Assembly: GCA_949398305.1 (NCBI GenBank)
Contig: CASLVD010000006.1
Location: 1-48,726 of the forward strand
Length of the DNA: 48,726 bases
Direction: 5' to 3'
Source: an uncultured Candidatus Melainabacteria bacterium
GTDB lineage: Bacteria > Cyanobacteriota > Vampirovibrionia > Gastranaerophilales > Gastranaerophilaceae
Shown here: piece by piece, positions 1 to 48,726 of the stretch
How positions within the stretch are numbered: the stretch's first letter is position 1
Layout of the letters: each line of letters begins with the position of its first letter
Notes under the pieces: model-generated
The model's input: the letters and a program-made list of their open reading frames with translations, nothing else
The model's database searches: none
Told to the model about the DNA's origin: nothing
Made by a program: the position numbers and the translations under genes

Positions 1-12
1 GGGGGGGGGGGG
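1..12. repeat. Poly-G tract at the window edge
   Basis: At least 12 consecutive G open the window, followed by TAAC. They lie inside the leader-coding part of the pseudopilin gene. A second pseudopilin gene at 25180 has the same arrangement, a G run followed by TAAC ahead of FTLAE. True length cannot be known because the window begins inside it. Confidence 0.8.
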
Positions 13-817
13 TAACCTTTTTAGCCTTAATTTAGGCGGGTTTCAGCTATCTCCTAGAAAAGCATTTACTTTAGCCGAAGTTTTGATTACTTTAGGCATA
101 ATTGGTGTAGTTGCTGCAATGACTATTCCGAATTTAATCGCTAATGCGCAAAAAAAATCTGTAGTATCAGGACTTCAGGAAGCGCAATCTATTTTAAATC
201 AGGCGGTTAAAATGTATTCTTATGAGTCTGATGAAGAAGGTACAGGGGATTTTGATACAAGTTTAGATTCAAAATCTTTTGCCAAAAAATATTTTGAACC
301 GTACTTAAAAGTTGCACGGGTTTGTGAAAACAAGTCTGATGGCTGTTGGAAAACCGAGAACTTCTACGGTTATTACGATTTAGGAATGAACCGCAAAACT
401 GATACTATTAAATACAGTCTTGTGTTAAATAATGGTATGATAGTTGGCTTTGGTAAAATAGACGGTACAAACCTGCATTCAATAATTGTTGATATTAATG
501 GTCAGGGCAGGCGGAATGTAATGGGTAAAGATGTATTTGTTTTTTATCCGTTTAACAGTGAAGCCTTATGTGAAGGTTATAATAAAGAAAAAGCTAAAAT
601 GATTAAAAACGGAATTTATCCGGGAAGTTTTGATAATTGCGGTGTCCCTCATGTTATTTTTTCAAGAGAGGATATTTTAGCACCAAATAAATTGCTTCGT
701 GCTTGTAACAAAGATGTAGCACCTGATGGCGGAGGTCGAACAGGTGCCGGTTCAGCGTGTGCGGCTTTAATATTTAAAGACGGTTGGAAAATCAGCCGCG
801 ATTATCCATGGAAATAG
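2..817 (+). CDS. Type IV pseudopilin, 5' end outside the window
   Basis: Small secreted pilin-like protein with the class III (prepilin) signal AFTLAEVLITLGIIG, which in this family is cut by prepilin peptidase just before the Phe and then anchors or assembles through its hydrophobic helix. The frame is open back to base 2 and reads poly-Gly from a run of at least 12 G, then a leader of about 25 residues before FTLAE; the true start is not in the window. A TTG at 83 would remove the processing motif, so I reject it as the start. The globular part has several Cys and the shared pattern D-x-N-G-(x)3-x-N-x-x-G-K-D. It ends GWKISRDYPWK, almost as the 24160-24846 paralogue does. Function beyond pilin-like assembly is unknown. 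Confidence 0.85.
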   Translation, partial: GGGGNLFSLNLGGFQLSPRKAFTLAEVLITLGIIGVVAAMTIPNLIANAQKKSVVSGLQEAQSILNQAVKMYSYESDEEGTGDFDTSLDSKSFAKKYFEPYLKVARVCENKSDGCWKTENFYGYYDLGMNRKTDTIKYSLVLNNGMIVGFGKIDGTNLHSIIVDINGQGRRNVMGKDVFVFYPFNSEALCEGYNKEKAKMIKNGIYPGSFDNCGVPHVIFSREDILAPNKLLRACNKDVAPDGGGRTGAGSACAALIFKDGWKISRDYPWK

Positions 818-818
818 G

Positions 819-912
819 GTGCTCGCCGCACGGGGTATCATGCTACCAACTATTTCCAAGTCATTTCAATAGCTCAGCTCCGCAGAAATCCTTGCCGCAC
901 GGGGCATTATTG
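819..912. repeat. GC-rich direct repeat, two copies
   Basis: Two near-identical stretches of about 20 bp lie 69 bp apart (822-842 and 891-912). They share the core GCCGCACGGGG followed by YATYAT. The first begins directly after the pseudopilin stop; the second lies in the 3' end of the histidine kinase gene and encodes part of its odd tail (APCGKDFCGAELLK). The stretch 819-848 starts GGTGCT and ends ATGCTACC, as does the beginning of the GC-rich insertion in the pseudopilin at 17 kb (GGTGCT ... ATGCCACC), so the two may be related. Origin unknown. Confidence 0.5.
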
Positions 913-2108
913 GGTAATGTTATTATAAAAGTTGTTCCGTTTGCAGGTTTACTTATTATATCAATTTTACCGTTGTGAAGTTTTACGAATTCTTTTGCAA
1001 TAGTAAGTCCGAGTCCGGTTGATGTTTCGGTTTTTGATAGTGAATCTGCAATCTGGAAAAACTTATTAAATATTTTTTTATGATATTTTTTATCAATTCC
1101 GATTCCTTCATCTTTAATTGAAATATAAACGGAGTTATCTTTTTTGCCGGCTTTTATATGTATTTCAGAATTCTGCGGAGAAAATTTTATTGCGTTTCCA
1201 AGAAGGTTAAAAATTACCTGTTGAAGTTTTATATAATCACCGTTCAAACTCAGGTTTTCATCAATATCTTTAACTACTTTTACCCCTTTCTTTTGATAAA
1301 GTGGTTTTAAGATATTACAGACTTCTTCTATTAATATATTAATATCAACAGATGAAATATTTAATTTAACTGTATTTGATTCCAGTTTTGAAATATCAAG
1401 AATTTCGTTAATCATTCCCAACAGACGAATTCCTGCAATTCTTATATCATCAATATATTCAGCTTGCTTTTGAGTAAGTTCGCCAAATATCCTGTTTCCC
1501 AGAATCTCTGAAAAACCGATTATTGAATTCAACGGTGTACGCAAGTCGTGCGAAACATTTGCGATAAACTGATTTTGAAGTTTTTCGTTAGCTTTTATTT
1601 TTTTATTTTGTTTTTTGATTGTTTCATAAGCCTGCTGAGTTTCAATTATACCTTCTTCAAGTGCTTTAACTTGCATTTGTAAAACTTTTGAAAGTTCCAA
1701 ATCTTTTATCAGGTTGGAAATAATTTGAGAACAGGTCTTAAAAATAAGTTTTTCATCCAGAGTAAAATTAGGGGTAAAGTTTTTTTTATCACGAAAGATT
1801 ACAAGCAATCCAAAAACAGTATCTTTAATTATCAGGCGGCTGCAAAGATTATTTTCTCCCGGGAAAATCGGAGGTTCTTGAAGGTTGTACAAATTTTTTG
1901 AAGTCTTTTCATCAAGTTTTATATCTTCATAAATCTCATAATTTTTCCCGAATTCAAGGGTTAACCGCTCAGGTGTAAGATAAAAAATCGCAGCAGAATC
2001 AAACCTGATTATTTCATTCAGTACATCAAATATTTCATCTGCGTGGGAATTTTTATTTAAATCAAGTTCGTAGAATTTATTAATTTTTTCTATTGCGTTT
2101 TTGAACAA
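861..2108 (-). CDS. Soluble sensor histidine kinase
   Basis: Two-component kinase that autophosphorylates on His and passes the phosphate to an unseen response regulator. Residues 1-135 look GAF-like, followed by a probable coiled coil (about 136-180). The HisKA dimerisation helix has the phospho-acceptor at H187 (NVSHDLRTP). The HATPase domain shows the N box NLLGNAIKFSP, the G1 box DEGIGID and the G2 box STGLGLTIAK. I see no membrane helix, so it is probably cytoplasmic. It starts at TTG directly behind the hpt stop codon, with GAGG in the hpt 3' end as ribosome site, so it is translationally linked to hpt. No response regulator gene is adjacent, making it an orphan. The last 14 residues are encoded in a local GC-rich repeat. 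Confidence 0.9.
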   Translation of the reverse strand: MFKNAIEKINKFYELDLNKNSHADEIFDVLNEIIRFDSAAIFYLTPERLTLEFGKNYEIYEDIKLDEKTSKNLYNLQEPPIFPGENNLCSRLIIKDTVFGLLVIFRDKKNFTPNFTLDEKLIFKTCSQIISNLIKDLELSKVLQMQVKALEEGIIETQQAYETIKKQNKKIKANEKLQNQFIANVSHDLRTPLNSIIGFSEILGNRIFGELTQKQAEYIDDIRIAGIRLLGMINEILDISKLESNTVKLNISSVDINILIEEVCNILKPLYQKKGVKVVKDIDENLSLNGDYIKLQQVIFNLLGNAIKFSPQNSEIHIKAGKKDNSVYISIKDEGIGIDKKYHKKIFNKFFQIADSLSKTETSTGLGLTIAKEFVKLHNGKIDIISKPANGTTFIITLPNNAPCGKDFCGAELLK

Positions 2109-2642
2109 TTAAACCTCTTTGTAACCGATGTATCTAAGGTTTCTGTAATATCCGTCATAGTCTAAACCGTAGCCTACAACAAATTTATCATCAACTTCAA
2201 ACCCGTAATAATCCGGTTCGACATCCACTTTTCTTGTAATTTTTTTATCCAGAAGTGAACAGAATTTCAAAGATTTTACGTTGAAATTTATTCCCATAAA
2301 ATCAATTAGGAATTTTGCAGTTAACCCTGTATCAACGATGTCTTCGATAATAAGAACGTTTTTCCCGTTAAGGTCAGGAAGCTTGATATCTACGGCGTTA
2401 ACTTTGCCGGATGTAGTTGTAGCAGAACCATAGCTTGATAGTCTGATAAATTCCATTTTTAAAGGCATATCAAGATTTTTTACAAGGTCAGTTGCAAACA
2501 TTACAGCACCTTTTAAAACACAGATTGCTATAACTTCTTCCCCGTTATAAAATTTGTTCATTTCATCAGCCAGCTCTTTGATTCTTGATTGAAGCTGTTC
2601 TTCGCTGAATAATACTTTTAAATCTTCGATTTTAATTTCCAT
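2109..2642 (-). CDS. hpt: Hypoxanthine phosphoribosyltransferase
   Basis: Purine salvage enzyme joining hypoxanthine or guanine to PRPP, giving IMP or GMP, in the cytoplasm. The PRPP-binding loop VLIIEDIVDTGLTA lies at residues 96-109, and the C-terminal half has the VEPDYYGFEVDDKFVVGYGLD segment typical of the family. At 177 aa it has the usual length. Its start overlaps the end of tilS by 11 bp, and tilS next to hpt is a widespread gene order in bacteria, which supports both calls. Confidence 0.95.
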   Translation of the reverse strand: MEIKIEDLKVLFSEEQLQSRIKELADEMNKFYNGEEVIAICVLKGAVMFATDLVKNLDMPLKMEFIRLSSYGSATTTSGKVNAVDIKLPDLNGKNVLIIEDIVDTGLTAKFLIDFMGINFNVKSLKFCSLLDKKITRKVDVEPDYYGFEVDDKFVVGYGLDYDGYYRNLRYIGYKEV

Positions 2643-3975
2643 TTTCGCCCTCTTTATAAAATTTCATTCTGTGTGTTGCTTTTTTGGTTATTTTAATCTT
2701 ATCGCTTATTCCAAGCCCGATTGCCCATAAGATTTCATTATCAAAGGCAAGGAAAAATAACTTATCTTTTTCGTGGTTTGGAATTTTTTTCTCGTTTAAG
2801 TATTTTTTTAATTTTTGAGTGCCTTTTAGTCCGAAAGGTTTTATTATATCGCCTTCAAGCCGTGTTCTTAAGTCAAAATCAATAGGTTCTGACAGCTGAA
2901 CATATGCTATTTTTTCGCTGTCTTTCGGAAACTTTTTAACTTCTTTATCAAATTTTTCAAGCTCAAATACATATTCGTCAAATTTGTAGCTTCCTTCTTT
3001 TGTAATACGAATGAAAGGTTTTAACGGTGTTTTTTGTGTAATGATTTCAATAAATTTATCACTTGTAAAAATCCATAAATCACTTGTTAAAGAACAGGTT
3101 TTACCGGATTTTGAACTTGAGTTCTCTTTTATAAATTCTAAAATATTAAAAATCTTTTTCCTGTCGTAATCGAGATTATGATTAGTAAACATGTTATAAA
3201 TAATACGTTTTTGAATAGCGTTTGAAAGATTTAAAAACTTTTTTGTTGAAATCTTATTATCAACAGATATTTTTTTTAAAATTTGGTTTAAATATTCTTC
3301 TATAATTTCTGTTTCTTCTTTTGCAATTTCAGATAGTGAATTTATTGAATCTACGGCGTTTGAATTAACTTTTTGAAAAGCCGGCATGATGTTTGCCCTG
3401 ATGAAATTTCTTTTATATTTAGTATCAGAATTTGAGCTGTCGTTGTTTGGATTTAGGTGATGTTTTTGACAGTATGTTTCGATTTCATCTCGTGTAATGT
3501 CAAGTAAAGGACGGTAAAATATTCCGCGTCTTTCGTTTATCCCCTGCAAGCCGGAAATACCTGTCCCTGTTGCAATCCTGTATATTAAAGTTTCAGCGTT
3601 ATCGTTTTTGTTGTGTGCTGTAAAAACTATTTGGCTGTTAAATTTTTTTGCACAGTGTTTAAAAAAATCATACCTTGCATCTCTTGCCGCTGTTTCTGTT
3701 TTTGGAATATTTGATGCTAAATTTTCACTGTAGAATTCGATACCAAGAGATTCACAGAAATTTTTACAGTTAATTTCTTCGTTATCGCTTTCTTCCCCGC
3801 GCCATTTGTGGTTTAGGTGGATTGCAACGATTTTGTTTTTTACGGTGTGATGTAAAGCATCTAAAAGACACATTGAATCGTATCCGCCTGAAAATGCCGC
3901 AAGATAAACTAAATCCGGTTTATCTAAATCGTGTTTTTGCAAAAAAGATTTAATTGTTTCGCGAATTTTGTTCAT
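2632..3975 (-). CDS. tilS: tRNA(Ile)-lysidine synthase
   Basis: Converts the wobble cytidine of the tRNA-Ile that reads AUA to lysidine, using ATP and lysine; normally essential. The PP-loop ATP-pyrophosphatase motif SGGYDS is at residues 29-34, followed by the expected HLNHKWRGEESDNEE and FTAHNKNDNAETLIYR stretches. The C-terminal part (about 365-440) carries the TilS C-domain signature with RTRLEGDIIKPFG. Length (447 aa) is normal. It starts with ATG a few bases after the stop of the Clp-N gene and overlaps hpt downstream, so it sits within a tight operon. Confidence 0.95.
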   Translation of the reverse strand: MNKIRETIKSFLQKHDLDKPDLVYLAAFSGGYDSMCLLDALHHTVKNKIVAIHLNHKWRGEESDNEEINCKNFCESLGIEFYSENLASNIPKTETAARDARYDFFKHCAKKFNSQIVFTAHNKNDNAETLIYRIATGTGISGLQGINERRGIFYRPLLDITRDEIETYCQKHHLNPNNDSSNSDTKYKRNFIRANIMPAFQKVNSNAVDSINSLSEIAKEETEIIEEYLNQILKKISVDNKISTKKFLNLSNAIQKRIIYNMFTNHNLDYDRKKIFNILEFIKENSSSKSGKTCSLTSDLWIFTSDKFIEIITQKTPLKPFIRITKEGSYKFDEYVFELEKFDKEVKKFPKDSEKIAYVQLSEPIDFDLRTRLEGDIIKPFGLKGTQKLKKYLNEKKIPNHEKDKLFFLAFDNEILWAIGLGISDKIKITKKATHRMKFYKEGENGN

Positions 3976-3980
3976 AGTTA

Positions 3981-5342
3981 CTATGCTTTTGCGATATGTT
4001 TTTTAATGCCTTCTCTAATTTCCACAACATCTGTTCCAAGCTGCTCTAATGCCTGCATCGCAAGAGAATCAGGCTCCGTTGTGATAGCATAAAGCAGGTC
4101 AGATGATTCAATTTTGGTTTTATTTTGTTTTTTAGCGTATTCCCAGGCTGTTTCCAGAACTCGTTTAGCGCGTTTTGTAAATACCATTTCATTTTCAAAA
4201 TACTCATTACCATAGCCGATAATTCGTTCAACAATTATACGCGCATCGCGGATGTTTATTTCAAGTTCATTTAATACAACAGCGCCAATTCCTGTTGCTT
4301 CGCCGATTATGCCGAGTAAAAACATTTCAGTTCCTACAACACCTCTGCCGATTCTTCGCGCTTCTTGTTTTGCAAGTCTGAGGATTGTAAGTGTTTCTGG
4401 CATTTGTTTTTCAATTGGTTTGATAATTCCGTGGGCAAGGTCATCGTCATTAATATTTAATTCTTTAAAAATATTATATGCAACGCCTTTTTTGGTTTTT
4501 AAAAGTCCGAGAATCATATGTTCCGGCAGAACTTCGGATGAACCGAGTTCTTTAGCTGTTTGAAGCGCCAAACTCATTGCAATAAAAGCGTTTGGAGTAA
4601 AGACAATTTGACGTCCTTCGTATTCTGCCTGACGAGAATCTATATGAGATAATTTTTCTTCAAAAATCTCATTGGTAATACCAAAATCAGCCAGAATTTT
4701 AGCTAAATCAGAGTCTTTATCTTCCAATATTGATGAAATAATTTGTTCTGTACCAAGGATTTCGTAGTTTGATGTTGAAAGCTTTGAAACTGCACGTTCA
4801 AAGATTTTTGATGATTTTTCATTATCAAAAAGGGAATCGGTTTCCTGTGTTAAATTAACTTCCTGTTCTTTGTTTTCATCAAGTTCAGGGTGAAAATCCT
4901 TCTTGACTTTTCGCTGGACAAGTTTTTCAATTAGCGGTCTTGATTTTTCGATATCAAAATCAAGGTGTTCAAGATATTCGCTGATTTTGGAATGCTTATC
5001 ATTAATTGCTGCTAAAACAAGGTGTTCATAATGTACAGTTGGGTTTCCTGATTTTTCAATCAAGTCCATTGTATTGGTCAAAATCCGTTTGAAATCTTCA
5101 CTGAATGGAATTGCAGAATTCATATCAGCTTCTTCAATATTCAGGCTAAGATATATTTCTTCTGCCAGTCTTTCGTATGTTATATCGTAAGTTTTAAAGA
5201 TTTTTGCAACAAAACCTTTTGTCTCTTTGACAAGAGCAAGAAGCAAATGTTCAGCCAAAACCTTATCAGAGTGGTCATAAATGGCGATATTTTGGGCTTC
5301 TACTATTACGTTGACTGCTTTTTCAGTAAATTTTTCAAACAA
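3981..5342 (-). CDS. Clp N-domain protein with six repeats and no ATPase
   Basis: The whole 453 aa protein is built from Clp N-terminal helical repeats, which in ClpA/ClpC bind adaptors and substrates. I count six: about residues 4-55, 80-135, 178-235, 246-305, 315-375 and 382-450. There is no Walker A or B motif and no AAA+ module, so it cannot be an unfoldase itself. The fifth and sixth repeats (VVGTEMFLLGIIGEATGIGA, then RIIGYG) closely resemble the N-domain of cyanobacterial-type ClpC. It starts at TTG behind an AAGGAAG ribosome site. It may act as an adaptor or decoy for a Clp ATPase; that role is inference. Confidence 0.8.
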   Translation of the reverse strand: MFEKFTEKAVNVIVEAQNIAIYDHSDKVLAEHLLLALVKETKGFVAKIFKTYDITYERLAEEIYLSLNIEEADMNSAIPFSEDFKRILTNTMDLIEKSGNPTVHYEHLVLAAINDKHSKISEYLEHLDFDIEKSRPLIEKLVQRKVKKDFHPELDENKEQEVNLTQETDSLFDNEKSSKIFERAVSKLSTSNYEILGTEQIISSILEDKDSDLAKILADFGITNEIFEEKLSHIDSRQAEYEGRQIVFTPNAFIAMSLALQTAKELGSSEVLPEHMILGLLKTKKGVAYNIFKELNINDDDLAHGIIKPIEKQMPETLTILRLAKQEARRIGRGVVGTEMFLLGIIGEATGIGAVVLNELEINIRDARIIVERIIGYGNEYFENEMVFTKRAKRVLETAWEYAKKQNKTKIESSDLLYAITTEPDSLAMQALEQLGTDVVEIREGIKKHIAKA

Positions 5343-5356
5343 GATTTTCTTCCTTA

Positions 5357-5641
5357 TTATTCTTCAATATCTTCTTCATCTTCATCGATTGGTTCTAGGC
5401 TTTCAATATATTCCTGAACTTTATCGAATTCATCATCATCGTCAATTGTTTCAAAGAAAACTTCTTCGCCTTCTTCTGTATATCTCATTAGCACAACTTC
5501 AGGATCTTCATCTTCAGTATCAGCTTCGATTAAAAGTGCGTATTGTTTTCCTTCAAATTCAATGATATCATACAATTCACATTTGATTACAGTACCGTCA
5601 TCATCTGTGATTTCAATGATATTTTCTTCGTTAATTGCCAT
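5357..5641 (-). CDS. DUF1292 (UPF0473) family acidic protein
   Basis: Ninety-four-residue, strongly acidic protein with the DUF1292 core (IIEITDDDGTVIKCELYDII and GKQYALLIEAD) and an Asp/Glu-rich tail. The molecular function of the family is not established. In Firmicutes relatives lie next to ruvX/yqgF, and the same neighbourhood is seen here, which supports the call. A clear AAGGAG ribosome site precedes the ATG. Confidence 0.85.
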   Translation of the reverse strand: MAINEENIIEITDDDGTVIKCELYDIIEFEGKQYALLIEADTEDEDPEVVLMRYTEEGEEVFFETIDDDDEFDKVQEYIESLEPIDEDEEDIEE

Positions 5642-5653
5642 AGTTTTTTCTCC

Positions 5654-6058
5654 TTAATTTTTGCGTGACAGGTATTGTTCCAGTATAATACAAGCACTTT
5701 CAATATCAACTAATCCTTTATCTTTCCGGAAGTCTATTTTTTTATTGCGAAGATTTTCTTCTGCTGTATCAGAAGTTAACCTTTCGTCTTCAAATAAAAC
5801 CTCGTAATTTTTAATTTTTGCGGCAAAATTTTCACAATTTTCTGCCTGAAAGCCTTTTGTCCCGTCCATATTGAGCGGAAGCCCTACTACAATTTTCTTA
5901 ACATTGTTTTCTTTTGCAATTTTGTAAATTGTTTCAAGCGCTTTATCTTCAGGCTCGCGCGGAATGTATGAATGACCGTTTGAAAGCATTAAAAGATAGT
6001 CGCTTAGCGCGATTCCAATCCTTTTTGTACCGATATCAAGTGCCATTACTTTGTACAT
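5654..6058 (-). CDS. ruvX: RuvX/YqgF family pre-16S rRNA nuclease or Holliday-junction resolvase
   Basis: RNase H-fold protein of the YqgF family, implicated in 16S rRNA 5'-end maturation and, in some species, Holliday-junction resolution. The N-terminal strand MALDIGTKRIGIALSD carries the first catalytic Asp. Further family motifs are VVGLPLNMDG, LFEDERLTS and the C-terminal DIESACIILEQYL, with its late acidic residues. I place the start at 6058, where ATG overlaps the upstream TAA as TAATG, giving 134 aa; an in-frame ATG at 6070 would add four residues and lie inside the upstream gene. Confidence 0.92.
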   Translation of the reverse strand: MYKVMALDIGTKRIGIALSDYLLMLSNGHSYIPREPEDKALETIYKIAKENNVKKIVVGLPLNMDGTKGFQAENCENFAAKIKNYEVLFEDERLTSDTAEENLRNKKIDFRKDKGLVDIESACIILEQYLSRKN

Positions 6059-7653
6059 TATTTTACCCATATTTCTTCGATAAATTTGATTTTATCGTCG
6101 ATTTCTTCTATTGTCAGACCGTTATTTTCTACACTTTTGTCGTACTTAATGACCATTAAATACTCATAAATACTGCGTTTTAAGATGCTTTTATAAAGTT
6201 CTTGTTTGATTTCTTCATCTTTGAAAAGTCCATAAATTTTTTGAGCATCTTCTTCTTTTCCTATTACAAATTTTATATAAGCAGCCATTAGTAATTTTTG
6301 ATTCCATGCAGTTTTTTCTTCATTGTAGAAAACCTTTTCAAGGTTATTTTCTATAAGTTCATTTAAGTTTTGGCAGTCTTTTAGTTCTTTTAACAATATA
6401 GTAAATTCATCACTATAGTTGCAATCCAAAAACCAGTGAGCTGAAATTTTCATATCATCAAGTTCTGTGATAATTTCCCGATCAACTTTTGCCGGTACAA
6501 TTTGTTCTGATAAAATAGTTTCAATCTGCTCACTGTCAAAATCAATATCAATTAAAAGATTTTTCCAGCAAACATATTCATAAGGCAGTTTCCAGTTGTT
6601 GTGGCTGTTTTTAATTGTTGTAATTTCGGCATTATATAGTATTGTTTTGAATGATTCGGGGTCGATATCAACTGTTTTTTCGTCCCGTAAAAATCTTTCA
6701 AGAATTTTGCTGCATTCAAATTTAGAAATCTCAAAGAAGCCGAAACAGTCTTTTATACCGGTTTCAATGTTTATAACAATTGATACAAAGCGGATTTTTT
6801 CATCCTGTGTAATTCTTGTAAAAATTAGTGCCATATCGCCGTGACCGTCAGGATATGTCAGGTAAAATTTATACGGCTTGCTGTCAGATAGAACTTCTTT
6901 ATAAAATTCTTTGGTGTTATCTTGGCGCATTCCGGAAATTTTTATAGTAGACAGGCTTCGTTTAATTTCCTGCAAGAGTTCACCTGTTGCAAGGTGCTGC
7001 ATTTCATCAAGTACATGAAGTGCAAGCTGTGATTTTGTATCCCCCAGAAGTTTCAGGGCTTCTTTGCCTGTAGGGCTGTTTGGTTCTGAGACAAATACGG
7101 GAATCAAGATATTTGCCAGAACATCTGAATCAAAATCATCGGCAAATGAATTTAATAATGTGATTTTATCTTGTACTCTAATTGATGCCAGAAAATCCAT
7201 AAAATCAATTTGAACTTCAGGATTGATAACAGCAGTGTTTAAAAGCTGTTTTGTATTGGCATCAAGAAGGCTTTGCGCATCATCAAGGTATTCTTCGCAG
7301 GTTTCGTATGACCAATCTGCATCAAGTTCGCGCAGAAGGTTTAAAATCGTAATTTTAACTTCTGTTTGAAGGTTCTGGTTTTTAAGAGTTTCCCATAATT
7401 TATTTATAAGTTCGTCTTTAGGTACAAAATGTTCTAACAGAAAACAAAGAACAGGAATTTTTTCCTGACTTGCGTTGACAAGTTCTTTAAACAACACTTT
7501 TGAGATAAGTTTTTTATCTTCCTGTGAGTCGAGCATATCAAAATCTGCAAGACAATTTTGGATATCATTTACCGAATTTATTTTTCCTAACAATTCGGTA
7601 ATTGCAGATTTTAGTTCAAACGGGTTTAGTTGTTTAAATTTAGCACCTGTCAT
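6058..7653 (-). CDS. Unknown 531-aa protein, probably helical-repeat
   Basis: I do not recognise this gene. Residues 1 to about 245 look like a chain of amphipathic helices of HEAT/ARM type, with recurring leucine-rich pairs and many acidic residues. Residues about 260-390 change character: a mixed strand-helix region begins with PYKFYLTYPDGHGDMALIFTR and runs to YVCWKNLLIDIDFD. The C-terminus is helical again. There is no signal peptide or membrane helix, so it is probably cytoplasmic. Its stop overlaps the ruvX start as TAATG, and it follows the zinc-finger gene closely, so it belongs to the same transcription unit. Confidence 0.6.
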   Translation of the reverse strand: MTGAKFKQLNPFELKSAITELLGKINSVNDIQNCLADFDMLDSQEDKKLISKVLFKELVNASQEKIPVLCFLLEHFVPKDELINKLWETLKNQNLQTEVKITILNLLRELDADWSYETCEEYLDDAQSLLDANTKQLLNTAVINPEVQIDFMDFLASIRVQDKITLLNSFADDFDSDVLANILIPVFVSEPNSPTGKEALKLLGDTKSQLALHVLDEMQHLATGELLQEIKRSLSTIKISGMRQDNTKEFYKEVLSDSKPYKFYLTYPDGHGDMALIFTRITQDEKIRFVSIVINIETGIKDCFGFFEISKFECSKILERFLRDEKTVDIDPESFKTILYNAEITTIKNSHNNWKLPYEYVCWKNLLIDIDFDSEQIETILSEQIVPAKVDREIITELDDMKISAHWFLDCNYSDEFTILLKELKDCQNLNELIENNLEKVFYNEEKTAWNQKLLMAAYIKFVIGKEEDAQKIYGLFKDEEIKQELYKSILKRSIYEYLMVIKYDKSVENNGLTIEEIDDKIKFIEEIWVK

Positions 7654-7661
7654 AAGTTTGA

Positions 7662-7931
7662 TTATCTAGCCTTTCCCCAGAACGCATCCAGAATATGCTG
7701 AGCCTCAGCTGATGGCATTCTGTCCTGCAAAATTAAGTATTGAACTGCAATCATTGCGCATTCAGAACAAATATTTACCCCCGGACCTTTTACCATTTTT
7801 ATTACCTGAGTGTTAGGTCTGCCGCAGAAACTGCAATAAACAGGTTCACAAACTTTGTTTTCATCCTGTTGTTTTTCGTCAGTAATAGCCTTTTTTTTAG
7901 CGCCTAAGCTGACTACTTTATCATCTGACAT
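7662..7931 (-). CDS. Stand-alone ClpX-type zinc-finger protein
   Basis: An 89-aa protein whose second half is the C4 zinc-binding domain found at the N-terminus of ClpX: C33, C36, C55 and C58 in CSFCGRPN ... VNICSECAM. In ClpX this domain dimerises and binds adaptors and substrates. No AAA+ domain follows; the protein ends about 30 residues later. The start at 7931 is supported by AAAGGAGAATTATATG; an in-frame ATG at 7985 lacks such a site. It heads the minus-strand cluster that also holds a Clp-N-only protein, so two Clp-type docking domains without ATPases lie close together. Confidence 0.85.
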   Translation of the reverse strand: MSDDKVVSLGAKKKAITDEKQQDENKVCEPVYCSFCGRPNTQVIKMVKGPGVNICSECAMIAVQYLILQDRMPSAEAQHILDAFWGKAR

Positions 7932-8048
7932 ATAATTCTCCTTTTTTACATTTTTATTGTAACTTAAATTAATGAAATTTGCCATATTTTTATTATTAAA
8001 TTATAATTAGTTTAACATCAGCTTAACATGTTTAAATAAGGGGTATAA

Positions 8049-8642
8049 ATGAGAAAAGTACTTTTAATTGCAAGCATTTTATTCGTTGCTGTTGCATCTA
8101 CTGCTTGTATAAATAATTTAGCAGTTCAGGACTTAAATAATAAAGCAAAGATTTATGCAGATAAAGGAGATTATGTTCAGGCAATTGAAAGGTTAAAATC
8201 AAGTATTGATTTAGATCCTTCGGTGTTTGAAACTCACTATAACCTTGCAGTTGTTTATACAAAAGCCGAAGATTATATCAATGCAGTTGAAGAATATAAA
8301 AAAGTTATTGAAATGAAGCCTGATAACGCGGATTCTTACTATTCTCTTGCTGTTACGGAGAATAATTTAGCGGTTGATATTGAGCAGCTTAAGGTTCGTA
8401 TGAATATTGATGACACGCTTTTTACTCCTGAAAAAAGTAATAATGAAACTACAATTGAACTAACAGACGAGTTGACAGATAAAGAAAAAAATCTTGTGAA
8501 AGAACTTTATGATTCTGCAATTGCAAATTATCAAAAATATCTTGAATTAAATCCTAATGCTGATGATAAACAAGAAGTAGAAGCAAATATTCAAAAGATT
8601 CAGGAAGCTCAAAATCCAAATAGAAAGCAGGCAATTGACTAA
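8049..8642 (+). CDS. TPR lipoprotein
   Basis: Begins with a lipoprotein signal peptide ending in STAC, so Cys20 is the expected lipidated residue after Lgt and signal peptidase II action. About three tetratricopeptide repeats follow (residues 27-115 and about 150-190), of the type ALERAIDLDPSxxETHYNLAxVY, which usually hold protein partners. It is probably anchored to the inner or outer membrane facing the periplasm. The stop overlaps the lgt start as TAATG, so it is co-translated with the enzyme that would lipidate it. The partner is unknown. Confidence 0.85.
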   Translation: MRKVLLIASILFVAVASTACINNLAVQDLNNKAKIYADKGDYVQAIERLKSSIDLDPSVFETHYNLAVVYTKAEDYINAVEEYKKVIEMKPDNADSYYSLAVTENNLAVDIEQLKVRMNIDDTLFTPEKSNNETTIELTDELTDKEKNLVKELYDSAIANYQKYLELNPNADDKQEVEANIQKIQEAQNPNRKQAID

Positions 8643-9448
8643 TGTTTGTAATTCCGGCGCCAAATCCTGTTGCCTTTAATCTGTTCGGGCTGCCGATTTA
8701 TTGGTACGGTGTAATTATGGCATTTGCAATATTTGTCGGGATGCTTGTCGGAAATAAAGTTTTTAATAGCGTAAATTCAAATACACGCCGTGATGTAATT
8801 ATTGAATACGCACCGTTGATTATTATTTCTGGAATTTTAGGTGCAAGATTATATTTTTGTATGCTGAATCCCGGATATTACTTTTCTCATCCGATTGAAA
8901 TCCTTGATATCAGAGAAGGCGGATTATCTATTCACGGGGCGATAATTTTCGGGATTTTAAGCATTATTTTTACGGCAAAAAAGACAAAGGTATCCTTACT
9001 AAGTATTTTAGATGGGATGGCTTGTGCTGTTATCTGCGGTCAGGTGATAGGCAGGTGGGGAAACTATTTTAACTCGGAAGCTTACGGGCTGCCTGTAAAA
9101 AGTCAGAATTGGGGCTTATTTATTCCTGAGCCCCACAGAATTGCGGGTTATACTGATTTTAGTTTGTTTCATCCCGCATTTTTATACGAGAGTGTTTTGA
9201 ATCTCGCAGGATTTATTTTTCTTTTGTTTATAATGCTGAAATTTGGCAAAAAATACAAAGGACTTACTTTTTTTATTTATCTAATTATTTATGCTGTGAT
9301 AAGGTTTTTTATCGAACAGATTCGAATTGATAGTGCGTTGAATTTTGGCAATATACCTATAGCTGAAGTTGTATCAATTGTTTTATTCATTATCGGTTTG
9401 ATTGGTGCATTGGCGGTTTTGTGCCGCAATTTTACCCCCAAAAAATAA
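8642..9448 (+). CDS. lgt: Prolipoprotein diacylglyceryl transferase
   Basis: Integral inner-membrane enzyme that moves diacylglycerol from phosphatidylglycerol to the lipobox Cys of prolipoproteins. The family signature GRWGNYFNSEAYG is at about residues 136-148, and the N-terminal AFNLFGLPIYWYGVIMA is typical. Several hydrophobic segments fit the seven-helix topology, and 268 aa is normal. The ATG overlaps the stop of the TPR lipoprotein gene upstream. Confidence 0.95.
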   Translation: MFVIPAPNPVAFNLFGLPIYWYGVIMAFAIFVGMLVGNKVFNSVNSNTRRDVIIEYAPLIIISGILGARLYFCMLNPGYYFSHPIEILDIREGGLSIHGAIIFGILSIIFTAKKTKVSLLSILDGMACAVICGQVIGRWGNYFNSEAYGLPVKSQNWGLFIPEPHRIAGYTDFSLFHPAFLYESVLNLAGFIFLLFIMLKFGKKYKGLTFFIYLIIYAVIRFFIEQIRIDSALNFGNIPIAEVVSIVLFIIGLIGALAVLCRNFTPKK

Positions 9449-9549
9449 TATATACTCTTTATATAACTTTACATAACCGTGATTAAACGCAATTATGTTC
9501 GGCAGAAATTTTTTATATATAAGTGAAGTTTATATGAGGAGATTTGATA

Positions 9550-9702
9550 ATGCCTGAAATTACGTTATGTTTATTTGATTTGGAACAGTTGTTTAAATTG
9601 TTTCCGAAACCTGATAAAGAATTGAACAAAAAACTTCTTGAATATGAGCAGAAAGCACAGGAAAATATGGCTCAAATCAGGTTGAACTTGTTCGCTGAAT
9701 AA
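9550..9702 (+). CDS. Small 50-aa hypothetical protein
   Basis: ATG at 9550 follows GAGGAGATTTGATA, a good ribosome site, and the frame runs 50 codons to TAA at 9700-9702, just before a strong terminator hairpin. The peptide begins MPEITLCLFDLEQLFKLFPK and continues as a charged helix. I recognise no family. The ribosome site, spacing and terminator make it a credible gene. Confidence 0.6.
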   Translation: MPEITLCLFDLEQLFKLFPKPDKELNKKLLEYEQKAQENMAQIRLNLFAE

Positions 9703-9708
9703 AAAGAA

Positions 9709-9740
9709 AAGACAAGGTATCCCGCCTTGTCTTATTTTTA
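9709..9740. terminator. Rho-independent terminator
   Basis: Perfect 9-bp stem AAGACAAGG / CCTTGTCTT with a 7-base loop (9718-9724), followed by ATTTTTATT. It ends the plus-strand unit (TPR lipoprotein, lgt, small ORF). The A-rich run before the stem would let it also serve the minus-strand gene ending at 9774. Confidence 0.85.
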
Positions 9741-9773
9741 TTAGACTCAATTAATAAAAATACTTTGTTTAAG

Positions 9774-10319
9774 TTATACATCTTCAACTTTAATAATATC
9801 GTTTATTATTGCAATAATTGCACCTACAACAGCTCCTGTTACAAGGAAAAATCCTGTTGGTCTGTTATGTTTTGTAATTAAGTTGTATTCGCGGATTGCT
9901 TGTTTTGCGTGTTTTTCGGCTATAGCAGAAGATGATTTACATAATTTTTTGAATTCAAATAATTCGCCGGGATTTTTATCTTTTAGGGTTTCTAATGCTG
10001 TGCGGATTTTTGATTTTTTTACGTGATCACCTTCTTTTAATCCATCAAAAAGTTTTATAAATTCATCTTGAGCTTGTGATTTTGGTTCTTTTGATTGAAC
10101 TGAATCTATAAAATTTCGTGTTCTAAAATCGTATGCTGATTTTCGGTTATTTATTTTTTTGAGAGTGCTTACATATTCGTCAGATTTTTTTTCTTCAGCG
10201 GTAAGCGGGTAAGTGTATTGGAATACGACACCTGATGCAGCACCGATTGCCGCACCTTGTGATATGTGTGTAAATAAACCTTGTCTTTTGTCGTTTCCTT
10301 GTATTGCATCTACTTTCAT
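9774..10319 (-). CDS. Unknown protein with two hydrophobic segments
   Basis: A 181-aa protein I do not recognise. It has a short glycine/alanine-rich hydrophobic stretch near residues 19-35 (GAAIGAASGVVFQ), a long charged, mostly helical middle (40-150), and a clear C-terminal membrane helix near 153-173 (GFFLVTGAVVGAIIAIIND). Such a layout fits a small membrane-associated protein. It is monocistronic, with a hairpin 34 bp upstream of the start and a likely bidirectional terminator after it. Confidence 0.6.
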   Translation of the reverse strand: MKVDAIQGNDKRQGLFTHISQGAAIGAASGVVFQYTYPLTAEEKKSDEYVSTLKKINNRKSAYDFRTRNFIDSVQSKEPKSQAQDEFIKLFDGLKEGDHVKKSKIRTALETLKDKNPGELFEFKKLCKSSSAIAEKHAKQAIREYNLITKHNRPTGFFLVTGAVVGAIIAIINDIIKVEDV

Positions 10320-10352
10320 TGTAAATCCTTTTTGATTTCTAATACTAAGGCA

Positions 10353-10379
10353 TTAATTAAGTTTTTCTAACTTAATTAA
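10353..10379. repeat. Inverted repeat upstream of the 181-aa gene
   Basis: Perfect 11-bp arms TTAATTAAGTT and AACTTAATTAA around TTTCT, 34 bp upstream of the start at 10319. Neither strand follows it with a T run, so an operator or mRNA-leader hairpin is more likely than a terminator. The rest of 10320-10491 shows nothing I can name. Confidence 0.55.
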
Positions 10380-10491
10380 GAACTATGAAAGGACTTGCAC
10401 TTAAATATTTTATTCAGACTGCAGAAAAAATTATCTGAACAAAACTGAGTAATCAAACCCTCGTTTTTATGTTGTGCATTATAAATTAAAA

Positions 10492-11526
10492 TTATTTCTT
10501 TGTCAAGACTCTGCCTAAATTTAGCAAAAGCATGATACCAACAAGTGCGATAGTAAGGTAAAAATAGTATTTGATGGCATTATGGCTTGCAAATAAACAT
10601 GCTAGTCCGCCGGCTAATATTGCAACAGACGTTAGGATTACGACAGTTTTCTTTTGAGAAAAACCGGCATGAAGAAGTTTGTGGTGAATGTGTTCAGCAT
10701 CAGCTACAAAAGGAGATTGACCTTTGCAGATTCTTCTAAGACTTGCGTATGTGATATCAATAATAGGTACAGCCAAAACTACAAACGGCAGAAGAATTGA
10801 TAATGTAGCAACTTTCATAACACCTGTGATAGATATTGTGGCAAGCAAAAATCCGGCAAATAATGCGCCGCTGTCACCCATAAAGATTTTTGCAGGATTA
10901 AAGTTGAAGGTTAAAAATGCAAGCATTGAACCCGCAAGAATAAAACCAATCAAAGCGCTAATAGGGTTTGGCGGAGATAGTGTGATTGCAAGGATTGCAA
11001 GAGTAATTGCATTAACTGTAACAACAGAACCTGCAAGTCCGTCAACACCATCAATAAAGTTTACTGCATTTGAAATTCCGACAATCCACAAAAGCGTAAT
11101 AGGATACGAAAACCATCCCAAGTCAATTTCCCAGAATGGAATTGTATTTATTTGAACACCCAGCAGATAAACAATTGTCGCGATAGATACCTGAATAAGG
11201 AGTTTAAATTTAGCGCCAAGCCCGTAAACATCATCAATTAGTCCGAGCAGAAACATCAATGAACTTCCAAGAAGTATGCCTGACATAAGTTTACCGTACG
11301 GATAATAACTCATTAACACAAGACATAAAAAAGTCAGCATTGTACTTGCCCAGATTGCGACTCCGCCGATTCGGGATATTGGTTTTGTGTGAATTTTTCT
11401 TTCATTCGGGACATCAACAAGTCCTTCTTTTTTTGAAAAACTTATAACCATAGGAACAAGAAATACCCCGAAAATATAGGCTATAATTGTTCCGATTATT
11501 TGTGAGTGTGCTAACTTAATAATTAT
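10492..11526 (-). CDS. MraY/WecA-family polyprenyl-phosphate sugar-1-phosphate transferase
   Basis: Multi-span inner-membrane enzyme that transfers a sugar-1-phosphate from a UDP-sugar to undecaprenyl phosphate, starting a cell-wall or surface polymer. Visible motifs are DVPNERKIHTKPISRIGG, LGLIDDVYGLGAKFK, NAVNFIDGVDGLAGS, FMGDSGALFAGFLLA and ADAEHIHHKLLHAG; these fit the WecA/TagO side of the family better than MraY. The first ATG (11451) would delete the first membrane helix. The frame stays open upstream to a ribosome site AAAGGAG (11534-11540), but only ATA (11526), ATT or ATC codons lie at the right distance, so I propose a non-standard start at 11526. Confidence 0.8.
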   Translation of the reverse strand: MIIKLAHSQIIGTIIAYIFGVFLVPMVISFSKKEGLVDVPNERKIHTKPISRIGGVAIWASTMLTFLCLVLMSYYPYGKLMSGILLGSSLMFLLGLIDDVYGLGAKFKLLIQVSIATIVYLLGVQINTIPFWEIDLGWFSYPITLLWIVGISNAVNFIDGVDGLAGSVVTVNAITLAILAITLSPPNPISALIGFILAGSMLAFLTFNFNPAKIFMGDSGALFAGFLLATISITGVMKVATLSILLPFVVLAVPIIDITYASLRRICKGQSPFVADAEHIHHKLLHAGFSQKKTVVILTSVAILAGGLACLFASHNAIKYYFYLTIALVGIMLLLNLGRVLTKK

Positions 11527-11549
11527 GATGTGTCTCCTTTATATTTGAA

Positions 11550-12788
11550 TTAGCTGTATAGCGGGTGTTTTTGACATAATTTCAAAGAACGTTCTCTCAA
11601 ATTCTTTAATGCAATTTCATTATCTGATGAAAATACTGCAGATGCAATAATTTTTGCAACTTCTGTCATATCTTCTTCTTTGAAGCCTCTTGTTGTAACT
11701 GCAGGTGTACCGAGTCTGATACCGCTTGTAACAAACGGGCTTTGCGGGTCATTTGGTACAGTGTTTTTATTTGCGGTAATTCCGACAGCTTCTAAAACAT
11801 TTGCAATGTCTTTACCTGTTTTGCCTGTTCTTCTAAGATCTAAGGTCATTAGGTGGTTTTCAGTCATTCCGCCTACGATATCAAGTCCTTCATCAAGTAA
11901 ACCTTGAGCTAAAGCTTGAGCGTTTTTAACAATTTGTTGTGCATAAATTTTAAATTCAGGTTTTGAAGCTTCTAATAATGCAACTGCTTTACCTGCAATA
12001 ATATGTTCTAACGGTCCTCCTTGAAGTCCCGGAAATACTGCTTTGTCAATTGCTGTTGCAAATTCTTCTTTGCACATAATAATTCCGCCGCGAGGTCCGC
12101 GAAGTGATTTATGAGTTGTTGTTGTGACAAAATCGCAATACGGCGCAGGTGACGGGTGAATTCCGGCTGCAACAAGTCCTGCGATATGAGCTATATCAGC
12201 TAATAATAAAGCTCCGACTTCATCTGCGATTTCTTTGAATTTTTTGAAATCAATAACTTTAGAGTAATTACTTGCTCCGCAAATAATTAATTTAGGTTTA
12301 TGCTCAAGCGCCATTTGGCGAACATTTTCGTAGTCGATTTCGCCGTTTTCGTTAATCCCGTAGCTTTTCACATCGTAATATAAGCCTGAAAAATTAACGG
12401 GAGAACCGTGAGAAAGATGACCGCCGTTAGATAAATCCATGCTTAAAACTCTGTCGCCGGGTTTCATTGTTGCCATAAAGACTGCCATATTAGCTTGAGC
12501 TCCGCTGTGCGGTTGTACGTTAGCATGATCCATATGGAAAAGTTCGCATGCTCTTTTTTGTGCGATTTCTTCAATTACATCGATGTGTTCACATCCGTTA
12601 TAATATCTTTTGTGCGGTTTGCCTTCTGCATATTTATTGGTTAAAACGCTTCCGCATGCTTCCATAACTGCATGTGATGTGAAGTTTTCACTTGCAATAA
12701 GTTCAATATTTTCCTGTTGTCTTTTAAGTTCTAATTCTATTTGCTGCGCAACTTGCGGGTCTGTTTGTTTTATATTTTCTAAATTCAT
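11550..12788 (-). CDS. glyA: Serine hydroxymethyltransferase
   Basis: PLP enzyme interconverting serine and glycine with tetrahydrofolate, the main source of one-carbon units. The PLP lysine is K227 in [14 protein letters not shown]. Other family marks are [10 protein letters not shown] near residue 29, [15 protein letters not shown] near 51, QPHSGAQAN near 92 and [14 protein letters not shown] near 196. Length 412 aa is standard. GGGAG precedes the ATG. Confidence 0.97.
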
Positions 12789-12843
12789 ACACTCTCCCTT
12801 TTTATTCTTAATTATACTTTATAATACTATTTGCGCAAGTTTG

Positions 12844-13440
12844 TTAATCTTGGTCGGTATCTTCGATTTTATCAGCTTCCGGTGGATAAGATTCTTTAAG
12901 TACATTAACTATATAATCCACATCTCTGGATATTTCGTAATATTTTTTTGCTTTTGAATCTATAATACAAGTATTCATCAGGCAGTTAGATGTTAGGTTA
13001 AGAACTTTATTTAATTCAGCCTGATCAGGAGATTCCATTGTACAGCCTTCGGATTCCGGATCATATTTAACTCTTAATTCTTCATGCAAGTCTTCCCAAT
13101 TCTTGAATGGAATTACTTTATAATTAATCGTTTCATTTTCAAGTTTTTTTGTTAATTCATCATGAAAAATTAATCCTTCTTTCTTATCAAAGGTATGTGT
13201 ATCATATCCGTAAATAAATATTGGCTTATCGGAATTATAAATGTTTTCGTATGCCTGATATTTTTTTGAAAGTTCCGGAATATCAGATGGCATGTTATGT
13301 TCTTCAGTAATATTAACCAAAGTACTAACAATAGCGAACTGTTTCATTGATTTATATCTGTTAAATGCTGATATTCCACTGTATAATATAATTATTGCAA
13401 TAATTCCTGTTATGATTTTTTCATATTTGTTTAACTTCAT
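12844..13440 (-). CDS. Unknown membrane-anchored protein
   Basis: A 198-aa protein with a single N-terminal membrane helix (about residues 8-26, IITGIIAIIILYSGISA) and a mostly hydrophilic remainder probably outside the cytoplasm. The segment DKPIFIYGYDTHTF followed by a Cys pair (NCLMNTCIID) could suggest a thioredoxin-like fold, but I see no CxxC and make no such call. A GGAG ribosome site lies in the end of the NagZ-like gene, whose stop overlaps this start (TAAATG), so the two are translated together. Confidence 0.55.
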   Translation of the reverse strand: MKLNKYEKIITGIIAIIILYSGISAFNRYKSMKQFAIVSTLVNITEEHNMPSDIPELSKKYQAYENIYNSDKPIFIYGYDTHTFDKKEGLIFHDELTKKLENETINYKVIPFKNWEDLHEELRVKYDPESEGCTMESPDQAELNKVLNLTSNCLMNTCIIDSKAKKYYEISRDVDYIVNVLKESYPPEADKIEDTDQD

Positions 13441-14421
13441 TTAGCTCTCCATTTTTAAGAATTTATTTTTTAATTCCATAATTTTATTGTAAGAAAATTC
13501 TATATTTCCCTTTAACTCATCATCAATTATAGCTTTTTGATAAATTTTTTCAATTATGTTAATTGTTTTTTCATCTGAAAATCTGTAGATAAATAAATTT
13601 ACTCCTGCTTTAATTGCCATTTCACAGGCTTCAACTTCACCAAAAGCTGAAACTCCTTTCATAACCATGTCATCAGAAATTATGACACCGTTAAATCCGA
13701 GTTTTTCGCGTAAATACGACAGAGCATTTTTACTTAATGATGTAGGGATAGGCTCTTTTTCAAAACAAGTGCAGTGAAGATGTGCAGCCATAATCATTTC
13801 TATCCCGTTATTTATTGCAGATTTAAACGGTTTTATATGGGTTTGTTCCATTTCTTGAAGGGGTAAATCAATTTTTGGCAGAGTCAGATGGCTGTCAGCA
13901 TTCGCATCACCGTGTCCCGGGAAGTGCTTAACGCATGGGATTATGCCACTTTTACGATAAATTCCGGATACAATTTTTTCACATTTTATGACCTCATCAG
14001 GGTTTGAAGAAAATGCTCTTTCCCCGATTATAGGGTTATTCGGGTTTGTGTTGGTGTCTATACATGGGGCAAAGTTTAAATTTATCCCGTATGAAACAAG
14101 TTCTTGTGCAATTTCTTCTGTTTGAGCGGTTAAAAAGTCTTTACCTTTTTCACAGGCAAACTTTGCGGATAAATATTTTTTGCCGTTATGAATATTTTCT
14201 GTTCTTTCAACCCTTCCGCCTTCCTGATCTATTGATAAAAACGGAGGGGTTTTAGACTGATTTTTAATTTCTTTTGTCAGGTTTTTAAATTGTTCGGCTG
14301 ATTGAATATCTTTTGTAAAAAATATTACTCCGCCAAGCCCTTCTTTCAAGGCTTGTTTGTAATTCCCGCCATCAAGCCCGAGAATAAACATTTGATATAA
14401 TTTTTCTTTTAATTCTGTCAT
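13441..14421 (-). CDS. nagZ: Glycoside hydrolase family 3, beta-N-acetylhexosaminidase type
   Basis: NagZ-type enzyme, expected to remove N-acetylglucosamine from muropeptides during wall recycling. It has the GH3 NagZ signature KHFPGHGDANADSH at residues 165-178, containing the general acid/base His, and the Asp nucleophile in GVIISDDMVMKG (D250). There is no signal peptide, as expected for cytoplasmic NagZ. I choose ATG 14421, right after the upstream stop with GAAGG ahead, over an in-frame TTG at 14439. The 326-aa length is near the usual size. Confidence 0.85.
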   Translation of the reverse strand: MTELKEKLYQMFILGLDGGNYKQALKEGLGGVIFFTKDIQSAEQFKNLTKEIKNQSKTPPFLSIDQEGGRVERTENIHNGKKYLSAKFACEKGKDFLTAQTEEIAQELVSYGINLNFAPCIDTNTNPNNPIIGERAFSSNPDEVIKCEKIVSGIYRKSGIIPCVKHFPGHGDANADSHLTLPKIDLPLQEMEQTHIKPFKSAINNGIEMIMAAHLHCTCFEKEPIPTSLSKNALSYLREKLGFNGVIISDDMVMKGVSAFGEVEACEMAIKAGVNLFIYRFSDEKTINIIEKIYQKAIIDDELKGNIEFSYNKIMELKNKFLKMES

Positions 14422-14422
14422 C

Positions 14423-15007
14423 TTAACCTTCGTAAACAAATTCGAAAACTTCTGTTAAATCAAGAAGATTACCGGATTTTATAACTTCTTGAATCTTTTC
14501 GTGAATTTTTTCTGATTCCTGAGCGGATGGAGTTTTAAATTCAGCCGGAAGCTTAACATCATCAGTTGTTTTTGTACCAACAAAACCGCAGTTTAGAGTT
14601 AGAAATTCCTTATAAAGTTCAAGAATTTTTATATGAAGCGGATTTATTTGGTAATCTGTGCCAAGGTAATATTTAATATCTTTTTTTAGACGGGTAAAAA
14701 ATTCGATTGAATAATCAGCTTCTTCAATAGTTTCTTCTCTGTCGTATGTCCCGCCGATACAAGGATTACCGTCAATTTGTACATTCCCAAGAGATTTTAT
14801 ATAGACTGCCCAGAGTAAACTGCCAAGACAGAAACCTACGTTATTATCAACCATTCTTGTAATTTGCGGATAAAGCATTTTGAATTTCATTTTTCGCTGT
14901 CCAAGATTTTTGAACTGGTTTATACTTGCGTATAAGTATTCGGCACTTATTGATAAAATTGTTGTATGTTGGGCATAACCCGGGTCAAACAGTACTGATT
15001 CTGTCAT
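14423..15007 (-). CDS. Unknown 194-aa protein
   Basis: No family recognised. It is a soluble, mixed-charge protein beginning MTESVLFDPGYAQHTTILSI, with a possible glycine turn CIGGTYDREETIEEADY in the middle and helical stretches at both ends. AGAGG precedes the ATG at a spacing of about 10. It lies between the secreted hydrolase and nagZ genes with almost no gap on either side, so it is part of that operon. Confidence 0.55.
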   Translation of the reverse strand: MTESVLFDPGYAQHTTILSISAEYLYASINQFKNLGQRKMKFKMLYPQITRMVDNNVGFCLGSLLWAVYIKSLGNVQIDGNPCIGGTYDREETIEEADYSIEFFTRLKKDIKYYLGTDYQINPLHIKILELYKEFLTLNCGFVGTKTTDDVKLPAEFKTPSAQESEKIHEKIQEVIKSGNLLDLTEVFEFVYEG

Positions 15008-15009
15008 TT

Positions 15010-16203
15010 TTATAATACCTCTGATTTCTTATTTTTACGTTTTAAAACTTTGTTTTGATATTTTTCATCATATTGAAATTTTGTTCCGTTAACGAAACTT
15101 TTCACGACACCTTTTGAGAAAGTTCCTCTTGCTGACCAGTATGAAGTGTGGGCAAAAAGTGCAGAACGTTTTGACCAGACACTTGAGTTATCGTAGATTA
15201 CACCGGTTGGATTTTCTACATTTATACCAAGCCGTTCTTCCATTTGTTCTGTTGTAAGGTTTCTGCTTGACGGAAATCCAAGAGGATCTTCCCTAAAGTT
15301 AACAGTCAGAAAGTAGATTCCGTTTTCAAGAATATATTTAATCATATATTTGTTATAAAAATTAAGTTCGTAGTTTTCGTCTGCTAAATCCGAGTAAAAC
15401 AATGGAATCGGGCTTGCAAAATTTACCACACCGCGCACATAACCTGATGGCGCGCAGTATTTATCAGTCATATCATCAAGATTAAGGTAATTTTCTTTAA
15501 GCTTTTCTGTATTTTGATTTAGTACCAGATGTCCTGTGTTAGACATTACTCCTAAGCTGTTTTTATCATGTGAAATAGCTGAAATACAAGTATTTTTTTT
15601 AGGGTTTTCTTTTACAAAATTTATAACTTCTTCATCTGCATTTAGTGCTGTAAATAATTTTCCCGGATTTATATAAGGCAGTTTATGGAGCATATATTGA
15701 TAAGTTACAAAAGTTCCTGCGGAATATCCGTAAAGTATTACATTTTGATTTTTTGCGGCATCTTCTTTTACTTTTTCATTAAGTTCATCAAGAATAGGAA
15801 GCATGTTGTGAGTTTTTTGTACCCATATGGCATCGTGCATAAATTGGGTTAACAGGCTTCTTACTTCATATGCTAAAGTTGAACTTATTGCTTTTGAGAT
15901 ATTTAATCTGTCTTTTACAAAATCCAAATCTGTTTTGCTGTTGTAACCCCAGAAAAATATTTGCGGAGTTTCTTCGATTACCAGCTTGTTATCCTTAGTC
16001 CATTTTTTTATTGCAGAATTTTTTTCAAATTTCTTTTTCATCACAGGGTGAAGTTTGTTAACCCCTTTGATGTACCAGTCTTTCATTTTTTTGTCATTGT
16101 TGTTTGAACCGTTAATGTATAAAAAAGTAAGATTGGTGTCTTGTGCCGGAGTTGCAAGCTGTAGTGTTAAAATTGCTAAAATAGTTAATAAAATCTTTTT
16201 CAT
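15010..16203 (-). CDS. Secreted alpha/beta-hydrolase-like protein
   Basis: Begins with a Sec signal peptide (MKKILLTILAILTLQLATPA), so it acts in the periplasm or outside. The nucleophile-elbow motif GYSAG places a candidate catalytic Ser at residue 161 within NVILYGYSAGTFVTYQYML, as in serine lipases and esterases. Candidate His residues lie in the C-terminal part (for example SALFAHTSYW), but I cannot assign the triad. There is no obvious ribosome site before the ATG; a TAAAAT hexamer lies about 10 bases upstream. Substrate unknown. Confidence 0.65.
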   Translation of the reverse strand: MKKILLTILAILTLQLATPAQDTNLTFLYINGSNNNDKKMKDWYIKGVNKLHPVMKKKFEKNSAIKKWTKDNKLVIEETPQIFFWGYNSKTDLDFVKDRLNISKAISSTLAYEVRSLLTQFMHDAIWVQKTHNMLPILDELNEKVKEDAAKNQNVILYGYSAGTFVTYQYMLHKLPYINPGKLFTALNADEEVINFVKENPKKNTCISAISHDKNSLGVMSNTGHLVLNQNTEKLKENYLNLDDMTDKYCAPSGYVRGVVNFASPIPLFYSDLADENYELNFYNKYMIKYILENGIYFLTVNFREDPLGFPSSRNLTTEQMEERLGINVENPTGVIYDNSSVWSKRSALFAHTSYWSARGTFSKGVVKSFVNGTKFQYDEKYQNKVLKRKNKKSEVL

Positions 16204-16228
16204 ATTAAAGATTTTAACATAATAATAT

Positions 16229-17092
16229 TTATTTTGCAGTTTTTAAAACATATCTTGCCGCCGCTGTTGCAGGTTCAACAATTCCGTCATGGAATCTGAT
16301 CGGATATACGTCAGTGAGGTGTTTTGTATCATTTTTTACAATACAGGTTTTATTTGCATTTAGTGATTCTGAACCTTTAGAACAACTAACTTCTTTGTTT
16401 GGTAAATTCGTTCCGTTAACATCAATAAAACCATAGCACATACTTGTTCCGTTACCATCGGCAGATTCTGTTTTTATTGATGTACCTATCCTTAAACTGC
16501 ATCCGTTATTTTGACCTAAAACATTGACAAATCCTATTATTATGCCGTCAGAGAGTACATATGCCATGTAATTTGATAATTCTTTTCCCTGAGCATTAAA
16601 GAAATATGAGTTTTCAATGTTGTAATTTTGTTGAGAACCTTTTTTATTTATTTTTATATCAGTAGCTTTTGTATAAAATGTTGCACCTGTTAATGTGCCG
16701 TTCAAAATTGCGCAAATAGTTTGAGTTTGTTCGGGGTTCTCATTTGCTGCGTTTGCTCCGCATTGTGCTGAGATACCTGCATAATCAAACCCGTATTGAG
16801 CTTGTGACATTCTTGCGGCTTGAGACAGAGTAGATATTGTTTTCTTTAAACGTGAACGATATTGTTGTGAGCGGGTGTTTGCAATAAGTGTCGGAATTGT
16901 CATAGCTGCTACGACACCGATTATACCAAGGGTGATTAAAACCTCAGCCAAAGTAAAACCCTCCTCGGCCGGAGTGGGCACTTTGCTACAAACCTTAGCA
17001 CCTATTACATCAATCCACGACCTGCGGTGCTCAACCGGTGGCATAGCTACGTGTGTAGCACCTTCTGCTAAAGTAAAACCTTTTTTATACAT
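16229..17092 (-). CDS. Type IV pseudopilin with an in-frame leader insertion
   Basis: Pilin-like protein whose N-terminus carries GFTLAE twice: at residues 5-10 and again at 45-50. Only the second runs into the hydrophobic helix VLITLGIIGVVAAMTIPTLI, so the mature protein probably begins at the second Phe. The 34 residues between (11-44, starting GATHVAMPPVEHRR) come from a GC-rich insertion. The globular domain has many Cys. Its VDVNGTNLPN motif matches the paralogues, but the following GKD is missing. AGGAGG precedes the ATG. It is divergent from an HTH gene across 111 bp that contain a perfect 26-bp palindrome. Confidence 0.85.
   Translation of the reverse strand: MYKKGFTLAEGATHVAMPPVEHRRSWIDVIGAKVCSKVPTPAEEGFTLAEVLITLGIIGVVAAMTIPTLIANTRSQQYRSRLKKTISTLSQAARMSQAQYGFDYAGISAQCGANAANENPEQTQTICAILNGTLTGATFYTKATDIKINKKGSQQNYNIENSYFFNAQGKELSNYMAYVLSDGIIIGFVNVLGQNNGCSLRIGTSIKTESADGNGTSMCYGFIDVNGTNLPNKEVSCSKGSESLNANKTCIVKNDTKHLTDVYPIRFHDGIVEPATAAARYVLKTAK
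16943..17080 (-). repeat. GC-rich insertion flanked by FTLAE-coding repeats
   Basis: Two 18-bp copies of the GFTLAE codons (17063-17080 and 16943-16960, 15 of 18 bases the same) enclose 102 bp (16961-17062) with about 56% G+C by my count, far above its surroundings. The reading frame is kept. The insert holds GCTAC-ACAC-GTAGC, a small inverted repeat, near its beginning. Since the leader ahead of the second FTLAE should be cut off, the insertion need not alter the mature pilin. Confidence 0.75.
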
Positions 17093-17142
17093 AAAACCTC
17101 CTGAATATTAACATATAAAACAATATAAAAGCGTATATGCTA

Positions 17143-17168
17143 AATTATTAGCATGCATGCTAATAATT
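17143..17168. promoter_or_regulatory. Perfect 26-bp palindrome, likely operator of the 17-kb module
   Basis: Half-site AATTATTAGCATG followed by its exact complement. It spans the spacer and -10 region of the minus-strand pseudopilin promoter and touches its -35 box. The likely binder is the divergent HTH protein at 17204, by position. Confidence 0.75.
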
Positions 17169-17173
17169 GTCAA
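17145..17173 (-). promoter_or_regulatory. Promoter of the 16229-17092 pseudopilin
   Basis: On the minus strand: TTGACA (17168-17173), a 17-bp spacer, then TAATAA (17145-17150). The spacer and -10 coincide with the 26-bp palindrome. The same bases read on the plus strand give TTGTCA, a possible -35 for the HTH gene, so the two promoters may compete. Confidence 0.65.
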
Positions 17174-17191
17174 ATTGAAATTTCTTACCGT

Positions 17192-17197
17192 TAAAAT
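17192..17197 (+). promoter_or_regulatory. -10-like hexamer of the HTH gene, leaderless spacing
   Basis: TAAAAT ends 6 bases before the ATG at 17204, and there is no ribosome site between. A start of transcription at the normal distance would fall on the ATG, suggesting a leaderless mRNA. The possible -35 (TTGTCA, 17167-17172) is 19 bp away, a long spacer. Confidence 0.5.
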
Positions 17198-17203
17198 ATC
17201 TTT

Positions 17204-17413
17204 ATGATAAAAATTAATCTCAGGGAATTGATGTGGGAAAAAAATATTTCTGCAGTTCAAATACAACGGGAAACCGGAATCCATGCAACAACTATTTCAA
17301 GGATTATAAATGGTAAACAGTCAAATCTTGGTTTGGAAACGCTTGATAAATTATGTACGGTTTTGGATTGTAAAATACAGGATTTAATTACATATGAACG
17401 TGTTAATAAGTAA
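17204..17413 (+). CDS. Small Cro/C1-type HTH regulator
   Basis: A 69-aa DNA-binding protein that is a single XRE-type five-helix domain. The HTH lies at about residues 16-40 (SAVQIQRETGIHATTISRIINGKQSN) and the third-helix region ends with LDKLCTVLDCKIQDLITYE, as in YozG-like proteins. It has no sensor domain. It faces the pseudopilin gene at 17092 across a 111-bp gap with a palindromic operator, so it is probably a local, self-controlled repressor or switch for that gene. It resembles the partial HTH gene at the window end. Confidence 0.85.
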   Translation: MIKINLRELMWEKNISAVQIQRETGIHATTISRIINGKQSNLGLETLDKLCTVLDCKIQDLITYERVNK

Positions 17414-17435
17414 TTCTTTATGTTAAAATCTTGTT

Positions 17436-18083
17436 ATGAAAGAATTTTTTGTTGGATTATTAGATTGGATTTATAAGAAGCGGTGCTATTTTTGCAAAAG
17501 TTCAAAAGAATCTGTGAAAATGTGTTCAAAGTGTTTTGATGAACTCGAATTTTTGCCCGCTGAAGTTAACCGAAAAGTCTTTAAGGCAGAAGTTTATTGT
17601 GCAGGGGTTTATTCTAAAAATCTGCAAAAAATGATTCGAGGGCTAAAGTATCACGGGCAGCAAGATTTAGCGTATTATCAGGCAAAATTTATGTGGCAGT
17701 ACTGGCAGCGTTTGGGTTTTGAAGAGGATTTTCAAATCGTTCCCGTGCCGATTTTCCCAAAGCGCAAAAAGCAGCGTAAATATAATCATATGGAACTTGT
17801 AGCGCTTGAATTTGCAAAACTCTCAGGTTACGAGGTTAACTTTGATCTTATAAAACGTATTAAAGATACAAAACCTCAGTATAAATTGAAAAAGGTTGAG
17901 CGGATGGCAAATTTAGCGAAGGCTTTTGAGGTTAACCCTGAAAAACTTCTGCCTGATAAAGAAATTCTTATTATTGATGATATTTGTACAACGGGTTCAA
18001 CATTTGAAGAGATGATAAAAGAGTTTAATAATATTGGTATTTATGATATAACTTGTTTTGCAACAACAACGCCATTTAATTAG
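17436..18083 (+). CDS. comF: ComF-family phosphoribosyltransferase-like protein
   Basis: ComF-type protein, needed for DNA uptake in naturally competent bacteria such as Bacillus and Haemophilus, with a PRTase fold of uncertain activity. A four-Cys zinc site is visible at C17, C20, C30 and C33 (CYFC ... CSKC), and the PRPP-loop motif ILIIDDICTTGST near residue 176. KQRKYNHMELVALEFAK is also typical. The 215-aa length is normal. It follows the HTH gene by 22 bp and could be read from its promoter. Confidence 0.9.
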   Translation: MKEFFVGLLDWIYKKRCYFCKSSKESVKMCSKCFDELEFLPAEVNRKVFKAEVYCAGVYSKNLQKMIRGLKYHGQQDLAYYQAKFMWQYWQRLGFEEDFQIVPVPIFPKRKKQRKYNHMELVALEFAKLSGYEVNFDLIKRIKDTKPQYKLKKVERMANLAKAFEVNPEKLLPDKEILIIDDICTTGSTFEEMIKEFNNIGIYDITCFATTTPFN

Positions 18084-18087
18084 ATTT

Positions 18088-18399
18088 ATGATAATAGCCG
18101 AATTTTCAAAATACTTACAGGAACATAATAATGAACTTCTTACTCGTAAAACCACACCGCTTAAGCTTTTACATGAGTGGCTTCGTGCTGTAATTAATAA
18201 AAATCCGAAAAATAATATTGATAAAATTGTGCATAAAGAGATTTTGTATTGCGAAAATAAAAACGGGGATTATCTGATTGTCGGAAAATCTGACAGCGGC
18301 AGGATTTTGGTTAGTGCGCTTATAAAATTTGCAAAAAGCTATGATAATTATAATCAGGCAAAGTGGATGGAGATTACAGAACGTTCGTTTCATGATTAA
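18088..18399 (+). CDS. Small unknown protein downstream of comF
   Basis: A 103-aa soluble protein without a recognised family, beginning MIIAEFSKYLQEHNNELLTR. The start at 18088 lies 4 bases after the comF stop; a longer reading from 18058 would overlap comF and is less likely. The middle (YCENKNGDYLIVGKSDSGRILVSALIKF) may be a small beta-alpha unit. It is probably co-expressed with comF. Confidence 0.6.
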   Translation: MIIAEFSKYLQEHNNELLTRKTTPLKLLHEWLRAVINKNPKNNIDKIVHKEILYCENKNGDYLIVGKSDSGRILVSALIKFAKSYDNYNQAKWMEITERSFHD

Positions 18400-18425
18400 T
18401 TGCCTTTTTTCATTATTTAAGAGGA

Positions 18426-18453
18426 TTGAAGCTGAATTAAGATTTAATATAAT
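18426..18453 (+). promoter_or_regulatory. Promoter for the CapA-like and radical SAM genes
   Basis: TTGAAG (18426-18431), 16-bp spacer, TATAAT (18448-18453), about 35 bp before the ATG at 18489. It follows the comF unit and likely starts a new transcript. Confidence 0.6.
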
Positions 18454-18488
18454 ATTTTATGGTTAATAATAGTTAAGGCAGTGAAGTT

Positions 18489-19544
18489 ATGAGTGAATAC
18501 AGTATTGGATTCTATGGTGATTTAACCACAGGCGAAAATTATCAGACCAAGTATGACCGTAATGCAAGAATTAATATATTAAGACAAAAAGGTTATGACG
18601 TACTATTTGAAAATGTTGAAATATTTTTGAATAAGTTTGATTTTAATATAGTTAATTTAGAAACTCCTTTGACTGATGTAACGACTTCAAGTATTGCTCA
18701 AAAGAAAAGGGTTTTGCACTGGGCTGATAAAGAAATTGTTCCGCAGTTGCTTAAGAAATATAAGGTATCAGCGGTTTCGCTGGGAAATAACCATATATTA
18801 GATTATGATATGCAGGGGCTTTTGGATACTCAAAATGCTTTAAAAAATGCAGGAATCGGATTTTTCGGCGCGGGTATAAATTTAGACAGAGCAAGTATGC
18901 CGCTTATTAAACGAATTTCGCTTTATGAAAAAAATATAAATTTGTATGTTATCGGCGGATATAAATATCACAAAGATTATGACAATGAATACGATTTTTA
19001 TGCGAAAGAAACTAAATGCGGTGCGTTTTTATTAACTCCGGGAAGCGTTGAAAATTTAATCAAGACAATAAAAGAAAATGATAAAGATTCAAGAATAATT
19101 ATGTTTCCGCATTTCGGATATGATTTGATGAAAAACACTAATTTGCAAATAGAGTATGCTCATCAATTTATTGATTATGGGGCAGATTTTGTAATTGGTC
19201 ACGGCCCGCATTATATGAATTCAATTGAGATTTATAAGGATAAACCTATTTTATACGGTCTTGGTAATTTTGTTTTTCCTGCTAATTTTAGCGCTAAAAC
19301 AGAACCGTATAATATGGTTGCTGAACTAAAGTTTTCTGAAATAGATAATCAAGTTCATTCAAAGATAAATATTTATCCGATTTATATGGATAATCATTCA
19401 TTTAATCCGATTACAAGATTATTGAAAAAAGATGAATTGGATAAATTTATTGATTTATTGACAGAATATGATACAAGTGTGAAAGATAATATCATAATTG
19501 ATTCATCATCAGATTTGATACGAATTGAATTTAATTATGAATAA
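18489..19544 (+). CDS. CapA/PgsA-type metallophosphatase-fold protein
   Basis: Member of the CapA family (poly-gamma-glutamate synthesis protein CapA, YwtB), whose calcineurin-like fold uses metal-binding Asp, Asn and His residues. The motifs appear in order: GFYGDLTTGE near residue 7, NIVNLETPLTD near 55, VSLGNNHILDYD near 96, FPHFGYD near 207 and VIGHGPHYM near 237, followed by PILYGLGNFVF. There is no signal peptide or membrane anchor, unlike capsule-linked CapA. It is followed 21 bp later by a radical SAM/hexapeptide fusion gene, so it may act in making a modified surface compound; that is inference. Confidence 0.85.
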   Translation: MSEYSIGFYGDLTTGENYQTKYDRNARINILRQKGYDVLFENVEIFLNKFDFNIVNLETPLTDVTTSSIAQKKRVLHWADKEIVPQLLKKYKVSAVSLGNNHILDYDMQGLLDTQNALKNAGIGFFGAGINLDRASMPLIKRISLYEKNINLYVIGGYKYHKDYDNEYDFYAKETKCGAFLLTPGSVENLIKTIKENDKDSRIIMFPHFGYDLMKNTNLQIEYAHQFIDYGADFVIGHGPHYMNSIEIYKDKPILYGLGNFVFPANFSAKTEPYNMVAELKFSEIDNQVHSKINIYPIYMDNHSFNPITRLLKKDELDKFIDLLTEYDTSVKDNIIIDSSSDLIRIEFNYE

Positions 19545-19565
19545 TTGATAAAAGAGGTATATATA

Positions 19566-21422
19566 ATGGAACAAGAAAATAATAGACCGGTAATTTATTA
19601 TGTAGTTACAAATAATCTTTCAAAAAGAATTGATGAATATATTTCAATGACAGGAGAACCTGTTTTATTTGTAGATAAAGATAAAGAATTATATAAACAC
19701 AGTAATAAAAAACTTTTAGATAAGTATGAGGTTGTTTCAATAGATGAAGCGTTAGAAAGATATCCGGAGGCTGATGTTTGGGTAACTTACAGGGTTGCAA
19801 CAAATACTGCTAAAATTTTGTTATCAAAAATGGCTCCTGAAAGAATTCACTTTTTTGAAGCTGACTTAGAATACAGGCTTGGCTGTAAATATCTCGGGCA
19901 TTTTATCAGTTACAGAAAACATAATTTTTCACCGTGTTGTATTGTTAAGCAATACCCGATAATTCCTACATCAGGAACAATAAAAGAAAGAATTGATCAT
20001 TGGACAAAATACTCAACCGAACTTATTGAAGATATCAGGCAGGGTAAGGAAAATGCTTGTTCTAAATGTCCTCACTTGCAGCCGGGATTTTGGTCAAAGA
20101 AAGTAAAATTAGATACTGTAAGTTTTGGTACAAACCAGCCGGGTGATGTTTGTAATTTTAAATGTATTTATTGTTTTGCAGAAAGCCAGTTAAAACACTT
20201 AAAAGATGATGAAGACGGGTTTACAACTTATGAAATTATCAAGCAATTATCAGAAATGCCGGAATTAGATAATTCTGATTTTAATATTAACCTTTCAAAT
20301 GGCGAATTCTGTGCAAATAAAGATTGTGATGCGATTTTTGATATTTTGTTAAAAACAAAATGGAGAGTTTCATTTATCACTAACGGTTCTATATACAGAG
20401 AAAAGTTTGCGGAATTTCTAAAAACAGGCAGAGTAATAAAAGTTCAGACATCTTTGGATGCGGGCACCCGGGAAACTTATAAAAAAGTTAAGCAGGTGGA
20501 TGCTTTTGAAAGAGTTGTTGAAAATATGAAAAAATATCCGTATAAAGATGTCAACTTTATTTTGAAATACATTTTCCTTGAAGATATAAATGATAATGAA
20601 GCTGATATTGACGGATTTTTTGAAATCGCAAAATCAGTTGGATGTAAAAGAATAACTATTTCAAGTGACTTATTTAAACCGCTCACTCCGAAAATGAGAG
20701 AACTTGCTCTTAGATTGATGAGAAAAGCAAAGCCTGAAGGAATAATTATTTCTGAAAATGGCAGTTATTTATGCGCAGATGATGCTGAATTTATCACAAA
20801 AAGTTTCGAAGAAATTCCGGCATGTGTTAGTGCTCCGATAAACAACGATTGTGAAAGATATACCGCAAATATTGTAAAATACGGAAACACAATTATTCGT
20901 GATAAGTCAAACACAGGACGAATTATCGGGAATGGCAAACTGATATTAAATCAAAAATTAATACCGGGTTCTAATGCTGAATGTATTGTTGCCTTAGGAG
21001 ATAATTCTACTGTAAATGTTGAAGGTGAATTCAGGTTATATCCTGATACTCAATTAAGATTGAGAAAAAATGCGAAAGTAACATTGGGTTCAGGGTACGT
21101 AAATCAGGGTACAATTATTCATTGTGAAAATAGTATAACAATTGGCAGAAATGTTGCGATTTCATTTAATTGTTATATTGCGGATTCTGATTTCCATTCA
21201 ATAATAAATAATGACGGCAAATGTTTGAATCCGAGCAAACCTGTAATTATAGGTGATAGAGTTTGGATTGGTCAGGGCGCTACAATATTAAAGGGTGTAA
21301 CTATAGGTAACGGTGCAATAATTGCGGCAGGTTCTGTTGTAACAAAAGATGTTCCGCCAAATACTATGGTTGCGGGCAACCCTGCGGTTGTAAAAAAAGA
21401 AAATGTAAAATGGATTATGTAA
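19566..21422 (+). CDS. Radical SAM and hexapeptide-repeat transferase fusion
   Basis: A 618-aa protein with three parts. Residues 1 to about 160 are uncharacterised. A radical SAM domain follows with the CxxxCxxC cluster at C196, C200 and C203 (CNFKCIYC); a CSKC pair lies just before it. The last part (about 460-618) is a left-handed beta-helix acyltransferase of the LbetaH class: [38 protein letters not shown] and [20 protein letters not shown]. Both chemistries in one chain suggest tailoring of a sugar or peptide, then acylation. I start at ATG 19566 behind AGAGG; an upstream in-frame reading from 19545 has no such site. It follows the CapA-like gene in one unit. Confidence 0.85.
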
Positions 21423-21492
21423 AATCAGCATTGTTATAGTAACAAAATCTTTACCCAGTGTTAAGATTTAGCCATAAACTTTATGTTTATGC

Positions 21493-21498
21493 TATACT
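21493..21498 (+). promoter_or_regulatory. Extended -10 promoter of gyrA
   Basis: TGC-TATACT (hexamer 21493-21498) is an extended -10 about 33 bp ahead of the gyrA start. No good -35 is visible, which is common for extended -10 promoters. Confidence 0.55.
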
Positions 21499-21531
21499 GT
21501 TATCAAGGAGTATAGACTGGAGGGAAGAGTA

Positions 21532-24081
21532 TTGACTCAGCAAAACATGTTTGATCACGGGAAAATCGTTCCTGTAAATATAAGAGAAGAAATGAAACGT
21601 TCGTATATTGATTACGCGATGAGTGTAATTGTCGGACGTGCATTGCCGGATGTTCGAGATGGTTTAAAACCTGTTCACAGACGTATTTTATACGCTATGA
21701 ATGAGTTGGGAATGTATCCAGATAAACCGTTTAAGAAATGTGCCCGTATTGTTGGTGAAGTTCTTGGTAAATATCACCCGCACGGTGACAGTTCTGTTTA
21801 CGAAGCATTGGTTCGTATGGCACAAGACTTCTCAACACGTTATTTGATGGTTGACGGGCATGGTAACTTTGGTTCTGTTGACGGTGACGGCGCAGCTGCA
21901 ATGCGTTATACAGAAGCCCGTATGCATAAAATTACCCAATCAATGCTTGCTGATATTGATTGTGAAACAGTTGAATTTGAACCTAACTTTGATGGTTCAT
22001 TGCAAGAGCCTTCAGTACTTCCTGTAAGACTTCCGATGTTGTTATTAAACGGTGTTTCAGGTATTGCGGTTGGTATGGCAACAAATATTCCGCCGCACAA
22101 TCTTTGCGAAGTCGTTGACGGTACAATTGCGTTGATTGATAACCCGAAAATTACTATTCCTGAACTTATGGAACACATAAAAGGACCTGATTTTCCTACA
22201 GCGGCAACAATTATCGGCTTAAACGATATTAAGCAGGCTTATGAAACAGGCAGAGGTTCAATCAAAATGTCTGCTGTTGCAGGTTTTGAAGAAATCGCAG
22301 GCGGCGGCGGACGTCAATCAAGAACTGCAATTGTTGTGACCGAAATTCCGTATCAGGTTAACAAAGCTTACTTAATCGAAAAAATTGCTGATTTGGTTAA
22401 AGAACAAAGAATTAACGGTATTTCTGATATTCGTGACGAATCTGACCGTGAAGGTATGAGAATCGTTATTGAACTTAAACGTGATGCTAAACCTGATGTT
22501 GTTAAAAATAACTTGTTCAAGTATACTCAGCTTGCAACAACATTCGGTGTAAATATGGTAGCGCTTTGCGGTAAACAGCCTCGTTTGATGAACTTATACG
22601 AAGTATTAAACGAATTTGTTGAACACAGAATCGAAATCGTTACAAGAAGAACTATTTTCTTCCTGAAAAAAGCAAAAATCAGAGCTCATATTTTAGCAGG
22701 TTTAATTATTGCACTTGGTTCAATTGATGAAGTTATTGAACTTATCAAAAAATCAAAAACAACTGATGATGCGCGCGAAGGTTTAATGAGCAGATTCGGG
22801 CTTGATGTTGATCAGTCAAATGCAATATTAGAAATGCAATTAAGACGTTTGACAGGTTTGGAACAAGATAAGGTTAAGGCAGAATACGATGAATTGTTGA
22901 AAAAGATTGCCGAATACGAATCAATTCTTGCAAGCCGTCAAAAAATTCTTGACATCATCAAAGCTGAACTTCTTGAAGATAAAGAAAAATACGGTGATGA
23001 CAGAAAAACTCAAATTTTACCTGAACAAGGTGAAGTTACAATTGAGGACTTAACTCCGAATACTCCGATGGCTGTATTTATTACTCATCAGGGTTATTTG
23101 AAACGTATTTCACTTGATACATTTGAACGTCAAAACCGTGCAACACGCGGCAAATCAGGTATGAAAACAAAAGATGATGATGATATTCAACATTTCTTTA
23201 CTGCAATGATGCATGATAAAGTGTTGTTCTTCTCATCAAAAGGTACGGTTTACAGCTTGAATGTTTATGACTTCCCTGAAGGCGGACGTCAGGCTAAAGG
23301 CTTGCCTATTGTAAATGTTCTTCCGATTGATCAGGATGAAAAGATTACAGCAGTTGTTCCGGTAAGTTCATTCTCTAAAGACTTGAATCTTATTATGCTT
23401 ACTAAAAAAGGTAATATCAAGCGTATTGAACTTGATAACTTCTCAAATATCAGACGTAACGGTATTATTGCGATTGGTTTGGATGAAGGCGACAGCTTAT
23501 GTTGGGTAAAACTTGCAACTTCAAAAGATGAAATCATTATTGGTACATCTTGCGGTATGGCAATTAGATTCCCGATTCAGGATTTAAGACCGTTAGGCAG
23601 AAGTGCGCGTGGTGTAATATCAATGAAATTACGTACAGGTGATGAAATTGTAGGTTGCGACATTGTTCCGCAAGATTACGATGCTGACTTGCTTGTAGTA
23701 ACATCAGACGGGTTTGGAAAACGTACAAAATTATCTGAATTCAGAACCCAAAACAGAGGCGGAATCGGCTTGATTGCAACTAAATTTAAATCAAGTGCTT
23801 CAAGACTTGTAGCATTGACTATCGTAAGAGATTCAGATGATATTATGATGGTTACTGCAAACGGTGTTGTAACTCGTTTGAATGCCGGTTCAATTTCACA
23901 GCAAGGACGTCCTGCAACAGGTGTGAGAGCTCAGAACCTGAACGATAACGATATGGTTTGTTCTGTTAATAAAATCATCAATCCTGATGAAGATGATGTA
24001 ACAATTAAATCTACACCGTCAGAACAGGCAGAAGCACCGGCTGAAGATATTCAGCAGACCAGCTTGCTAGATGAACAATAA
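21532..24081 (+). CDS. gyrA: DNA gyrase subunit A
   Basis: Breakage-reunion subunit of DNA gyrase. The catalytic Tyr is Y126 in [10 protein letters not shown]. The quinolone region reads [10 protein letters not shown], with S87 and E91 at the positions of E. coli S83 and D87. Six C-terminal beta-pinwheel blades follow from about residue 510. The GyrA-box position reads QNRATRGKS where E. coli has QRRGGKGKS, so it is degenerate, and ParC-like behaviour is possible in principle. TTG at 21532 is the start, supported by GGAGGG 10 bases upstream. Length 849 aa is normal. It ends with an acidic tail and a terminator. Confidence 0.93.
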
Positions 24082-24089
24082 GTTATAAT

Positions 24090-24120
24090 GGCGGAGATTT
24101 TTAAATCTCCGCCTTATTAT
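24090..24120 (+). terminator. Terminator of gyrA
   Basis: Perfect 11-bp stem GGCGGAGATTT / AAATCTCCGCC (24090-24100 and 24103-24113) followed by TTATTATTTT. It is 8 bp after the gyrA stop. Confidence 0.88.
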
Positions 24121-24159
24121 TTTAAAAGGTATGACTTGGAAATAACCGGAAACTAATAT

Positions 24160-24846
24160 TTACCCCTTCCAAGGATAACTTTTATCGATTTTCCAGCCTG
24201 CGCGTCGGATTTTTTCTGCACAATACATGCCATTACCGTTTGGCTTACAGTCATTATTAATTTCTTTATCAGTCTTTTCGTGTCCTGCAAAAGCTACGAA
24301 TCCGCCCTTTTCTCCATCAGTTCCACGGGTTAATATGAATACATCTTTTCCTAGTTTATTAGGCGGAGCTGCGCCATTAATATCAAGAGTCATATTTGTA
24401 GAAGCTGCAGAAAAACTACCATCACTGTTTTGGGCTTTTGTATATATTATATAAAGAAAACCATCTGCAGTATAAAAATTTGCTCTAAAATTCCCGCCAG
24501 CTCCGAATGCTGTAACTTTTTTATTTTGTAAGTTAATATAAGGATTTCCATTTTTATATCCGCAAGTGTCGGTACAAAGGTGTGCAGCTTTAATATATGG
24601 AGCCCAAAATTTATTAAAATATTCTGGAGCTCCCAGTTCAAAAGCTTCCTGCCTGTCAGCTTCACCAACATCATCATATGCCAATCGATAAGCTTGATTC
24701 ATAATTCCTAATGCTCGTTGAAGTTTGGCAACTGTTTGTTTTTTTTGCTGTTCTGCAATTAATGTCGGAATGGTCATTGCTGCTACAATTCCGATAATTC
24801 CCAAAGTAATTAATACCTCAGCTAAAGTAAAACCTATTTTTTTCAT
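24160..24846 (-). CDS. Type IV pseudopilin
   Basis: A 228-aa pilin-like protein with a very short leader (MKKIG) before FTLAEVLITLGIIGIVAAMTI. The globular domain has Cys pairs at CTDTC and near the C-terminus, the shared motif LDINGAAPPNKLGKDVF, and ends GWKIDKSYPWKG, like the first pseudopilin of the window. AAGGA precedes the ATG. It is divergent from the HTH gene at 24955 across 108 bp. Confidence 0.9.
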   Translation of the reverse strand: MKKIGFTLAEVLITLGIIGIVAAMTIPTLIAEQQKKQTVAKLQRALGIMNQAYRLAYDDVGEADRQEAFELGAPEYFNKFWAPYIKAAHLCTDTCGYKNGNPYINLQNKKVTAFGAGGNFRANFYTADGFLYIIYTKAQNSDGSFSAASTNMTLDINGAAPPNKLGKDVFILTRGTDGEKGGFVAFAGHEKTDKEINNDCKPNGNGMYCAEKIRRAGWKIDKSYPWKG

Positions 24847-24870
24847 ATTATAATCCTTACTTTACTATTC

Positions 24871-24898
24871 AAATACGAATAATTAAATTTAAATACGA
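24871..24898. promoter_or_regulatory. Direct repeat operator candidate in the 24.9-kb module
   Basis: AAATACGA occurs at 24871-24878 and 24891-24898, start to start 20 bp, that is two helical turns, so both lie on one face of DNA. The repeat covers the expected transcription start of the minus-strand pseudopilin just below its -10 box. Confidence 0.55.
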
Positions 24899-24903
24899 TT
24901 AAT

Positions 24904-24932
24904 AATATAAATTATTTTAAACTAAATGTCAA
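24904..24932 (-). promoter_or_regulatory. Promoter of the 24160-24846 pseudopilin
   Basis: Minus strand: TTGACA (24927-24932), 17-bp spacer, TATATT (24904-24909). Same design as three other modules in this window. Confidence 0.65.
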
Positions 24933-24954
24933 TAGAAGTTATAATTATTCTATT

Positions 24955-25167
24955 ATGAATGAAATTAAGGCAAAAATTAAAATGCTTGTTATATCTCGGG
25001 GAATGACGCTGAAATCTCTTGCTGAAAAACTTACTGTGTTAACAGGAGAGGAATATTCTTATAACAGTCTTTTGGGAAAATTAAACCGAGAAAGTTTATC
25101 ATTAAAAGAAGCAGGATATATTGCTAAGATTTTGGACTATAAAATAGAATTTATTAGTATAAAATAA
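24955..25167 (+). CDS. Small HTH regulator between two pseudopilins
   Basis: A 70-aa protein with an HTH-like helical fold (MLVISRGMTLKSLAEKL ... YNSLLGKLNRESLSLKEAGYIAKILDYKIEFI). It resembles the 44339-44563 protein in length and in the pattern of an N-terminal charged helix, then S-L-A-(E/Q), then K-L-R/N-R, then a final ILxYxxxF. It lies divergent to one pseudopilin gene and directly upstream, on the same strand, of another (25180). TATAAT (24940-24945) ends 9 bases before the ATG with no ribosome site, so a leaderless mRNA is possible. Likely local regulator. Confidence 0.8.
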   Translation: MNEIKAKIKMLVISRGMTLKSLAEKLTVLTGEEYSYNSLLGKLNRESLSLKEAGYIAKILDYKIEFISIK

Positions 25168-25179
25168 AGGAGAAAAAGT

Positions 25180-25919
25180 ATGAAAAAACACACTATGAAT
25201 GAAATTCGGGGGGGGGTAACTTTTACTGCTCCTTAGGTTTTACACTGGCAGAGGTATTAATAACTCTTGGGATAATCGGCATTGTTGCGGCGATGACAAT
25301 ACCGACTTTAATGACAAAGATTCAAAAGCGTAAACTTGAAACACAGCTTAAAGAAACATATTCTGTAATTCAACAAACTATGAAAGCTGCAGAAGGTGAT
25401 GGGGCAAATTTTCAGACAGCATTTCAAGATGGTTCTAATGAAGTAATGAAAGAATGGTTTGAAGAATTTATTCAGCCACATTTAAAAACAGAGTCAGTAT
25501 GCTATAACAAAGCTGGCTGCTGGCATAAAAAAGGTGAAGCAAAACTTTTGAATGGTGCTTTACAAAATTGGGAACAACAATCCGGCTGGGGAATAAATAC
25601 TATAACTTTTACTATTGCAAAAGGTGCCTGGTTTAATATGGACGGACATTCTGTTAGTAGATGCAATTCAATGTTCGGAATAGATACAAATACTCAATGT
25701 CTTGTAATTTATTTTGATATAAACGGTGCAGATAAACCGAATATTTTAGGCAAAGATATTTATACTGTTGTACAAACTGAAAAAGGGCTTTTACCTGCCG
25801 GTAGTGACAGGACAAAAGCTCAGGTTAATCAAAATTGTAATACCGGTGACGGGCATTTTTGCCTGCAAAAAGTTATAAATGACAGTTTTACTATTTCTGA
25901 AAAAGTTTTAAAAAGGTAA
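25180..25919 (+). pseudogene. Type IV pseudopilin, out of frame at a 9-G tract (possible phase-off state)
   Basis: ATG 25180 follows AAAGGAG and reads 18 codons (MKKHTMNEIRGGVTFTAP) to TAG at 25234-25236. The pilin frame, one base off, reads GGNFYCSL then GFTLAEVLITLGIIGIVAAMTIPTLM and continues open to 25919. No usable start lies between the TGA at 25200 and FTLAE; the ATG at 25293 would drop the processing site. Ten G instead of nine would join the two frames. The mature part is intact, with FDINGADKPNILGKDIY and several Cys, so either a tract-length switch or a sequencing error is more likely than decay. Confidence 0.75.
25208..25216 (+). repeat. Nine-G homopolymer in a pseudopilin leader
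   Basis: Nine consecutive G between the start codon and FTLAE, followed by TAAC as at the window start. Long G runs are exceptional in so AT-rich a genome and are the classic substrate of slipped-strand length change. Confidence 0.85.
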
Positions 25920-25986
25920 TATATTCTTTACGCACGGTTTGATTTATGTTAATATGTTCTGGCATAGTTAATAAGGAGAGAAAAAC

Positions 25987-26226
25987 ATGGCAGATGCGAA
26001 AATTTTAGCAACAATCGAAAGAAGTGATACAGAACAATTACAAATTTCTGTTAGTGAATATAAAGGTAGAAGCTATCTTAATATGAGAATATTTTACACA
26101 ACTGATGAAGGTGCAACCTGGCTTCCTACTAAAAAAGGTGTAACTTTTTCACCAGACCAGTTGGATTTGTTAACAGAAGCTATTGAAGAAGCTAAACAAG
26201 AATTTATGGCAGCTGAGGAAGCGTAG
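25987..26226 (+). CDS. PC4-like single-stranded DNA-binding protein
   Basis: A 79-aa protein matching the PC4/p15 (YdbC) fold: strands LQISVSEYKGRSYLNMRIFYT and ATWLPTKKGVTFSPDQLDLL, then a C-terminal helix. In other organisms this fold binds single-stranded DNA and affects transcription or replication. AAGGAG precedes the ATG. Its stop codon overlaps the ribosome site of priA, so the two are probably coupled, which would fit a replication-linked role. Confidence 0.8.
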   Translation: MADAKILATIERSDTEQLQISVSEYKGRSYLNMRIFYTTDEGATWLPTKKGVTFSPDQLDLLTEAIEEAKQEFMAAEEA

Positions 26227-26236
26227 GAGCTGTCAC

Positions 26237-28534
26237 GTGACAGAAGAAACTGTACAAACAAATTTATTTGAATTACCGGCTCGCAAGCTTACGTTAAAAA
26301 AGCATGAGCCGGCTTCTCTTATGCATGAACATACTTATGCGGTATGCCTGGTGAATGTTAAAGCGCTTGGGGTCAAAACTTTTAGTTATATTATTCCGCC
26401 TGAAATGAGTGACAAAATCAAAATTGGTCAGGCTTTACTTGTCCCTTTTGGCAGGCAGGGGCTTATTAATGCGTTTTGTGTAGGGTTTTCGGATTACCTG
26501 CCGCCTGAAATCAGGGCAAAACGGGTTGCAAAAATTCTTGATGAAACCCCGCTGTTTTCTGTTGAATATTTAAAACTTCTGGAATGGGTCGCAAATTATT
26601 ATTGTACAGATTTGATTACTGTTTTGAATACTGCAATTCCGTTAAAACTCATTGAAAAATCACTGAAAACCGAACAATCAATAATTTTTGTTAAAACAGA
26701 CGGCGCGACAAAACGCCAATTGCAGGTTTTAGAGGTTTTACAGGCGCAGGGTAAAATGCCGTTAATTGAGTTTGAAAAACTGGCAAAAACAACCCGCGCA
26801 ACAGTGAAAAAACTTGAAGCTCTCGGCTGTGTAAAACTTGTGACAGAACAGGTTTACCGCAATCCTTTAGATATTTTAAAAATTGATAAAAAAGAAGATT
26901 TGTTTGAATTATCTGAAACCCAGCAAAAGGTTTATGAAGGGATTTCAAAACAAATAAAAAATGAGATTTGTCCTCAGATTTTACTTCACGGGATTACTGC
27001 AAGCGGCAAGACAGAAGTATACTTTAAACTGATTGATGATACAATAAAATCAGGAAAGAATGTTTTGTTTTTAGCGCCTGAAATCGCACTTGCGTCTCAA
27101 TTAACAAAGCGTTTAGCGCGAAAATTTGGCACAAAAGACGTTGCGATATGGCACAGCAGTATTTCAGAAGGTGAGAGGTACGATGTTTGGCAAAAACTTT
27201 ATAATGATGAGATAAAAATCCTTGCCGGCGCGCGTTCTGCCGTGTTTGCGCCGCTTAAAAATGTCGGGCTTATAATTATTGATGAGGAGCACGAAGGAGC
27301 ATACAAACAAACCTCGCCAGCTCCCCGTTATGATGCGCGGCTTGTGGCAAGAAAGCTTGCGGAATTTAATTCCTGTCCGCTGATTCTGGGTTCGGCTACA
27401 CCTGATATTTCAAGCTATTACCGTGCTGTTAACTCAAACCACCTGTACGAGATGCTTAAACGCTACAATAACGCGAAAGTTGCGCCGGTTACGGTTATTA
27501 ATATGCAAGAATACGGACGTGCGGCTTATAAAAGCTTGATTTCAAAGCCTTTGCAGACAGCAATAAAAGAAACTCTTGATAATAAACAGCAAGTAATTTT
27601 GCTGATAAATCGCCGTGGGTTTTCGACTTATACCCAGTGTCAGGGCTGCGGACACGTAATTGAGTGTCCGAATTGTGCGATTCCGATGATATGGCACGCG
27701 AAAGACAATATGCTAAAATGCCACTATTGCAATCATGTTGAATATTTTCCAGATGTCTGTCCAAACTGCGGGTTTGACGGGTTGAAAAATTCCGGCACAG
27801 GAACCCAAAAAGTTGAACAGTACATAAAAGATTTGTATCAGGGTTACAATGTTGAACGAATTGACAGTGATATTTTAACCCGCAAAGGTGAACACATCAG
27901 ACTTTTGGAACGCTTTCAGCGCGGTGATATTGATATTCTGGTCGGAACCCAGATGATTGCAAAAGGTTTGGATAACCCTAACGTTACACTTGTCGGGGTA
28001 ATTTCTGCGGATGCAAGTTTTAATCTGCCGGATTTTAGAGCATCTGAGCGAGGTTTTCAGCTTTTAACACAGGTTGCAGGACGTGCAGGACGCGGAGAAT
28101 TCAAAGGACGTGTGCTTTTCCAAACTTACAATCCTGAATACTATGCGCTTGAAAGTGCAAAATCTCAAAATTATTCAGAGTTTTACGAAAAAGAAATTAA
28201 ATCGCGTGAGGATTTCGATTATCCGCCGTTCAGCCAGATTATCAGATTAATTTTGAGTTCACAAAACAACTTTCGCGCAGAAAAAGCCGCGCAGGAAATT
28301 GCACTGAGGCTTTGTACTATGATTGAAAAATTTGGGTTTGGCGAACGGCTTGAAGTGCTTGGTCCGACACCTTGCGTAATCGAGCGTATAAACGGTTATT
28401 ACAGATTCCAGATTCTTATTAAAAATAAACTGGAAGATAAAGGACATCAGTTTGTTTCAAGCTTTTTGAATAAGATTACCGCGCCAAAAGATATTAAAAT
28501 GACAATTGATGTTGATCCGCTGGATATTTTATAG
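26237..28534 (+). CDS. priA: Primosomal protein N', replication-restart helicase
   Basis: Superfamily 2 helicase that reloads the replisome at stalled forks. Motifs: Walker A LLHGITASGKTEVY, Walker B LIIIDEEHEGAYKQ, LILGSATPDISSYY, and the zinc-binding insert with paired Cys (CQGCGHVIECPNC ... CHYCNHVEYFPDVCPNC). The N-terminal 3'-DNA-binding domain is present. I choose GTG 26237, preceded by TAGGAG with a 7-base spacing, since the longer reading from 26183 overlaps the PC4-like gene. Resulting length is 765 aa, near normal. Confidence 0.95.
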   Translation: MTEETVQTNLFELPARKLTLKKHEPASLMHEHTYAVCLVNVKALGVKTFSYIIPPEMSDKIKIGQALLVPFGRQGLINAFCVGFSDYLPPEIRAKRVAKILDETPLFSVEYLKLLEWVANYYCTDLITVLNTAIPLKLIEKSLKTEQSIIFVKTDGATKRQLQVLEVLQAQGKMPLIEFEKLAKTTRATVKKLEALGCVKLVTEQVYRNPLDILKIDKKEDLFELSETQQKVYEGISKQIKNEICPQILLHGITASGKTEVYFKLIDDTIKSGKNVLFLAPEIALASQLTKRLARKFGTKDVAIWHSSISEGERYDVWQKLYNDEIKILAGARSAVFAPLKNVGLIIIDEEHEGAYKQTSPAPRYDARLVARKLAEFNSCPLILGSATPDISSYYRAVNSNHLYEMLKRYNNAKVAPVTVINMQEYGRAAYKSLISKPLQTAIKETLDNKQQVILLINRRGFSTYTQCQGCGHVIECPNCAIPMIWHAKDNMLKCHYCNHVEYFPDVCPNCGFDGLKNSGTGTQKVEQYIKDLYQGYNVERIDSDILTRKGEHIRLLERFQRGDIDILVGTQMIAKGLDNPNVTLVGVISADASFNLPDFRASERGFQLLTQVAGRAGRGEFKGRVLFQTYNPEYYALESAKSQNYSEFYEKEIKSREDFDYPPFSQIIRLILSSQNNFRAEKAAQEIALRLCTMIEKFGFGERLEVLGPTPCVIERINGYYRFQILIKNKLEDKGHQFVSSFLNKITAPKDIKMTIDVDPLDIL

Positions 28535-28556
28535 ATTCCGACTCAGACCCGAATGA
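28535..28556. repeat. Degenerate half of a dispersed palindromic repeat
   Basis: The priA stop G plus ATTCCGACTCAGACCCGAATGAC aligns with the right half of the 45915-45973 repeat (GATTCTGAATCAAG-TTCAGAATGAC) with few changes. It lies in the gap between the convergent priA and pcrA genes. Confidence 0.45.
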
Positions 28557-28573
28557 CGGTTGTATAAAATAAA

Positions 28574-31078
28574 CTAGAATTTCTTTAACTTCGCATATGA
28601 TGCGTCCATGGCTTTTTTACCAAGTTTGCCAAAGTCGATTGTGTACATTACGCTTTCTCCGACATTTAGTACGTCTGTAATGTGACCGATTCCCATCTTG
28701 TCGTGAAAAACGCGCTGGCCGACTTCAAATGTATCTTCAATAAATCTGCTCTGTTCTCTTTCACGTTCTTTTTGTTCGGCTTCAAGACGTTGTGCTTCTT
28801 GTTTTTGACGGCGTTCTTCCGCCATACGCTTAATCGCATTGTCTTTCATAAAAGCATCAATTCTTTCTTGTTCGCGTTTTTTATTTGCGGCAGATTTTAC
28901 AAGAATTGTTCGCTGTGGTGTACGGTTTGAAGTCGGTTTTTGATAAGTCGGACGGCTTTGATTTGTTGAAGTTGATGAAGCGAGTCCGCGGCGCTGAGGT
29001 GCTACAAAATTTGAGCCAAATCCTGTTGAAGGTTTAATATAACCGTCAGAATCTGATTTTGCTTTAGCGGTTGTTACAGCGCTTCTGAATGTTGATTCAC
29101 GGCTCAATCTGCCTTCTGATTCCATTGACTCAATCAGATTTGCAGGAATTTCTTCAATAAATCTTGACGGGTTGTAGTAGCGGTATTCCCCCCAGGTTTG
29201 GCGGCGTTTTGCTGATACTAAGTATAACTTTTCTTCAGCACGAGTTACCCCTACATACATAAGTCGGCGTTCTTCTTCAACTTCGGAATTTGATTGAAGC
29301 GTACGTTGGCTCGGGAAAATTCCCTCGTCCATTCCGGCAATAAATACAGTCGGAAACTCAAGACCTTTTGCCGCGTGGAGGGTCATCATTGTAATGTTAT
29401 TTGTTTCGTTTTCCATTGAATCAAGGTCAGATACAAGTGCAACTTGCTGTAAGAATTCGCCAAGCAAATTATCTTCTTCTTCCGGGACAAATTCTTCTGC
29501 TACGTTTACAAGTTCCTGCAAGTTATTTATATCATCCTGAAAATCCGGATTAGTTGCGGCTTTTGATTGTAATTCCGCTAAGTAGCCTGATTTTTCAATA
29601 ACAAGGGTTACAAAATCTTTCAGGCTGTATGCGCTTTGAGCATCTTTAAATTTTTGAATTAAGTTCGCAAAATCTTTTAATTTTGAACGTGTTTTTGGTG
29701 CAATTTCAGAATCTTCGCAAATTTTAATTGCCTCAAACAGGCTTATGTCTTTTGAATTTGCAAAGTCAGACAGATTTTTTACTGTTGTGTCGCCGATTCC
29801 GCGTTTTGGAATATTTATTACGCGGCGCAAACTTTGTGAGTCATCTGTGTTGTTGATTAATTTTAAATAGCAAATTACTGTTTTAACTTCTGCACGGTCA
29901 TAGAATTTTGTACCGCCGTAGATTCTATATGGTACACCTGTTGCCATACAAGCTTCTTCTAATGCACGTGACTGGTTGTTGGTTCTGTATAGAATTGCAA
30001 ATTGATTATAGTTACCTTTTGCGGTGCGTTTAATATTTGAAACAATGTAATTTGCTTCATCGGTTTCATCTGCTGCGATGTAATAGCTTAATTTTTCACC
30101 TTCACCTTTGTTTGAATACAGAACTTTTTCAACACGTTCGTCGTTGTTTTCAATTACTGCGTTTGCGGCGTTAAGGATACAAGCTGTTGAACGGTAATTC
30201 TGTTCAAGTTTAATCAGTTTTGTTTTAGGGTAATCCTTTTGGAAATTCATAATGATTGTAAAATCAGCTCCGCGCCAGGAGTAAATTGACTGATCGACAT
30301 CACCTACAACACATAATGAACGTTCATCAGGAACATCTTTTGAAAGATTTGTATAAAGCATATTAACAAGGTTATACTGTGCAAGGTTAGTGTCCTGATA
30401 CTCATCGACCATAATATGCTGGAATCTTTCGTAATACTGACGGCGGACTTCTTCGTTTTGTTCTAATAATTTAACTGTCAGCATCAGCATATCATCAAAG
30501 TCGATGGCGTTATTGTTGTTTAATGCTTTTTCGTATTCTTCGTAAATTGATGCAATTCTTTGGGATTTAAAATCTCTTGCGTAAGTTGCAAAAGTTGTTG
30601 CATCCTGCATTTTGTTTTTTGCATTTGAAATTACTGTTTTAACAAGCTTTGTAGGATAAACTTTTTCATCAAGATTAAGCTTTTTGATTGTTCTTGTAAT
30701 TATTTGATTGGTGTCTGAATCATCATAGATTGTGAAATTTTTATCTAAGTTTTTGCCTGTTGCAGTATTATATTTGTCGATATTTTCACGTAAAATTCTT
30801 CCGCAGATTCCGTGGAATGTACCGACCCACATATATTTAACTGTATCTTCTCCGATAATTTTACCGATACGTTCTTTCATTTCTTTAGCTGCTTTGTTGG
30901 TAAATGTTACGGCTAAAATATTTCGCGGGCGCACACCCTGACGAATCATGTATGCAATTCTTGTGGTTAAAACCTTTGTTTTACCTGAGCCTGCACCTGC
31001 TAAAATCAATAGCGGACCTTGTGTTGTTTGTACAGCTTCCTTTTGTTCCTTATTAAGATTTTCTAATAGATTTTCCAT
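28574..31078 (-). CDS. pcrA: UvrD/PcrA-type DNA helicase
   Basis: Superfamily 1A 3'-5' helicase used in repair and removal of RecA filaments or transcription complexes. Motifs: ILAGAGSGKTKVLTTR (Walker A), IMVDEYQDTNLAQY (motif II), GDVDQSIYSWRGAD, LEQNYRST and VTRAEEKLYLV. The Lys/Glu/Arg-rich linker (about 690-770) precedes a Tudor-like C-terminal domain (FEVGQRVFHDKMGIGHITDV), as in PcrA. ATG 31078 follows GAGG; a longer reading from 31120 adds an unlikely hydrophobic stretch. Length 834 aa. Confidence 0.93.
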   Translation of the reverse strand: MENLLENLNKEQKEAVQTTQGPLLILAGAGSGKTKVLTTRIAYMIRQGVRPRNILAVTFTNKAAKEMKERIGKIIGEDTVKYMWVGTFHGICGRILRENIDKYNTATGKNLDKNFTIYDDSDTNQIITRTIKKLNLDEKVYPTKLVKTVISNAKNKMQDATTFATYARDFKSQRIASIYEEYEKALNNNNAIDFDDMLMLTVKLLEQNEEVRRQYYERFQHIMVDEYQDTNLAQYNLVNMLYTNLSKDVPDERSLCVVGDVDQSIYSWRGADFTIIMNFQKDYPKTKLIKLEQNYRSTACILNAANAVIENNDERVEKVLYSNKGEGEKLSYYIAADETDEANYIVSNIKRTAKGNYNQFAILYRTNNQSRALEEACMATGVPYRIYGGTKFYDRAEVKTVICYLKLINNTDDSQSLRRVINIPKRGIGDTTVKNLSDFANSKDISLFEAIKICEDSEIAPKTRSKLKDFANLIQKFKDAQSAYSLKDFVTLVIEKSGYLAELQSKAATNPDFQDDINNLQELVNVAEEFVPEEEDNLLGEFLQQVALVSDLDSMENETNNITMMTLHAAKGLEFPTVFIAGMDEGIFPSQRTLQSNSEVEEERRLMYVGVTRAEEKLYLVSAKRRQTWGEYRYYNPSRFIEEIPANLIESMESEGRLSRESTFRSAVTTAKAKSDSDGYIKPSTGFGSNFVAPQRRGLASSTSTNQSRPTYQKPTSNRTPQRTILVKSAANKKREQERIDAFMKDNAIKRMAEERRQKQEAQRLEAEQKEREREQSRFIEDTFEVGQRVFHDKMGIGHITDVLNVGESVMYTIDFGKLGKKAMDASYAKLKKF

Positions 31079-31107
31079 GACCTCTTCCCAAATCAAAAAA
31101 AATATGA

Positions 31108-31113
31108 TATAAT
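31108..31113 (+). promoter_or_regulatory. -10 box for the 31163-33274 operon
   Basis: TATAAT in the 84-bp gap between divergent pcrA and the DprA-like gene. I see no convincing -35. Confidence 0.4.
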
Positions 31114-31162
31114 ACAGCATAGTTGAAAAATGTAATTAATGCAATTAGAAGGTAAACAAAAA

Positions 31163-31759
31163 ATGACAGAAAGTGATAAGGAAATTTTATTAAGCGCAGA
31201 TGAAAACAATCAAGATGTACAAAAGATTGTTGTTCCTATTGATGATGATATGGATACAGTAAAATCTGATTCTCCAAATACAGTTGATGAATTGGCAATG
31301 GAACTTGCGACTATTAAACAATCAGCAAAGAAAATTGCAATTATCGGAAGCCGTAATCTCCCTATCACACACCAGCAAATGATTGAAACTCTTGCTACAG
31401 CTCTTGTTATGCAAGGTAATACAATTATTACATCCGGCGGTTCTTCAGGAACAAATGCTGCTGCAATCCGCGGAGCAATGAAAGCTAATCCTGATAAATT
31501 ATGTGTTATTCTGCCGCAAACTATCGGTCAGCAGCCGTCTGATGTTCAAGATCAGTTAATCGGTGTTCCTAATATTATTGAACATTCAGACCGTGCTATG
31601 ATGACTCTAGCTGATGCTTCACGCGTTTGTAACAGAGAAATTATTGATGAATGTAATCAATTAATTTGTTTCCTTTCTCATACAAGCAAAACTCTTCATA
31701 ATGCCGTTCAATACGCAGAAGAAGGACATAAAGTTATTACAGTATTTTATCTGGATTAA
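31163..31759 (+). CDS. DprA/LOG-like Rossmann-fold protein
   Basis: After about 55 mostly acidic residues the protein enters a DprA-type nucleotide-binding Rossmann fold: KKIAIIGSRNLPITH, then TIITSGGSSGTNAAAIRGAM, then KLCVILPQTIGQQP and ICFLSHTSKTLHNAVQYAEEGHKVITV. It lacks the N-terminal and C-terminal domains of full DprA, which is encoded separately at 40147. The start at 31163 has GAAGG upstream; ATG 31139 has no ribosome site. It may bind single-stranded DNA or a nucleotide; function unproven. Confidence 0.75.
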   Translation: MTESDKEILLSADENNQDVQKIVVPIDDDMDTVKSDSPNTVDELAMELATIKQSAKKIAIIGSRNLPITHQQMIETLATALVMQGNTIITSGGSSGTNAAAIRGAMKANPDKLCVILPQTIGQQPSDVQDQLIGVPNIIEHSDRAMMTLADASRVCNREIIDECNQLICFLSHTSKTLHNAVQYAEEGHKVITVFYLD

Positions 31760-31772
31760 TCGGGTTTTCTTT

Positions 31773-32942
31773 ATGAGTGATAATTTAAAAAAATTAACAG
31801 GCAAAAATCCTAAAGATTTTGAGCCTGTAGCTTATAGTCTTATAAATAACTCCGATACCGAACTATTTCGCGAACTTGTTGAAAAAGATGATTTTCTCTT
31901 CGATTTCGTAAAACAAAATGTTGCTTTTAGACTTGAAAAAGTTTGTAATGAATCAAATTTCCTTAACCTATTGAACTTTTTAAAATATTATTCTCCAGCA
32001 TATGAAGATTTTATTATTTCAACTCTTGTAAAATATGCTGACGAAGATTTGACCGATAAAATGCTTGAATTATTTGAAAATGGCTCAGATAATGAAAAAA
32101 CATATTGCGCAAAATATTTTTCCTATATTCAAGATCCGCTTTCATTGGATTCCCTAAATAAAAACGCGTATAGTGAAAATCCAGCACTTGCTTCAAATTG
32201 CGCTTCAACTTTAGGGGTTTTGAAAGATGAAGAATCCTATAATAAAGCGATCTCAATGCTGAATTCTGATGATGAATTTACCTGTCTTGATGGAGTGAAA
32301 TTCCTCGTTTCTTATGGTAATAAAAACGCGGTTGGGTTTATTATTGATGCGGTGAAAAAATCTTCTATGGCAGAAAATATGGCAGGTGAATTACTATATT
32401 TGACAGACTTATTTACTGTTTATAAAAATGACCAACGCGAAGGATTGTTTATTGCAAATCTTATTATAAACGGACTTGGCGAAATCCTGGGACTTGCTCA
32501 GGTTTTTGATTTTCAGCTTTATGAATTTTTAGAAACGGTTATGAAGTCGCCAAAAACTTCGGCTTCTGCCGCAGTTTTACTAAATGCTGCAGATAAATTT
32601 GAAACACTGACTGAAAATGATGAATATTTGTTTGATGAAACAAAAGAAACCAAACAAGAAATTCAGGATATCAAAAAACTTTTATCCGGAATTGATATGA
32701 GTGTTTTGTACGGGTTGGTTGATGAAGAATTAAATGAAAAAAGTGAATTTGTATTTACGGCACTGGATTTTACAGAAAACGAAGAAAGTATGAGAATGCT
32801 TTTAAAATCTTCAAATCCTGCAGTTGTAATTAAGGCTCTTGAGGTTTTGAAGCAGTTCGAATCACTTACACCGGATGATAAAACTACTGCGTTAAATTCT
32901 GTTAGTGATGAAAATATTAAGAATGTTATAATGGCAATATAG
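31773..32942 (+). CDS. HEAT-repeat-like protein
   Basis: A 389-aa helical-repeat protein beginning MSDNLKKLTGKNPKDFEPVAYSL. Several segments have the HEAT pattern of paired helices with a central Asn/Asp (for example ENPALASNCASTLGVLKDEE and SNPAVVIKALEVLKQFESLT). Such solenoids usually act as protein-binding scaffolds. No signal peptide. The start at 31773 is chosen because the longer reading from 31701 overlaps the gene before it. It sits in one operon with the DprA-like and EF-hand genes. Confidence 0.7.
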   Translation: MSDNLKKLTGKNPKDFEPVAYSLINNSDTELFRELVEKDDFLFDFVKQNVAFRLEKVCNESNFLNLLNFLKYYSPAYEDFIISTLVKYADEDLTDKMLELFENGSDNEKTYCAKYFSYIQDPLSLDSLNKNAYSENPALASNCASTLGVLKDEESYNKAISMLNSDDEFTCLDGVKFLVSYGNKNAVGFIIDAVKKSSMAENMAGELLYLTDLFTVYKNDQREGLFIANLIINGLGEILGLAQVFDFQLYEFLETVMKSPKTSASAAVLLNAADKFETLTENDEYLFDETKETKQEIQDIKKLLSGIDMSVLYGLVDEELNEKSEFVFTALDFTENEESMRMLLKSSNPAVVIKALEVLKQFESLTPDDKTTALNSVSDENIKNVIMAI

Positions 32943-32953
32943 GAGAATAGCTT

Positions 32954-33274
32954 ATGCGTTATATTATTACTCAGGAAAGAAACAATGTGCCGGCAGGTTT
33001 TAGGAATCTGTCTGATGATGAAATCGCAAAAGATTTTTTGAAAATGGATGTTGATAAAAGTTATTTCATTTCAAAAAATGAGTGGATGTTGAATTTTATA
33101 AAATTATTGGGTAATGATTTAGCATCTTTAGAAAAAGATGGACCAGATTCTCTTATGACAAAAATCCGTGAATTATCTGATGAATTTGATAAATATGATT
33201 TAGATGGAAATAAATATATTGATTATATAGAATATAAAAATTTCTTATCAGATAATATTTACATTTCGGAATAA
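32954..33274 (+). CDS. EF-hand calcium-binding protein
   Basis: A 106-aa protein with two canonical 12-residue EF-hand loops: DVDKSYFISKNE (about residues 32-43) and DLDGNKYIDYIE (about 83-94). Both keep acidic or polar ligands at loop positions 1, 3, 5 and 9 and Glu at 12. There is no signal peptide, so it probably works in the cytoplasm as a calcium sensor or buffer. GGAG lies ahead of ATG 32954, 11 bases after the HEAT-like gene. Confidence 0.85.
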   Translation: MRYIITQERNNVPAGFRNLSDDEIAKDFLKMDVDKSYFISKNEWMLNFIKLLGNDLASLEKDGPDSLMTKIRELSDEFDKYDLDGNKYIDYIEYKNFLSDNIYISE

Positions 33275-33275
33275 T

Positions 33276-33980
33276 TTATAACATGAATGAACATCCCCAA
33301 CCTGAACCATGGATACAATCATTAACATAATTATCCTTGGTTAAATGTGGAGTTGAGTTTGTTCCATTCTTAGTACAACTATTTGGAATAATAGTTGTTT
33401 TATTATTGGCAAAACCTGTATACGGGCTTGTTGCCCCATCTGTAAAATACATAAAATAAATATCCCTGCCAATAGTATTTGGACCTTTTATACCGTTAAC
33501 ATCTACAAATACCTGCTTGTAACAGTTAAAATTTACCATACTTCCGTTCATTAGGGTATAAGTAAGTGGTATATAACCTGTATTTAAATCCTGTTTTTCT
33601 TTCTGCTTGTTATACCAGTTATGCTGGTAATCCCAATATGTAGTTCGGGAATTTTTAGGCCACTCTCCAGAGTTGCCATATTTTATATCTTCGGTAACTT
33701 CGTCACATTTTATTCCGGAAGTTTGTACTTTCATATACCTTTGAAGCTTGCAAAAATATACAGGCATTTGAACCCAATCAATCGAAGTATAGGTTTCTTC
33801 AGTGTCATTGTATACTAATTTCATTGCTTGGCTTATGTCTGATATTGATTTTTTATATGCGGCTCTAAATTGTTTATCCTGTGTATTTGTTATAAGCGCC
33901 GGTATTGTTAATGCTGCAACAATACCTATTATGCCTAAAGTTATCAAGACTTCTGCCAGTGTGAAACCTGTGCTTTTCAT
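33276..33980 (-). CDS. Type IV pseudopilin
   Basis: A 234-aa pilin-like protein with the leader MKSTG and the helix FTLAEVLITLGIIGIVAALTI. The globular part is rich in Tyr and Trp, with Cys pairs including CxKxxxN near the end, and the shared VDVNGIKGPNTIGRDIY motif (GRD in place of GKD). It ends with the unusual CIHGSGWGCSFML. GGAGG precedes the ATG. It abuts the EF-hand gene tail to tail and is divergent from the HTH gene at 34087 across 106 bp that hold a perfect 32-bp palindrome. Confidence 0.9.
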   Translation of the reverse strand: MKSTGFTLAEVLITLGIIGIVAALTIPALITNTQDKQFRAAYKKSISDISQAMKLVYNDTEETYTSIDWVQMPVYFCKLQRYMKVQTSGIKCDEVTEDIKYGNSGEWPKNSRTTYWDYQHNWYNKQKEKQDLNTGYIPLTYTLMNGSMVNFNCYKQVFVDVNGIKGPNTIGRDIYFMYFTDGATSPYTGFANNKTTIIPNSCTKNGTNSTPHLTKDNYVNDCIHGSGWGCSFML

Positions 33981-34007
33981 AAAACCTCCATGATAAAAAG
34001 TTTTTAT

Positions 34008-34039
34008 TGTTTATTACAATATATATATTGTAATAAACA
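34008..34039. promoter_or_regulatory. Perfect 32-bp palindrome, likely operator of the 34-kb module
   Basis: Half-site TGTTTATTACAATATA followed by its exact complement. It starts directly below the minus-strand -10 box and covers the expected transcription start of the pseudopilin. The HTH protein at 34087 is the likely binder. Confidence 0.8.
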
Positions 34040-34040
34040 T

Positions 34041-34069
34041 ATAATAAATTGTAGAATAAGTTTTGTCAA
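34041..34069 (-). promoter_or_regulatory. Promoter of the 33276-33980 pseudopilin
   Basis: Minus strand: TTGACA (34064-34069), 17-bp spacer, TATTAT (34041-34046). It overlaps, face to face, the region from which the HTH gene would be read. Confidence 0.7.
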
Positions 34070-34074
34070 GTGAT

Positions 34075-34080
34075 TAGAAT
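34075..34080 (+). promoter_or_regulatory. -10-like hexamer of the HTH gene, leaderless spacing
   Basis: TAGAAT ends 6 bases before ATG 34087 with no ribosome site, the same spacing as in the 17-kb and 48.6-kb modules. Confidence 0.45.
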
Positions 34081-34086
34081 TTTTCT

Positions 34087-34311
34087 ATGGATAAAAAAGA
34101 AATTTTAAAAGAATTTGGCAGAAATTTAAAAGCTGAGCGAAATCGAGCGGGGTTATCTCAAGAGCAGCTTGCTGAAAAAATCGGGGTTTCATATGGGCAG
34201 GTTGTTGGAATGATAGAACGAGGCGAAACAAATACATCATTATCTGTGATTGTTGGAATTATGAATGCTTTAGATTTAGATTTTGATAAGTTATATGATA
34301 GAAAATTATAA
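34087..34311 (+). CDS. Small XRE-family HTH regulator
   Basis: A 74-aa protein that is one canonical HTH_3 (lambda Cro/C1) domain: LKAERNRAGLSQEQLAEKIGVSYGQVVGMIERGETNTSLSVIVGIMNAL. No ligand or oligomerisation domain is attached. It is divergent from the 33980 pseudopilin and followed directly by a terminator, so it is a single-gene unit. Its class differs from that of the regulators at 24955 and 44339. Confidence 0.9.
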   Translation: MDKKEILKEFGRNLKAERNRAGLSQEQLAEKIGVSYGQVVGMIERGETNTSLSVIVGIMNALDLDFDKLYDRKL

Positions 34312-34316
34312 AAAAA

Positions 34317-34350
34317 GGCGGCTTTGAAATTTTTCAAAGCCGCCTTTTTT
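34317..34350. terminator. Bidirectional terminator between the HTH gene and secF
   Basis: Perfect 13-bp stem GGCGGCTTTGAAA / TTTCAAAGCCGCC (34317-34329 and 34332-34344), six A or more before and six T after. It can end both the plus-strand HTH gene and the minus-strand secDF unit. Confidence 0.9.
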
Positions 34351-34365
34351 AGTTAAAAACTAAGC

Positions 34366-35337
34366 TTAAGCTGCAGTTTGAGTTTTTTTACCTTTTCTTT
34401 CTTCCCAGAAATCAACAATCATACTGCAGAAGAATATACTTGAATAAACACCAACGATTACACCTAACATCATTGCTAAAACGAAGTCTTTTGTAGTTAC
34501 TCCGCCAAAGAAGTATAATGCTGCAAGTGTTATAAATACTGTCAATGAAGTATTTATACTTCTTGCAAGTGTTTGGTTAACTGAAGCGTCAACGATTTCT
34601 CCGAATGTCATTTTCTTACCGTAATATCTTAAGTTTTCACGGATTCTGTCAAATGTAACGATCGTGTCATTGATAGAAAAACCGATGACTGTTAATATTG
34701 CGGTTAAGAATAAACCGTCAATCTGAACATCGCAGAATATTCCAAGTAATGAGAATATACCAGTTACAAATAAGACATCGTGTACAAGACCTAAAATGGC
34801 CGCAACCGCATATTCAAACTTAAATCTTAGTGAAATATAAACAATCATACCTAGAATTGCAAGTGCTAAGGCAATTAAAGACATTTTGAATAATTCTTTA
34901 CCAAGAGTCGGACCGACAGATGATACTTGAATAAGTTCAGCATCTTTATATTCACTTTTTACTGTGTTTGTAATTTGTTCAGCAGTTTCAGAACCTTCAT
35001 CGATAAATTTAGTTCTGATAGAAATTACTGATTTAATATTGTTATTTTCAGCAGTCGGGTTAACGTTAAGAATTTGGATATAAGGGTTTTGGACACCTAT
35101 TTTATCTAAATCTTCTCTTGTTTTAGATACTGCTTCGTTATCTATTGTTTCCGGAACACCGTATTGAAGAATTGTTCCGCCTGTGTAGTCAATACCAACT
35201 TTAACAGGAGCGTGTGTCGGGTAAGTTACCATTGAATAAATCATTGCGGCAATTCCCGGTAAAAGTAAGCATGCGGATAATACCATCCAAAGAATTCTGT
35301 ATTTTACAACATGCACTGTTTTATTGAAATTAAACAT
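34366..35337 (-). CDS. secF: Protein translocase subunit SecF
   Basis: Inner-membrane partner of SecD that uses the proton gradient to aid late steps of Sec export. The first membrane helix is near residues 14-32, the periplasmic domain starts with VGIDYTGGTILQYG, and the transport core has LGLVHDVLFVTGIF, GFSINDTIVTFDRIRENLR and NTSLTVFITLAALYFFGG. Length 323 aa is typical. It follows secD by 21 bp. Confidence 0.96.
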   Translation of the reverse strand: MFNFNKTVHVVKYRILWMVLSACLLLPGIAAMIYSMVTYPTHAPVKVGIDYTGGTILQYGVPETIDNEAVSKTREDLDKIGVQNPYIQILNVNPTAENNNIKSVISIRTKFIDEGSETAEQITNTVKSEYKDAELIQVSSVGPTLGKELFKMSLIALALAILGMIVYISLRFKFEYAVAAILGLVHDVLFVTGIFSLLGIFCDVQIDGLFLTAILTVIGFSINDTIVTFDRIRENLRYYGKKMTFGEIVDASVNQTLARSINTSLTVFITLAALYFFGGVTTKDFVLAMMLGVIVGVYSSIFFCSMIVDFWEERKGKKTQTAA

Positions 35338-35358
35338 TTTATATTTACCTCAACTTTC

Positions 35359-36690
35359 CTAGTCTAAAACTCCGAAACGTGCTTTTTCACGTTTGGTTTC
35401 TTGTACTTCATAACCTTTTCCGATTTCGTCTTTAGATAGACCGAATAATGCAGGATATTTTAATTCTCCTGTACCAAAGATTAAGTGCATGAAGTTTTTA
35501 GTAACTGTAATTGCTGTAAACATTGAAACAATTACACCAAGAGCAAGTGTTAAAGCAAAACCTTTAACAACGCTTGTTCCTAAGAAATACAGGATTACGC
35601 AGGCAAGAACTGTTGTCATGTTTGAATCGAAAATACTTGTAAATGCTCTGTCAAAACCTGAATTTATTGCAGTGAATAAGTTTCTGCCTGCTTTCAATTC
35701 TTCTTTAGTTCTTTCAAAAATCAGAATGTTAGCATCAACAGCCATACCGACAGACAGGATGAAACCTGCAATACCGGCAAGAGTTAATGTAACCGGAATA
35801 ATTTTGAATAATGAGAAAAGTATTAAAGCATAGATTACAAGTGCAACGTCAGCAATGAAGCCAGGTAATCTGTAGTAAAATACCATAAATATCATAACAA
35901 GTCCGATACCTAAAATACCTGCAAATTTTGATTTTTCGATACTGTCAGCACCGAGTGTCGGGCCGACTGTGTTTTCCTGAATAATATCAGATGGTACAGG
36001 CAGTGCGCCGGCATTAAGAAGGTTAACCATTCTTTCAGCTTCTTCGTATGCAAAACCTGATGAACCGCCGGAAATTTCAGCACGTCCGCCAAAAATTGCT
36101 TCTCTGATTACCGGTGCTGAGATTTCTTCGCCGTCAAAGAAAATTGCCATTTGTTCACCAACTAATTTTTGGGTTAGTTCGGCAAATTTTGTAGCGCCTT
36201 TTCCGTTGAATTCAAGAGAAACTGTCCACTGACCTGTTTGATCAGAACCGATTGATGCTGATTTTAAGTCTTCACCGGTTAAACCTGTAGATTCCCATAA
36301 TAACATACCTTTTTCATCTCTTGCCGGTTTTTTATTGGCATCAAATACAGGCTGTTTGAATTCTAACTGTGCAGTTTTGCCTAAAAATGCTTCAGCTTCT
36401 TTAAGGTCTGTTACGTTAGGAATTTCAACAATAAGTCTTTTGTCTCCGACTTGAGCAACGCTTGTTTCGGATACCCCTAATTTGTTTACACGGCTTTCGA
36501 TTGCATATTGTAAACGATTCATAACTTCAGGAGTAATTTTTCTGACTGAATCTGTAGTTTTTGCTTCAAGCATAATTCTTGAGCCGCCTACAAGATCAAG
36601 TCCGAGTTTTGTCGGTTTTTTGTAGATTGTAAAGACACATGCTATGACAATTGCTACAATTACCCAAAACATAATAATCTTGTTTTTCAA
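35359..36690 (-). CDS. secD: Protein translocase subunit SecD
   Basis: Inner-membrane RND-like protein paired with SecF. Residues 8-22 form the first membrane helix, GLDLVGGSRIMLEAK begins the large periplasmic domain, and five further helices end the protein, with AGFILSVGMAVDANILIFERTKEEL as the conserved core. At 443 aa it is the short form also seen in Gram-positives. Part of secD-secF; dapA lies upstream on the same strand, 72 bp away. Confidence 0.96.
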   Translation of the reverse strand: MKNKIIMFWVIVAIVIACVFTIYKKPTKLGLDLVGGSRIMLEAKTTDSVRKITPEVMNRLQYAIESRVNKLGVSETSVAQVGDKRLIVEIPNVTDLKEAEAFLGKTAQLEFKQPVFDANKKPARDEKGMLLWESTGLTGEDLKSASIGSDQTGQWTVSLEFNGKGATKFAELTQKLVGEQMAIFFDGEEISAPVIREAIFGGRAEISGGSSGFAYEEAERMVNLLNAGALPVPSDIIQENTVGPTLGADSIEKSKFAGILGIGLVMIFMVFYYRLPGFIADVALVIYALILFSLFKIIPVTLTLAGIAGFILSVGMAVDANILIFERTKEELKAGRNLFTAINSGFDRAFTSIFDSNMTTVLACVILYFLGTSVVKGFALTLALGVIVSMFTAITVTKNFMHLIFGTGELKYPALFGLSKDEIGKGYEVQETKREKARFGVLD

Positions 36691-36762
36691 TTTTTTACCC
36701 TCTTATATGTACTACTTTTACTGTTTTTATTATGATGATAAGTCAAAGTTGATAAAAATGAA

Positions 36763-37671
36763 CTAGCCTTCATTGCTTAATTCTGCTTTAACACTATCAA
36801 TAACTTTGCATAATTCAATTCTTTCTTCTTCAGATAACTTAGCTAAAGGTTTTCTTACATTATCGTGAATGAGACCTTTGTAAGCTAATGCGGCTTTAAC
36901 AGGAACCGGGTTAGGCGCCATAAATAATTTTCTGAATACCGGATAAAGTTTTTTGTGCATATTTCTTGCTGCAATTAATTCACCTGATTTAAAGTTTCTA
37001 ATCATTGATTTAATTTCAGAACCGAAAATGTGAGAAGCAACAGAGATAACTCCGTGAGCGCCTAATGACATCATCGGAAGTGTTAAGCTGTCATCACCTG
37101 AATATATAACAAAGTTTTCAGGACATTGCATTTTTAACTCTGTTACTTTATCCATATCAGGGAAGCTTTGTTTTAAACCTACGATGTTATTATATTTTTC
37201 TGCCAGAAATGCAACTGTTTCAGGAAGCATATTAACCCCTGTTCTGCCCGGAATATTGTATAAAATAATTGGTAAATCAGTGCTTTCAGCAACAGCTGAA
37301 AAGTGTTCAATCATACCTTTCTGGTTCGGTTTGTTATAGTATGGTACAACTGATAAAATTGCATCCACTTCTTCTTTTTGTGCAAATTTTGTGTATTCAA
37401 TAGCAGAAGCTGTAGAATTCGAGCCTGCGCCAAGAATAATTTTAGCCTTGTTTGCAACTGCTCTTTTTACGGAATTTACCAGTTCAATTTCTTCTTCGTT
37501 AGTTAATGTAGGAGATTCTCCTGTTGTCCCGGCGACAAGAATAGCGTCACTTCCGGAACTGATTAAATGTGCTGCAAGAGATTCAACTTTATCGTAATCA
37601 ATAGCGCCTGATTTTTCCATAGGCGTTACCATAGCTGTAATAACTTCTCCGCAATCATATCTTAGTGCCAT
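36763..37671 (-). CDS. dapA: 4-Hydroxy-tetrahydrodipicolinate synthase
   Basis: Condenses pyruvate with aspartate semialdehyde in the diaminopimelate/lysine pathway. The Schiff-base lysine is K167 in NIVGLKQS, the catalytic Tyr is Y138 in IILYNIPGRTG, and the GTTGE motif is at residues 48-52. Length 302 aa is normal. It supplies the wall crosslinker, fitting a peptidoglycan-containing diderm. Confidence 0.96.
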   Translation of the reverse strand: MALRYDCGEVITAMVTPMEKSGAIDYDKVESLAAHLISSGSDAILVAGTTGESPTLTNEEEIELVNSVKRAVANKAKIILGAGSNSTASAIEYTKFAQKEEVDAILSVVPYYNKPNQKGMIEHFSAVAESTDLPIILYNIPGRTGVNMLPETVAFLAEKYNNIVGLKQSFPDMDKVTELKMQCPENFVIYSGDDSLTLPMMSLGAHGVISVASHIFGSEIKSMIRNFKSGELIAARNMHKKLYPVFRKLFMAPNPVPVKAALAYKGLIHDNVRKPLAKLSEEERIELCKVIDSVKAELSNEG

Positions 37672-37804
37672 ATATATATCCTCTTCCCTAATCTATAACA
37701 CATTAATTATAGTACAAAAGTAATAATAGTGTGTAAATATTAAGATATTTAATTATTACGGCAGAAAATTTTATTTTGTAATCTTTTGTGCTAAAATTTT
37801 GAAT

Positions 37805-38386
37805 ATGAAATGGAATGATTTACCGAAGAAAAAAAGGTTATATGCGGCTGCATTATTGACTATCGGAGGGATATTAGCCTGGGCTTTTATTACTGCCGGT
37901 ATTATTACACATGATTTTAACCGTAAGCAGCTGGAATCCCGTGGAGATGAACAGGAAGCTGTTGTAAACGGTATAATTTTGACTGAAACAAAAGATGATC
38001 AAAAATACTGGGAAATATACGGCGAAACCGGGAAATGGGACAGCTCAAACGGGGTTGCTCAGTTAAATAAAGTTATCGGTAATTTCTATAAAGATAATGA
38101 AGTTTCGATGAGTTTTGAATCTTCAAAAGGTACTTATAATTCTAAAGAAGGTGATATAACTCTTCATGAAGATACTTTTATTGTCTTAAAAGACGGGATT
38201 ACATTAAATGCCGATAAGCTTCACTGGATAAATTCGCACACACCTATTGTGGCAGAAGGGCATATAAAAATTCAAAAAGGAAAAGAATTACTCTCAACTG
38301 CGGATAAAATCGTAATCAGTCCGGAGTATGACAGTTTTAAAATAATCGGAAACACTGTTTCAAAAGTTTATGAGGATAAAAAATAG
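37805..38386 (+). CDS. lptC: LptC-like lipopolysaccharide export protein
   Basis: A membrane-anchored periplasmic protein with an N-terminal helix (about residues 12-33) and a beta-jellyroll-type domain with repeated strand pairs (KYWEIYGETGKWDSSNG, GTYNSKEGDITLHEDTF, LNADKLHWINSHTPIVAEG). These fit LptC, which passes LPS from LptBFG to LptA. ATG 37805 is preferred over TTG 37799. No ribosome site is visible, and TAAAAT ends 7 bases before the ATG. It is directly followed by an LptA-like gene, which strengthens the call. Confidence 0.8.
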   Translation: MKWNDLPKKKRLYAAALLTIGGILAWAFITAGIITHDFNRKQLESRGDEQEAVVNGIILTETKDDQKYWEIYGETGKWDSSNGVAQLNKVIGNFYKDNEVSMSFESSKGTYNSKEGDITLHEDTFIVLKDGITLNADKLHWINSHTPIVAEGHIKIQKGKELLSTADKIVISPEYDSFKIIGNTVSKVYEDKK

Positions 38387-38387
38387 T

Positions 38388-39362
38388 ATGAAAAAGATAT
38401 TACTGGGATTTGTATCGTTAATTTTATTGGCGGGGCTTGGTGTTCAGGCATCAGACTTGATTATTGAATCTAAAAACCAATCGTTTAACGAATCTGATAA
38501 TAAGATTAAATTCAACGGGAATGTAAAAGTTACTGTTGATGATTTAAAGGTTGTTGGTGACAGTGCGGATGTTAATGTTACAAACGATCAAAAACTTGAT
38601 ACTGCAACTTTTTACGATAAACCTTATGCTTTTGAAATTAAGAAAAATAAAAAAAGAGAAGTTAAAGCAAATATCTTGAAAGTTTCTTTGATTACAAAAA
38701 TTATCAGAGCGGAAGGTGACACTCAATCAATTGTATTTGAAGGTAAAACTCCTGTTGTTGTAATTAACGCGGATGTTCAGGAATACGATACAAAAACCGG
38801 AGTTATGACTGCAACCGGTGCTGTTACTATGCTTTATAAAGATATTGAAACCTTCTCGAACGGAGCACAAATTACAACTGATAAAAACGGAGATTTAAAA
38901 CGTCTTGTACTTTCCGGTAATGCTAAAGTTAAGCAGGAAAATAACGAATCATATGCTGATAAATTTGTATATGAAGCATCAACAGGAAACTTAACTGCAT
39001 ATGGCAATACAACATCAAATGCAGTTATGGATGACGGTTCTAAATTAGTATTAAAATCAAGTTATCAGGAATACAATCAGAAAAAATCAATATTTAATGC
39101 CAGCGGTAATGTAAGAATATGGTATCAGGATTACTATGCGGCAGGACCTAAGGTTACATTGTACCCGACTCCGGGCTCAACTAAACCTAACGAAGCATAT
39201 TTTACAGGACGTTCAAGTATAACTCAAGGTGTTCGTACAATCTATGCTGACAAAATTAAAATGACAATGACTCCAAAAAGCTTTGATGCTCAAGGCAACA
39301 CAAGAACTGTTATTAAAAATATCGGTTCAGGTTCAGACGACAATGTAACATTAGGTTTATAG
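38388..39362 (+). CDS. lptA: LptA/OstA-like periplasmic protein
   Basis: A 324-aa protein with a signal peptide (MKKILLGFVSLILLAGLGVQA) and OstA-like beta-repeats (SDLIIESKNQSFNESDNKIKF, ADVQEYDTKTGVMTATGAV, GDLKRLVLSGNAKVKQ, RTIYADKIKMTMTPKSFDA). LptA forms the periplasmic bridge for LPS. It is about twice the usual LptA length, so it may carry two jellyroll units in one chain. ATG 38388 lies 1 base after the lptC stop. Confidence 0.8.
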   Translation: MKKILLGFVSLILLAGLGVQASDLIIESKNQSFNESDNKIKFNGNVKVTVDDLKVVGDSADVNVTNDQKLDTATFYDKPYAFEIKKNKKREVKANILKVSLITKIIRAEGDTQSIVFEGKTPVVVINADVQEYDTKTGVMTATGAVTMLYKDIETFSNGAQITTDKNGDLKRLVLSGNAKVKQENNESYADKFVYEASTGNLTAYGNTTSNAVMDDGSKLVLKSSYQEYNQKKSIFNASGNVRIWYQDYYAAGPKVTLYPTPGSTKPNEAYFTGRSSITQGVRTIYADKIKMTMTPKSFDAQGNTRTVIKNIGSGSDDNVTLGL

Positions 39363-39372
39363 GGAATTAACA

Positions 39373-40146
39373 ATGCAGGAAAAGATTGATAAAGCGATAG
39401 AATGTTTTAAGAAAAAAGACTGGAATGGTGCAATTGATTTATTTACATCAATTCTGGAAGTAGAAACTGATAATGCAGAAATTTATAACAACTTAGGTTT
39501 GTGTTATGCAAACGTTGGAGATGTTGAAAAAGCTGAGAAAAACTACTTAAAATGTATTGAACTTAATCCGCAAATTCCGCAGTGTTATATTAATCTTGTG
39601 GATTTATATTACACTCAAAGACGTCTTGGCGAAGGAATAAATATTTTATCATACGCGATTGATATGCTTCCTGATGATATTATTTTCAGACATTATCTTG
39701 CTCGTTTTTATATGGAGGATGCTAAAGGCGACCTTGCAATTGATGAGCTTGTTTATATATTAGAAAAACAGCCTGAAAATTATGATGCATATTATGATTT
39801 AGCAAAAATTTATTTTGAATTCGGAAACTATGATTCTGCAATTGAAAATTTGGAAAATGTTCTGGAATTCAAACAGGATAACGAATTAATTTACTATTAC
39901 CTTGCAGAAGCTTATCAGGCAAATGATGAGATTGACAAAGCTTTGTCTAATTTCTTAAAAGCAATTGCAACGAATAATAAATTTCATCCTGCATATAAAA
40001 AAGCTGCAATTTTGTTCATGGCGCGCGGGGATTATGCGGATGCAATTGAATATCTGGAAGATTATTTGAATTTTGAGATTCCTGATGAAGAAAAACAAAG
40101 TGTTAACGGCTTAATTCAGAATATTAAAGGTAAGATGAACGGCTAG
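39373..40146 (+). CDS. TPR-repeat protein
   Basis: A 257-aa protein almost wholly made of about six tetratricopeptide repeats, starting with KAIECFKKKDWNGAIDLFTSIL, followed by NAEIYNNLGLCYANVGDVEKAEKNYLKCIELNPQ, and others. No signal peptide, so cytoplasmic. It lies between lptA and dprA with minimal gaps (stop TAG, then dprA ATG at once). Partner unknown. Confidence 0.85.
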   Translation: MQEKIDKAIECFKKKDWNGAIDLFTSILEVETDNAEIYNNLGLCYANVGDVEKAEKNYLKCIELNPQIPQCYINLVDLYYTQRRLGEGINILSYAIDMLPDDIIFRHYLARFYMEDAKGDLAIDELVYILEKQPENYDAYYDLAKIYFEFGNYDSAIENLENVLEFKQDNELIYYYLAEAYQANDEIDKALSNFLKAIATNNKFHPAYKKAAILFMARGDYADAIEYLEDYLNFEIPDEEKQSVNGLIQNIKGKMNG

Positions 40147-41235
40147 ATGAAAAGGAAGTATTGGATAGCATTTTCTTCTATAGAACAGATTGACAGCAGC
40201 TTTATTCAAAAGCTGTATGAACATTTTGGTGATATAGAAACCGCATTTAATGCTTCAATTGCGCAGTTGAAGCAAATTGACGGTATAAGTGTTAAAAAGT
40301 GCGAAAATTTTTTAAAATACCGTGATAAGGTTGATATAGACAGAACCTTTACGAATGTTGAAACCCGCGGGATAAATTTTTTGACTCTTGACGATGAAAA
40401 TTATCCGAAAATGTTAAGACAAATTTCAAACCCGCCTGCTGTTTTGTATTATAAGGGCAAGCTTTTTGAATGTAATCTGGATAAAACTCTTGCTGTTGTT
40501 GGTTCTCGCAGAGCAAGTACACATGGCAAAGAAGATTTGAAAAAGATTTTATCTGAACTTGCAGGAACTGATATTTGTATAGTATCAGGATTGGCATCAG
40601 GGATTGATACTGTAGCTCACACTTGTGCAATCGAAAATAATCTGAAAACAATAGGTGTAATTGCAAGCGGTTTTGATTTTACTTATCCTGCAAGCAATAA
40701 AACACTTTATCAAAATATAGAAAACGGATATGGCGCGATATTGAGCGAATATTATCCGACATTTGAGCCCATAAAATTTCGTTTTCCTCAAAGAAATCGA
40801 ATTGTTTCAGGCTTGTCTTACGGAACACTTGTTGCAGAAGCTTCATTAAAAAGCGGAGCATTGATAACCGCGAATTTAACGCTGGAGCAGGGCAGAGAAC
40901 TTATGTGTATCCCAGGGCTTATTTCAAACCCGAATACTGAAGGAATTTATAAACTTTTAAAAAATGGTGCAACCCTTGTTACGGAAAGCGCCGATATTTT
41001 AAATGCTCTGAACTGGGAGATTAAAACAGAAGCACAAGGTGAACAGCTTACGCTTCCAATGCTGACTCCTGATGAAGAAAAAATTTATAAAAATCTGGAA
41101 ATTGAAGAAAAAGGAGTGGATGAATTGTTAGCTTTAACAAAATTAAAGCTTGACGATTTATTGATAAACTTGACAACGATGGAGCTTAAAGGCATAATAA
41201 AACAGAGCGGCGGGGATAGATATAAAAAGGGATAA
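40147..41235 (+). CDS. dprA: DNA-processing protein A
   Basis: Binds incoming single-stranded DNA during natural transformation and loads RecA. An N-terminal helical SAM/HhH-like part (about 1-65) precedes the Rossmann core: LAVVGSRRASTHG, CIVSGLASGIDTVAH, TIGVIASGFDFTYPASN, FPQRNRIVSGLSYGTLVAEA and SGALITANLTLEQGRELMCIPG. A winged-helix-like tail completes it, as in full-length DprA. It is followed 10 bp later by topA, a common gene order. Confidence 0.95.
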   Translation: MKRKYWIAFSSIEQIDSSFIQKLYEHFGDIETAFNASIAQLKQIDGISVKKCENFLKYRDKVDIDRTFTNVETRGINFLTLDDENYPKMLRQISNPPAVLYYKGKLFECNLDKTLAVVGSRRASTHGKEDLKKILSELAGTDICIVSGLASGIDTVAHTCAIENNLKTIGVIASGFDFTYPASNKTLYQNIENGYGAILSEYYPTFEPIKFRFPQRNRIVSGLSYGTLVAEASLKSGALITANLTLEQGRELMCIPGLISNPNTEGIYKLLKNGATLVTESADILNALNWEIKTEAQGEQLTLPMLTPDEEKIYKNLEIEEKGVDELLALTKLKLDDLLINLTTMELKGIIKQSGGDRYKKG

Positions 41236-41245
41236 GAGAAGATAA

Positions 41246-43558
41246 ATGGCAGAGACAAAAAGTAAATCCAAAGAAAAATCGTTAGTTATAGTCGAGTCAC
41301 CGGCAAAATCAAAAACAATTAAAAAAATTCTCGGGGGAGAGTTTCAAATAGAAGCAAGTTACGGGCATATTCGTAATTTGCCGACAAAAGATTCTGCAAC
41401 TGATAACCTCGGGTTTGATGTTAATAACAATTTTGAACCGAAGTTCGAAGTTATTCCGGGTAAACAGCAGGTTGTTAAAAAATTAAATGATTTAGCAAAA
41501 AAAGTTGATAAAATTTATCTTGCAGCCGACCCCGACCGTGAGGGAGAAGCTATTGCATGGCACGTTAGACAGGTTTTAAAAGTGCCTGATGAAAAGATTT
41601 ATCGTATTGTATTTAATGAGATTACACCCAAAGCGGTAAAACATTCGGTTGCAAATCCGCGTCCTATTGATATGGATATGGTACAAGCACAGCAAACCCG
41701 TCAGATTTTGGATAAGCTTGTAGGTTTTAAATTAAGTCCTGTGTTGTGGAAACAAATAGGTAATCGTAATCTTTCCGCAGGCCGCGTGCAGTCTGTTGCG
41801 CTTCGTATGATATGTGAGCGAGAAGAAGAAATCGAAAAATTTATACCTCAGGAATACTGGTCAATTCACGCGAACCTTGATAAAGACGGCAAAATGTTTG
41901 AAGCTGAATTATCAAAGATTAAAGGCAAAGCGGTTGAAAAAACTATTAAAAATAAAGATGAAGCACAGAAAATTGTTGATTATTTATTAAATCCTGAAAC
42001 TCAATATGAGGTTTCAAAGGTTACTAAAAAAACAACAAAACGTAAGCCGACTGCTCCGTTTATCACATCAACCATGCAGCGTGCGGCATCATCCAAACTC
42101 GGTTTTGGGGTATCCAAAACAATGCAGGTTGCTCAAAAACTTTACGAAGGTATTGAAATTGATGGAACACCTGTCGGTTTGATTACCTATATGAGAACAG
42201 ACTCTGTTCGTATTTCAGATGACGCGCAGGATATGGCGCATGAATTTATCTTGCAGAATTACGGTGAAAAATATTATCCTGAAAAACCTAATATTTACGT
42301 AAAAGGCAAGCAAAATGTTCAAGACGCGCACGAGGCTATTCGTCCGTCATACCCTGAAAGAACACCGGAAAGTATTAAACAGTATCTGGATAATGATCAG
42401 TATAAACTTTATAAGCTTATTTGGGAAAAATTTATGTCATCTCAAATGGCGCCTGCTGAAATTGCAAATAAAACTATCGAAATCCAATCAGGTGATTACA
42501 CGCTTCGTGCAGGTACAAGCAAAGTTATGTTTGATGGTTTCCTGACACTTTATAACGATGCGGAAGATGATGAAGATAAAGCAACAGATGCCAAAATTCC
42601 TGATTTAGAAAAAGGTGATAAGGTTGCGTGTAAGAAGATTACACCAAAACAACATTTCACTCAGCCGCCTCCAAGATATAACGAAGCATCTTTAGTTAAG
42701 GCACTGGAAGAATACGGAATCGGGCGTCCGTCAACGTATGCTACAATTATTACTGTAATTCAAACCCGTAAATATGTTGAAAAGAAAGATAAAGCGCTTC
42801 ATCCGACACTTTTAGGCAGAACTGTTTCAAAACAATTGGTAAGTCAGTTCTCTGATATTATGGATTACAAGTTCACGGCAGGCATGGAAGAAAAACTTGA
42901 TAAAATCGCTGAGAAACAAGCTATATGGGTAAAAGTTTTGCAAGATTTTTATACTCCGTTTATGGAAGAAGTTAATTCTGTAATGAAAACTGCGCAAAAA
43001 GTTACCATCGAAACAAAAATTAATTGTCCAAACTGCGGCAAACCAATGGTTCTTCGCTCAAGCAAAACAGGTTCGCAATTCTTGGGATGCTCAGGCTATC
43101 CTGATTGTAAAACTACAATGTCACTAAATGTTTTGCAAGAAATGGAAGCAGGGGTAAATGATGAAGAATCATCTGAAAAACCTCAAGAAATTTGTGAAGA
43201 AAAATGTGAAAAATGCGGATCAGATATGGTGTTTAAGCTTGGACCTTACGGCAAATATATGGAATGTACAAACGCAGATTGCAAGCACCGCAAACCTTAT
43301 CGTAAATCTACAGGTGTCACCTGTCCAAAATGCGGAAAAGGTGAAATTGTCGAACGTAAATCAAAACGCGGTACTGTATTTTACGGATGCAACAAATATC
43401 CTGATTGTGATTTTGTACTTTGGAATGAGCCAACCGGTGAAACTTGTCCTACTTGCGGAAGTCTGCTGGTTAAAAAAGTTCTTAAAAAAGGTACAGTTAT
43501 TGCCTGCTCTAGTATGAAATGCTCATATAAAGTAGAACCGGAGCAAACAGAAGAATAG
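41246..43558 (+). CDS. topA: DNA topoisomerase I
   Basis: Type IA topoisomerase relaxing negative supercoils. TOPRIM motifs LVIVESPAKSKTIKKIL and LAADPDREGEAIAWH, the catalytic Tyr Y315 in GLITYMRTDS, and the phosphate-binding IGRPSTYATII are all present. Four C-terminal zinc ribbons follow from about residue 592 (CPNCGKPM, CEKCGSDM, CPKCGKGE and CPTCGSLL, each with a second Cys pair). Length 770 aa. It ends 4 bp from the stop of the convergent pseudopilin gene, with no hairpin terminator between. Confidence 0.97.
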   Translation: MAETKSKSKEKSLVIVESPAKSKTIKKILGGEFQIEASYGHIRNLPTKDSATDNLGFDVNNNFEPKFEVIPGKQQVVKKLNDLAKKVDKIYLAADPDREGEAIAWHVRQVLKVPDEKIYRIVFNEITPKAVKHSVANPRPIDMDMVQAQQTRQILDKLVGFKLSPVLWKQIGNRNLSAGRVQSVALRMICEREEEIEKFIPQEYWSIHANLDKDGKMFEAELSKIKGKAVEKTIKNKDEAQKIVDYLLNPETQYEVSKVTKKTTKRKPTAPFITSTMQRAASSKLGFGVSKTMQVAQKLYEGIEIDGTPVGLITYMRTDSVRISDDAQDMAHEFILQNYGEKYYPEKPNIYVKGKQNVQDAHEAIRPSYPERTPESIKQYLDNDQYKLYKLIWEKFMSSQMAPAEIANKTIEIQSGDYTLRAGTSKVMFDGFLTLYNDAEDDEDKATDAKIPDLEKGDKVACKKITPKQHFTQPPPRYNEASLVKALEEYGIGRPSTYATIITVIQTRKYVEKKDKALHPTLLGRTVSKQLVSQFSDIMDYKFTAGMEEKLDKIAEKQAIWVKVLQDFYTPFMEEVNSVMKTAQKVTIETKINCPNCGKPMVLRSSKTGSQFLGCSGYPDCKTTMSLNVLQEMEAGVNDEESSEKPQEICEEKCEKCGSDMVFKLGPYGKYMECTNADCKHRKPYRKSTGVTCPKCGKGEIVERKSKRGTVFYGCNKYPDCDFVLWNEPTGETCPTCGSLLVKKVLKKGTVIACSSMKCSYKVEPEQTEE

Positions 43559-43561
43559 AAT

Positions 43562-44230
43562 TTATTTTTTTCGTAAGTAATTCATATTCCCGAAGTTTAA
43601 AATGTAATACGCACAGCCTGAACCCTTGCCATTATATTTGCAAGTGTTTTTATAATTGTACAATGTTTTTGGTGCTCCCATCGGATAGAGTCCGCTGTTA
43701 TGGTATTGGAATAAAAACAAATCTTTTCCCATAACATTTGGTTTGCTTGAACCGTTTATGTCTATATTAAATTGTATTGCTCCTGTATTTTCAATTGCCT
43801 GCCATATTACACTACTTCCGTTTAACAGCGAAACTTTATATTTATATGTTTCTGTTGAATAGTTTATTACGGAGGTATTATCTAAATATTTATAGCTTTT
43901 CCCGATACATTTTGAATTTAAATCTTGTGTTCCGCAGTCGGTAGCAAGTTTTAGGAAGGGTTTTAAATTTTCCGCTATTTTTATTGCTGATTTTTCATCT
44001 TGTTTAAGTTCCCAGCCTTCAATATCTCCGTATTCTTCTTCTGCCATTCTTACAGTTTGAGATATAATTGATTGGGTTTCTTTTAGCTGGCTTACAACTT
44101 TCTTTTCAAAGCTGTTTTGTATTAATGTTGGAATCGTCATTGCAGCAACAACACCAATGATGCCGAGGGTTATAAGCACCTCAGCTAAAGTAAAAGCTTT
44201 TAATTTAAAATATCTTAATCCGCTAAACAT
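43562..44230 (-). CDS. Type IV pseudopilin
   Basis: A 222-aa pilin-like protein with a 12-residue leader (MFSGLRYFKLKA) and FTLAEVLITLGIIGVVAAMTI. Cys pairs at CGTQDLNSKC and CKYNGKGSGC, the motif IDINGSSKPNVMGKDLF, and the ending NFGNMNYLRKK. It is a close paralogue of the 47866-48570 protein along its full length. No ribosome site precedes the ATG. It is divergent from the HTH gene at 44339 across 108 bp. A minus-strand TTGACT (44262-44267) is the best -35 candidate, but would put transcription at the start codon. Confidence 0.9.
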   Translation of the reverse strand: MFSGLRYFKLKAFTLAEVLITLGIIGVVAAMTIPTLIQNSFEKKVVSQLKETQSIISQTVRMAEEEYGDIEGWELKQDEKSAIKIAENLKPFLKLATDCGTQDLNSKCIGKSYKYLDNTSVINYSTETYKYKVSLLNGSSVIWQAIENTGAIQFNIDINGSSKPNVMGKDLFLFQYHNSGLYPMGAPKTLYNYKNTCKYNGKGSGCAYYILNFGNMNYLRKK

Positions 44231-44282
44231 ATAAGTTTATAGTTACATTAATTCATTTAAAAGTCAATAGAAAATGAAATTT

Positions 44283-44304
44283 ATTCGTTAAATATTCAAC
44301 GTAT
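44283..44304. promoter_or_regulatory. Imperfect 22-bp palindrome in the 44.3-kb module
   Basis: Eighteen of 22 positions are symmetric around AATATT, with CGTT and AACG arms. It covers the -35 region of the HTH gene promoter, whose TATAAT is at 44308-44313. Likely operator for self-control. Confidence 0.5.
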
Positions 44305-44307
44305 TTG

Positions 44308-44313
44308 TATAAT
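44308..44313 (+). promoter_or_regulatory. -10 box of the 44339 HTH gene
   Basis: TATAAT 25 bases ahead of ATG 44339; TTCGTT 18 bp upstream is a weak -35 and lies in the imperfect palindrome. Unlike three sister modules, this mRNA would have a leader and a ribosome site (GGAG, 44329-44332). Confidence 0.5.
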
Positions 44314-44338
44314 TTTAAATATATAAATGGAGTGGAAT

Positions 44339-44563
44339 ATGTCTATTATTGTTGAATTAAAAAAGGTTTTATTGGATGTTAATGTCAGCTTAAGCGAGTT
44401 GGCGCAAAGTCTTGGCAAACGACTTAGTAAACCATATTCAATGCAAAACCTTTCTAATAAATTACGTAACGAAACTATTACTCACCGTGAGATGCTTATA
44501 ATAGCTGATATTTTGGGGTATGAATTAAAATTTGTCAGAAAAAATGAACAAAATAAGTTATAA
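44339..44563 (+). CDS. Small HTH regulator
   Basis: A 74-aa protein of the same type as the 24955 regulator: charged first helix, SLSELAQSLGKRL, NLSNKLRNETITHREMLIIADILGYELKF. ATG 44339 is chosen over ATG 44327 because GGAG lies 6 bases ahead of it. It is divergent from the 44230 pseudopilin gene. Probable local regulator with its own operator. Confidence 0.8.
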   Translation: MSIIVELKKVLLDVNVSLSELAQSLGKRLSKPYSMQNLSNKLRNETITHREMLIIADILGYELKFVRKNEQNKL

Positions 44564-44622
44564 TTGTATAAATTTCCAAAAAAATGTATAATTAAATGGC
44601 ATAGTATAGTGAGGTAAGAATT

Positions 44623-45894
44623 GTGGCTGTTGATAAGATGGAACTTTTAAAACGTTACAAAGAGTTAAAGGCTCAAGGGGTTAATATTACTCTTATGGAG
44701 CTTAAAAAACAAATGGACTCCTCTCCGGAGGAGGTAGGGGTAAATATTGCTGAAACCTCAAATGCAACAACAGTTGAAGCTCCAGCAAGGTCAGGTTTTA
44801 GTGCGTTAAATTCTCAGTCTGAACCGCAGGCGCAATCTTCGACTTGGACAACTTCTTACTATTCGCAAACAGAACAAATTGCAACGCCTGAATCGTATTC
44901 AGGAAATATTTCAACAGAACCTGTTCAAAATTCAACATATTCAGATAATTTTAACGCAAATTTCTCATGGAGTGCTCCGGCGCAGGCTGAAACCCCGGCT
45001 TCTATAACTAAACCTCAGCCGGTTGATGTGATGCCAAAAGAAGTTAATAATGATCCTGCGAAATATTGTTTAATCGGTTATCCATTAGGACATTCATTGT
45101 CAACTTTTATTCATAAAGCAGGCTTTAAAAGTCTTGATTTGAATTCAACTTATGATATTCTTGAAACCCCGCCGAATAGTCTTGTAGATAGGATTAAATA
45201 TCTGAAATCTAATAATTTTGCAGGTTTTAATGTTACTATTCCGTTGAAGCTGCCTGTTACGTTATTTTTAGATGAGGTTGATTCTTCAGCTGATGTTGTA
45301 GGTGCAGTGAATACTGTTGTGATTAACCCTGATAAAACAATGAAAGGTTATAATACGGATGTAATAGGATTTAGGAATGCAATTCCTGATGATATAATTC
45401 TAGCAGGAAAAGTTGCCGGTGTGCTTGGAACAGGCGGGGCTGCGCGTGCGGCGATTACTGCACTTGCTCAAGCTCAAGTGAGAAAAATAAAAGTTTATAC
45501 AAGAAATATCCCGAACTGTTCGGAACTTATGACATTTTTGCGTTCAAAATTTCCGCTTGTGGAATTTGAAGTTTATCAAATTGAGCGTATAAGAGATTTA
45601 TCTGATATTGATATTTTAGTAAACACAACCCCGATCGGTATGCAAGGGCGTGCAGCAGATTTAACCCCTGTTGAAGAACCCGAATTGAGAACACTTCCGA
45701 TGGGTGCAATTGTTTATGATGTAATTTATAACCCGAAAAAGACTGTTTTATTAAAGTTAGCAGAAAAAAACGGTTATAGAATAATTAATGGTGTTGATAT
45801 GTTTATACATCAAGCGCTTGCAGCAGAACAAATTTGGACAGGTAAAACTCCTGATTTTAAAGATATGAAAATTGCGGCTTTAGAAAATTTGTAA
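44623..45894 (+). CDS. aroE: Shikimate dehydrogenase with a long N-terminal extension
   Basis: Reduces 3-dehydroshikimate with NADPH in the aromatic pathway. The enzyme domain starts near residue 147 (YCLIGYPLGHSLS). It has the catalytic Lys K209 (NVTIPLK), D246 (YNTDVIGF), the NADP-loop VLGTGGAARAA near 267 and a C-terminal MFIHQALAAEQIWTG. About 146 residues precede it: a charged helix (1-32) and a Ser/Thr/Gln/Pro-rich linker. AroE is normally about 270-290 aa, so the extension is unusual. The start is GTG at 44623, with GAGG upstream. Confidence 0.92.
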   Translation: MAVDKMELLKRYKELKAQGVNITLMELKKQMDSSPEEVGVNIAETSNATTVEAPARSGFSALNSQSEPQAQSSTWTTSYYSQTEQIATPESYSGNISTEPVQNSTYSDNFNANFSWSAPAQAETPASITKPQPVDVMPKEVNNDPAKYCLIGYPLGHSLSTFIHKAGFKSLDLNSTYDILETPPNSLVDRIKYLKSNNFAGFNVTIPLKLPVTLFLDEVDSSADVVGAVNTVVINPDKTMKGYNTDVIGFRNAIPDDIILAGKVAGVLGTGGAARAAITALAQAQVRKIKVYTRNIPNCSELMTFLRSKFPLVEFEVYQIERIRDLSDIDILVNTTPIGMQGRAADLTPVEEPELRTLPMGAIVYDVIYNPKKTVLLKLAEKNGYRIINGVDMFIHQALAAEQIWTGKTPDFKDMKIAALENL

Positions 45895-45914
45895 ATTAAA
45901 GGTTTTAAATAAAT

Positions 45915-45973
45915 GTCACTCCGGACTTGATCCGGAGTCTGTAAAATAGATTCTGAATCAAGTTCAGAATGAC
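45915..45973. repeat. Paired palindromic (REP/MITE-like) repeat
   Basis: GTCA and TGAC ends enclose two hairpins: ACTCCGGA-CTTGA-TCCGGAGT (45918-45938) and ATTCTGAA-TCAAG-TTCAGAAT (45950-45970). The repeat lies between convergent aroE and bioB and resembles palindromic elements dispersed in many bacterial genomes. It could help end transcription, though no T run follows on the plus strand. A worn half copy lies at 28535-28556. Confidence 0.75.
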
Positions 45974-46013
45974 AAAATTTTTGCATATATTTACTTCTTT
46001 GTTAGAGAGAGTT

Positions 46014-46937
46014 TTATATCAGTGTTTTACCTAATTTCTTAACTGTTTCAATATCATCTTTTGGTTCTTTGCCAATGGTAGTTAAGTAATTTCCGATTAA
46101 AATTCCTTCAACACAAGTTTTTAGTGCAAGTTCCTGGTTTTCTTGTGACAGTTTCATTCTTCCGCCGCAAAAACGGATTACGGCTTTTGGGTTTGCAATC
46201 TTAAATACTGCAATTGTTCGTAAAATATTTTCTTCATCAATTTTGTTATGGTAATTTTCAAACGGGGTTTCAGGAATCGGCATTAAAATATTAATTGGGA
46301 TTGAATCCGGTTCAATTTCAGCAAGTTCCATTGCCATTTCAATACGTTGTTCGATGCTTTCGCCCATTCCTAAAATAACACCGCAGCAAAGTTCCATTCC
46401 GTATTTTTTAACAAGTTTACAGGTATTGATTCTGTCCTCATATGTATGTGTTGTGCAAACTTCCGGATAGTATGAACGGCAGGTGTTAATATTGTGATGG
46501 AATCTTTTTAAACCCGCTTCCGCAAGCTGTTTTGCCTGATCTTCATTTAAAATCCCGATTGAGGCGCAAGAATTTAATCCTTCTTCATTGATTTTTTTAA
46601 TCATTTCAAGCTCAATTGCAAAATCACGTCCCTCATCAGGTGTTTTTCCGCTTGTAACAATTGCAAATCGGGAAACGTGGTTTGCTTTAGATTCTTTAGC
46701 TGTCTTTATAACTTCATCAACTTCAACTAATGGGTATGATTCAATATTTGTGCAGTAATGAGAACTTTGTGCACAATATTTACAATTTTGTGAACATTTG
46801 CCGTTTCTTGCGTTGATTAATGAACAAAATTCAATGTTATTTGACATATATTTTGATGATTCTTTTAATAGTTCATCAAGGGGTAAATTATATAATTTTA
46901 GTAAATCTTCTTTTGTGTAACTTATAGTACTATTCAT
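46014..46937 (-). CDS. bioB: Biotin synthase
   Basis: Radical SAM enzyme inserting sulfur into dethiobiotin. The SAM cluster is C48, C52 and C55 (CSQNCKYC), within GKCSQNCKYCAQSSHY, and later Cys/Arg residues for the second cluster are present (HHNINTCRSYY, RFCGGR). At 307 aa it is slightly shorter than most. AAGGAG precedes the ATG. No other bio gene is in the window. Confidence 0.95.
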   Translation of the reverse strand: MNSTISYTKEDLLKLYNLPLDELLKESSKYMSNNIEFCSLINARNGKCSQNCKYCAQSSHYCTNIESYPLVEVDEVIKTAKESKANHVSRFAIVTSGKTPDEGRDFAIELEMIKKINEEGLNSCASIGILNEDQAKQLAEAGLKRFHHNINTCRSYYPEVCTTHTYEDRINTCKLVKKYGMELCCGVILGMGESIEQRIEMAMELAEIEPDSIPINILMPIPETPFENYHNKIDEENILRTIAVFKIANPKAVIRFCGGRMKLSQENQELALKTCVEGILIGNYLTTIGKEPKDDIETVKKLGKTLI

Positions 46938-46958
46938 ATCCCGTTCTCCTTTTATATG

Positions 46959-46987
46959 ATATTAGCGCGGGCAAAGTCCTGTGTCAA
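46959..46987 (-). promoter_or_regulatory. Promoter of bioB
   Basis: Minus strand: TTGACA (46982-46987), 17-bp spacer, TAATAT (46959-46964), about 22 bp before the start codon. The strong match fits a regulated gene, but I see no clear BirA-type palindrome. Confidence 0.75.
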
Positions 46988-47029
46988 TTTTATTGTGCGT
47001 ATGATAAAATAAATGAAAAGGAGAAACTT

Positions 47030-47842
47030 ATGGCAGGAATTTTAAATATACAATTAAAACCAACTCTTGGTGATAAGCAAATTAATCTTAAAAAAGTTGA
47101 GCATTTTATCAAAAAATATTCTGATAAAAAACTTGATTTAGTAGTCTTGCCGGAATTTTTCTCAACAGGTGTTCATCACGAATCTTTTTTAAACGCACCG
47201 GAAGATGAAAACGGTGGAGAAACGATTGCTGCGGTTTGTGAATTGGCAAAAAAATATAATACCAATATTATTGCCGGAACTGTTATAGAAAAATCAGGTG
47301 AAAAACTTTATAACACTTCATTTTCGATAAATAGAAACGGTGAAATTATTGAGAAATATCGTAAAATTCACCTGTTTAATTATATGGGCGGAACAGAAGG
47401 CGATAGGATTACACCTGGAGAAAGGTATGTTGTTGCAGAATTTGATTTCGCAAAAGTCGGGATTGCAATCTGTTTTGATATGAGATATCCTCAGCATTAC
47501 CGTAAGCTTACACAAATGGGGGCAGAAATAATTGTCTTGCCGACCGCGTGGATTGTGCCAAATGAGGTTTATCAAGATAAAGAAGCTTTAGCTTTTGCGC
47601 AGGATACCTGGATTGCAATGAATAAAACACGAGCTTATGATAATTTGGTATACCTTGTATCTTGTAACCAAACAGGTCAAGTAAATAATGAATTCGGCGG
47701 CATTGGAAACTCTGTAATTGTTGCGCCGACTTCTCAAATTCTTGCAAATGCAAAAGAAGAACAAACCGCAGTTTATGCTGATATAGATTTGGAAATCGTA
47801 AAATACTATAAATCAATTTATCCGATTGCCAATATAGATTAA
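47030..47842 (+). CDS. Nitrilase-superfamily carbon-nitrogen hydrolase
   Basis: Amidase-type enzyme with the Glu-Lys-Cys triad: E42 in VVLPEFF, K112 in EKYRKIHLF and C148 in GIAICFDMRYP. At 270 aa it is a bare single-domain member, cytoplasmic, with no glutaminase or NAD-synthetase partner domain. The exact substrate (omega-amide, carbamoyl compound or other) is not readable from sequence. AAGGAG precedes the ATG. It is divergent from bioB and convergent with a pseudopilin gene. Confidence 0.88.
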   Translation: MAGILNIQLKPTLGDKQINLKKVEHFIKKYSDKKLDLVVLPEFFSTGVHHESFLNAPEDENGGETIAAVCELAKKYNTNIIAGTVIEKSGEKLYNTSFSINRNGEIIEKYRKIHLFNYMGGTEGDRITPGERYVVAEFDFAKVGIAICFDMRYPQHYRKLTQMGAEIIVLPTAWIVPNEVYQDKEALAFAQDTWIAMNKTRAYDNLVYLVSCNQTGQVNNEFGGIGNSVIVAPTSQILANAKEEQTAVYADIDLEIVKYYKSIYPIANID

Positions 47843-47865
47843 GAGGAAAAATAAGTATTGTAAAA

Positions 47866-48570
47866 TCATTTTTTCTTATGTAAATAATTCATGTTTCCAA
47901 AGTTTAAAACGTAATATGCACATCCAGACCCGTTTTGATCTAATTTACATGTTTTATTGTATTCATAAAGAGTGCCCGGCGCTCCCATTGGTACTAATCC
48001 TCGTTGTGTATATTCAAATAAGAATACATCTTTCCCATATATATTAGGTTTACTTGGGCCATTTGTGTCAATATTGAATTGGATTAATGTATCAGGGTTT
48101 TCTTTAGTACCTGTTGTGGGTTGCCACATGACAGTACTTCCATTTAATAGCATAACTTTATATTTATAAGGTTCTTTATTATAATCTTGTAGTGGTTTTA
48201 AATTTAAATGTTTGTAACTTTTCCCTATACATTTGTATTCTTCATCGAATGTACCGCAATCTAATGCGAATTTCATAAAAGGTCTTAAATTTTCTGTTAT
48301 TTTTAGTGTTAATTTTGACCATTCATCATAACGATCTTGGTTTGAAGATGCTATATCCATATATACCCAGCCTTCGACATCTCCGTATTCTTCTTCTGCC
48401 ATTCTTACAGCTTGCGATATTATAGATTGGGTTTCTCTTAGTTGGCTTATAGTTTTTTTCTCAAAGTTATTTTGGATTAAGTTAGGAATAGTAATTGCCG
48501 CGACCACGCCGATGATGCCGAGAGTTATTAAAACTTCAGCTAATGTAAAACCAAATTTATGTTTTTTCAT
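47866..48570 (-). CDS. Type IV pseudopilin
   Basis: A 234-aa pilin-like protein with leader MKKHKFG and FTLAEVLITLGIIGVVAAITI. It is a close paralogue of 43562-44230 (both have SQLxETQSIISQ, VRMAEEEYGD and a C-terminal CAYYxLNFGNMNYL), with IDTNGPSKPNIYGKDVF as its shared motif. ATG 48570 follows AGAGGT; a longer reading from 48633 adds an unlikely leader. It is divergent from the partial HTH gene at 48679 across 108 bp. Confidence 0.9.
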   Translation of the reverse strand: MKKHKFGFTLAEVLITLGIIGVVAAITIPNLIQNNFEKKTISQLRETQSIISQAVRMAEEEYGDVEGWVYMDIASSNQDRYDEWSKLTLKITENLRPFMKFALDCGTFDEEYKCIGKSYKHLNLKPLQDYNKEPYKYKVMLLNGSTVMWQPTTGTKENPDTLIQFNIDTNGPSKPNIYGKDVFLFEYTQRGLVPMGAPGTLYEYNKTCKLDQNGSGCAYYVLNFGNMNYLHKKK

Positions 48571-48605
48571 ATTTTTACCTCTATTACGAAATATTAAAAA
48601 TATTA

Positions 48606-48625
48606 TAATATACTTGAATATATTA
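48606..48625. promoter_or_regulatory. Imperfect 20-bp palindrome in the 48.6-kb module
   Basis: Sixteen of 20 positions are symmetric (TAATATA ... TATATTA). It covers the pseudopilin -10 box and the bases below it. Confidence 0.5.
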
Positions 48626-48648
48626 CAATGCAATTAAAAAATTGTCAA
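48620..48648 (-). promoter_or_regulatory. Promoter of the 47866-48570 pseudopilin
   Basis: Minus strand: TTGACA (48643-48648), 17-bp spacer, TAATAT (48620-48625). The -35 overlaps a plus-strand TTGTCA (48642-48647), the possible -35 of the HTH gene, as in the 17-kb module. Confidence 0.7.
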
Positions 48649-48666
48649 TATAGTTTAATCTCACTT

Positions 48667-48672
48667 TATAAT
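48667..48672 (+). promoter_or_regulatory. -10 box of the partial HTH gene, leaderless spacing
   Basis: Consensus TATAAT ending 6 bases before ATG 48679, without a ribosome site. The possible -35 is TTGTCA (48642-48647), 19 bp away. Confidence 0.6.
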
Positions 48673-48678
48673 AAAAGA

Positions 48679-48726
48679 ATGATTATTATAAAATTATATG
48701 ATTTAGTATGGCGACATAAGGTGCGC
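48679..48726 (+). CDS. HTH regulator, 3' part outside the window
   Basis: Sixteen codons (MIIIKLYDLVWRHKVR) run off the window end. They align with the first residues of the 17204 regulator (MIKINLRELMWEKNIS), with M-I, L-x-(D/E)-L and W in register. The position, 108 bp from a divergent pseudopilin start, matches the other modules, so I call a fifth regulator gene despite the short sequence. Confidence 0.65.
   Translation, partial: MIIIKLYDLVWRHKVR

Follow-up and report, generated by a model that had tools for sequence, protein, structure and literature searches.

Poly-G tracts in the leaders of pilin-like genes of a gut Melainabacteria genome: candidate slipped-strand switches, mostly OFF in the assembled consensus

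Two pilin genes with a poly-G leader

The window (the whole stretch of DNA analysed, 48,726 nucleotides) is the entire contig C6 of a genome of 1.92 Mb in 109 contigs, and its edge is therefore a contig end. It carries two genes for pilin-like proteins in which a run of G precedes the prepilin motif (Table 1). The sequence starts with 12 G followed by TAAC, as a preliminary description had it, and the same G-run-TAAC is found in the second gene. Throughout the window, G runs have lengths of 1 to 5, and then only of 9 and 12. In the edge gene a frame is open from base 2 (GGGGNLFSLNLGGFQLSPRKAFTLAEVLITLG...) and passes through FTLAEVLITLGIIGVVAAMTIPNL to the stop at 817.

Table 1. Features of the two tract-bearing pilin genes of the window
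Feature	Position	Strand	Remarks
Poly-G tract, at least 12 G	1..12	+	Contig starts within the tract; nine G in the ortholog; C24 ends at the preceding C
Remainder of the leader, ON frame GNLFSLNLGGFQLSPRKA, to be cleaved before F at 65-67	13..64	+	Cleavage predicted from the N_methyl motif
Type IV pilin-like protein, ON frame, 5' end open	2..817	+	96% identity and dN/dS of 0.05 relative to the ortholog
Ribosome binding site (AAGGAG), second pilin with a tract	25167..25172	+	By eye
Short OFF-frame ORF from ATG, MKKHTMNEIRGGVTFTAP then stop	25180..25236	+	Translation
Poly-G tract, nine G, then TAAC	25208..25216	+	Sequence; preceded by ATGAAAAAACACACTATGAATGAAATTC
Second pilin, FTLAE to stop	25239..25919	+	-1 frame relative to the ATG

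Segment 2-814 contains the prepilin motif, scoring 24.1 bits for PF07963 (N_methyl), where the cut-off is 21.2. For segment 25215-25916 the PF07963 score is just under the cut-off (20.9 versus 21.2), and that of TIGR02532 is above it (19.9 versus 16.3). Neither pilin reaches the cut-off of the GspG major pseudopilin equivalog (28.8 and 25.2 bits, versus 88.85). The edge pilin is 37% identical to a pilin of a Candidatus Gastranaerophilales MAG; this match and the general appearance of the pilins make a placement in that lineage probable. Glycine residues had been proposed ahead of FTLAE in the edge gene; they join FTLAE at some tract lengths but not at 25180, where the assembled length of nine is OFF and the frame of the ATG runs into a stop.

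Five further pilins of the window have no tract (16229, 24160, 33276, 43562 and 47866). The one at 16229-17092 has the FTLAE motif twice in its leader, with EGATHVAMPPVEHRRSWIDVIGAKVCSKVPTPAEE in between; similar leader inserts were seen in contigs C22 and C90 of the same genome (GATHVAMPP) and in the related genome G116 (ATHVG-type).

The edge gene is split at its tract

A pilin 96% identical to that of the edge gene was found in the genome of a close relative, G126, on contig CATLLN010000001.1 (uncultured MAG, 606 kb). The leader of this ortholog is complete, with AAAAGGAGAAAGTGT, ATG, 28 nt, nine G and TAACTG, and both halves of the gene are contiguous. In the genome under study, contig C24 (23,799 bases) stops at the C directly 5' of the tract; it matches the 995 bases preceding the tract of the G126 ortholog at 96%, and its end carries a ribosome site, an ATG and 28 nt, including the final C. 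We conclude that C24 and C6 hold the two parts of the edge gene, which is interrupted at the G run. Since the G126 contig joins both halves through nine Gs, the tract belongs to the genome and caused the assembly to break there, as had been suspected. The upstream sequence, for which an adaptor or poly-G artefact had been envisaged, is likewise genomic, being found on C24 and in the G126 ortholog. Contigs C55, C66 and C89, considered as upstream partners of the window, were rejected in favour of C24.

As C6 begins inside the tract, the true tract length is uncertain, and the assembled value of at least 12, lying at a contig end, cannot be trusted. With an upstream flank of 28 nt and the FT of the motif 52 nt past the tract, lengths of 10 or 13 would be ON. 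The break is not an isolated one: four contigs of the genome stop just before a tract, at its upstream border (C24, C55, C66 and C89), and four start at one (C6, C38, C60 and C72), and these eight ends are what mixed lengths or difficult sequencing would give. Scaffolds of genome G075 have NN within or adjoining poly-G tracts (G075:C1, L156 and L170), which indicates that another assembly breaks at tracts too. A more distant ortholog of the edge pilin (L276, 69% identity) has a short leader without a tract; the tract can therefore be gained or lost.

G runs of the genome are concentrated in pilin leaders

Genome-wide, 88 G8 positions were found, compared to 3 to 8 expected by chance, and they merge into 36 runs of 8 G (2 runs), 9 G (23), 10 G (6), 11 G (3) and 12 G (2). 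Of these runs, 26 are followed on their own strand by a prepilin motif no more than 400 nt downstream, and two more (C20:25105 and C97:47) are copies of the leader cut by a contig end, which brings the pilin leaders to 28 of 36 and leaves 8 runs elsewhere. The clustering of G runs in pilin leaders, and with it the idea of a recurrent element, is thus borne out, the runs not being equally frequent in unrelated genes. Prepilin motifs were taken from a PF07963 scan giving 128 rows, of which 124 were used for tract distances; the remaining 4 are short additional stretches within a frame already counted. A set of 124 to 128 prepilin-motif hits is unusually large for 1.9 Mb.

The 26 pilin tracts of this genome have lengths of 8 (1 tract), 9 (17), 10 (4), 11 (2) and 12 (2). 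A start was scored for 21 of them, and 20 of these lie 28 nt past the ATG, the exception being C48, scored at 61 nt. The two leaders of the window had been described as unrelated; on the contrary, both have 28 nt between ATG and tract, then the tract and TAAC, like most copies in the genome. The bases following the 36 runs are TA in 33 cases and TAAC in 17. We rejected TAAC as a universal DNA motif: since other genera have CGAT, CACT, CACAGG and others after the tract, it is a lineage feature. The exact cassette pattern of the genus, which is too specific, gave no match in either the genome contigs or the viral contigs searched.

Between tract and FTLAE the distance ranges from 22 to 277 nt in this genome and is nearly always 1 modulo 3. 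This interval contains in many leaders (for example L048, L040 and L063) in-frame palindromic repeats of the type GTCATTCCGG...CCGGAATGAC. A CTCCT complementary to the ribosome site AGGAG follows the tract in 15 of 22 leaders of this genome and in 11 of 17 of G126, and codon use may contribute to these counts.

The eight runs outside pilin leaders include the 3' end of a cytidylyltransferase gene (presumably KdsB-like), an acyltransferase-3 gene, a LysM/EF-hand protein and the N-terminal part of a starch-synthase-like protein. In the LysM/EF-hand case (L054, C29:16963), a G10 tract splits the protein into an ORF of 375 amino acids and, downstream, one of at least 480 in another frame, and this may be a phase-variable large surface protein.

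Tracts in other genomes of the family

Anchored runs of nine or more G were present in 97 of 117 family genomes, some of them not in pilins, and pilin-leader tracts were confirmed in 14 genomes. Other genomes of the family have G or C tracts of 7 to 14 at the same position of the pilin leader. Leaders with a C tract between the start codon and FTLAE were found in G044, G058, G061, G068, G099 and G116; in some genera these tracts are C9 to C13, and the flanks are lineage-specific. In G007, locus L320 (G007:C3, about 225962) has an intact pilin frame and an interrupted tract, GGGCGGGG, which keeps the usual total length and is still out of frame. Orthologous loci were also sought through a histidine-kinase anchor: the relatives so found are too distant (55 to 66%), with no pilin in L215-L219 scanned for tracts.

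In genome G014, TAAACCGCTCATACCA or TGAATGCTAAAACTTC comes after tens of G10 runs (for example L148, L155 and L162). No pilin was found at the five G-run loci sampled there, and these runs are another recurrent G-run element.

Tract lengths and reading frames

Frames were scored for 143 pilin tracts of 14 genomes from start codons that have a ribosome site and are joined to the tract by an open frame; the set omits tracts near N and, outside G126, those shorter than 8. The loci of G007 and G041 are a non-random sample, because they were picked mostly from a list that required TAAC. A start was found for 133 tracts (10 had none). The -1 frame, where one extra G would restore the frame of the pilin, was the commonest with 88, ahead of the +1 frame with 26, and the pilin was in frame in 19. 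For the genome under study the corresponding numbers were 14, 4 and 3, with 5 tracts without a start. The frame was -1 for all 18 pilin tracts of G126 (one of them of length 7), for all 11 of G022, and for 8 of the 10 poly-C leaders scored, and mostly +1 in G041. One tract of G022 has length 11, for which a flank shorter by one base compensates.

Among the 20 tracts of G126 with at least 8 G, every one is exactly 9, and lengths are also nearly uniform in G007. Paralogs spread over 9 to 12 in G058, 11 to 14 in G041 and 8 to 12 in our genome. Comparison of the latter with its G126 orthologs gave G10 and G9 at the C31 locus, G8 and G7 at C48, and at least 12 and G9 at C6. The modal length is 8 in G007, 9 in our genome and G126, and 10 in G022, with the same -1 frame in each. 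As in repeat-based contingency loci, a homopolymer of 8 to 14 lies in the reading frame near the 5' end, and the frame table and OFF peptides indicate that one length yields the full protein and others an early stop.

Selection on the pilins

Comparison of the edge pilin with its G126 ortholog over 250 codons gave a dN of 0.020 and a dS of 0.372, that is, a ratio of 0.05. For ten tract pilins, dN/dS against the best match in G126 (identity above 60%) ranged from 0.05 to 0.29. Control genes from the same stretches gave 0.02 to 0.17, with one outlier at 0.28 that is a pilin fragment, as are a few other rows of this control list. The pilins thus stay intact under purifying selection, and the proteins are used, even though the consensus frame is usually OFF.

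Slipped-strand switching and its alternatives

A common layout emerges, with a ribosome site, an ATG, about 20 to 40 nt, a tract of G8 to G14 or C9 to C13, and behind it a frame that is open as far as FTLAE and continues into an intact pilin. Whether the ATG is in frame depends on tract length, and most assembled states are OFF. On the basis of these sequences, the tracts are probably slipped-strand contingency switches placed in cleaved pilin leaders, mostly OFF in the consensus. Polymerase slippage would add or remove a G, and most copies would stand one G short of or beyond ON. A cell in the ON state would make a prepilin with a few extra glycines, to be removed along with the leader by the prepilin peptidase; because the glycines would leave with the cleaved leader, the mature pilin should be unaltered. 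Each cell of the population would then display a different small subset of the many pilins, and one may guess at a benefit in phage escape, attachment or host immunity.

The rates of tract insertion and deletion published for Campylobacter jejuni (Table 2 in the available part of PMC8224891) lead to a stationary length distribution with a peak at 9 (43%) and 24% at 10. A mixed population at such rates would therefore have a consensus of 9 at each locus, which fits the genome under study and G126 if their rates are similar, as is assumed. Slipped-strand switching that is mostly OFF is preferred because of this peak at 9 combined with the flanks of our genome, which make 9 OFF and 10 ON. ON states do exist (19 of the 133 scored tracts), which supports switching. 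Also in its favour are the concentration of G runs in pilin leaders, their recurrence in the family, the length differences among paralogs and between some orthologs, the low dN/dS of the pilins, the contig ends lying at tracts, and the tracts in cytidylyltransferase, acyltransferase and LysM genes. Against it stand the uniformity of G126, with a P of about 2e-7 for single clones under the C. jejuni rates taken from that part of the source; the interrupted tract of G007, which should hardly switch; and the 69% ortholog that has no tract. At equilibrium, a mixed population would give a uniform-looking consensus as well, but this is an argument rather than a test.

Programmed recoding, with the G run as a slippery site for ribosomal -1 frameshifting or for an RNA polymerase adding a G, would give a low and fixed pilin level, selection holding tract length constant. 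It would account for the prevalence of the -1 frame over the whole set, its exclusive use within G126 and G022, its conservation at different modal lengths and its predominance among poly-C leaders, as well as for strong purifying selection despite the OFF frame. Yet the 26 tracts in +1 and the 19 in frame are unexpected under this hypothesis, as is the mostly +1 G041, so that the frame is invariably -1 within two genomes and not over the 133 tracts. Moreover, a stimulatory RNA structure downstream of the run, as expected at a frameshift site, was not found in five genomes: the 60 nt past the tract showed no excess of structure, mean fold z being close to 0 (-0.19, -0.27, 0.00, 0.17 and 0.25). 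We consider recoding unlikely. In dnaX-type programmed -1 frameshifting, a homopolymeric slippery run is combined with an early frame-0 stop and a product in the -1 frame. The pilin leaders resemble it in their homopolymeric run, in the stop soon after in frame 0 and in the pilin lying in the -1 frame; they differ in that the downstream structure is lacking and other frames are common. There is a similarly small chance that a genome-wide recoding code exists, in which the tracts are not random switches: a G or C run would hold tens of pilin genes in each of several genera exactly one base off their frame, and expression would depend entirely on -1 frameshifting or transcriptional slippage. If so, a single change in how efficiently slippage occurs could readjust all the pilins together.

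A passenger role, in which the G run came with one ancestral leader, does little by itself and spread among pilin genes as part of the leader cassette through recombination or gene conversion, is rather improbable. The long sequence common to leaders of our genome on both sides of the tract would fit such a spread, as would the different leaders at orthologous loci of this genome and G126 (L047/L294 and L055/L289) and the tracts with a similar TAAC flank in non-pilin genes. Across genera, however, the flanks are unrelated and C tracts replace G tracts at the same place, and a functionless tract should decay, yet length and frame are narrow in range. That the window starts exactly within a tract could also point to an artefact of sequencing or assembly arising where contigs end, a reading to which we give hardly any chance: most copies are internal to contigs, the ortholog is contiguous in an independent assembly, and the upstream half was recovered on C24. 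An artefact is thus refuted as regards the existence of the tract, the exact length at the contig end remaining doubtful.

Relation to known systems

Poly-G contingency loci are known mainly from pathogens, such as Campylobacter and Neisseria. Non-photosynthetic gut relatives of cyanobacteria (probably Candidatus Gastranaerophilales) seem to apply them to dozens of pilin-like genes. A search by title and abstract, with preprints and most subscription journals outside its range, found no report of pilin poly-G switches in Gastranaerophilales, Vampirovibrionia or Melainabacteria. Type IV pilus genes have been described in a termite Gastranaerophilus, in a paper whose available part mentions no tracts (PMC5877343).

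The accessible text of PMC5354566 describes two gonococcal cases that invite comparison. The pilC genes of Neisseria gonorrhoeae have homo-guanine tracts in the signal peptide region; as here, a pilus gene has a G tract in its cleaved N-terminal part, and the length of the tract decides the frame. PilC, however, is a pilus-tip and assembly protein with two copies, whereas here tens of pilin-like subunits per genome have the tract in a prepilin leader. In the opa family, CTCTT pentamer repeats lie in the leader-coding region of outer-membrane proteins. The likeness lies in a gene family whose members are each switched separately by a repeat in the leader, cells showing none to several variants; the repeat here is instead a homopolymer and the proteins are pilin-like. 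A further comparison is with C. jejuni NCTC11168, for which the portions available of PMC4965091 and PMC8224891 give 29 polyG/polyC contingency loci: G tracts of at least 7, a comparable number per genome, a length peak near 9 and ON/OFF switching by frame are common to both. The present tracts belong to another phylum, are concentrated in one pilin-leader family and are mostly OFF in the consensus.

A switch in a leader that is cut off would never alter the mature filament protein. The tracts explain why such genomes break at these spots, and automatic annotation would be expected to label many tract genes as frameshifted or to misplace their starts. With the consensus OFF for most tracts, these data are the starting point for a clean test of phase variation versus programmed frameshifting.

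Strand distribution of tracts and pilins

In the window, both tract pilins are on the (+) strand and all five tract-less pilins on the (-) strand; over the tract-bearing contigs of the genome, 25 tract-less pilins are on the strand opposite to the G run and 14 on the same strand. All G runs are on one strand in 19 of the 24 contigs that have at least two pilin tracts, and the three contigs with both G- and C-tract pilins all keep G on one strand. On contigs C1 and C2 of G126, 11 of 12 tracts lie on the strand whose GC skew is positive. Ordinary GC skew alone may account for the location of G runs on one strand.

Follow-up and report, generated by a model that had tools for sequence, protein, structure and literature searches.

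The lambda cI/Cro operator region (OR) combines divergent promoters, dimers bound on neighbouring operators and a leaderless repressor transcript. Aca (anti-CRISPR-associated) autorepressors, small HTH proteins, act via inverted repeats to switch off an adjacent operon. The controller (C) proteins of restriction-modification (R-M) systems, such as C.AhdI, C.Esp1396I and C.Csp231I, are small Cro/C1-type dimers acting on paired palindromic operators in control of their own gene and a partner gene. In classical R-M controller systems the sites lie about 4 bp apart (PMC4321490).

Here we analyse a divergent pair formed by a pilin gene and an HTH gene in a 48,726-nucleotide stretch of DNA from an uncultured Candidatus Melainabacteria bacterium, hereafter the window. 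Based on comparisons with these systems, the pilin-paired regulator would work most like the R-M controller proteins with their paired operators, and also resembles the lambda right operator. As at classical controller sites (PMC4321490), the gap between the two candidate dimer sites is about 4 bp, a likeness in the arrangement of two adjacent sites. In contrast to the R-M controllers, the partner is a pilin rather than a nuclease or methylase, the operator sequence differs from the GACT/AGTC boxes, the two genes are divergent, and many copies occur per genome. The neighbours of the HTH gene are the pilin and comF, and as no R-M genes adjoin it, its product is not an R-M controller by membership. 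With lambda OR the locus shares divergent promoters, neighbouring candidate operators and a probably leaderless regulator transcript, but OR has three operators, two regulators and spacing of about 24 bp, compared to two operators, one regulator and 20 bp here, where the regulator also has no cleavable domain. The best PDB sequence match of the HTH protein is Aca11 (E 0.0011). Phage aca genes share a transcript with their targets and follow an anti-CRISPR gene within one operon, whereas the gene described here is chromosomal, divergent and stand-alone, followed by comF. A phage origin was rejected, viral contigs holding distant relatives only (29-33% identity).

The features of the window referred to below are:

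16229-17092, minus strand: type IV pilin-like gene, 287 aa, PF07963 (N_methyl), duplicated GFTLAE leader motif
17128-17143, no strand: candidate operator O1, AAAGCGTATATGCTAA, imperfect, covering the expected pilin start site
17143-17168, no strand: perfect 26-bp palindrome, from self-complementarity and simulation
17145-17150, minus strand: pilin -10, TAATAA, after a 17-bp spacer; TAATAT in several orthologues
17148-17163, no strand: candidate operator O2, TTAGCATGCATGCTAA, within the pilin -35/-10 spacer; corresponds to the conserved inner 16 bp of the 26-mer
17168-17173, minus strand: pilin -35, TTGACA (TGTCAA on the plus strand), conserved in orthologues
17167-17172, plus strand: possible HTH promoter -35, TTGTCA, back to back with the pilin -35
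17192-17197, plus strand: HTH promoter -10, TAAAAT, ending 6 nt before the ATG
17204-17413, plus strand: HTH_26 Cro/C1-type regulator gene, 69 aa, presumed binder of O1 and O2
17436-18083, plus strand: ComF-like phosphoribosyltransferase gene, 22 nt downstream of the HTH gene
24955-25167, plus strand: small regulator-like gene of the second family (70 aa; no match in Pfam), transcribed divergently from a pilin at 24160-24846 (minus strand)
34008-34039, no strand: perfect 32-bp palindrome in another divergent pilin/HTH promoter

Results

A perfect palindrome overlies the pilin promoter

The sequence AATTATTAGCATGCATGCTAATAATT at 17143-17168 is fully self-complementary, bearing out the earlier note's claim of a perfect 26-bp palindrome in the pilin promoter. 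None of 200 windows simulated with a first-order Markov model contained a palindrome of this length (half of at least 13), the largest half being 12, and only one copy of the 26-mer is present in the 1.92-Mb genome, even with up to 3 mismatches allowed. The same note had placed it exactly between TTGACA and the end of TAATAA. The palindrome does overlie the promoter, but the fit is not exact: read on the minus strand, it comprises the last base of TTGACA (17168), the 17-base spacer, TAATAA and two further bases. The outer five bases of each arm (AATTA/TAATT) lack symmetry in the orthologous regions of other species.

Only one other perfect palindrome in the window reaches this length, the 32-bp palindrome at 34008-34039, flanked by a pilin starting at about 33980 (minus strand) and an HTH gene at 34087-34311 (plus strand). 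It lies directly downstream of the likely -10 of that pilin, i.e. at a promoter-relative position unlike that at 17143.

Two candidate operators keep a constant distance to the pilin -35

Orthologues of the HTH gene were found on eight contigs (81-94% identity), including Candidatus Scatousia and Candidatus Gastranaerophilales, and in these the positions of O1 and O2, both promoters and the HTH gene are kept together, with a pilin as the divergent gene wherever the contig is long enough. TGTCAA, the plus-strand reading of the pilin -35, is invariant in the alignment, and the -10 mostly reads ATATTA on the plus strand. The distances of both operators from the -35 box are fixed, with 12 bp from the O2 centre to the TGTCAA anchor and 20 bp between the two centres. 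Both are 16-bp imperfect palindromes across the aligned orthologues, some being markedly asymmetric with 4-5 of 8 pairs (L043, L045). A palindromic site thus overlaps the promoter of the divergent gene, at a position conserved among homologues. The nearest orthologue, L039 (94% identical), is without the intergenic region and the pilin start; at about 2971-3001 its HTH gene directly adjoins the pilin GVVAAMT codons. This may represent a real deletion, in which case the HTH gene can exist without the intergenic region, or a faulty or collapsed assembly.

The functional unit is probably not the whole 26-mer, but its inner 16 bp (17148-17163) together with the second operator at 17128-17143, a site absent from the earlier reading. 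The proposal of pilin repression by the divergent HTH protein at the pilin promoter gains comparative support from sequence (orthologues, paralogous subfamilies and the divergent partners of other pilins in the genome), in the modified form of two 16-bp operators in place of a single 26-bp site.

The pilin and regulator genes

The pilin gene, with its ATG at 17092, carries the prepilin cleavage/methylation motif (PF07963, 28 bits, cut-off 21.2, residues 44-65). In the leader region at 16953-17078, an in-frame insert, GATHVAMPPVEHRRSWIDVIGAKVCSKVPTPAEE, separates the two GFTLAE copies. Similar inserts, such as PVFSKAGFTLAE and HRRSxIDVIxAK..PTPAEE, are found in other pilins (16 of the 109 pilin leaders of the genome), which suggests that an element is repeated here or that the prepilin motif undergoes recombination.

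The protein encoded at 17204 belongs to the HTH_26, or Cro/C1 (Xre), family (PF13443, 66.3 bits, cut-off 22). Across 38 HTH genes, a TATAAT-like hexamer ends 6 nt upstream of the ATG (on average 4.55 of 6 positions match, vs about 2.4 at other distances), and a Shine-Dalgarno motif precedes none of the 38; the transcripts are hence probably leaderless. Since the possible -35 of the HTH promoter, TTGTCA, is complementary to the pilin -35, the two promoters are placed back to back. ComF was rejected as part of the module: several orthologues have it next to the HTH gene, but in L040, L042/L043 and L044 its place is taken by something else.

The candidate operator position recurs in paralogous subfamilies

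Same-genus relatives of the regulator (about 40-55% identity) are often divergent from pilins too, with a nearly constant distance from HTH to FTLAE. When 38 intergenic regions, drawn from six HTH subfamilies, are anchored on the pilin -35 and the subfamilies are weighted equally, the O2 centre has the greatest symmetry among 96 offsets (4.97 of 8 pairs vs 3.04 expected, z 7.5; best z in 500 shuffles 4.4), and minor peaks are seen at O1 (-32/-33) and midway. The layout relative to the pilin -35 is the same in the paralogous subfamilies while the sequences differ, i.e. TTAGCATGCATGCTAA in subfamily A, TTACCTTTTAAGGTAA in B, and TTAGTATTAATACTAA and TTATCACAAGTGATAA in D. Operator distance correlates with recognition-helix distance at r 0.50, compared to 0.22 and 0.40 for control DNA, a relation confounded by phylogeny. 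The predicted layout rule is strongest in subfamilies A to D, because the single 16-bp sites of subfamily E are poorly symmetric and no adjacent pilin was detected for several D/E members.

Pilin/regulator pairs recur across the genome and genus

The genome holds 117 pilin-start matches; 109 were examined, and for 98 of these the DNA upstream could be read. A dedicated divergent small DNA-binding partner accompanies 68 of these 98 (52 Xre-type, 14 of a second small HTH-like family and 2 ribbon-helix-helix-like), and 30 have none. Among HTH_3 matches, 51 of 78 are divergent from a pilin within 700 bp, against 1.7 expected at random. The second family, at 24955-25167 and 13 other genome loci, consists of HTH-like proteins of about 70 aa that are mostly unrecognised by Pfam and divergent from pilins; no standout intergenic dyads were found in its 14 regions. 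Two pilins (L184 and L235) face ribbon-helix-helix-like genes (HicB/CopG or ParG-like) and no HTH gene.

When the best dyad was assessed in all pilin/HTH regions, p≤0.05 was reached in 11 of 52 Xre pairs and 0 of 14 second-family pairs, compared to 13% of the 30 regulator-less controls. The excess is modest, and the operator claim therefore rests on the aligned HTH_26-family set and not on every pair.

Two congeners have 115 and 49 pilin matches, and three genomes of other families in the same order have 7, 8 and 12. A divergent HTH gene lies beside 12 of 16 sampled pilins in the congeners vs 2 of 18 outside the genus, the compared genomes being mostly fragmented metagenome assemblies. The expansion is strong in the genus Candidatus Scatousia (Gastranaerophilales), and only weakly developed in other sampled families. 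A paper on a termite-gut melainabacterium describes standard pil genes only (PMC5877343), and our literature search, thin on subscription journals, retrieved no description of the pairing.

Discussion

Based on these comparisons, we favour with good confidence a mechanism in which the 26-mer contains the inner operator (O2) of a 16-bp pair for the 17204 protein, which would block the pilin promoter and tune its own. Binding of the protein to O1 and O2, and the sign of regulation, we infer from sequence. One HTH dimer would occupy each operator, with the two dimers two helical turns apart and hence on the same face of the DNA. A dimer bound over the spacer, -10 and start of a promoter with a 17-bp spacer should block polymerase, and occupancy of O2 (spacer and -10) and O1 (start site) would accordingly exclude RNA polymerase from the pilin promoter. 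As that spacer already has its optimal length, MerR-type activation of the pilin is disfavoured. With the promoters back to back and the -35 segment in common, the same occupancy would adjust the leaderless transcript of the HTH gene itself, so that the protein very probably also controls itself, most simply through autorepression, with self-activation from O2 as another possibility. Each pilin would thus have its own private, self-adjusting off-switch, in a scheme repeated in about 68 pilin/regulator pairs.

It is conceivable, though we think it unlikely, that the HTH protein is mainly a self-activator, with O2 recruiting polymerase to a weak promoter of its own (spacer of 18-20 nt), as for lambda cI from OR2 and for R-M controllers. 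The system would then be bistable, alternating between HTH-on/pilin-off and HTH-off/pilin-on. The back-to-back promoters, the over-long spacer of the HTH promoter and the position of O2 beside TTGTCA are compatible with this, as is the controller protein C.BclI among the weak sequence relatives. Set against it, O2 is centred about 48 bp before the expected HTH start instead of close to -41, and TTGTCA may be nothing but the pilin -35 read on the other strand.

Binding of another, global regulator to the site, with the HTH protein acting elsewhere, appears improbable. The 26-mer is found at this locus only, and the 16-bp operator pattern has 15 matches elsewhere in the genome at 1-2 mismatches vs 8 for the reversed control pattern, i.e. 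no copies clearly above chance; the sole 1-mismatch copy falls inside a coding frame. A genome-wide regulon was rejected on these few and weak matches. Furthermore, operators that vary in sequence among paralogous HTH subfamilies yet keep their position fit with local regulators. An accidental or non-functional symmetry, as might be read from the unconserved outer five bases of each arm, is very unlikely considering the Markov simulations and a signal that is tied to position in several subfamilies. An RNA hairpin (terminator or attenuator), into which the perfect symmetry could fold, is hardly credible and was rejected, as both expected starts (pilin about 17138, HTH about 17204) are downstream of the palindrome and a terminator-like site was not found.

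Returning to repression from O1 and O2, a single divergent autorepressor is ordinary; 68 of 98 readable pilins each with their own small regulator are not. The pairing predicts independent control of each pilin in these little-studied gut bacteria, and the matched regulator/operator pairs represent a natural series for learning how the DNA specificity of Cro/C1 proteins changes. More tentatively, and short of what we would call probable, we envisage a genus-wide pilin switchboard, in which about 70 pilins per genome each have a private, self-regulating divergent switch protein, drawn from several DNA-binding families and with its own operator code. If so, pilins could be turned on individually or stochastically, generating surface variation without DNA inversion or recombination, and new pairs would arise via duplication, followed by divergence of operator and recognition helix.

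Follow-up and report, generated by a model that had tools for sequence, protein, structure and literature searches.

The perfect 32-bp palindrome at 34008–34039 probably belongs to a two-site operator, from which a small XRE/Cro-C1 regulator would repress the divergent pilin-like gene and may raise its own expression in a switch-like manner. The window, which is the whole stretch of DNA that was analysed, is 48,726 nucleotides in length and comes from an uncultured Candidatus Melainabacteria bacterium (Candidatus Gastranaerophilales). Most likely, the XRE protein serves as a private regulator, one per pilin, in a switch of the kind built by restriction-modification controller (C) proteins and by phage lambda. 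The features of the locus are as follows.

34008–34039, strand-neutral: perfect 32-bp palindrome, TGTTTATTACAATATATATATTGTAATAAACA, between the prepilin-like gene and the XRE gene
34015–34032: O1, putative operator core TACAAT-N6-ATTGTA, 18 bp, centred at −63.5 from the XRE ATG; assigned by conservation and by co-variation with the XRE recognition region
34036–34053: O2, putative weaker operator AACATA-N6-ATTGTA, centred at −42.5 from the XRE ATG; conserved ATTGTAG half-site, same position in paralogous pairs
34069–34041, minus strand: pilin promoter TTGACA-17-TATTAT, from which transcription is predicted to begin near 34034; hexamers conserved in orthologues
34075–34080, plus strand: TAGAAT, the −10 box assigned to the putative leaderless XRE promoter; 6 nt separate it from the ATG
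34087–34311, plus strand: XRE/Cro-C1 regulator, 74 aa, controller-protein-like (Pfam HTH_3; PADLOC Control_protein)
33276–33980, minus strand: prepilin-like protein, 234 aa (Pfam N_methyl; TIGR02532), with a strong Shine-Dalgarno GGAGG
34311–34350: terminator-like hairpin after the XRE gene
33275–34366: present/absent module (pilin, operators, XRE, terminator); the flanks are contiguous without it in genomes G045, G043 and G029

Organization of the locus

With 11 of 12 positions matched, TTGACA-17-TATTAT on the minus strand is the best promoter match of the region; the palindrome lies downstream of it and over the predicted pilin start, as an earlier note on this DNA had proposed. In orthologues, the pilin −35 and −10 hexamers score 5.96/6 and 5.3/6, respectively, and the XRE −35 scores 2.9/6; no clear −35 is discernible for the XRE. 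Lying 21 bp closer to the XRE gene than O1, O2 overlaps the −10 of the pilin promoter as well as the zone where the XRE −35 would be expected. The flanking genes encode an EF-hand protein, SecF, SecD, DapA, and DprA-like, HEAT-like and UvrD-type helicase proteins; no restriction-modification genes (methyltransferase or endonuclease) were found among the neighbours examined.

The palindrome and its conserved core

The palindrome of the earlier note is confirmed: its symmetry is perfect, and chance does not account for it. It is the longest gapless palindrome in the window, followed by one of 26 bp at 17143–17168; about 5e-5 palindromes of its size are expected per window from composition, and 4 Mb of simulated third-order Markov sequence contained no perfect palindrome longer than 24 bp. 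The inverted repeat of the terminator at 34311–34350 exceeds it in length but has a 2-nt loop. 

Conservation was analyzed across 26 loci with a homologous XRE (74–97% identical), the window counted among them. The core TACAAT-N6-ATTGTA is kept exactly or nearly in these loci, with its centre 63.5 ± 1 bp upstream of the XRE ATG. Over the outer 7 bp of each arm, the symmetry is 3.6/7, versus 3.5 for arms randomly paired across genomes (P 0.36), and full arm symmetry occurs in 3 of the 26 loci. The whole 32 bp was therefore rejected as the selected unit, its outer arms having failed this permutation test; the palindrome is perfect over 32 bp in the window, but the conserved unit is the 18-bp core alone.

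The same data bear on the suggestion that, within the 5′ leader of the pilin mRNA, the palindrome folds into a hairpin acting on stability or translation. Folded as RNA, the full stem reaches −18.5 kcal/mol (z −5.5), but the transcript from the predicted pilin start begins within the 5′ arm, leaving a stem of −11 kcal/mol. Outer-arm symmetry is not maintained, and what evolution keeps is a core that co-varies with a DNA-binding protein, together with a second half-site that precedes the predicted start of transcription, where a copy of the operator lies. We consider such a hairpin very improbable.

The 26-bp palindrome is unrelated, in line with the earlier note; it differs in sequence, stands alongside a different HTH subfamily and is centred at −48.5, not −63.5, from the HTH start. 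It occupies the −35/−10 spacer of another pilin promoter, and the adjoining XRE is of HTH_26 type. The C84 pair (locus L175), which is related to the 17143 pair, has a different 18-bp palindrome at −47.5.

Co-variation of the operators with the XRE recognition region

In the homologous loci, O2 has a conserved ATTGTA half-site followed by G and a degenerate left half, with its centre at −42.5. ATTGT-type half-sites are retained where the recognition region of the XRE orthologue contains SYGQV. In loci L207 and L211, where the recognition region reads GFGQH, the ATTGT-type right half-site is lost at both O1 and O2 (AGTGCA/AATGTA and GATGTA/AGTGTA for O1/O2, respectively). Three more distant relatives, with AGKH, have ATGGT at O1 and O2 alike. 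A second XRE group has the operator TGAACATTATAATGTTCA (TGAACAT..ATGTTCA), which becomes ATGTGATNNATCACAT (ATGTGAT..ATCACAT) in diverged members, and a third group has ATAACTATAGTTAT. The orthologous loci compared here are related by descent and are not phylogenetically independent. Since O1 and O2 both vary together with the recognition region, we assign them to the XRE encoded at 34087; the palindrome core is almost certainly its operator, and core conservation and co-variation agree with the partner that the earlier note had named.

That the palindrome serves some other DNA-binding protein, the XRE being nearby incidentally, is highly unlikely; against it stand the co-variation with the recognition region and the fact that different XREs have different adjoining operators. 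A global operator was also considered and rejected: the exact core occurs three times in the genome, and in a pilin/XRE spacer only at the window locus. As a separate observation, locus L274 of the close relative G045 (compare L275) has an identical XRE protein but lacks the right half of the C59-type O1, which makes it a natural operator mutant.

The XRE protein resembles controller proteins

By sequence, the closest solved relatives of the 74-aa XRE are the restriction-modification controllers C.BclI (8.9e-8) and C.AhdI (1.3e-6). Its predicted fold (pLDDT 83) superimposes on these two structures with a Z of 11.7 and an rmsd of 1.8 over 69–72 residues, and PADLOC assigns it to Control_protein (1.6e-10). 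Homologues at 74–97% identity are found nearly all in Candidatus Gastranaerophilales or Candidatus Scatousia MAGs. Residues 22–26 read GLSQE, of which G, S and E are invariant among the orthologues; for C proteins and lambda CI, this stretch has been linked to contact with sigma (PMC4824078).

Two other classes were considered. For a HipB-type antitoxin, the couple_hipB score is 42 bits against a cut-off of 72, and the partner gene encodes a pilin-like protein, not a HipA-type toxin. For a prophage repressor of lambda CI type, the 74-aa protein consists of the HTH alone, without a C-terminal oligomerisation/peptidase domain.

Pilin/XRE pairs across the genome

The genome of the window (G000, a 99% complete MAG in 109 contigs) contains 121 N_methyl prepilin starts and about 80 HTH_3 genes, and prepilin numbers range from 3 to 140 across 46 genomes of the genus. 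We counted 51 divergent pilin/XRE pairs in G000, 25 of them with short XREs (up to 81 aa), these counts varying with the HMM thresholds. The short-XRE pairs share a common layout and differ in operator sequence; as read from the sequences, there are about 50 pilins with a putative private regulator, each pair tested having an operator sequence of its own. The account of the earlier note is thereby extended by O2, by the apparently leaderless XRE gene and by these roughly 50 pairs. We found nothing relevant on pilin/XRE pairs in Melainabacteria in the literature searched.

TAnnnT stands exactly 6 nt upstream of the XRE ATG in 14 of the 25 short-XRE pairs (background 7.6%, P 4e-10), and a Shine-Dalgarno precedes 2 of the 25 XREs versus 16 of the 25 pilins. 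Together, these two features suggest leaderless XRE mRNAs, and the XRE gene of the window looks leaderless as well. Among XREs of other phyla, only 2 of 19 look leaderless and none faces a pilin.

The operators are likewise fixed in position, as judged from statistics that were designed after part of the data had been seen, with the window pairs left out of the key O1/O2 position tests. Strong dyads concentrate at −60.5 to −65.5 (8 of 15 within 6 of 30 positions, P 0.004). In the 15 non-window short-XRE pairs with a dyad, resemblance to the O1 of the same pair has a single peak, at −42.5 (P 1.5e-4; P 0.008 without the dyad filter). O1 is centred 63.5 bp before the ATG in the window and 62.5, 61.5 and 64.5 bp before it in C59, C69 and C25, respectively; O2 is fixed at −42.5 while the O1–O2 spacing takes values of 19–22 bp. 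In 9 of the 25 short-XRE pairs a clear dyad around −63 is lacking, and the geometry was not found in long-XRE pairs or in pairs with XREs of 85–97 aa. A weak, non-significant peak at −42.5 (P 0.07) is seen for XREs of other phyla, and the position may therefore be a general XRE trait.

Other arrangements were noticed as well. In the pilin/XRE spacer of L147 (G000 C20:14100–16600), a single half-site, GTTATTTATA, recurs in overlapping copies that may make up an operator array of higher density. Another small HTH-like family, with a weak DUF6471 match, is encoded divergently from pilins at 24955–25167 and 44327–44563 in the window, and its relatives are found at several more pilin loci of the genome.

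Presence, absence and exchange

The 1.1-kb module is cleanly missing from three relatives. In G045, whose flanks are 94–97% identical in DNA, homology ends at 33274 and restarts at 34367; the segment 33275–34366 is also absent from G043 and G029, and in G005 another pilin/XRE pair occupies the same site. Orthologous XREs in other genomes face different pilins: at L190 and L040, XRE identity is 94–97%, and the facing pilins match at ∼30% across most of the chain. The closest relatives of the window pilin (68, 51 and 48%) are located elsewhere; no XRE was recognised near them, one of these loci (L271) ending at a contig end.

Presence and absence of the module, along with exchange of the facing pilins, could speak for the palindrome as the recombination or insertion site of the module, but the module edges at 33275 and 34366 map far from it and none of the module genes was recognised as a recombinase, so that we regard this role as most improbable.

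Two further observations concern the coding sequences. At L202, the ORF opposite an orthologous XRE and operator is not a pilin and, judged by eye, looks like a glycosyltransferase. In many prepilin genes, the leader region contains an in-frame insert of the form GATHV..PPVEHRRSWIDV..KI(G/C)S..PTPAEEGFTLAEV; examples are 16229–17092 (minus strand) in the window, L084, L087, L137, L142, L145, L155 and L157, and L201 and L208 in other genomes. In these inserts the FTLAE motif is often duplicated, and they resemble palindromic elements inserted into coding genes.

Comparison with known systems

The window XRE is like C.BclI, C.AhdI and C.Esp1396I in size (70–80 aa), sequence and fold, and the two tandem dimer sites upstream of C-protein genes appear to be matched by O1 and O2. 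Unlike C-protein systems, the window XRE is accompanied by no methyltransferase or endonuclease, its divergent output is a pilin, and a genome has dozens of pilin/XRE pairs, whose operators are unrelated to one another.

In lambda, the promoters PRM and PR are divergent and overlapping, and the repressor transcript is leaderless; the activating site of CI (OR2) lies near −42, and a stronger one some two helical turns beyond it. Class II activators, like CI on OR2, contact sigma from near −42. By analogy, O2 at −42.5 of a predicted leaderless promoter would match the geometry of CI on PRM. Unlike lambda CI, the window XRE has no C-terminal oligomerisation/peptidase domain; unlike in lambda, no phage genes were seen beside it, and the starts are ∼53 bp apart.

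The known systems of pilus phase variation operate by DNA inversion, slipped repeats, methylation or attenuation. We saw no instance of these here; the resemblance would lie in a possible ON/OFF variation of the surface. Pilus phase variation has been reviewed (PMC11868660). In C-protein systems, the C transcript is leaderless and the sites come as a tandem pair (PMC4824078). In EcoRV, C protein at its distal, high-affinity site represses the strong met promoter, which is divergent, and also activates the C gene, which the weaker site limits (PMC6237814); the PvuII C system is a hysteretic switch (PMC3695507). The XREs that control the Caulobacter holdfast (PMC10688885), and SinR, are also XRE paralogues in control of a surface structure, but there redundant regulators act on one shared gene set, whereas here each paired pilin would have a private regulator and operator.

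Proposed mechanism

In the mechanism that we propose, an XRE dimer would bind O1, the stronger site, over the pilin start, and a second dimer would join cooperatively at O2, over the pilin −10. Because O1 covers the start and O2 the −10, occupancy of both would shut the strong pilin promoter; repression of the pilin by the XRE is very probable from this arrangement of sites. The weak leaderless XRE promoter, which has no good −35, overlaps the pilin promoter, and bound XRE may boost its own transcription either directly or by displacing the competing pilin polymerase. The chances for such positive self-regulation, suggested by analogy, are about even. Self-activation would create two self-sustaining states, pilin ON with XRE low and pilin OFF with XRE high; this bistability is put forward tentatively.

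A simpler scheme, in which the XRE on O1 and O2 represses the pilin and limits its own gene, as a homeostatic brake and not a switch, has a real though lesser chance of being correct. It agrees with Esp1396I, where the C gene is repressed from the proximal site (PMC4041747), and with the overlap between O2 and the XRE −35 zone. It fits less well with O2 at the sigma-contact position −42.5, a promoter that has no good −35 and the retained GLSQE patch. Owing to these three features and to the EcoRV and PvuII parallels, we favour repression combined with self-activation. The operator, the partner protein, the fixed geometry and the leaderless signature are drawn from sequence, and from them we infer binding, repression, self-activation and bistability.

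Significance

The layout is fixed, with O2 at −42.5, the XRE −10 at −12 to −7 and the pilin −35 17–18 nt upstream of the XRE ATG, so that the operator of each pair can be predicted and tested in E. coli. This gut bacterium has a 1.9-Mb genome with more than 100 pilin-like genes, about half of them with a putative private regulator. It is possible, if on present evidence the less probable outcome, that dozens of orthogonal, bistable C-protein/lambda-like switches operate across the genome, each with its own operator and driving one pilin, so that pilin combinations would vary heritably with no rearrangement of the DNA; the switch would be conserved, the pilin exchangeable, and the 1.1-kb module gained and lost as a unit. 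If true, these loci would amount to a naturally occurring set of orthogonal repressors with their operators, and may provide a mechanism of surface variation in a lineage with little-known biology.
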